In this document: positions 1 to 23,348 of the stretch, one piece after another
How positions within the stretch are numbered: the first letter of the stretch is position 1
Layout of the letters: every line of letters begins with the position of its first letter
IMG/VR virus record: IMGVR_UViG_3300042465_010122
Span: 1 to 23,348 of that record
Direction: 5' to 3' (one strand)
DNA length: 23,348 nucleotides
DNA from: a virus
The notes under the pieces: model-generated
Databases searched by the model: none
What the model was told of the DNA's origin: nothing
The model's input: only the letters and a program-made list of their open reading frames with translations
Position numbers and translations under genes: made by a program

Positions 1-2
1 TG

Positions 3-866
3 GTGGTGGAGCGCTACAACTACGATGCGTTCGGGACCGTGCGGATCATGAACGCCGCCTTCGGTGTCCTCGGCAACAGCGCGTATGAGTGGGAGTTCCT
101 TTACCACGGGGAGTTCCGGGACAAGGAAAGCGAACTCTACAACTACGGCTACCGCTACCTCGACACCCAGCTCGGCAGGTGGTTATCAAGGGATCCGATT
201 GAAGAGGAGGGAGGCCTTAATCTTTATGCATTCATAGTAAATGGTGGCACCAGCGATTTCGATGTTATGGGCACGGCCCCCAACGGCAAATTCCCGCGCC
301 GAAAGAAAAACAAAGATTCAGACGGAGATGGGCCCGCCGAAACCAATCAAGAAGCAGATCGAGATGCATTGACCGGAGACTGTGCCGAAGCAGGTGGGAC
401 TATGGTGAAGGGGGAATGTTGTTGCGATGGGAAAAAGTTCGACCCGCTCACTCACTACTGCTGTAGCGATGGTCTCAAACCCAGGTCACCACTTCCCACA
501 GTTGGGAAATTTTGCAAAATAAAAATGAAAGGTGCTCAATTTAAACCATTGGGGCTTTTCAGTCATTGCTATTTAGATCTCGCGGGGACAGGCCCAATTG
601 GTTGGTGGCCTATAAACATGAATGCCTTCACTGGCAAAGGTGAGGCAGTTACGGGTGACGTCAACACACAGTGGGGCGGGACGCCGAAGTGCTCGGAAAT
701 CAAACCCAATTTAAAATCGTCGAATCGCTGCAAATGCACCGCGGACTGCCTTGCAAAAGAAATGAAGAAGGCAGGGAATTATACCCTTAAGCTAGGTCTC
801 ACGGGACAAAATTGCTGTGAAAGAGCCAAAAGCGCGATTAAAAATTGTGGTTGTGAGATTGTGTAG
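3..866 (+). CDS. RHS repeat-associated core protein, C-terminal part with cysteine-rich variable tip
   Basis: The gene is cut by the left window edge; the frame is open from base 3 and the true start lies outside. Residues about 30-90 carry the conserved RHS core end: YRYLDTQLGRWLSRDP at 50-65, then GLNLYAFIVNGG. The DPxG-type junction marks where RHS proteins change from the conserved shell to a variable effector tip. The tip, residues about 91-287, has roughly 16 cysteines, an SHCY motif (H188), GPIGWWP at 197-203, and a late GQNCCERA (C271/C272). The order of His, a GWWP-like segment and a late Cys before a short helix resembles permuted NlpC/P60-like folds, but that is only a guess. Base composition turns more AT-rich after the core, as is usual for exchanged RHS tips. 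RHS identity is firm; the effector activity is not. Confidence 0.88.
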   Translation: MVERYNYDAFGTVRIMNAAFGVLGNSAYEWEFLYHGEFRDKESELYNYGYRYLDTQLGRWLSRDPIEEEGGLNLYAFIVNGGTSDFDVMGTAPNGKFPRRKKNKDSDGDGPAETNQEADRDALTGDCAEAGGTMVKGECCCDGKKFDPLTHYCCSDGLKPRSPLPTVGKFCKIKMKGAQFKPLGLFSHCYLDLAGTGPIGWWPINMNAFTGKGEAVTGDVNTQWGGTPKCSEIKPNLKSSNRCKCTADCLAKEMKKAGNYTLKLGLTGQNCCERAKSAIKNCGCEIV

Positions 867-890
867 TAAATTAAAAAATAAATTAATATC

Positions 891-1382
891 ATGAATTCCC
901 GGATTTATATTTTCTGTGGCATTTTATGTGCGGTTCTCGTGCTTCTCTCTTCGTGCGCTGGATCAACCAGAAGATACGGTGACTTTGCCTCGGGGCGGTC
1001 GTGGCAAATGCCGTCGAATAAAATATTGCTGCGCTCGCCTCAGTTTAGAATTACAGGATTCGAGAATACATATGAATTCGATGCTGTGAACCTTCCGGTC
1101 GCCATAAACCCGCTGAATTTTTCATTAGGTGTAGCCGTCGAAAATTCAAATAAGGATGAGAACGAATCTAACGATGATGCCTTGAGTGTTGAATTAATGG
1201 ATATCTTCAGTAATTATAAAATTGGGAAGGTCACATACAGCAGAAATTTCGCTACTCGGCGGGTCGAGAAGTTTAATAATCCGCAGGAGGACTTTAGATC
1301 ATTCAAGGCCGTCATCAAAACCAAGGCTCAGAGTAATGAGTCTGCTAGCATTAGATTGGTCTACCTGATAGATCTGCCATAG
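891..1382 (+). CDS. Small lipoprotein, candidate immunity protein for the RHS tip
   Basis: A 163-residue protein starting 24 bases after the RHS stop. The N-terminus has a short charged end, a hydrophobic stretch (residues 5-19) and a lipobox LSSC with Cys22, so it should be lipidated and anchored in a membrane facing the periplasm. The remainder is polar with many Asn, Asp and Glu and matches no family I recognise. No Shine-Dalgarno sequence is visible; the spacer is A/T-rich. RHS and other polymorphic toxins are usually followed directly by a small cognate immunity gene, and the low GC matches that of the RHS tip, so both were probably acquired together. A lipoprotein inhibitor would imply a periplasmic toxin target. 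It could also be an unrelated lipoprotein. Confidence 0.72.
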   Translation: MNSRIYIFCGILCAVLVLLSSCAGSTRRYGDFASGRSWQMPSNKILLRSPQFRITGFENTYEFDAVNLPVAINPLNFSLGVAVENSNKDENESNDDALSVELMDIFSNYKIGKVTYSRNFATRRVEKFNNPQEDFRSFKAVIKTKAQSNESASIRLVYLIDLP

Positions 1383-1516
1383 AAAACTTCGGGGAACTAA
1401 GGTCTCACGAATTAAAATCAAACCTCCTCTTCTAGATGTCGTGAGGTGCCTTGCCCCCACGCGCCCCGACCAGGTGACCGACGTCGCGGGCTCGACAAGT
1501 GAACGGTACACGCCAA

Positions 1517-1529
1517 CCAATGGCATTGG
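1517..1529. repeat. Short palindrome
   Basis: CCAATG-G-CATTGG is a perfect 6-base inverted repeat around one central base. It could be an operator or an arm of an integrase-binding region. No function is shown. Confidence 0.3.
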
Positions 1530-1858
1530 CCGTGCCAACCCATTTGGAAAACGAAGCAGATTCGGCTTCTCGGCGGTTGAACTCCCTTGGACTCACAAGG
1601 AACAAAGCTCGCCGGACATCCCACGGGCGCACCCTCCGTTCCAGATTGCTCGGTCCCCCATTATGTCACTTCACGGGAGAAGGTCGCCTACATCTTACTG
1701 AACACCCCAACGCCTTGCCCTCCTCCGAGCGCTGTTCCGGTCAACCGCGGGAAACCCTGCTGCGATGCTTGGACGGATCTTCGGCAAGAGCTCGGTAAGA
1801 AATGCGACTCGAACCATGCGATGCGGGAGAGACTGGAGCGATCCGCTCGACGTGGCAA

Positions 1859-1874
1859 TCGGATCTTGATCCGA
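1859..1874. repeat. Palindrome upstream of integrase
   Basis: TCGGATC-TT-GATCCGA has 7-base arms around two central bases, about 210 bases before the integrase start. It may be an operator for the integrase promoter or an integrase arm site; nothing in the sequence decides between these. Confidence 0.35.
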
Positions 1875-2083
1875 CTCGCCGATCTGACAAAGGTGTGACG
1901 GATGGCTAAGCCCCTTGCCATCACTGCCAAGACTTCCGGAACACCGGAGGGCGGGTGGCGGACAGGGGCGGGAATCGATCCGAATTTCGCGACAAAATCC
2001 CTCCGATTCCACACGGATTTCACACAAATTGACCGTCCAGGACCGCACTCCGCGCGTCGCCTGGCCAGCCCCACAACGCACCA

Positions 2084-3580
2084 ATGCCCATGAAATCGAA
2101 GAAAAGAGCAGCTCCGGCAGGCTTCCCTGCCGATCCGCCATCTGGTTGCCCAATCGAGGCAACCAGCTCGAAATCAGAAACTTGCGAGCCTTCTGGGCAA
2201 GCCGGGACAGATTTTCCTGACAGTTTTTCTGACAAGTTGACTCCAAAGCCGGGGTCGATGCCCAGGAAACGCAAACGTCGCAGCAGCATCGTGGAGATCG
2301 GCAACGGTCCCGCGAGAATCAAGATCTACACGATGAACCGTCGGGACGGCTACCCCGAGTTCACGCTCTCATGGAAGGAGGCTGGCAGGCGCAAGACCCG
2401 CAGCTTCTCAGATATGGACGAGGCGCGGATGGTCGCCCAGCAGATCAGCGTCCGACTGACCAACGGCTGGACGGCCGCTGATGAGGCGACCCGCCGCGAC
2501 ATCGACCTGCTCCGCCACTGCGAGCAGGTGGCACGCGAACACGGAGTCGGTCTCGCCGCCGCAATGGACGAATGGGCCAGCGCACGGAAGGCCGCAGGTG
2601 AGATCCCGCTGTCCGATGCCGTCCGGTTCTATCAGGCGAACCGGGCTGACTTGTTTGCCGTCCGGACCAACGTCCAGGTGGCCGCCGAGTTCGTCCTGTC
2701 GCTGAAACGCAAGGGCGTGAGCGACATCTACGTCAGGAATGCAACCGGCAGCCTCAAGCGGTTCACCGATGCCATGCCAGGCACCATCGCCGATGTGAGC
2801 GTGGCCGACATCAACCGGTTCCTCGATGGACTCAAAACCCTCGGGCCGGTCAGCAAGAACGGCATCCGGCGGAACCTCGTCACGATGTTCGGATTCGCCA
2901 AGAAGCAGGGCTACCTCCATCCCGACCGCAAGACGGCCGCAGAACAGAGCGACTCATTCAAGGAGCCTGAGAAAGAGATCGAGATTTTCACGCCCGATGA
3001 AATGGAGAGCATCCTGCTCGCCGCCCACGCCCGGATCCTGCCGCTTATTGCCATCGGCGGATTCTGCGGAATCCGGTCGGCCGAGGTTGAACGCCTCAAC
3101 TGGCAGGACATCAAATGGGATCGCGGTCACATCGAGATCGCCGGCCACAAAGCAAAGACGGCGGCACGGCGACTCGTCCCCCTCCCCGACAACCTCAAGG
3201 CGTGGCTTGCGCCATGGCGTCAGGAAACTGGACCGATCATCTCAATCAGCGATGTCTCAGGTGCCTTGGGCGATACCGCCGTGAAGGCAAAAATCCCCGG
3301 CGGATGGCGTCAGAATGCCCTCAGACACTCGTTCATCAGCTATCGGGTAGCGGAGACCGGCGACGTCGCTCGAACCTCTCTGGAGGCCGGCAACTCCCCG
3401 AAAATGATCTTCCGCCACTATCGGGAAATCGTGGATGAGGAAGCGGCCCGGAAATGGTTCGGCATGATGCCGCCCGATGGCTGGATGCCGGTCGGGCTGG
3501 GCCCCAGCCTGCGGGATCGCCTGGTGCGTGCGCTCGCCAACCATGGGTCACCGTCTGTTGACAGCACCAACGCAGCGTAA
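2084..3580 (+). CDS. int: Tyrosine recombinase, phage integrase
   Basis: This 498-residue site-specific recombinase is expected to integrate and excise the prophage. The catalytic domain begins near residue 300. Visible active-site parts are Arg331 in CGIRSAEVERL, Lys356 or Lys358 in the beta-hairpin HKAKTAARR, Arg414 and His415 in NALRHSFISY, His445, and the nucleophile Tyr446 in FRHYREIV. The usual HxxR motif reads NALR here, so the first His is replaced by Asn411. A SAM-like core-binding domain covers about residues 175-280. The first 58 residues are Pro/Ser/Lys-rich and resemble no integrase domain, so Met59 (base 2258, MPRKRKRRSS) is a possible true start. The gene is followed after two bases by the HTH gene. 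It faces the late operon convergently, a common prophage-end layout. Confidence 0.93.
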   Translation: MPMKSKKRAAPAGFPADPPSGCPIEATSSKSETCEPSGQAGTDFPDSFSDKLTPKPGSMPRKRKRRSSIVEIGNGPARIKIYTMNRRDGYPEFTLSWKEAGRRKTRSFSDMDEARMVAQQISVRLTNGWTAADEATRRDIDLLRHCEQVAREHGVGLAAAMDEWASARKAAGEIPLSDAVRFYQANRADLFAVRTNVQVAAEFVLSLKRKGVSDIYVRNATGSLKRFTDAMPGTIADVSVADINRFLDGLKTLGPVSKNGIRRNLVTMFGFAKKQGYLHPDRKTAAEQSDSFKEPEKEIEIFTPDEMESILLAAHARILPLIAIGGFCGIRSAEVERLNWQDIKWDRGHIEIAGHKAKTAARRLVPLPDNLKAWLAPWRQETGPIISISDVSGALGDTAVKAKIPGGWRQNALRHSFISYRVAETGDVARTSLEAGNSPKMIFRHYREIVDEEAARKWFGMMPPDGWMPVGLGPSLRDRLVRALANHGSPSVDSTNAA

Positions 3581-3582
3581 CC

Positions 3583-3849
3583 ATGAAAGCCATCATTCAA
3601 TCCACCACCCATCAGACCATGAACAGCAGCCACTCGAATTCCACGACCGGGTCCCCAGTCTCGAATCAGCCCGTCCTGATCAAAAAGAAGGAGCTCGCCA
3701 AACGGTTGTCAGTCAGCCCTCACACGATTGATGCGTGGGTTCAACGTCGCGAAATCCCCTGCATCAAAGTCACGCCGCGGCTCTACCTTTACGAGTTTGA
3801 TGCGGTCATGGCCGCCATCCGCAAGAAATACCGAATCGACGTTGCTTGA
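3583..3849 (+). CDS. Small helix-turn-helix protein, candidate excisionase
   Basis: An 88-residue protein whose C-terminal 55 residues contain a MerR/excisionase-like helix-turn-helix: KKELAKRLSVSPHTIDAWVQRREIPCIKV, then an aromatic turn and a last helix. This matches helix_turn_helix_17-type proteins that bind DNA near attachment sites or act as small regulators. The first 30 residues are Ser/Thr/Asn/His-rich and probably disordered; Met13 (base 3619) is an alternative start. The gene lies two bases after the integrase stop, so the two are very likely co-transcribed, which supports a role as recombination directionality factor. It has no ligand-binding domain. A repressor role is possible but less likely given its position. 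Confidence 0.75.
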   Translation: MKAIIQSTTHQTMNSSHSNSTTGSPVSNQPVLIKKKELAKRLSVSPHTIDAWVQRREIPCIKVTPRLYLYEFDAVMAAIRKKYRIDVA

Positions 3850-3862
3850 CGTTTAAAAGCGG

Positions 3863-3899
3863 AAGCCCCCGGACGGTGAGAACCATCCGGGGGCTTTTT
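3863..3899 (+). terminator. Strong intrinsic terminator after int/HTH
   Basis: A 14-base stem with one mismatch (left arm 3863-3876, right arm 3883-3896, loop TGAGAA) is followed by a T run at 3895-3899. It sits 14 bases after the HTH stop and 40 bases beyond the last minus-strand late gene, so it may end both convergent transcripts. The T run favours the plus strand. Confidence 0.9.
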
Positions 3900-3938
3900 G
3901 TTGGCTTCTCGATGAAGTCCCGGCCGTGGGGCCGACGG

Positions 3939-4127
3939 TCAACGGCGGCGCATCTTGCGGATCATCCCGACGAGCGACATCAGGCCGACCAGGAGACCAA
4001 CGACGAGGGACGAGACGCGCAGCGTCCACTCGATCTGCTCTTGCAATGAGGTGATGACGCCGACCAGCGGCGAGGCGATGCCGACGATGGCTTTCAGGAT
4101 GTAGTCGTAGTCGAATGGATGGCGCAT
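3939..4127 (-). CDS. Small membrane protein, possible holin
   Basis: A 62-residue protein, last gene of the late operon. A clear hydrophobic segment spans residues 37-56 (RVSSLVVGLLVGLMSLVGMI) and a weaker one residues 11-27; the C-terminus is strongly basic (RKMRRR). Size, one or two membrane helices, charged tail and position at the end of the late operon fit a phage holin, which forms inner-membrane holes to time lysis. There is no recognisable endolysin next to it, so the assignment is an inference from shape and place only. Its start follows the stop of the preceding gene after three bases (TGA TCC ATG). Confidence 0.55.
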   Translation of the reverse strand: MRHPFDYDYILKAIVGIASPLVGVITSLQEQIEWTLRVSSLVVGLLVGLMSLVGMIRKMRRR

Positions 4128-4130
4128 GGA

Positions 4131-4487
4131 TCAAGCGAAGGTGATCGGGATAGCGGCTCGGGCGGTGTCGTCGGCCGCGTCTTTGACGGCGTTCTCTAGG
4201 TTGAGCTTCCGGAGCCAGAGGGACTGGTAGATGCCGCCATACTCGACGAGCCTGGCCCGGACCTGTTCGGTGGGCATGGCATGGGGCGTGCCGTCGCGGT
4301 CGGCGATGGTCGTAGTCGGCGGCAGCATGCCAAGGCGCTCTGCTTCGTTGAGCATGGTCAGCAGTTGGGTGAAGGCGGTGCGGTCGGAATCGGCGGCACG
4401 CAGGGTGACGCCTCCGATGGTGATGCCCTGCCGGATGCGGGCGGCAAAGGCCCCTTCGATGCGGGCGATGGCGGAACGTAGGTTCAT
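4131..4487 (-). CDS. DUF4376-like tail-associated protein
   Basis: A 118-residue protein. The second half has the pattern seen in phage DUF4376 domains: an Arg-rich helix, YGGIYQSLWLRKLNLENAV, then a helix with alternating Ala and acidic residues and a terminal hydrophobic strand. Such domains often occur in or next to tail-fibre and fibre-assembly proteins. Its ATG overlaps the TGA of the upstream glycosyltransferase-sulfotransferase gene in an ATGA, so the two are translationally coupled. The N-terminal part (GVTLRAADSDRTAFTQLLTML) also fits the family, whose members often describe substitution or interpolation of residues before the YxxxYQ motif. Function is unknown; a role near the tail fibre is inferred. 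Confidence 0.55.
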   Translation of the reverse strand: MNLRSAIARIEGAFAARIRQGITIGGVTLRAADSDRTAFTQLLTMLNEAERLGMLPPTTTIADRDGTPHAMPTEQVRARLVEYGGIYQSLWLRKLNLENAVKDAADDTARAAIPITFA

Positions 4488-5899
4488 GGTGTCGGGCTGT
4501 TGTTCACGGGGGTTCCGAGCAGTTCGAGACGGCGACCGGTGGCCGGCATGCCGATCCAGTCGAGCAGCGCGTTGATCTCCGCCGGGTCGTTCATGTCGGC
4601 GGTGTCAATCGGTCGGACCATGCCAGGGAACTCGTCCTCCAGCGCGGCGACGTGGTCACGGCACCAGCCGAGGTAGGCGCGGACGCGTCCTTCCCGGATC
4701 GGAATCGCATCGAACTTGGGCAGTGCCTTCGACCATCCCCGGTGGACCCAGCCGTCGGGCGGGACGGTGACGAAGGGATCGTGCTTGTGGCGCTCCATCA
4801 TTGAGATCCACGTCGCGACCAGCTCGTCTTCGTCCCGTACGGTGGAGACGATTTTCACCGTGTAGCCTTCGGCGACGAGCCATCGGGCCATCCCTGCCGC
4901 CATCCATGTATTGAGCGCAGTGAAGTCGCCGACGAAGCGGCGTCCGGGACGTCCCTCGACGAGCCGCTTGGCGAATCCTTCTACGCCGGGCAGGTTGAGG
5001 AGGACCGGCGAATAGCTCTCGTGGCTGATCCACGCCCCCGGCTGGAGATTGAGCAGGGTGGCCATGAACGAGGTGCCCGAGCGGCCGGGTCCGAGTCCGA
5101 GAATGACGACGGGCTTCTCGCCATCGGGCAGCGGGCCGGCGTTGATGTCCGCAGCGAGGAAGGCATCCATCACACGCGAGATCACCTGCCGCGCATCGCC
5201 ACCGCCGTGGGAAACCGGGCCTGGATTGCCGAAGAGCACGACGTCGGATTCCAGCTTGAGCGCGGCAAGGTCGCGGCTGTCCTTGTCGTAGGAATAGCGG
5301 GTTCGATTCATGCTGAAATCGAGACCGCCAAACGCGAGGGCTTCGCGACTCAGCAGCACGTCCTCATGGACCGGACGGACTATCGAACCCCCGTTGGTGA
5401 TGGCGGTGGCCACCCGCAATTCGTCCTGCCCGATGTCACCAAGTCGGGAATACTTGGCTGCCAAGTAGTCCACGATCCAGCGGCGAACCGCGTAACAGGA
5501 GCCGTAGAGGAAGAGTTCGTTCCGGCCGTAACCGGTGCCTGCCAGAGCGGGTTTCTCAACCAGCGGCTTGACCACGTTGGCGAGCGAAAGAACCAGGGTG
5601 TCCGGGTCGATCTTGACCAGTAGGTCCGCTTCGCCCGCATGGTCCGACATCACGGCCATCTGCTCGGTGAACCAGCGTACGCCCCGCAGGTTACCAAGGC
5701 GCGGCTCGTGGGTCCGAACGACCGCCACCCCGTCAGCGAGCAAAGCGGTTCGCGTTGCCTGCGGCAGCGGTGAGTTGCCGTCCTCGACGACGACGAAGGA
5801 CGCGTCATGGGCTCCCACGCCGGAACGGGCGGTGGCGATGCACCGGCCAAGCAGCGGGGCCTCGGGGGCGTGGGTGAAGATGAAGCAGGTCAGTTTCAT
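4484..5899 (-). CDS. Glycosyltransferase-sulfotransferase fusion protein
   Basis: A 471-residue two-domain enzyme. Residues 1-255 look like a GT-A glycosyltransferase: FIFTHAPEAPLLGRC opening strand, VVVEDGN after the second strand, and a DPD metal-binding motif at 98-100 (KIDPDTLV). Residues 262-460 look like a P-loop sulfotransferase: LGLGPGRSGTSFMATLLN at 267-284 is the 5'-phosphosulfate loop, and STVRDEDELVATWISM around Arg355 fits the 3'-phosphate-binding segment of PAPS enzymes. It would transfer a sugar and then sulfate, or modify two different acceptors, in the cytoplasm. It lies between the tail-fibre gene and a DUF4376-like gene, so fibre modification or alteration of the host surface are both plausible. 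Start is 12 bases after the fibre stop. Domain calls are from motifs; the substrate is unknown. Confidence 0.75.
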   Translation of the reverse strand: MKLTCFIFTHAPEAPLLGRCIATARSGVGAHDASFVVVEDGNSPLPQATRTALLADGVAVVRTHEPRLGNLRGVRWFTEQMAVMSDHAGEADLLVKIDPDTLVLSLANVVKPLVEKPALAGTGYGRNELFLYGSCYAVRRWIVDYLAAKYSRLGDIGQDELRVATAITNGGSIVRPVHEDVLLSREALAFGGLDFSMNRTRYSYDKDSRDLAALKLESDVVLFGNPGPVSHGGGDARQVISRVMDAFLAADINAGPLPDGEKPVVILGLGPGRSGTSFMATLLNLQPGAWISHESYSPVLLNLPGVEGFAKRLVEGRPGRRFVGDFTALNTWMAAGMARWLVAEGYTVKIVSTVRDEDELVATWISMMERHKHDPFVTVPPDGWVHRGWSKALPKFDAIPIREGRVRAYLGWCRDHVAALEDEFPGMVRPIDTADMNDPAEINALLDWIGMPATGRRLELLGTPVNNSPTP

Positions 5900-5911
5900 G
5901 GGGTGGAAAAA

Positions 5912-7099
5912 TCAGTAGGAGCCGTAGTAACCGCCGCCGCCGCCGCCGCTTGCGAAGAGGTCGCCGTGGACGGAGACGAGTTCGGTGCCGAGAAAGCGCA
6001 GGACGGCCATGCCGTATGGATCGAGATAAACCTCGGAACCGGGATTCTGCCTGCCGGGCTGGCTGGTCAGGGTGGGACCCGAATAGAGCCCGAGCGGAAT
6101 GCTGGCGCTTGGGCTGGCGTTGAGCACCGCGAAGCCGGGGACGGTCCAGGCCCCTGAGCCGCTGGCCAAAACCTGGCTCCAGAAGGTTGCTCCATGGAAG
6201 GCCGCCATGTAGCTCACCAGGTCGCCAAGTGTGTAGCCGGACCCCACGTAGGACGGGTCGAGGACGTAGAGCGTGAGGCCCTTGAAGTCGAGCGGCAGCG
6301 GGTAGGTGGCGTAGTTGTAGGGCGAGGTCAGCACGGCACGCAGTCCTTGGGCGATGCCCACCCAAGCGGCGGACTGGTTCAGCCCGTAGAGCGTCGAGCC
6401 GGACAACGAGGGCGTTGCCATCGCGCTGATGGCGCTGCGGGCCGATGCGGCGGAAGTCGCCTTGATGAGGGCGCGACCGGTGGTGGTCGAATCCGAGATG
6501 GAGGCCGCGGTGATCGCGAGTTGGCCGGCGGGCACTTTGCCTCCGGAATCCAGCCCCGCATAGCCGTTCGCCACTCCCTTGCGGGCGACCAGTTCGATCG
6601 CGGATGGTGCCGGATACGCGGGCTCCCCATCGACAGGCACGCCTTCCGTGCCGCGGTTCACGTCGTTCTCGACGATGACGAGGAAGGTCCGCGTGGAGGT
6701 TGGCTGGCCGCTGCCCTCGCGCCAGGTGATCTCGCCCATGAGGCCGATCTCGGAAAGCTCGGTGCCGGTGGAAGAACCGACCTGCATCGCCGAATCGAGC
6801 TCGACCGTGTTGAAGCTTGGCGAGCAGGAGTAAACCGGGCTGGTCGCGCCGGTCGCCGGGAGCACCCAGGCGGATTCATGGACGAGGTAGCCGACGTCGT
6901 AGCGCCCGCGCGGTTTGAGCCCGAGCTGGAGTTCGAGGGTGGCCGGGTTACCGATCTCGGAAGCGGCGGTCCCGTTGGCAAGGAAGCTCACCTCCAGCTT
7001 CGCGGCGTCCCCGCGCTTGAAGCGTAACGAAGTGACCGGGTTGCGGAATCCCGGCCCTTCGATCAATTCCAGTGTCTCCAGGTCAACGTAGAGCCTCAC
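5912..7099 (-). CDS. Tail fibre-like protein
   Basis: A 395-residue protein with a GTG start. Residues about 180-195 carry KGVANGYAGLDSGGKVPAGQL-type sequence, the GYxxLDsxGKVP motif widely found at the shaft of phage tail fibres. Before it is a beta-rich N-terminal domain (about 1-175, starting MRLYVDLETLELIEG) likely to attach to the tail tip. After it come Ser/Ala/Thr-rich repeats and a probable receptor-binding region. The C-terminus ends in a glycine run and GYYGSY. It is the natural partner of the two downstream genes (glycosyltransferase-sulfotransferase and DUF4376-like). The N-terminal domain resembles that of proteins in other Verrucomicrobia prophages only by general character. Its start has an upstream GGTTGAC word 14 bases away. 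Confidence 0.7.
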   Translation of the reverse strand: MRLYVDLETLELIEGPGFRNPVTSLRFKRGDAAKLEVSFLANGTAASEIGNPATLELQLGLKPRGRYDVGYLVHESAWVLPATGATSPVYSCSPSFNTVELDSAMQVGSSTGTELSEIGLMGEITWREGSGQPTSTRTFLVIVENDVNRGTEGVPVDGEPAYPAPSAIELVARKGVANGYAGLDSGGKVPAGQLAITAASISDSTTTGRALIKATSAASARSAISAMATPSLSGSTLYGLNQSAAWVGIAQGLRAVLTSPYNYATYPLPLDFKGLTLYVLDPSYVGSGYTLGDLVSYMAAFHGATFWSQVLASGSGAWTVPGFAVLNASPSASIPLGLYSGPTLTSQPGRQNPGSEVYLDPYGMAVLRFLGTELVSVHGDLFASGGGGGGYYGSY

Positions 7100-7113
7100 G
7101 CCGGTGGGCCGCT

Positions 7114-7120
7114 GTCAACC
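7114..7120 (-). repeat. Start-associated GGTTGAC word, tail fibre
   Basis: On the minus strand CCGGTTGACAGC lies 14 bases upstream of the tail-fibre GTG at 7099. It is in the short gap after the preceding gene's stop. Confidence 0.5.
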
Positions 7121-7125
7121 GGTGC

Positions 7126-8349
7126 TCAAGCCGCCGAAACCAGCCATGCGACCTGGCGGATCTGCAAGCCGGGCGGATCGTTGCCGGGCGTCGGGTCGGT
7201 CACCCCGGCAAAGACCCCGTCGCGCCAGTAGAGGATGCCCGACAGGTAGGGTTGGCCGTAAATCTCCCCGGCGTTGTTGTAGCTGAAGTTGTGGATCTCC
7301 AGGTTGAGGTTGCCGGTGACGAGTTCCTCGTTCAGCAGGGATTTCACGAGGCCGTCGCGCACCGTCATGGTGATCTTGCGGGCTGCGGTCACCCCGGCGT
7401 CGTAGCCGTTGCCCTCGATGCGGATTTCCTTGGGGAGGGGATCGCCCGGATTGGGCGGCTCGCACTTCACTCGGATTTGCGGCTGGGTCGCCCGCTCGGC
7501 GATTGAGCGGAACTCAGCAGGTCCGTCGGGTGGGTCCTCGTCGGGCTGCCCCGAGCCGTCCAGCGGTTGAACCCAGACCGGCTTGCCCGTGCCGACGTTG
7601 GCCGCCCGGAAGTCGAGCTCCACCTCGTCGGTGGCCTCGTTCTCGCGGATGCCGTAGTCGCCGCGGACGGTTCGGAAGCGGTAGATGTTGGAGTCCTCCT
7701 TGTGGTCCTTGAACACGTGGGCACCTCCTCCGACGTTCTCGCCGGTCCAGAGCTGCGCCCAGTGCTCGATGTCGCTCTGCTGATAGACCTTCACCTTCGG
7801 CGTGCCGCCGTCGTCCTCCAGCTTGAAGAGCTTCACGAAATACTCGCCGTCGCTTCCCGATCCCGCCGGGTCCTCGGGGTAGTAATGGTTGCCATCCTGG
7901 TCCTCGGCCGCGGCGAGGATTTCGGGCTCCTCGCTGATCTCGCCCATCTCATCGGTGACGATCTTGCACCAGAGCGTGTCGCCGAAGGCCATGGCGATTT
8001 GCGGGCGGGGGATGGTGTCGAGCGTCTCTTCGCCAGCTTTCGGGATGTGGAACTTCACCGCCGGCGTGTCGTCGGTCTTGGGTTTGCGCTCGATCACCCA
8101 ACCTTCCTTGATCGTGACCTGATAGCTGTCGTCCTTCTTCTCAATGCCGATGACCGCGAAGGGCGGCAACCCGGGATTCGGTGCGAGGCCAGGACCGGGG
8201 CGCGAGTAGGTGAAGCCACCCGACGAGGCGATGAGTTCAAGCCCCGTCCCCGGTCGCGGAGTGCGCGAGGCGATGGCGTCGAGCAGGGCGTTCCAGTCCT
8301 CGGCAAGGATCGGATCCCCGCGCTTTTTCTTGGGTGGCAGCCGGTTCAT
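7126..8349 (-). CDS. Uncharacterised tail-tip region protein
   Basis: A 407-residue protein starting MNRLPPKKKRGDPILAEDWN; its ATG overlaps the stop of the preceding gene in an ATGA. I recognise no family. The opening 'PLAEDWN'-like segment resembles the N-terminal hook of several phage baseplate and fibre-linked proteins (K/R-rich, then a short helix used for attachment). The rest is beta-rich and acidic, with Gly/Pro-rich loops and no signal peptide or membrane segment. The place between tape measure and tail fibre, where lambda carries genes M to J, implies a tail-tip or hub component. This is inference from order alone. Confidence 0.6.
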   Translation of the reverse strand: MNRLPPKKKRGDPILAEDWNALLDAIASRTPRPGTGLELIASSGGFTYSRPGPGLAPNPGLPPFAVIGIEKKDDSYQVTIKEGWVIERKPKTDDTPAVKFHIPKAGEETLDTIPRPQIAMAFGDTLWCKIVTDEMGEISEEPEILAAAEDQDGNHYYPEDPAGSGSDGEYFVKLFKLEDDGGTPKVKVYQQSDIEHWAQLWTGENVGGGAHVFKDHKEDSNIYRFRTVRGDYGIRENEATDEVELDFRAANVGTGKPVWVQPLDGSGQPDEDPPDGPAEFRSIAERATQPQIRVKCEPPNPGDPLPKEIRIEGNGYDAGVTAARKITMTVRDGLVKSLLNEELVTGNLNLEIHNFSYNNAGEIYGQPYLSGILYWRDGVFAGVTDPTPGNDPPGLQIRQVAWLVSAA

Positions 8350-9080
8350 TCCTCGTCCTTGTAAATGTCCTCGTCCCAGCCGCCCCGGTCGCTGGCCAGC
8401 CACTCCATCTCGATGCGGTATGACTTGCCCTCCTGCGACTGGCTCACGCCGTTGAGCAACCAGTTGCGGCCTCCGGCCAGTTCCGGCACTTCGCCGGATG
8501 GTTCTGAGATGTTCCCGATGTCGTTGAGATCAGACGACTTCGCCGGCTTGTCGCGCACCCAGCTTTCGCGCCAGGTGACGCGCGGGCTGTAGTAGCTGGT
8601 CTGGCCGCGTTCGATCTTACCGAGAACTTCCGTGCCCAGTTCGCTCTCGATCTTGTCGCGGAGCTTGTTGCCCTGGTCGTCCTTGTCCTTGCCTGACTGG
8701 ATCAGTTGGATCGCCTCGCGTTCCTTGTCCTCAAGGTCCTTGTAGCGCGGGTGACTGAGCAGCGGCTCCTCCGAGAGCGATAGCCCCATCGAGTAGACGG
8801 CGTTGTTCTTTTCGTCCGCTTCTTCCTTTTCCTCCGCCCCGGCATACTGGCAGGTGATTTCCGCGAGGTCGCCCTCGGTGAAGCTGGCGGTGACCTGCGA
8901 GACCTGGATGAAGTTGATCTCCGGATGGATCGTGCCGGGTCGCGGAATCAGGGCGACGGCGGAGCTGCGGTGGCAGAGGAAGATCTGGGTGGCGGTCCAC
9001 TTGCCCTCCTTGTCGATCTGGACGGAGTAGCCCGGCTGCGGGTAGAGGCGTCCCGGCTGGATGGAAACGTGTCTCGGCAT
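8346..9080 (-). CDS. Uncharacterised protein after tape measure, probable tail-tip component
   Basis: A 244-residue protein encoded directly after the tape measure. The N-terminal 80 residues are hydrophobic/beta-rich (FLCHRSSAVALIPRPG, INFIQVSQVTASF), followed by a strongly charged Glu/Asp/Lys helical region (about 82-150) and a Trp-rich end (WRESWVRD, EMEWLASDRGGWDED). No known domain is seen. In lambda-like operons this slot holds a distal-tail or minor tail protein (gpM/gpL), which is the best guess. A GGTTGAC word overlaps the tape-measure stop 17 bases before its ATG. Confidence 0.6.
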   Translation of the reverse strand: MPRHVSIQPGRLYPQPGYSVQIDKEGKWTATQIFLCHRSSAVALIPRPGTIHPEINFIQVSQVTASFTEGDLAEITCQYAGAEEKEEADEKNNAVYSMGLSLSEEPLLSHPRYKDLEDKEREAIQLIQSGKDKDDQGNKLRDKIESELGTEVLGKIERGQTSYYSPRVTWRESWVRDKPAKSSDLNDIGNISEPSGEVPELAGGRNWLLNGVSQSQEGKSYRIEMEWLASDRGGWDEDIYKDEE

Positions 9081-9097
9081 CGTGGCCGGGACGCGGC

Positions 9098-9104
9098 GTC
9101 AACC
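9098..9104 (-). repeat. Start-associated GGTTGAC word, post-tape-measure gene
   Basis: Minus-strand TCGGTTGACGCC contains the TGA stop of the tape-measure gene and lies 17 bases upstream of the ATG at 9080. Confidence 0.5.
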
Positions 9105-10856
9105 GAAGGCCGCCTGGCCGCCGCCTCCGAGCTTGTCGACCCGCCGGTTGAGGTCGTTGAGCAGCCGGTTGGTTTCGCCGGTGAGCCGGTTGTTTTCGCG
9201 CTGCGCATCCAGCGCCCCAGACGAGTAGCCGCCGCCACCGACTTTACCGAGCGAGGTCACGATCGGTGCGAGGGTGGAGGTGCTTGGTTTGGCGGCTGCC
9301 GGCGCGGTGCCGCTGACCCTCCCGGCGGCGGCCACCGTCTTGGCGGCATCCTCGGGCTTGGGCATCGTGTCGCGGATCGACTGTGCCACCTTGCCGAAGC
9401 TGTCCCGCAATCCGCGGGTGTCGATGAGTTCGCTGCCGGTGGATTCGCCCGCCTTGCGTGCCGCCTCCGCCACCCGTTCGCCGAGCTGCGGGGCACCTTG
9501 GCCGATCAGCCCCTGAGCACCCTCGGCGATCTCTTTGAAGTTCATGCCGAAGAGGTCCGCGCCCGATTCCTTCCGGTCCTTGAGGATGCTACCAAAGTTG
9601 GTCTCCACGTCGCCTGCCTCGAAGCCGAGCAGCTCGTTCATCCCCGGGATCTTGAGCAGCCCCTTGAGCAGGTGGGCGATCACCCATTCCATGCCCGCCT
9701 GGAGATAGACGATTGGCGTCTGGAACGCGTTGAGCAGCGCGGCACCGAAGCCGGCCACCAGCCCGAGCAAGGTGGTGCCGAGGCTCTTCCACATCGCGCC
9801 GTCGGTGAGGAGGTTCCAGAAGAATTCGATGGCGGTGCGGAAGCCGTTGACCAGAGCGTTCACGCCGACCGCGAAGGCGAGCTTCAAGCCGGAGCTGACC
9901 AGGTCGAGAAGCTGGCCGCTCTTGAACGCGGCGATCACGAACATCACCGCCTCCTTGACCCGCTGGCCCGCTTCGGTGGCGAGGGGCGTGAGCTTCTGGA
10001 CGAGCCCGATGCCCTGCTCGACCAGGGGACGGATGGCGTCGTTGATCGGGGTGCCGAGGGTGAGGAACACCTCGTTGATCGTGTCCTTGAGCGTCGAGAA
10101 CAGGCCGGAAGTCGTCTCTCCCTGCGCCTCCATCATCCCGGCGAACTTGCCACCCTGGGAGGTCATGGAAACGAAGGCCCGCTCGATGGCCGGAAAGCCG
10201 ACCTGGCCGGACTCGACCAGCTTCTTCACCTCGGAATCCGACACGCCGAACTGCTTGGCGAGTTCCTGGATGATCGGGATGCCGCGGCCGGTAAGCTGGT
10301 TGATGTCCTCGGCGAAGAGCCGCCCCTGGACCCGCGCCTTGCCGTAGAGTTCCGCGATCTCGTTGACCGGCGCCTGGACGCCTGCCGATACGTCACCGAT
10401 CCGGCGGAGTGTTTCTGGCACTGAGTCGGCGGATTCACCGAAGGCGATGAGCTTGCGGCCGGCATCCGCCAGTTCCGGGAACTCGAACGGCGTCTTGGCC
10501 CCGAGTTCGCGGAGTTTGCCGAGGGTTTGCTCCGCCTTGGCCGCATCGCCGATCAGGGTCGTGAAGGCGACCTTGGTCTGCTCGAAGTCGGCGGCTGCCG
10601 TGACCGCTTTCATGCCGACTCCCACTGCAGCGGCCCCGCCGGCCATGGCCGCGCCGATGGATGCCTTGAACGCGGTCCCGGCGACACTGAAGCCCTTCTG
10701 CAAGGCGGCGGCACCGCCCTTGCCAAGTCCGGCCAGTCCAGCGCCCGTGAGCCTCCCCATCCGCCGGGCCGACGCGCCGACCAGTTCGGTGGCACCGGCC
10801 ATCGCCCGTTTCAGGGCGGTGATGTCGGCTCCGAGGGTGACGGTCAGGGCGCTCAT
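9099..10856 (-). CDS. Tail tape measure protein
   Basis: A 585-residue protein with the N-terminal tape-measure domain (about residues 85-275): FEQTKVAFTTLIGDAAKAEQ, KTPFEFPELADAGRKL, the RLFAEDINQLTGRGIPI segment and GQVGFPAIERAFVSM are typical of TIGR02675-type proteins. A Gly/Ala-rich hydrophobic stretch (36-88) and further hydrophobic helices (about 320-420) follow, then a helical C-terminus with NNRLTGETNRLLNDLNRRVDKL. Tape measures set tail length at roughly 0.15 nm per residue, so 585 residues suggest a fairly short tail of near 90 nm (inference). The ATGA at its start is the overlap expected for the end of the original tail-chaperone frame, see the insertion finding. Confidence 0.93.
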   Translation of the reverse strand: MSALTVTLGADITALKRAMAGATELVGASARRMGRLTGAGLAGLGKGGAAALQKGFSVAGTAFKASIGAAMAGGAAAVGVGMKAVTAAADFEQTKVAFTTLIGDAAKAEQTLGKLRELGAKTPFEFPELADAGRKLIAFGESADSVPETLRRIGDVSAGVQAPVNEIAELYGKARVQGRLFAEDINQLTGRGIPIIQELAKQFGVSDSEVKKLVESGQVGFPAIERAFVSMTSQGGKFAGMMEAQGETTSGLFSTLKDTINEVFLTLGTPINDAIRPLVEQGIGLVQKLTPLATEAGQRVKEAVMFVIAAFKSGQLLDLVSSGLKLAFAVGVNALVNGFRTAIEFFWNLLTDGAMWKSLGTTLLGLVAGFGAALLNAFQTPIVYLQAGMEWVIAHLLKGLLKIPGMNELLGFEAGDVETNFGSILKDRKESGADLFGMNFKEIAEGAQGLIGQGAPQLGERVAEAARKAGESTGSELIDTRGLRDSFGKVAQSIRDTMPKPEDAAKTVAAAGRVSGTAPAAAKPSTSTLAPIVTSLGKVGGGGYSSGALDAQRENNRLTGETNRLLNDLNRRVDKLGGGGQAAFG

Positions 10857-10870
10857 GCGCCGGGGCTGGA

Positions 10871-10877
10871 GTCAACC
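10871..10877 (-). repeat. GGTTGAC word, right-flank copy at cargo insertion and upstream of tape measure
   Basis: Minus-strand CTGGTTGACTCC lies 14 bases upstream of the tape-measure ATG. It is also one of two copies that bracket the 1.8-kb cargo segment; the other is at 12659-12665. Confidence 0.55.
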
Positions 10878-10976
10878 AGCTGGGAGTCTGTCTTTGGAGT
10901 GAAGGCCGTTGGAAGAACTGGCGCCCGGACCGGAGGGAGAAATGGGGTGTGTTTTCCACACTCTTTCAGTGACGTG

Positions 10977-11933
10977 CTAGTAGACAATTAACGATTTTGA
11001 AGTAGTAACCGAATCGGCTACCACTTTGCCTTGTTTTTTGCTAGCGGTCACGCGCACAGTATAAGTTCCTTTCTTAGATGGCATTCCGGATATGACACCC
11101 GTCATTGCATCTATTTTCAGCCCTTTTGGCAGCCCGGTGGCCGTGAATGCATTTGCTCCAAAGTTAGTCGTAACTGCGTAAGGGATGATGTTCTGTGAGA
11201 TAGGAACGGAAACGCTTGATAAGTCGCTCGTGATCGTAGGTCCTTGGTAAGTTGGGCCTTGGGGTATATCTTTTGAGTTTGGATCAGTCCCGTACAAAAT
11301 GACCTCATTAAAATTACTCACTCCATCAGCATCATCGTCATCTAGTGGCGAGGATATTTTTTCTGATGTGAAGCTACCTATTGTTTCGGCTGATTGGCTA
11401 ATCTCATCCTGAGTGGCTGAATCGAGGAAAATAAGCAGCTTGACCAGAAAACTGTTCGTTCCATCGGTAAGAAAAATATGTTGTGAGACGACGCTGAAAT
11501 AATTTTTAAAGTCTGTTATGGATAGCGCCCTGATTACGTTGGCCGAATAAAACATGTAATCTGATTGAGCGCCTCCGCTAAACGGCGCATCCGTCGCCAA
11601 ACTTGTTAATGGGTATCCTGCATCATTAAAAGATTTTATGGTTGCGAGCTCTTCCGAATTTAGTAACGACTTAAGAAGAAGGTTTAATGTATCGTAGTCT
11701 TTAACTGTGATTTTCTTCTCGGTGTTAGCTAATCTGCGAACGCTCAGAGTTATCGACCCCGAGGGAGATCGCGCAATAAACATCGAAGCGTCCCTGGTTG
11801 TTATGCTCCAGTCATTAGGTATTTCAACGGTAACGCTGTCACCCAAGCTCTCTACGGCGGCTTGCATCCTGTTTTCAAGAAAACAGACAAAAGCAAGAAT
11901 CGAGATAATTATTCTGAAGTATTTAGGTTTCAT
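10977..11933 (-). CDS. Secreted protein with calcium-loop and Ig-like domain (cargo)
   Basis: A 318-residue protein with a signal peptide (KPKYFR basic end, hydrophobic 8-19, probable cut near MQA-A at 25). Residues 30-190 form a globular region starting VTVEIPNDWSITTRDASMF, of a type seen in small periplasmic PsbP/DcrB-like proteins, though this match is weak. Residues 198-222 (DDDDADGVSNFNE, GTDPNS) are a thrombospondin-type-3-like calcium loop. Residues 240-318 are a putative Ig domain (GLPKGLKIDAMTGVISG, GTYTVRVTASK). This arrangement is common in secreted proteins of Verrucomicrobiota and has no role in virion assembly. The low GC differs sharply from the tail genes on both sides, so the gene was gained by transfer. 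It could be a lysogenic-conversion factor; its function is unknown. Confidence 0.82.
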   Translation of the reverse strand: MKPKYFRIIISILAFVCFLENRMQAAVESLGDSVTVEIPNDWSITTRDASMFIARSPSGSITLSVRRLANTEKKITVKDYDTLNLLLKSLLNSEELATIKSFNDAGYPLTSLATDAPFSGGAQSDYMFYSANVIRALSITDFKNYFSVVSQHIFLTDGTNSFLVKLLIFLDSATQDEISQSAETIGSFTSEKISSPLDDDDADGVSNFNEVILYGTDPNSKDIPQGPTYQGPTITSDLSSVSVPISQNIIPYAVTTNFGANAFTATGLPKGLKIDAMTGVISGMPSKKGTYTVRVTASKKQGKVVADSVTTSKSLIVY

Positions 11934-12598
11934 TTTAATCGTGTTTTATCTGGCTGGTGTTCGGCCCCCCGTTGCTTTGATGTCTTTCCGAGGCCACGGC
12001 CTTGAGGGGCGCTGCTAGGAGTAATTTCATCTGTGGTAGAGTCTTGAAAGAGCCAATGGGTCCGACCTAGAGGCGCGGAAATGGGGGTTGCGGAGAAAAG
12101 GGGTGGGAGATGTGTTCCGGTGCAGCGGTGGGCGGTGTTTCGACACGAAAATCCCTGGTTGTCGCCAGAATTGGGCGTGATTGGAACATTTCAGTGAGAT
12201 TTTTTTGCAGCGAAAGTAGTTTTCCATGCCGCTTTGCCAAGATTTTTTTGGTGCCGTTTATCTTTTGAACCCAGCGGGCGAGTCAGGTATATTTTGGGAT
12301 CAGAATGCGGCCTTCGTCCAATTGGATTTCCACGGGCTTCCATCCGGGGCTCTGGTCAAACCGTCGGGATCGGGATTGGATGAATTCCAGGGACGGTTGA
12401 ACCAGTCGAGGTCCGGTTCTGCTACTTCCGGGCTAGGGCCGCCCGGTCATTCGCGTCAGGTTAAGGCCCGGATCCCTGATTTCATGGGGGATGAGATCGC
12501 CGACGATCTAATTGATGGATGCCATCCCGGAGGTCCCACAGATTCTCCATTCACAGTATTGGGCGACTGTCCGACCGTCGATCCCCGTCGCGGCGCTC
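11934..12598. other. Non-coding part of the cargo segment
   Basis: About 665 bases separate the secreted-protein start from the end of the GT frame. I see no convincing gene. Short frames on the minus strand near 12280-12440 read like worn protein fragments but lack a start codon. A plus-strand frame across 12226-12807 has Pro/Ser/Gly-rich content and continues antisense over the GT gene. Poly-T runs at about 12200 and 12240 and an inverted repeat at 12138-12150 are the only structured elements. The region may hold the promoter of the secreted gene. Confidence 0.4.
12138..12150. repeat. Short inverted repeat in cargo upstream region
   Basis: TTTCG-ACA-CGAAA forms a perfect 5-base dyad about 205 bases upstream of the secreted-protein start. 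It could be an operator; there is no further support. Confidence 0.25.
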
Positions 12599-13284
12599 TT
12601 ACGCACTTGACGGTAGGCTTCGCACATTCAGTTCAGGTCCATATGGTTGCTCAACGCTGTCAACCGACTCCCGCCACTGGAGACGCAGCAGGGCGAGTTG
12701 GTCGGCGAGCGATGATTCGCACGCCCCCGTTCGGCTCCACGTCGTTCGCACCGCGTTCCTCCGCAGCAGGCAGTGCTGATACTGCGCCAGCCTTGCCAGC
12801 GGCATGAACAGTATCCGCTCCTCCGGCCAGCCGGTTTCGGCGGCGACGGCGAAGACCTGGGCGGCTACGAAGCCTGGTTCGTCGCAGGCAGGGGCTTTTT
12901 TCCCGCCAGTCCCGACACGGGATCGACCTGGGCCGCCTCCAGCTCGCGACTCTGTGCCTCCAGGTGCTGGAAGGCGGTCTGGAAATCCTCAGGAGTCAGC
13001 CCGCCGCAGAAGATCAGGGCGGCTTCCCGGAATCCCTGGTCATTGAACGAAGCCCGGACCACCTCGGGCCACGGGGCGCAGTGGGCATAGACGAAGCCCA
13101 TGATCGAGGACGTGAACTCCGGCGTGCCGTCCTTGGGCATTTCGCCCTTCACCAGCGGGTTGCCGGTGCGGAGCAGCACGTCGTAGCTGGCCAGCGAGAG
13201 CGGGCGCATCGCGTGGCCGGCGACGATGGTTTCCACATCGTGGAAGGCGGCGGAGAGGAGCTTCTGGCGGTCGGTGTCGTCCAT
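12599..13284 (-). CDS. Tail assembly chaperone GT, -1 frameshift product
   Basis: Reading starts with the G protein at 13284, slips back one base at A AAA AAG (12901-12895) and continues to a TAA at 12599, giving 130 + 98 = 228 residues. The extension begins APACDEPGFVAAQVFAVAAE and contains GWPEERILFMPLARLAQYQ, a protein-like stretch with a pattern expected of the T domain that binds the tape measure. In lambda, gpG and gpGT coat the tape measure and recruit tail-tube subunits. The last about 20 residues after ESVD come from the cargo insertion and are not native: the original end was probably ESVDSSPGA. The product is inferred from codon phase and signal, not shown. Confidence 0.75.
12659..12665 (-). 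repeat. GGTTGAC word, left-flank copy at cargo insertion
   Basis: Minus-strand TCGGTTGACAGC lies within the GT frame (S-V-D). It matches the copy at 10871-10877 base for base over seven positions. An ATG lies 16 bases downstream (12642) but its frame ends after four codons, so it starts no gene. Confidence 0.5.
12864..12901 (-). promoter_or_regulatory. Programmed -1 ribosomal frameshift signal
   Basis: On the minus strand the heptamer A AAA AAG (12901-12895) is exactly in the X XXY YYZ phase of the G frame. After a 9-nt spacer comes a hairpin: GCGACGAA (12885-12878), loop CCAGGC, TTCGTAGC (12871-12864), seven pairs with one mismatch. The hairpin includes the G stop codon TAG. This is the classic layout for -1 frameshifting. 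Confidence 0.85.
12865..13284 (-). CDS. Tail assembly chaperone G
   Basis: A 139-residue protein made by normal termination. ATG at 13284 (MDDTDRQKLLSAAFHDVE) is preferred because it follows the previous stop by seven bases; longer in-frame starts would overlap that gene. The sequence is mostly helical, with MRPLSLASYDVLLRTGNPL, then a C-terminal region ending GLAGKKPLPATNQAS. 'PLS..S...L...GN' is typical of tail chaperones that sit between tail tube and tape measure. Position, size and the frameshift site together make this a lambda gpG analogue that coats the tape measure during tail assembly and is absent from the finished virion. Confidence 0.85.
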   Translation of the reverse strand: MDDTDRQKLLSAAFHDVETIVAGHAMRPLSLASYDVLLRTGNPLVKGEMPKDGTPEFTSSIMGFVYAHCAPWPEVVRASFNDQGFREAALIFCGGLTPEDFQTAFQHLEAQSRELEAAQVDPVSGLAGKKPLPATNQAS

Positions 13285-13291
13285 GGGATCT

Positions 13292-13693
13292 TCAGAGGTG
13301 GCGGAGGAACAGGTCTTCGGTGGCGGGCGATGCATCCAGCGGGATGAAGGCGATCTTGCCCCGGCGCTTCACGCAGGCCAGCGGCACGTCGCGCTTCACC
13401 TTGTCGACCAGCCGCTCGCGGTTGAGCAGTGCGCACTTGATGTAGGCGAATGGGTGCTCGGGATGGGCGAGATGCCAGGCGTCGTCGTGCCAGGCGGCGA
13501 TGAGTTCCTTGGTCTGGAACTTTCCACACGGGCTCTGCGGATCGAAGAACCAGACGGTGCGCTCGCCGCGGATGCCGTCGCCGACGATGCGGACGAACGG
13601 CTTTTCGGCCAGAGCGATGCCCACCGCCGTCAGTGCGGCGGCGAGGCAGGTGTTGCTGGTGGCAGTGGAGGAAAGGTGGGATACGGCGTTCAT
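13292..13693 (-). CDS. Uncharacterised protein between tail tube and chaperone
   Basis: A 133-residue protein not recognised. It has a Thr/Ala-rich N-terminus (SSTATSNTCLAAALTAVGIALAE) that may be a helix and reads like a substrate entry region, then VWFFDPQSPCGKFQTKELIAAW, with an acidic/aromatic DDAWHLAHPEHPFAYIK region and a KRDVPLACVKRRGKIAFIPL strand pair. No membrane or secretion signal is convincing. Most lambda-like operons have no gene between tail tube and G, so this is a lineage-specific addition. A virion or assembly role is likely only by position. The C-terminus lies seven bases before the G start. Confidence 0.6.
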   Translation of the reverse strand: MNAVSHLSSTATSNTCLAAALTAVGIALAEKPFVRIVGDGIRGERTVWFFDPQSPCGKFQTKELIAAWHDDAWHLAHPEHPFAYIKCALLNRERLVDKVKRDVPLACVKRRGKIAFIPLDASPATEDLFLRHL

Positions 13694-13720
13694 CTCGGAA
13701 TCGTGATGTTAGGGAGCAGT

Positions 13721-14104
13721 TCAGGCCCCGCCGCCGCTGGCGACGAACGGGTAGTGGGTGGCGGTCAGGTCGATCTTCTCGAAGTCCTCGTTGTTGAGGC
13801 TGCGGCTGACCTGCATGAGGATGGTGGTGCCGCCGCCGGCCTGTTGGAGGTGGCCCGGGATCGCGTTGGCGAGGGCGATGGCTGCGCCGATCTTGCCGCT
13901 GAACGACGAGGTCTTGGCCACGAGGCCCGAGAGCTTGATCTCGACCTTCTCCTGGTAGAGCGACAGGCCGATGATCTCGCCCGCCTTGTCCAGGACGGTC
14001 TTCTCCTGGTTGGAGAAGTCGAAGGACAGGTCGGTGATGAGGATTCCCGGCTGATCGTTCGGGATTCCCCAGTTGCCGGTGGTGCCAAGGAAAGTCGCGG
14101 CCAT
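13721..14104 (-). CDS. Major tail tube protein
   Basis: A 127-residue protein rich in beta-strand: DFSNQEKTVLDKAGEIIGLSLY, EKVEIKLSGLV, and a Gly-rich loop at about 85-92 (QQAGGGTTILMQV) followed by NNEDFEKIDLTATHYPFV. 'N.E..t.l.d..Ge..g......k.e....G' is the usual tail-tube pattern in which the strands build a ring that stacks into the tail. Size is slightly below lambda gpV because no C-terminal Ig domain is present. It sits between the tail terminator and the chaperone genes as expected. A GGTTGAC word lies 17 bases upstream of its ATG. Confidence 0.8.
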   Translation of the reverse strand: MAATFLGTTGNWGIPNDQPGILITDLSFDFSNQEKTVLDKAGEIIGLSLYQEKVEIKLSGLVAKTSSFSGKIGAAIALANAIPGHLQQAGGGTTILMQVSRSLNNEDFEKIDLTATHYPFVASGGGA

Positions 14105-14121
14105 TTGACCGCGTGCGGCGT

Positions 14122-14128
14122 GTCAACC
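14122..14128 (-). repeat. Start-associated GGTTGAC word, tail tube
   Basis: Minus-strand CCGGTTGACACG lies 17 bases upstream of the tail-tube ATG at 14104, three bases after the stop of the tail-terminator gene. Confidence 0.5.
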
Positions 14129-14131
14129 GGA

Positions 14132-14557
14132 TCAGACGGCGGAGGCGACGGCCTCGTAGCTCAGCACACTTTCACGGCCGCGAGACTCGTCGGGTGTGGT
14201 GCTTCCTTCCCGCTCGATGAGGTCGTGGAGGACGAAGGTTTCCGAGTCGAGTTCGGCTTGGATTGCTGCCGTGTCGCGAAGCAGGGTCACGAGTTTGCCC
14301 GCCCATTCGGCGTGGATTTCCGCAGGCGTGTCATCCACCTGGGAAAAGAGATGCACGTCGAGCTTCACGCGGGCGGTGTGTGGCATCGCCGGGACCGGTT
14401 TTGATTCCGAGGTGTCGAGAACGACGCAGGGCCGGGTGCGGATTTCATCGCGGCGGGCGACGTGGACGGGGATCGTCCCTGGAAATCCCTCGGGGCGGTG
14501 GGCGTCGATCCATTCGGCCAGCAGCGCCGACAGGCGGTCTTCGATCAGGTTTGGCAT
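14132..14557 (-). CDS. Tail terminator-like protein
   Basis: A 141-residue protein starting MPNLIEDRLSALLAEWIDAHRP. Helix-then-strand order with DEIRTRPCVVLDTSESKPV, a strand HTARVKLDVHLFSQVDDTPAEIHAEWAGKLVTLL and a C-terminal strand near VLHDLIEREG fits the small alpha/beta tail-terminator family (lambda gpU-like), which caps the growing tail tube and binds the head connector. It lies immediately upstream of the tail-tube gene, where such proteins are usual. Start chosen at 14557 because it has a GGTTGAC word 18 bases away and lies after the stop of the preceding gene; longer frames run into that gene. Confidence 0.7.
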   Translation of the reverse strand: MPNLIEDRLSALLAEWIDAHRPEGFPGTIPVHVARRDEIRTRPCVVLDTSESKPVPAMPHTARVKLDVHLFSQVDDTPAEIHAEWAGKLVTLLRDTAAIQAELDSETFVLHDLIEREGSTTPDESRGRESVLSYEAVASAV

Positions 14558-14575
14558 CTTGTCCGATGCGCCTGA

Positions 14576-14582
14576 GTCAACC
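14576..14582 (-). repeat. Start-associated GGTTGAC word, tail terminator
   Basis: Minus-strand CCGGTTGACTCA contains the TGA stop of the gp10-like gene and lies 18 bases upstream of the ATG at 14557. Confidence 0.5.
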
Positions 14583-15368
14583 GGACCGCCGTCGCAGCGA
14601 TCGGTTCGCTCCGTCGTTGATCTTGCGCAGCGAGGTGGCGAGCGCCTTTCGAAGCCTGCCCGCGGCCACCTGGAGCGCGAGCTGGATGCCCTTGCGCGTG
14701 CTGACGTCCTCGATGTAGTCGAGCTTGTTGACCAGCGTGACGGCCGGGTTGTCTCCGGTCTTGATCGTGGCCGATCCCGGCGACTGCTTGTGGCGCGTCG
14801 CCCACTGGACCGCGCCGCGGATCCGCCCGTCGATTGCCTTGCCTGCATTGAGCCAGGACCCCTTGGCGAAGCCGACCCGCTTTTGGATCCTGGTGATGTA
14901 GGTCTCGCGGGCTTTGGGGCTGGTGACGATCTGCTTCGGCTTGGATCCGCCGAGTTGACCCCAGCGGTGGAGCTTCGGATCCAGGCGGCCGACGGTGAGG
15001 TCCTTCCAGCCGGAACTCGTCTGGCGCAGGTTGTTCTCCGCCCGTGAAAAGCGCCGTTTCTGGATGTTGGCCCAGAACTTATCGGCCGCCCCGGGATCGG
15101 ACTTGCGAATCTCCCTGAAGGCATCCGATGGCAACGCGAACACGCCGCCGATGTCCTTGGCGACGGATTTCTCACCGCGTTGCTTCGCCGCCTCGGAAAA
15201 CCCGAACGGCTTGGTGTTGCGGGCGAGTTCGACCGATAATCCTCGTGCCTCCTGCTTCACCAGGGACAGCAGTGTTCGGCCGACCTTGTCCGGGTAGCGG
15301 CGCAGCAGGCGGGCGACGGTGAACGCTCCCTTCAGTTTCGCGGTGAAGCGGATCGCGCCGTCACTCAT
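14577..15368 (-). CDS. HK97-gp10-like or minor tail protein Z-like head-tail protein
   Basis: A 263-residue basic protein starting MSDGAIRFTAKLKGAF; the ATG overlaps the preceding stop by eight bases. The N-terminal helix with VARLLRRYPDKVGRTLLSLVKQEARGL is typical of tail-completion proteins of the gp10/gpZ type, in which a long helix precedes a beta-sandwich. The C-terminus is a long basic helix (IQLALQVAAGRLRKALATSL) ending in RSLRRRSG. At 263 residues it is larger than most HK97 gp10 proteins (about 110-150) and closer to gpZ. Family assignment rests on helix pattern and order: after gpFII-like and before the tail terminator. Confidence 0.6.
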   Translation of the reverse strand: MSDGAIRFTAKLKGAFTVARLLRRYPDKVGRTLLSLVKQEARGLSVELARNTKPFGFSEAAKQRGEKSVAKDIGGVFALPSDAFREIRKSDPGAADKFWANIQKRRFSRAENNLRQTSSGWKDLTVGRLDPKLHRWGQLGGSKPKQIVTSPKARETYITRIQKRVGFAKGSWLNAGKAIDGRIRGAVQWATRHKQSPGSATIKTGDNPAVTLVNKLDYIEDVSTRKGIQLALQVAAGRLRKALATSLRKINDGANRSLRRRSG

Positions 15369-15672
15369 CGGCCGAGGACAAGGTGAGGGTGAGGAGCGGC
15401 GAGCGCGGATGGTTTGAGACCCGGCTGATCCGGTATTCGGTTCCGTCCACATCGATGCGCTCGCCGAACTTCGGCAAGGCGTCCGGGAATGCCAGTTGCG
15501 GGACGCGCAGGCTGAGATCCGGTGATTCGACGAATCCGCCGATGTCGATCTGCTGTTCGTTGCGCGTCCGGCTGACGAGCACGAGCAGGTCGAGCGTCTT
15601 CCACCGGGCCGTCACGCCATGCTCGGTGAGGAGTTGGTGGAGGTCGGCGAGGATTTCCGATTCGAGGCTCAT
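15361..15672 (-). CDS. gpFII-like head-tail joining protein
   Basis: A 103-residue protein starting MSLESEILADLHQLLTEHG. It shows the small beta-barrel pattern of head-tail joiners: RVPQLAFPDALPKFGERIDVDGTEYRISRV followed by a short final strand PLLTLTL. The 'GE.i.vdG..yri..v....' stretch is the clearest link to the lambda gpFII fold, the last head protein to be added and the docking site for the tail. ATG at 15672 was chosen over the ATG two codons earlier (15678) because only this one keeps the 14-base distance to the upstream TTTTGAC word seen at other starts. An eight-base overlap couples it to the next gene. Confidence 0.7.
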   Translation of the reverse strand: MSLESEILADLHQLLTEHGVTARWKTLDLLVLVSRTRNEQQIDIGGFVESPDLSLRVPQLAFPDALPKFGERIDVDGTEYRISRVSNHPRSPLLTLTLSSADE

Positions 15673-15686
15673 GCCCATGCCTTTCT

Positions 15687-15693
15687 GTCAAAA
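15687..15693 (-). repeat. Start-associated word, weak match, joining protein
   Basis: Minus-strand TTTTGACA lies 14 bases upstream of the ATG at 15672. It keeps TTGACA but not the leading GG. Confidence 0.35.
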
Positions 15694-15698
15694 TGGAA

Positions 15699-15726
15699 CA
15701 CCCCCTCCAGTTTCCCGGAGAGGGTG
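15699..15726 (-). terminator. Hairpin after the capsid gene
   Basis: Arms 15699-15708 and 15717-15726 form ten pairs (one G-U on the minus strand) around an 8-base loop, 38 bases beyond the capsid stop. The minus strand continues TTCCATTTTG, a weak T tract. It may be a partial terminator, or protect the 3' end of the abundant capsid message. Confidence 0.6.
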
Positions 15727-15763
15727 ATGGTTGGGGGACGGAGACCCTGTCGCCAGGATCTGG

Positions 15764-16660
15764 TCAGGGTTTGACGATGCGCTTGAGGCCGTCGGTCTTG
15801 GCCGCGCTGAACCCGTAGAGGCATTCGAGGGTGACGAAGACCTTGTTGGCGCGGGTGTCGGTGAAGCGCAGGTAGCCGAAAGTCATCCCGGTGGAGGGAT
15901 CGGTGACGGCACCCGACTGCTCGTAGTCGGCTACGGGCTGGAGGTAGCGCATGGCCACCGCCACGGCACTCGAATGGGCGGCGAAACCGACGAGCTTCTC
16001 CGGGTGGTCCGACGGGATGAGCGTCGTCTCGTGCAGGTTGAAGCCCGCGATCCGCTTGACCATGCCCTCGGTGATGGCCGGGGCGTTGAGGTTCAGGTTG
16101 AAGCTCTTGGCCACCACGTCGTCGGCGAGCATGTTGGTGTAGTAGCCGGAGTCGAGGACCAGCGAACGCGGGTTGGGCGGCATCTTGGCATTGCCGCAGG
16201 CTTCGCGCAGATTGAGCACCTTCTTGTAGTCGAAGGCGGTCGCGGCGAGCGCCGGGATGCCGGGCGTGCCGAAGCTGGCGGCGGTGATGCAGCCGAAGAT
16301 GTCGACCAGCACGTCCTGGGCGAGCTGCTGGGCGGCGGCTTCCACCAGGGTTTCCAGCACGCCGAGGGAGGTTTCGGCCGACTCGCGGGCGGTGACGTGG
16401 ACGGTCTTGTATTTGTGGCGGTTGAGGGTGACAGGCACCACGGTGACGGTGGAGTCGGCATTCGCGGAGTAGTCACCGGCGAAGTCGCTCGAAGTGGTGG
16501 GTGCACCGACCAGGGGGACGCGCACGGTGTCCAGCTTGTCGGCGGGCAGCGGGCTGAAGTCGGTGGAAAACGCCGTGACCGGCAGGAGGTTCGACATGAA
16601 GGGCATGAGTGCCCGTTGGGCGACCTTGATGTCTTTGACGTTGGTGAGGGTGTTGGGCAT
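15764..16660 (-). CDS. Major capsid protein
   Basis: A 298-residue protein. It has features of HK97-fold coat proteins: an N-terminal arm, LPVTAFSTDFSPLPADKLDTVRVPLV as an early strand with turns, a spine helix region near AETSLGVLETLVEAAAQQLAQDVLVDIFG, SGYYTNMLADDVV after a core strand, and a C-terminal LVGFAAHSSAVAVAMRYLQP strand pair typical of the A-domain. It follows protease and scaffold and precedes head-tail joining genes, the expected slot. No separate decoration protein gene lies next to it. The start is nine bases after the scaffold stop. Name is by order and fold pattern. Confidence 0.85.
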   Translation of the reverse strand: MPNTLTNVKDIKVAQRALMPFMSNLLPVTAFSTDFSPLPADKLDTVRVPLVGAPTTSSDFAGDYSANADSTVTVVPVTLNRHKYKTVHVTARESAETSLGVLETLVEAAAQQLAQDVLVDIFGCITAASFGTPGIPALAATAFDYKKVLNLREACGNAKMPPNPRSLVLDSGYYTNMLADDVVAKSFNLNLNAPAITEGMVKRIAGFNLHETTLIPSDHPEKLVGFAAHSSAVAVAMRYLQPVADYEQSGAVTDPSTGMTFGYLRFTDTRANKVFVTLECLYGFSAAKTDGLKRIVKP

Positions 16661-16669
16661 GGCGGGTGG

Positions 16670-17164
16670 TCAGGCTTGGTGGTTGAGGATGAGGGCTTGC
16701 TGTTCGGGCGTGAGCTTCCGCCAGAAGGCGGTCTGGGCGGCCGGGTCGGTGATGGCGGCGAACTGCGCGTGAAGCTCGGCCGCTTGCGGGGCGTCGCCGG
16801 CAGGGGTGACGCGGGCCGGCATCGCGGTGCCGGTGGAGGCGACCACGCGGGCGACTTCGAGTTGGACGCGGCGGTCGAAGTCGGCCTGCGACGCCTGGAG
16901 TTCGGCGACGCGGGTGCGCAGCGTGGTGGCTTCCGCAGCGGCGGTGTCGCGCTCGGTGACCAAACCGGCACTCGCGGTCGTGGCGTCGTCGCGTTCCGCC
17001 CGCAGCGATTCGATTTCGGCGGCGAGCAGTTCCACTTCGCCGCGCAGTGAGGTCGTGGCGGTGGTTTCCTCGGTGAGGAGTTCGGCCTGGGCCTGGTGGT
17101 CGCGCTGGAGTGCGAGGAGGTCGGCGCGGGCTTTGGCGAGTTCGTCTTCGATGGCGGTGTTCAT
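16670..17164 (-). CDS. Nested scaffold protein from internal start
   Basis: An in-frame internal ATG (Met275 of the protease) begins MNTAIEDELAKARADLL, exactly at the coiled-coil border, and would give about 164 residues. A GGTTGAC word lies 15 bases upstream, as at other late starts, though here it is inside the protease frame (S-V-D-T). The parallel to lambda Nu3 supports it. Production as a separate protein is inferred. Confidence 0.6.
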   Translation of the reverse strand: MNTAIEDELAKARADLLALQRDHQAQAELLTEETTATTSLRGEVELLAAEIESLRAERDDATTASAGLVTERDTAAAEATTLRTRVAELQASQADFDRRVQLEVARVVASTGTAMPARVTPAGDAPQAAELHAQFAAITDPAAQTAFWRKLTPEQQALILNHQA

Positions 17165-17986
17165 CGCCCGTGATCCGGTGTCAACCGATGCGGAGTGGTA
17201 GACCCGCAGGCGGCGCATGGCTTCGGCGCGGTCGGCGACAATGCCCGCGAGGTTCTGGCGCTGGGCCTGCCTGCCGCTGAAGGTCTGGCCTTCCATCGCC
17301 TCGGCCGGGATGGCGCGGCCTTTCGCGAGCACCGCCGTGTGGAACTCACTGGCGATTTCGGCGAGGTTGGAGGAAATCAATTCGCGCTGCTCGTCGGTGA
17401 GCGGCGTGCCGGGAGCCCCCATCGCTTTGTATTTCCCGACGGAGAAGACCTCCACTTTGATGCCGGCTTTTTCGATGGCAGCGGAGTGGTCGACGACCGC
17501 CTGCACCACACCGATCGAGCCGACCTGGGCGGAGGGCGTGGCGTAAATGGCCCGGGCCTGGCTGGCGACCCAATAGGCGGCCGAGCACATCAGGCCGGAC
17601 GAGAACGCGTAGACCGGCTTGCGGGCGTTGAGCGAAGCGACGGCCGCGGCCAGTTCCGGGGTTCCGGCCACGGTCCCGCCGGGCGAATCGATCTCGAGGA
17701 AGACCGCCTTGATGTCGGGGCGCTCGCCGGCCTCGCGGAGGGCGTCGCCGATGTCCTCGGAACTGGTGGCCCCCATGAAGACCCGGGCGAAGAGGTCGGG
17801 CTTGCGGAGGATCGGCCCTTCGATGCTCACCACGCCGATGCCGTCCTCGATGCTGAGGAGAGGGTGGGGCGGGTCTGCCTGTGGCTGCGCCGTGAAGGGA
17901 GCCGCGATTCCCCGGAGGGAGGCGGCTATGGAATGCAGGGCGTCAGGCTGGATGAGCCACTCGCGATGAAGGAGGACCGGGTTCAC
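16670..17986 (-). CDS. S49-type head maturation protease fused to scaffold
   Basis: A 438-residue protein with a GTG start. Residues 45-265 are a ClpP/SppA-like S49 protease: DGIGVVSIEGPIL opening, EIDSPGGTVAG oxyanion loop, nucleophile Ser135 in GLMCSAAYWVASQA, and Lys187 in SVGKYKAMGAP. Residues about 275-400 are a long coiled coil (AKARADLLALQRDHQAQAE, ELLAAEIESLRAERDD), the usual phage scaffold. The C-terminal AAELHAQFAAITDPAAQTAFWRKL end is also typical of scaffold that binds coat protein. Internal ATG at 17164 (Met275) probably starts a separate scaffold of about 164 residues, as with lambda C/Nu3. The GTG overlaps a TGA in an upstream frame by GTGA, which suggests coupling to the original portal end. 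Confidence 0.9.
   Translation of the reverse strand: MNPVLLHREWLIQPDALHSIAASLRGIAAPFTAQPQADPPHPLLSIEDGIGVVSIEGPILRKPDLFARVFMGATSSEDIGDALREAGERPDIKAVFLEIDSPGGTVAGTPELAAAVASLNARKPVYAFSSGLMCSAAYWVASQARAIYATPSAQVGSIGVVQAVVDHSAAIEKAGIKVEVFSVGKYKAMGAPGTPLTDEQRELISSNLAEIASEFHTAVLAKGRAIPAEAMEGQTFSGRQAQRQNLAGIVADRAEAMRRLRVYHSASVDTGSRAMNTAIEDELAKARADLLALQRDHQAQAELLTEETTATTSLRGEVELLAAEIESLRAERDDATTASAGLVTERDTAAAEATTLRTRVAELQASQADFDRRVQLEVARVVASTGTAMPARVTPAGDAPQAAELHAQFAAITDPAAQTAFWRKLTPEQQALILNHQA
17180..17186 (-). repeat. Start-associated GGTTGAC word, nested scaffold
   Basis: Minus-strand TCGGTTGACACC lies 15 bases upstream of the internal scaffold ATG at 17164 and is translated within the protease frame. 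Confidence 0.5.
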
Positions 17987-18096
17987 GCCCGGTCGGCGGT
18001 GTCAACGACGCCCGCGGCCACGGGTGTTGGGGTTACACTGCCAGGATAGGTCCAAGCAGGAGATCGTCGGAAATGCACCCCGGGGGGCGCGCGAGA
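17983..18096 (-). pseudogene. Possible remnant of the native portal C-terminus
   Basis: After the histidine-kinase stop (followed by a second TGA) an open stretch of 37 codons ends VAAGVVDTADRA, with its TGA overlapping the protease GTG as GTGA. It has no start codon. Such a stop/start overlap is what the original portal end should look like before the kinase was inserted. Another reading (CNPNTRGRGRR ending at the TGA of CGTTGAC, from a join at a GGCAG repeat) is also possible, so the exact native end is uncertain. Confidence 0.4.
18001..18007 (-). repeat. Start-associated word, one mismatch, protease
   Basis: Minus-strand TCGTTGACACC (CGTTGAC in place of GGTTGAC) lies 14 bases upstream of the protease GTG at 17986. 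Confidence 0.4.
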
Positions 18097-18099
18097 TCA

Positions 18100-21000
18100 T
18101 CAGGCGATCACCAAATCACCGAGGTCCGAATGACTGGATTCGAACTCTGCCAATGCCGCGATCGCATCAGCGAGCTCGATGTCGAGACGTGCGCCAAAAG
18201 CGATCAGCAAGGTCTTATCATTCGCTGTCAGCTTCACGGAAGTCGGCTCGAAATCCGAGATTCTCCTGCAAAGTTCCTCGAGCCTCCTTAGTCCGACAGC
18301 TGCAGATCCACCTTTCAGCTTGTGCGCCGCAGCTTGGATACGGTCAGGATCTCCCGAAGCGATCGCATCGTGGACGGCGGCCACCTGGATGGGGGCATCC
18401 TTGCGGAATATGGCCAGCAGTTCCAAGGAGAACCTCCGCTCTACACCTAAGTTGCAGTCATAGGATTCAAGGAGCGAAGAAATCAGAACCGGTTGTTCTG
18501 GTCCTGACGAGAGAAGCGGCGGGGAGGAGCAGACGGGTCCGGAGGTGGTGGCATCTGTTCGGAATCGATCGAGTTCATGAAACAAATGAATGCGGGTGTA
18601 AGGCTTGCTGATCACCGAACGCATCCCTGCAGCCTTGCACAGTGCAGCTGTCTTTTCGGAGGCATTAGCGGTGCATCCAATGATTGCGGGATAGCGGCTC
18701 CTGGCGCGACCGAGGATTGCCCTTGACGCGTCAAATCCATCCATCTCGGGCATCAAGCAATCCATCAAAACGATGTCAAAGTGCTCTGTCTCGCAGGCGC
18801 GAACCGCTTCGCGCCCGTTCTCAGCGGTTCGGACCAAGCAGCCAAGCTGCTCCAGATGCTCGATCGCAACAATCCGATTGATTTCGTTGTCCTCGGCAAC
18901 CAATACGTGCATCCCTTTCAGGCACTCTGCTACGTCTCCTCCGTTGCCGGCAAAGGCCTCGGACAAAGCCTTGCGCGGGGCTGCCACGAGCGGTAGGTCC
19001 ACGAACACGGCTGTTCCAGAGCCAAGAACGCTCTGGATGTCGATTTTCCCTCCCATGAGATTGACGATCTCTGCAACGATCGCCAGCCCGAGCCCGCTGC
19101 CGCCTCTTTTGTGATCGCTTTCCGTGAGTTGGACGAAAGGCTTGAAAATGTCCTGGATCTTGTCGGGCCTGATCCCGATCCCGGTGTCGGTCACCTCGAG
19201 CCGCACCAGATGACGGGCAGCGCCGACCTCCACCTTCTCGCGCTGGGGGAAGTTGAATAGTTTCACCGAGATCGAGCCCGAGTCGGTGTAGGCGATGGCA
19301 TTCTTCAGCAGATTGCCGACGATCTGCCGGAACCTCAACTCATCCGTCAGGAGAATTGAGGGAAGGAGCGGATCAACGGAACAGGAGAATTCCAACGACT
19401 TTTTGGCGGCTTCCGCGGCAAAGGTGGCGGCGACGCCCTCCAACACCGAATTCAAGTTCACCGGCTTTTCCTCCAATTGAATCAATCCCCGCTCGCCCTT
19501 GGCGACGTCAAGGATGTCGTCAAGCAATCGCAACAGAGCAAGGGCTGACGATCGTGCGTCCGATGCGCGAGCCAACAGTTGTTCCTCCGGCAATTTACGT
19601 GCGAGTATCAGTTCGAGCATTTCGATCACGCCATGCATCGGCGTCCGTAATTCGTGGCTGAGATTTGAGAGATATAAACTTTTGGCGTCATTGGCCGCTT
19701 CCGCCTTGATCTTTGAGGAAATGAGATGCTCCTCCAAGACGCGTTGATCGCTCACATCCATGATGGTGCCGATGGTGCCCTTTACCTCGCCGGATGCGGC
19801 AGTCAGAGGAAGTCGCCTGAGTGACAGCCAGCGGTCGCGGTTTGCCGAAAGTTGGATGACGTATTTTGTTACCGGTTCGCCGGAAAGCAGGGCGGTCAGC
19901 TTCTTCTCCTCTGCACTCCGGTCGCAGTCATTTAGCAAGTCGGAGATCCGCCGGCCCAGCGATTGGTCGTCCGCGATACCCGTTACGGATCGCCATGCAT
20001 GGTTCACATAAGTAATGACGCCACTCTCATCGGTCATGAAAACCGCTTCATCAAGGGTGCTGAGGATGGTCCGGTGAAGGTGCTCGCTAGCCCTCAGCGC
20101 GGATTCCGCCCGGGTGCGTGCCAAGGCACCGGCGATCACTTCGGCAAAACCGCGGATCATCACCACATCTTCCGTCGGCCACGCATGGGTGATTTTGGTG
20201 CACTCCAGCACAATAACCCCCTCGAGACGTCCGCCCGCCAGAAGCGGCACGCCTATAGATGACGGAGCAGAAGAGCAATTCGGCAGCGACGGCCCCGTCC
20301 GCGATGGGTTCGCCCGGAGGAGATCGGGAGAAGAGACTACTCCGCCTTCCTCGAGCATATGGACCGCTTCCGGACCGAGTGCCAGCGGAGCGGGCTCGCT
20401 GCCGCTGACGGACGCCTTGGACCACTCATGGCTGAACTCGAATCGCCCCGAACTCTTGTTCACAATGTAAAGCGTGACACGACATGCGCTGCAAAACGTC
20501 CCCACCTCCCGCAGCGCGGCGTGGACTGCGGGCGCGAAGCTTTCCACGTCGACGAACCTGGACGATACCAGCAGAAGCTTGCTGTTCATTTCCAATCGCC
20601 TCCGTGCCTTCTCGTTCTCTGCCAGCGTCTCCGTCACATCGACGATACTGCCGGATATCCGGACCAGTCGGCCTTCAGGGTCTCGCTCGGAAAGGCCCTG
20701 CGCCAGAACGGGGATCCATCTCGAGTCGCGGTGGCGGACTCGGAAATTGATCTGAACCGCCTTGTCTGAAGATTCGGAATGAGACCCGGCTTCCTCCCAA
20801 ACCCGATCAAGATCTTCAGGGTGAATTCTTGCTTGGAATTCCGCCAGAGGAATCCGGAGCTTGTCCGGCTGCTCGCCAAATAGCCCTGACCAACCGGAGT
20901 GAAAATCCAGCCATTCATTCGTAGCGTCTAGCTCCCAGATCGCTGCCTTGCTTGCTTCGATAGCTCGCCGCAACAGGCGCTCTGACAACTCGGCACTGCT

Positions 21001-21567
21001 CCTGGCGGTCTCTACCTCCTCGACCCTTCGCTTTCCGACTTCCGCATTGGTGAAAATTTCGGCCAGCATCCGCAGCATGGCGAGCTCCACCGTCGACCAC
21101 TCCTTGCGGTGCGTCACCGCGTCGAATCCGACGAAGCCCAGACACTGGGAATCATAAATCATTGGAACCGCCACCATGGTTTTGATTCCCTGGGGCTCGA
21201 GGACGTTTCTTAAAGCACTTCCAACTGGAAGGTCCTCCACCCATGGAACATGGACGGTTTCGCCCCTGAGGTGAGGGGTGGTAAAATCTTCCAAGCCCTT
21301 CAGCGGGGTCTCCTGAAGATGCTCAATCATTGGCTCAATTCCTTCCCGACACCATTCATGGGTGTTGGAGCAAGTATGCCGGTCAAAGTCGTAGATGAAG
21401 GTGTAGCTCCGGTCGACGTCCGTGTATTCGCCCGTGATGCGGAGCGCTCTTTGGATCTCGCGCTCCAGCTCTTTCGGCGGGATATTGACGAAATCGATGG
21501 CGAGGTTCATCAGAATCGCCCCGAGTTGCCCGGAGACGACCGGTGTACTGGCTGTTTTCAGAACCAT
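18100..21567 (-). CDS. Hybrid sensor histidine kinase, GAF-PAS-GAF-PAS-HisKA-ATPase-REC-HPt (cargo)
   Basis: About 1155 residues from ATG 21567; a TTG at 21657 in the same frame would add 30 residues. No membrane segment is seen, so it should be cytoplasmic. Domains (numbered from 21567): GAF1 about 25-180 (TCSNTHEWCREGIEPMI, CLGFVGFDAV), PAS1 200-315, GAF2 335-490, PAS2 500-610, HisKA with LSNLSHELRTPMHG and phospho-His638, ATPase with N752/N756, DTGIG 794-798 and GGSGLGL 822-828, receiver with E892/D893, phospho-Asp936 and Lys988, and HPt with His1082 (AAHKLKGGSAA). All key residues are intact, so a full phosphorelay is possible. GC is lower than in neighbours. It stands between portal and protease, where no signalling gene belongs, so it is acquired cargo. 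No partner regulator gene is in the window. Confidence 0.93.
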   Translation of the reverse strand: MVLKTASTPVVSGQLGAILMNLAIDFVNIPPKELEREIQRALRITGEYTDVDRSYTFIYDFDRHTCSNTHEWCREGIEPMIEHLQETPLKGLEDFTTPHLRGETVHVPWVEDLPVGSALRNVLEPQGIKTMVAVPMIYDSQCLGFVGFDAVTHRKEWSTVELAMLRMLAEIFTNAEVGKRRVEEVETARSSAELSERLLRRAIEASKAAIWELDATNEWLDFHSGWSGLFGEQPDKLRIPLAEFQARIHPEDLDRVWEEAGSHSESSDKAVQINFRVRHRDSRWIPVLAQGLSERDPEGRLVRISGSIVDVTETLAENEKARRRLEMNSKLLLVSSRFVDVESFAPAVHAALREVGTFCSACRVTLYIVNKSSGRFEFSHEWSKASVSGSEPAPLALGPEAVHMLEEGGVVSSPDLLRANPSRTGPSLPNCSSAPSSIGVPLLAGGRLEGVIVLECTKITHAWPTEDVVMIRGFAEVIAGALARTRAESALRASEHLHRTILSTLDEAVFMTDESGVITYVNHAWRSVTGIADDQSLGRRISDLLNDCDRSAEEKKLTALLSGEPVTKYVIQLSANRDRWLSLRRLPLTAASGEVKGTIGTIMDVSDQRVLEEHLISSKIKAEAANDAKSLYLSNLSHELRTPMHGVIEMLELILARKLPEEQLLARASDARSSALALLRLLDDILDVAKGERGLIQLEEKPVNLNSVLEGVAATFAAEAAKKSLEFSCSVDPLLPSILLTDELRFRQIVGNLLKNAIAYTDSGSISVKLFNFPQREKVEVGAARHLVRLEVTDTGIGIRPDKIQDIFKPFVQLTESDHKRGGSGLGLAIVAEIVNLMGGKIDIQSVLGSGTAVFVDLPLVAAPRKALSEAFAGNGGDVAECLKGMHVLVAEDNEINRIVAIEHLEQLGCLVRTAENGREAVRACETEHFDIVLMDCLMPEMDGFDASRAILGRARSRYPAIIGCTANASEKTAALCKAAGMRSVISKPYTRIHLFHELDRFRTDATTSGPVCSSPPLLSSGPEQPVLISSLLESYDCNLGVERRFSLELLAIFRKDAPIQVAAVHDAIASGDPDRIQAAAHKLKGGSAAVGLRRLEELCRRISDFEPTSVKLTANDKTLLIAFGARLDIELADAIAALAEFESSHSDLGDLVIA

Positions 21568-21599
21568 TTTGAGTTTAGTTGCGGGGCTCTTCCGTGGAT

Positions 21600-21605
21600 T
21601 GTCAA
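21600..21605 (-). promoter_or_regulatory. Possible -35 element upstream of the histidine kinase
   Basis: TTGACA on the minus strand, 32 bases before the ATG at 21567. No good -10 element follows at 16-18 bases (GCAACT), so a promoter here is doubtful. Confidence 0.2.
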
Positions 21606-21689
21606 GAGCTTGGACCGTTCCTTGATCCCCTCCGCGCGTTTGCTTGTGCCCCGGCAATCGAAGCCTTGAATCTGGCGATGGCGAGGAGG

Positions 21690-21706
21690 GATTGTTTCAA
21701 ACAATC
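21690..21706. repeat. 17-base palindrome over the portal stop codon
   Basis: GATTGTTT-C-AAACAATC is a perfect dyad and contains the present portal TGA. As RNA it could form only a short hairpin. It lies at the left edge of the kinase insertion and might be an operator of the kinase gene or an insertion scar. Confidence 0.55.
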
Positions 21707-23133
21707 TGCCTTTGGGATGGCGAGACTTCAACTGGCGATCCCGACGGCTTCCACAGCATCTCGACCGGCACGCCATACTTCTCGGCCGTCTCCAGGATCA
21801 GCTTGGCATCGCTCGCCCGGCGTTCGATCTCCTCGCCGAAGTCGGCACCCTGTTCGTTGAAGTGATCCGACAGCGTCTTGAGGCCCATCTCCACGTCGGC
21901 GCGGTTCTGCTGGGCTTCCCGGCCCGCGTCCACGGTAACCCGTTTTGGCGGAACGGTGCAGATCTTCCACCATCCCTCGACCGGGGGCAGCAGGCCGCGG
22001 GCAATCGCGTCGCCGACGACGTAGGCCCAGACCGGTTTGATCAGGCGGCTTTCGAGGATCATCTGGCGGAACGAGAATCTGCGGTCGGCCTTGGCGACGA
22101 TCAGCCGGACACCCGCGCCGCCGATCTTGCTGGAATCCGCCGCGAACTCGAAGGGGATCACCCCGAGCGCGGAATCCCGCCGCAGGTGCTCGAGGAAGCC
22201 GGTGAACGTGGGGGAGGGGCGCTTGGACTCGAAGCTTTCGAGCGATTCGTCTGGCTTGAGCGCCACCAGCTTGCCGCCGACGATCCGCTGGAGGGTCACT
22301 GGGTCGCTGGCATCGGTGATGCCGGAACTTGCGGGACCGACCACGAAGTCGCCGTTGTCGTCGATCTCGCCGCGTGCCGTCTTGAGGATGCGGGAGACGT
22401 CGGCGTTGTCCTTCACGGCGTGCTTTTCCAGGGCGAGAAGCTCCATCTCGTCGAGGACGTGGTTGATCGAATGCTGGATCGTCGGATGGGACCGCACGCC
22501 GCCCGCCCATTCCGGTTCGTGGATGTGGAGCATTGCCGCTGCCGGGAGGTCGCGGTGGGTGCTGTCGTCCTCCAGCGTGCGGTAGAAGATCGGCGCGCCC
22601 CAGGGATCGAGGCCCACGCCGTCGACGCTTTCCTTGGAACCGAAGCGGTCGCCGATGCGGTGGCTCTCGATCAACTGGATGCGCGGTTCGCCGGTCGCAT
22701 CGCGGGTCTTGTGGACGAAGTATTCGCCGTCGATGTCCATGCCGCGGCAGACGAGCGCCTGGCATTCCTCGAACGAGAAGCGGCGGGTCACCTCGCAGCG
22801 GGCCGACCACAGGGCGAAGTAGGCTTCGGCGGCGCGGTTCCATGCCGGATCGGGCGACTGGGCCTGGACGCGGATGCCGTCGCCGGTCGAGTAGATCGCC
22901 ATGTTGGCGACCAGCTCGCGCATGAAGCCGCTGTTCTTGTGGAGGTAGCGCGACTTGCGGACCAGTTCGCTGCGGATTCCCGGCGTGAGTTCGTTGCGGG
23001 CATCGGTGGGGGAGGCTCCCGGCACCGAACCGCGGCGCGGCGACCAGTTGGCGGATTCGAAGGATGATCCCCAGGCGCGTGGGAGCAGCAGCGGCGGGAG
23101 CAGCAGACGGGCGATCTGTTTGAAGCCGTTCAT
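21697..23133 (-). CDS. Portal protein (lambda gpB-like), C-terminus probably altered
   Basis: A 478-residue portal that forms the dodecameric DNA gate of the capsid. Typical elements in order: RSELVRKSRYLHKNSGFMRELVANMAIYSTGDGI (entry helices), YFALWSARCEVTRRFSF, MDIDGEYFV, IQLIESHRIGDRFG, IFYRTLEDDSTH, AAAMLHIHEPEWAGGVRSHP (clip), the stem helix in INHVLDEMELLALEKHAVKDNADV, and EYGVPVEMLWKPSGSP-type wing end. ATG 23133 overlaps the upstream TGA as ATGA; a longer frame to 23223 exists but would overlap that gene. The last residues, VEVSPSQRQIV, run through a palindrome to a TGA at the edge of the kinase gene, so the native end seems lost. The core is intact and the portal may still work. Confidence 0.9.
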   Translation of the reverse strand: MNGFKQIARLLLPPLLLPRAWGSSFESANWSPRRGSVPGASPTDARNELTPGIRSELVRKSRYLHKNSGFMRELVANMAIYSTGDGIRVQAQSPDPAWNRAAEAYFALWSARCEVTRRFSFEECQALVCRGMDIDGEYFVHKTRDATGEPRIQLIESHRIGDRFGSKESVDGVGLDPWGAPIFYRTLEDDSTHRDLPAAAMLHIHEPEWAGGVRSHPTIQHSINHVLDEMELLALEKHAVKDNADVSRILKTARGEIDDNGDFVVGPASSGITDASDPVTLQRIVGGKLVALKPDESLESFESKRPSPTFTGFLEHLRRDSALGVIPFEFAADSSKIGGAGVRLIVAKADRRFSFRQMILESRLIKPVWAYVVGDAIARGLLPPVEGWWKICTVPPKRVTVDAGREAQQNRADVEMGLKTLSDHFNEQGADFGEEIERRASDAKLILETAEKYGVPVEMLWKPSGSPVEVSPSQRQIV

Positions 23134-23348
23134 TTTGCGAGGTAGCCGGAGATGAAGGAAACCGCGCCGGACTTCGGGCGGCCGTAGGTGGCTGGATCGA
23201 GGACCCGGAGCGCGTGGCCGCATTCCTCAAGCACCTGATCGACGAGCATGGTGAACTGCTTGGAGACCGAAGTGTCGGCGTCGTTCCAGTTCATGATGGT
23301 CTTGCCCTCCAGCAGGAGGGACTTCGCCTGTTGCTGGATCGCCAGCAC
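23130..23348 (-). CDS. gpW-like small head-tail connector, 5' end uncertain
   Basis: A short protein of at least 72 residues reaching the right window edge; the frame opens with GTG at 23348, so the true start may lie outside. It ends ...YGRPKSGAVSFISGYLAK with the stop in an ATGA overlap with the portal start. In lambda the gene between terminase and portal is W, a 68-residue connector; the length, the central ADTSVSKQFTMLVDQVLEE helix (like TSVSDLKKYIAEL in gpW) and the basic end followed by aromatic residues (RRRGPAGFYV in gpW) make that the best match. The similarity is weak and the name rests largely on place. Confidence 0.6.
   Translation of the reverse strand: MLAIQQQAKSLLLEGKTIMNWNDADTSVSKQFTMLVDQVLEECGHALRVLDPATYGRPKSGAVSFISGYLAK

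Follow-up and report, generated by a model that had tools for sequence, protein, structure and literature searches.

The stretch of viral DNA analysed here, 23,348 nt in full and called the window below, very probably encodes, judging from sequence comparison, a lambda-type G/GT tail chaperone pair made by a -1 frameshift in a temperate phage of Verrucomicrobia (Akkermansiaceae/Verrucomicrobiaceae). The gene G analogue lies on the minus strand at 12865..13284 and encodes a short product of 139 aa (MDDTD...ATNQAS*). Its listed ORF opens at 13335, and the conserved start is the ATG at 13284, whose Met is invariant in an 18-sequence alignment. Toward the end of G the minus strand reads GGA AAA AAG CCC CTG ... 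TCG TAG, with GGA AAA AAG at 12903-12895, the slippery heptamer A AAA AAG at 12901-12895, and the TAG stop of G at 12867-12865, 34 nt past the heptamer. The heptamer frame is the frame of the G ORF, and the preliminary description was thus right to place A AAA AAG in exact phase for simultaneous slippage. It was also right that the -1 frame stays open for 98 codons: reading from the heptamer gives KK plus 98 codons, ending at a stop at 12601-12599. This T part of GT, 98 codons after two shift codons, spans 12599..12895 on the minus strand, and GT as a whole is 13284-12895 joined to 12895-12602, a product of 228 aa.

Across the 5,796 codons of 16 minus-strand ORFs, A AAA AAG and the overlapping GGGAAAA are the only in-frame heptamers of the form X XXY YYZ in which Y is A or T. 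The open -1 frame is weak evidence when taken alone, since 2,211 of 5,764 in-phase starting points in the same 16 ORFs (38%) are open by chance for at least 98 codons. The heptamer and T stand above chance because they are conserved across relatives. A scan of IMG/VR with six G peptides, none of which covers the slip site, matched 92 relatives, of which 80 were examined; AAAAAAG lies in the G frame in 80/80. The distance from heptamer to stop is 34 nt in 77 of the 80 and 37 nt in the other 3, and the G stop is TAG in all 79 complete relatives, with the contig ending there in L006 (our locus label). A further scan of GTDB genomes with the G alignment gave 31 loci, 30 of them labelled Verrucomicrobia, Verrucomicrobiales, Verrucomicrobiaceae, Akkermansiaceae or Akkermansia muciniphila and one sitting in a bin labelled Acidobacteriia. 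When the 80 relatives, the 31 genome loci, and the window are counted together, the heptamer is in frame in 109/112 records. The three exceptions are decayed-looking copies from one MAG (LacPavin_0419 62_22): L109 keeps the heptamer letters with the G frame broken upstream, while L110 (AAAAAAA) and L112 (AAAATAG) match G only in part. The check proposed earlier, a search for relatives in which both frames persist but the heptamer is gone, therefore brought no refutation, as only L110 and L112, with their partial, decayed-looking G, differ.

A broader set of 189 loci, which includes overlapping re-fetched contigs, contains 187 with a T match, and 185/187 of these hold AAAAAAG when frame is not considered; 12 of the 189 are in shifted register through small indels or a broken T. 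Plain codon habit does not explain the fixed AAA-AAG pair, because the Lys codons of G upstream of the site are AAG 161 times and AAA 130 times across 99 loci. One other in-frame heptamer, GGGTTTC, occurs 232 nt before the stop in 7/80 relatives. The 79 sequences used for the entropy analysis below were preselected for AAAAAAG and a stop at +34, and L009, L010, L011, L013, L109, L110, L112, other stop distances, and short flanks were left out. Invariance of the heptamer and of the stop distance within that set is uninformative because the set was selected for both, and conservation of the heptamer is taken only from the 80/80, 109/112, and 185/187 counts.

Downstream of the G stop, entropy at codon positions 1, 2, and 3 of the -1 frame is 0.41, 0.15, and 1.00 bits across the 79 distinct sequences. 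The T-only stretch thus shows amino-acid selection, the pattern of a protein under selection, which upholds the earlier impression that this frame reads like real protein. In the overlap of G and T the -1 reading CDEPGF is nearly invariant and the G reading is more variable. An alternative is that T is a separate gene with its own start, or a decayed remnant, and that the heptamer is a Lys-Lys coincidence. The counterpart of T in the distant phage Moulinsart, described below, is indeed annotated as a separate ORF of 213 bases (WAK79077), and T is broken in some copies: L009, L010, L011, and L013 have the same sequence here and share a 2-base insertion in T (4/80 contigs), and L107 has an early stop. 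T can thus be lost, or these copies are dead. Against a separate gene, no ATG, GTG, or TTG occurs in the T frame between 12988, where the frame opens, and 12806, and the first candidate, the ATG at 12805, falls inside the conserved T region, where the residues before it (CDEPGF..AAQVFA) are conserved as much as those after it. A coincidental heptamer is likewise at odds with its retention in 80/80 examined relatives. We consider this alternative extremely unlikely. As expected of a lambda-type pair, the end of G is overlapped by T in the -1 frame, and T is without its own start.

The surroundings of the pair are those of a tail module, in the order putative tail protein, small gene, G/T, cargo, tape measure, all on the minus strand. 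The putative major tail protein gene (13721..14104) is named only from its position upstream of G and has no useful family match. The small gene in the interval between it and G (13292..13693) has no family match and is found in the same place in most longer loci. The tape measure gene, at 9099..10856, was identified by Pfam (TMP_3, 5.3e-22) and PHROG (tape measure, 9.1e-71), and the G/T pair lies upstream of it, again as in lambda. Even at E 10, neither Pfam nor PHROG gave a match for G itself. T had no Pfam match, and its best PHROG match was an unknown family at E 0.059. The predicted structure of T (mean pLDDT 75) had no PDB match at E <= 0.001, and that of G was poor (mean pLDDT 56). Family and T-fold searches thus do not link G/T to the lambda G/T or HK97 chaperones by homology. 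The tail chaperones of different phages are described in a review as having low mutual similarity (PMC5009743).

A distant homologue was found in the Akkermansia phage Moulinsart (ON453896). While G alone matched nothing in 50,697 phage records, a consensus T matched Moulinsart at E 7e-3 with 40.8% identity over 49 aa, and a longer G-T query found the same place at E 0.2 only. A second phage match of T (MF417929, E 0.8) lies inside a recombinase gene and was taken as chance. In pairwise comparison, the 152-aa Moulinsart gene upstream of T is 27% identical to G (E 2e-7), and the two T sequences are 39% identical over 49 aa (E 5e-9). Since the database E-values are weak, homology is argued from the pairwise scores, the gene order, and the heptamer. 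In Moulinsart and 9 IMG/VR loci of the same type, which together amount to about five distinct sequences, A AAA AAC lies in phase in 10/10 records, and an in-frame GGGTTTT lies further upstream in 9/10. Moulinsart differs from the window in its site, A AAA AAC, which sits 7 nt before the stop, in the three genes that separate T from the tape measure, and in the deposition of WAK79076 and WAK79077 as two separate hypothetical proteins. A -1 shift at A AAA AAC probably links these two into a G/GT pair (L190 5540-6240; ON453896 10632-11332). Moulinsart is listed among induced prophages, with A. muciniphila as host (PMC10197239).

From these features we infer slippage, its rate, its ribosomal nature, and a chaperone role for the products. 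Most ribosomes would read G and terminate at TAG. In a minority, the P- and A-site lysine tRNAs on AAA AAG would re-pair one base back on AAA AAA, and the slipped ribosomes would continue in the -1 frame to yield GT, in which G is extended by a T part without its own start. If the roles are those in lambda, the tape measure protein would be bound by the G part and the tail tube protein recruited by T. In lambda, as described, G is likewise a small tail-module gene that precedes the tape measure gene and is overlapped by a T frame in -1, and a low-level fusion product would be expected. Lambda differs in its shift site, GGGAAAG, and no match of the window G/T to known families was found.

A modest rate of slippage, as a lambda-like ratio would need, is what we would expect. 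Lysine tRNAs were examined in one genome, that of L083, which belongs to a related host and not to the window's own. It has 45 tRNA matches in Rfam, among which ARAGORN reads tRNA-Lys (ttt) and tRNA-Lys (ctt). The frameshifting review notes that where a host has two lysine tRNAs, tight pairing with AAG is to be expected of one of them (PMC5009743). In this one related host, tRNA-Lys(CUU) should lower slippage at AAG, which would fit a low GT:G ratio. A separate search by lysine-tRNA gene patterns was dropped when neither the tested nor the control anticodons were found in four genomes.

The poly-A run at the G/T junction also raises the prospect that the extra product arises from transcriptional slippage, by the polymerase and not the ribosome. 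The same review raises a possible link between a second lysine tRNA and the use of RNA polymerase slippage by Thermus thermophilus dnaX (PMC5009743), and the L083 genome has both lysine tRNAs. The run, however, is exactly six A in 109/109 in-frame records including the window, with no A before it, whereas the transcriptional cases reported in PMC3711429 have runs above seven. The phase A AAA AAG is kept and the run is not lengthened, and the distant Moulinsart-type homologue has six A and then C. Transcriptional slippage is accordingly a highly improbable source of GT, and ribosomal -1 frameshifting remains the preferred reading.

The signal was previously described as including a hairpin that begins 9 nt after the heptamer and holds the G stop. 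Such a hairpin is present in the window (12864..12885, minus strand): it starts 9 nt past the heptamer, has 7 pairs with one G.A mismatch, includes TAG, and folds at -4.9 kcal/mol. As a part of the frameshift signal it does not hold up, since its C-G pair is broken in 57/76 distinct heptamer-keeping relatives and kept in 19/76, and no compensatory change was found at any hairpin pair among the 76. At the other six pairs, 75 or 76 of the 76 relatives are intact; dual coding would also yield this, as the stretch codes in two frames, and the third codon positions of the T frame still vary inside stem and loop. The folding z-scores against shuffles (-0.05, -0.40, +0.32, and +0.85 for four stretches) are near zero and not beyond chance. 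A longer consensus stem predicted by RNAalifold (columns 17-53) was rejected as well, having no compensatory change, with 0/16 pairs showing one in the whole prediction. A conserved downstream hairpin of the dnaX type was accordingly not found among these relatives. That the stop-holding hairpin is an essential stimulator is already largely refuted across the family and seems very unlikely; in the window it is probably incidental.

The best candidates for stimulators are instead two other features, the CC after the heptamer and a G-rich, Shine-Dalgarno (SD)-like stretch upstream of it. CC follows directly 3' of the heptamer in 101/109 records, and a review lists 3' CC as promoting shifting at A_AAA_AAG in E. 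coli more than any other dinucleotide in that position (PMC5009743). The SD-like stretch lies in the window at 12902..12918 (minus strand) and pairs weakly with the anti-SD there (-4.0 to -5.3 kcal/mol). Among the 79 distinct sequences, 61-63 have anti-SD-pairing 10-mers of <= -4 kcal/mol starting at -17 to -14; the mean at this peak is about -6 kcal/mol, and the amino acids encoded there vary. A stimulatory role for this stretch is suggestive only, because two stronger peaks occur elsewhere in G.

Taken together, the mechanism is very likely the known G/GT frameshift, in a new, well-supported example that is ordinary in kind. The earlier proposal of a programmed -1 frameshift in the G/GT pair of a Verrucomicrobia phage, which allows GT to be annotated, is supported. 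A AAA AAG is itself a well-known shift site, as treated in PMC5009743 and PMC3711429. As a G/GT site A AAA AAG is not new, as AAAAAAG, and possibly AAAAAAC in one phage, has already been named as the G/GT slippery sequence of Paenibacillus larvae phages (PMC6003738). In those phages the same heptamers are proposed at the corresponding position of a gene pair of this kind, the sites being named tentatively in what is a genome announcement. E. coli dnaX, as described, has the same heptamer, and an upstream SD-like stretch may be a further similarity; it has a hairpin stimulator, one host lysine tRNA, and an efficiency of about 50%. The window differs from dnaX in that its hairpin is not conserved, that one related host has two lysine tRNAs, and that the shifted product is longer, not shorter. 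The locus is a natural test case for slippage on A AAA AAG when no hairpin is conserved and when, judging by one related host, two lysine tRNAs are present. Annotation of GT also becomes possible across a large family of verrucomicrobial prophages and in Moulinsart, where it stands as two hypotheticals.

Less expected than the frameshift are a short upstream element, GTTGAC, and a slot for cargo genes that adjoins it. GTTGAC lies 18-24 nt before seven gene starts, in one orientation, in 336/337 distinct upstream sequences from the window and its relatives. In the window the copies on the minus strand precede the S49 protease gene (18006; 22/22 distinct upstream sequences), a nested scaffold-like start (17185; 18/18), the gene at 14557 (14581; 67/67), the putative major tail protein gene (14127; 69/70), the tape measure gene (10876; 83/83), the gene at 9080 (9103; 56/56), and the gene at 7099 (7119; 21/21). 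The element is absent before G (0/76), the small gene at c13693 (0/79), and the genes at 8403 (0/29), 15678 (0/10), 5899 (0/7), 4487 (0/5), and 15452 (0/1), and it is found before the portal gene in 2/10 sequences and before the MCP gene in 1/26, there at 35 nt. Looked for within 60 nt upstream of 69 ORFs, some overlapping, from host tRNA neighbourhoods and of 38 ORFs from Moulinsart-type loci, it was not seen. The nested start at 17164 (minus strand) lies inside the S49 gene (17986-16670) and reads MNTAIEDELAKARADL...; GTTGAC is 21 nt upstream in the window and 18 or 21 nt upstream in 18/18 distinct sequences. By analogy, this is likely to be a nested scaffold start.

Relatives show large gaps at the junctions just before GTTGAC elements, with the junction before 15678 as the exception, and the junctions that lack the element, among them c13693-G and 9080-8403, are tight (on only 6 loci in some cases). 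GTTGAC looks like a phage-specific, start-associated element that may act in transcription, translation or recombination. Several familiar identities were considered and rejected. Read as a sigma-70 -35 box, it has no -10-like hexamer at the right spacing in the window copies inspected by eye, and its 5' side is where inserts adjoin. A 16S-pairing site would call for GTCAA, which is lacking in the 16S gene of the L083 genome. As an integron-like core it would be expected at left borders, but most of those inspected are without it; that of the window has it. A literature search for GTTGAC as a phage upstream motif returned, as judged by title, only unrelated titles.

The closest parallel considered is the start-associated sequences of Cluster K mycobacteriophages, described as 13 bp long and typically 3-7 bp before starts (PMC3203893). 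Both are short repeats in one orientation before a subset of gene starts, and both are, as far as the Cluster K description goes, rare or absent in the host. GTTGAC differs in being 6 bp at 18-24 nt, in preceding structural genes, in having no complement in one host 16S, and in bordering cargo. It is an analogue and not a member of the Cluster K sequences, because its 6-bp sequence is different and has no complement in that 16S gene.

The cargo slot lies between T and the tape measure. Among 92 distinct T-tape measure stretches, 73 are occupied (0.35-3.85 kb), 12 are gapless, 5 are of the Moulinsart type, and 2 (L107 and L112) were left out; the last two groups did not enter the cargo clustering. 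In the gapless loci the T stop and the tape measure start overlap as ATGA (GTGA in L059), and GTTGAC is present in 12/12, where it encodes Val-Asp of T. The 73 occupied stretches fall into 52 groups by blastn, and of the 102 ORFs called mechanically in the group representatives (70 aa or longer), 86 run with the tail genes. A Pfam scan covered 21 of the 102, including the He_PIG gene of the window. Among the matches were trypsin-like proteases, FGE-sulfatase domains, Mrr nucleases, Sel1 repeats, a NIDO domain, a methyltransferase, DUF488, and a DDE transposase (the last in L174, whose tape measure start is unplaced), and five of the 21 scanned ORFs had no Pfam match.

The right border of the slot is sharp. 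GTTGAC lies exactly 20 nt before the tape measure start in 71/72 distinct occupied loci, with L025 one base off and L174, whose tape measure start is unplaced, not counted, and information content across this border rises from 0.7 or less to about 1.9 bits in 51 group representatives. In the window, where this element lies at 10871..10876 (minus strand), 20 nt before the tape measure start, the cargo (10877..12658) is flanked by GTTGAC on both sides, at 12664-12659 and 10876-10871. The cargo consists of a reverse transcriptase-like fragment, an apparently non-coding stretch, and a gene with a He_PIG domain at 11933-10977. The fragment, at about 12628-12560 on the minus strand (MCEAYRQVRKSAATGIDGRT), seems to resemble the N-terminus of group II intron reverse transcriptases and is perhaps a remnant of one. 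The first bases of the cargo encode the last 19 codons of the window T. These codons look insert-coded and not part of T proper, because they follow the GTTGAC at 12664 (Val-Asp), which marks the left border of the cargo, and differ from the gapless sibling L083, which continues past GTTGAC to its own T end. Two loci, L103 and L033, have a duplicated border: at the left border a copy keeps the T end and the first tape measure bases (only few in L033) before the cargo, and a second T end and tape measure start follow after it.

We lean slightly toward a joint reading of these patterns, in which the tail operon is made of blocks headed by the phage-specific GTTGAC, the nested scaffold-like start included, and the hexamers are self-sufficient gene-start signals that let unrelated host-type cargo enter directly upstream. 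The main slot would lie between T, with its expendable C-terminal tail, and the tape measure, would hold mostly different cargo in each copy, and would end at the 5' edge of GTTGAC. If functional, the element and its slot would offer a simple handle on the expression of prophage structural genes and on the collection of host genes.

Seven genomes have two or three copies of this prophage (L086/L087/L088, L095/L102, L085/L091, L090/L094, L103/L104, L105/L106, and L082/L084), and an eighth has three decayed copies. In the five genomes in which all copies are comparable and occupied, each copy has a different cargo group, and both copies of L105/L106 are gapless. Elsewhere in the window, a large kinase-like gene (21657-18100; PHROG 'kinase' at 6.5e-47 among its matches) occupies the interval between the portal and the head protease. 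It is probably cargo in another slot, because the portal-S49 gap also varies in relatives, from 17 to 3,714 nt in 10 loci with the window included. At the left end of the window, beyond the integrase (2084-3580), positions 3-866 encode a protein that by eye is RHS-repeat-like, and this stretch is perhaps host DNA beside the prophage.
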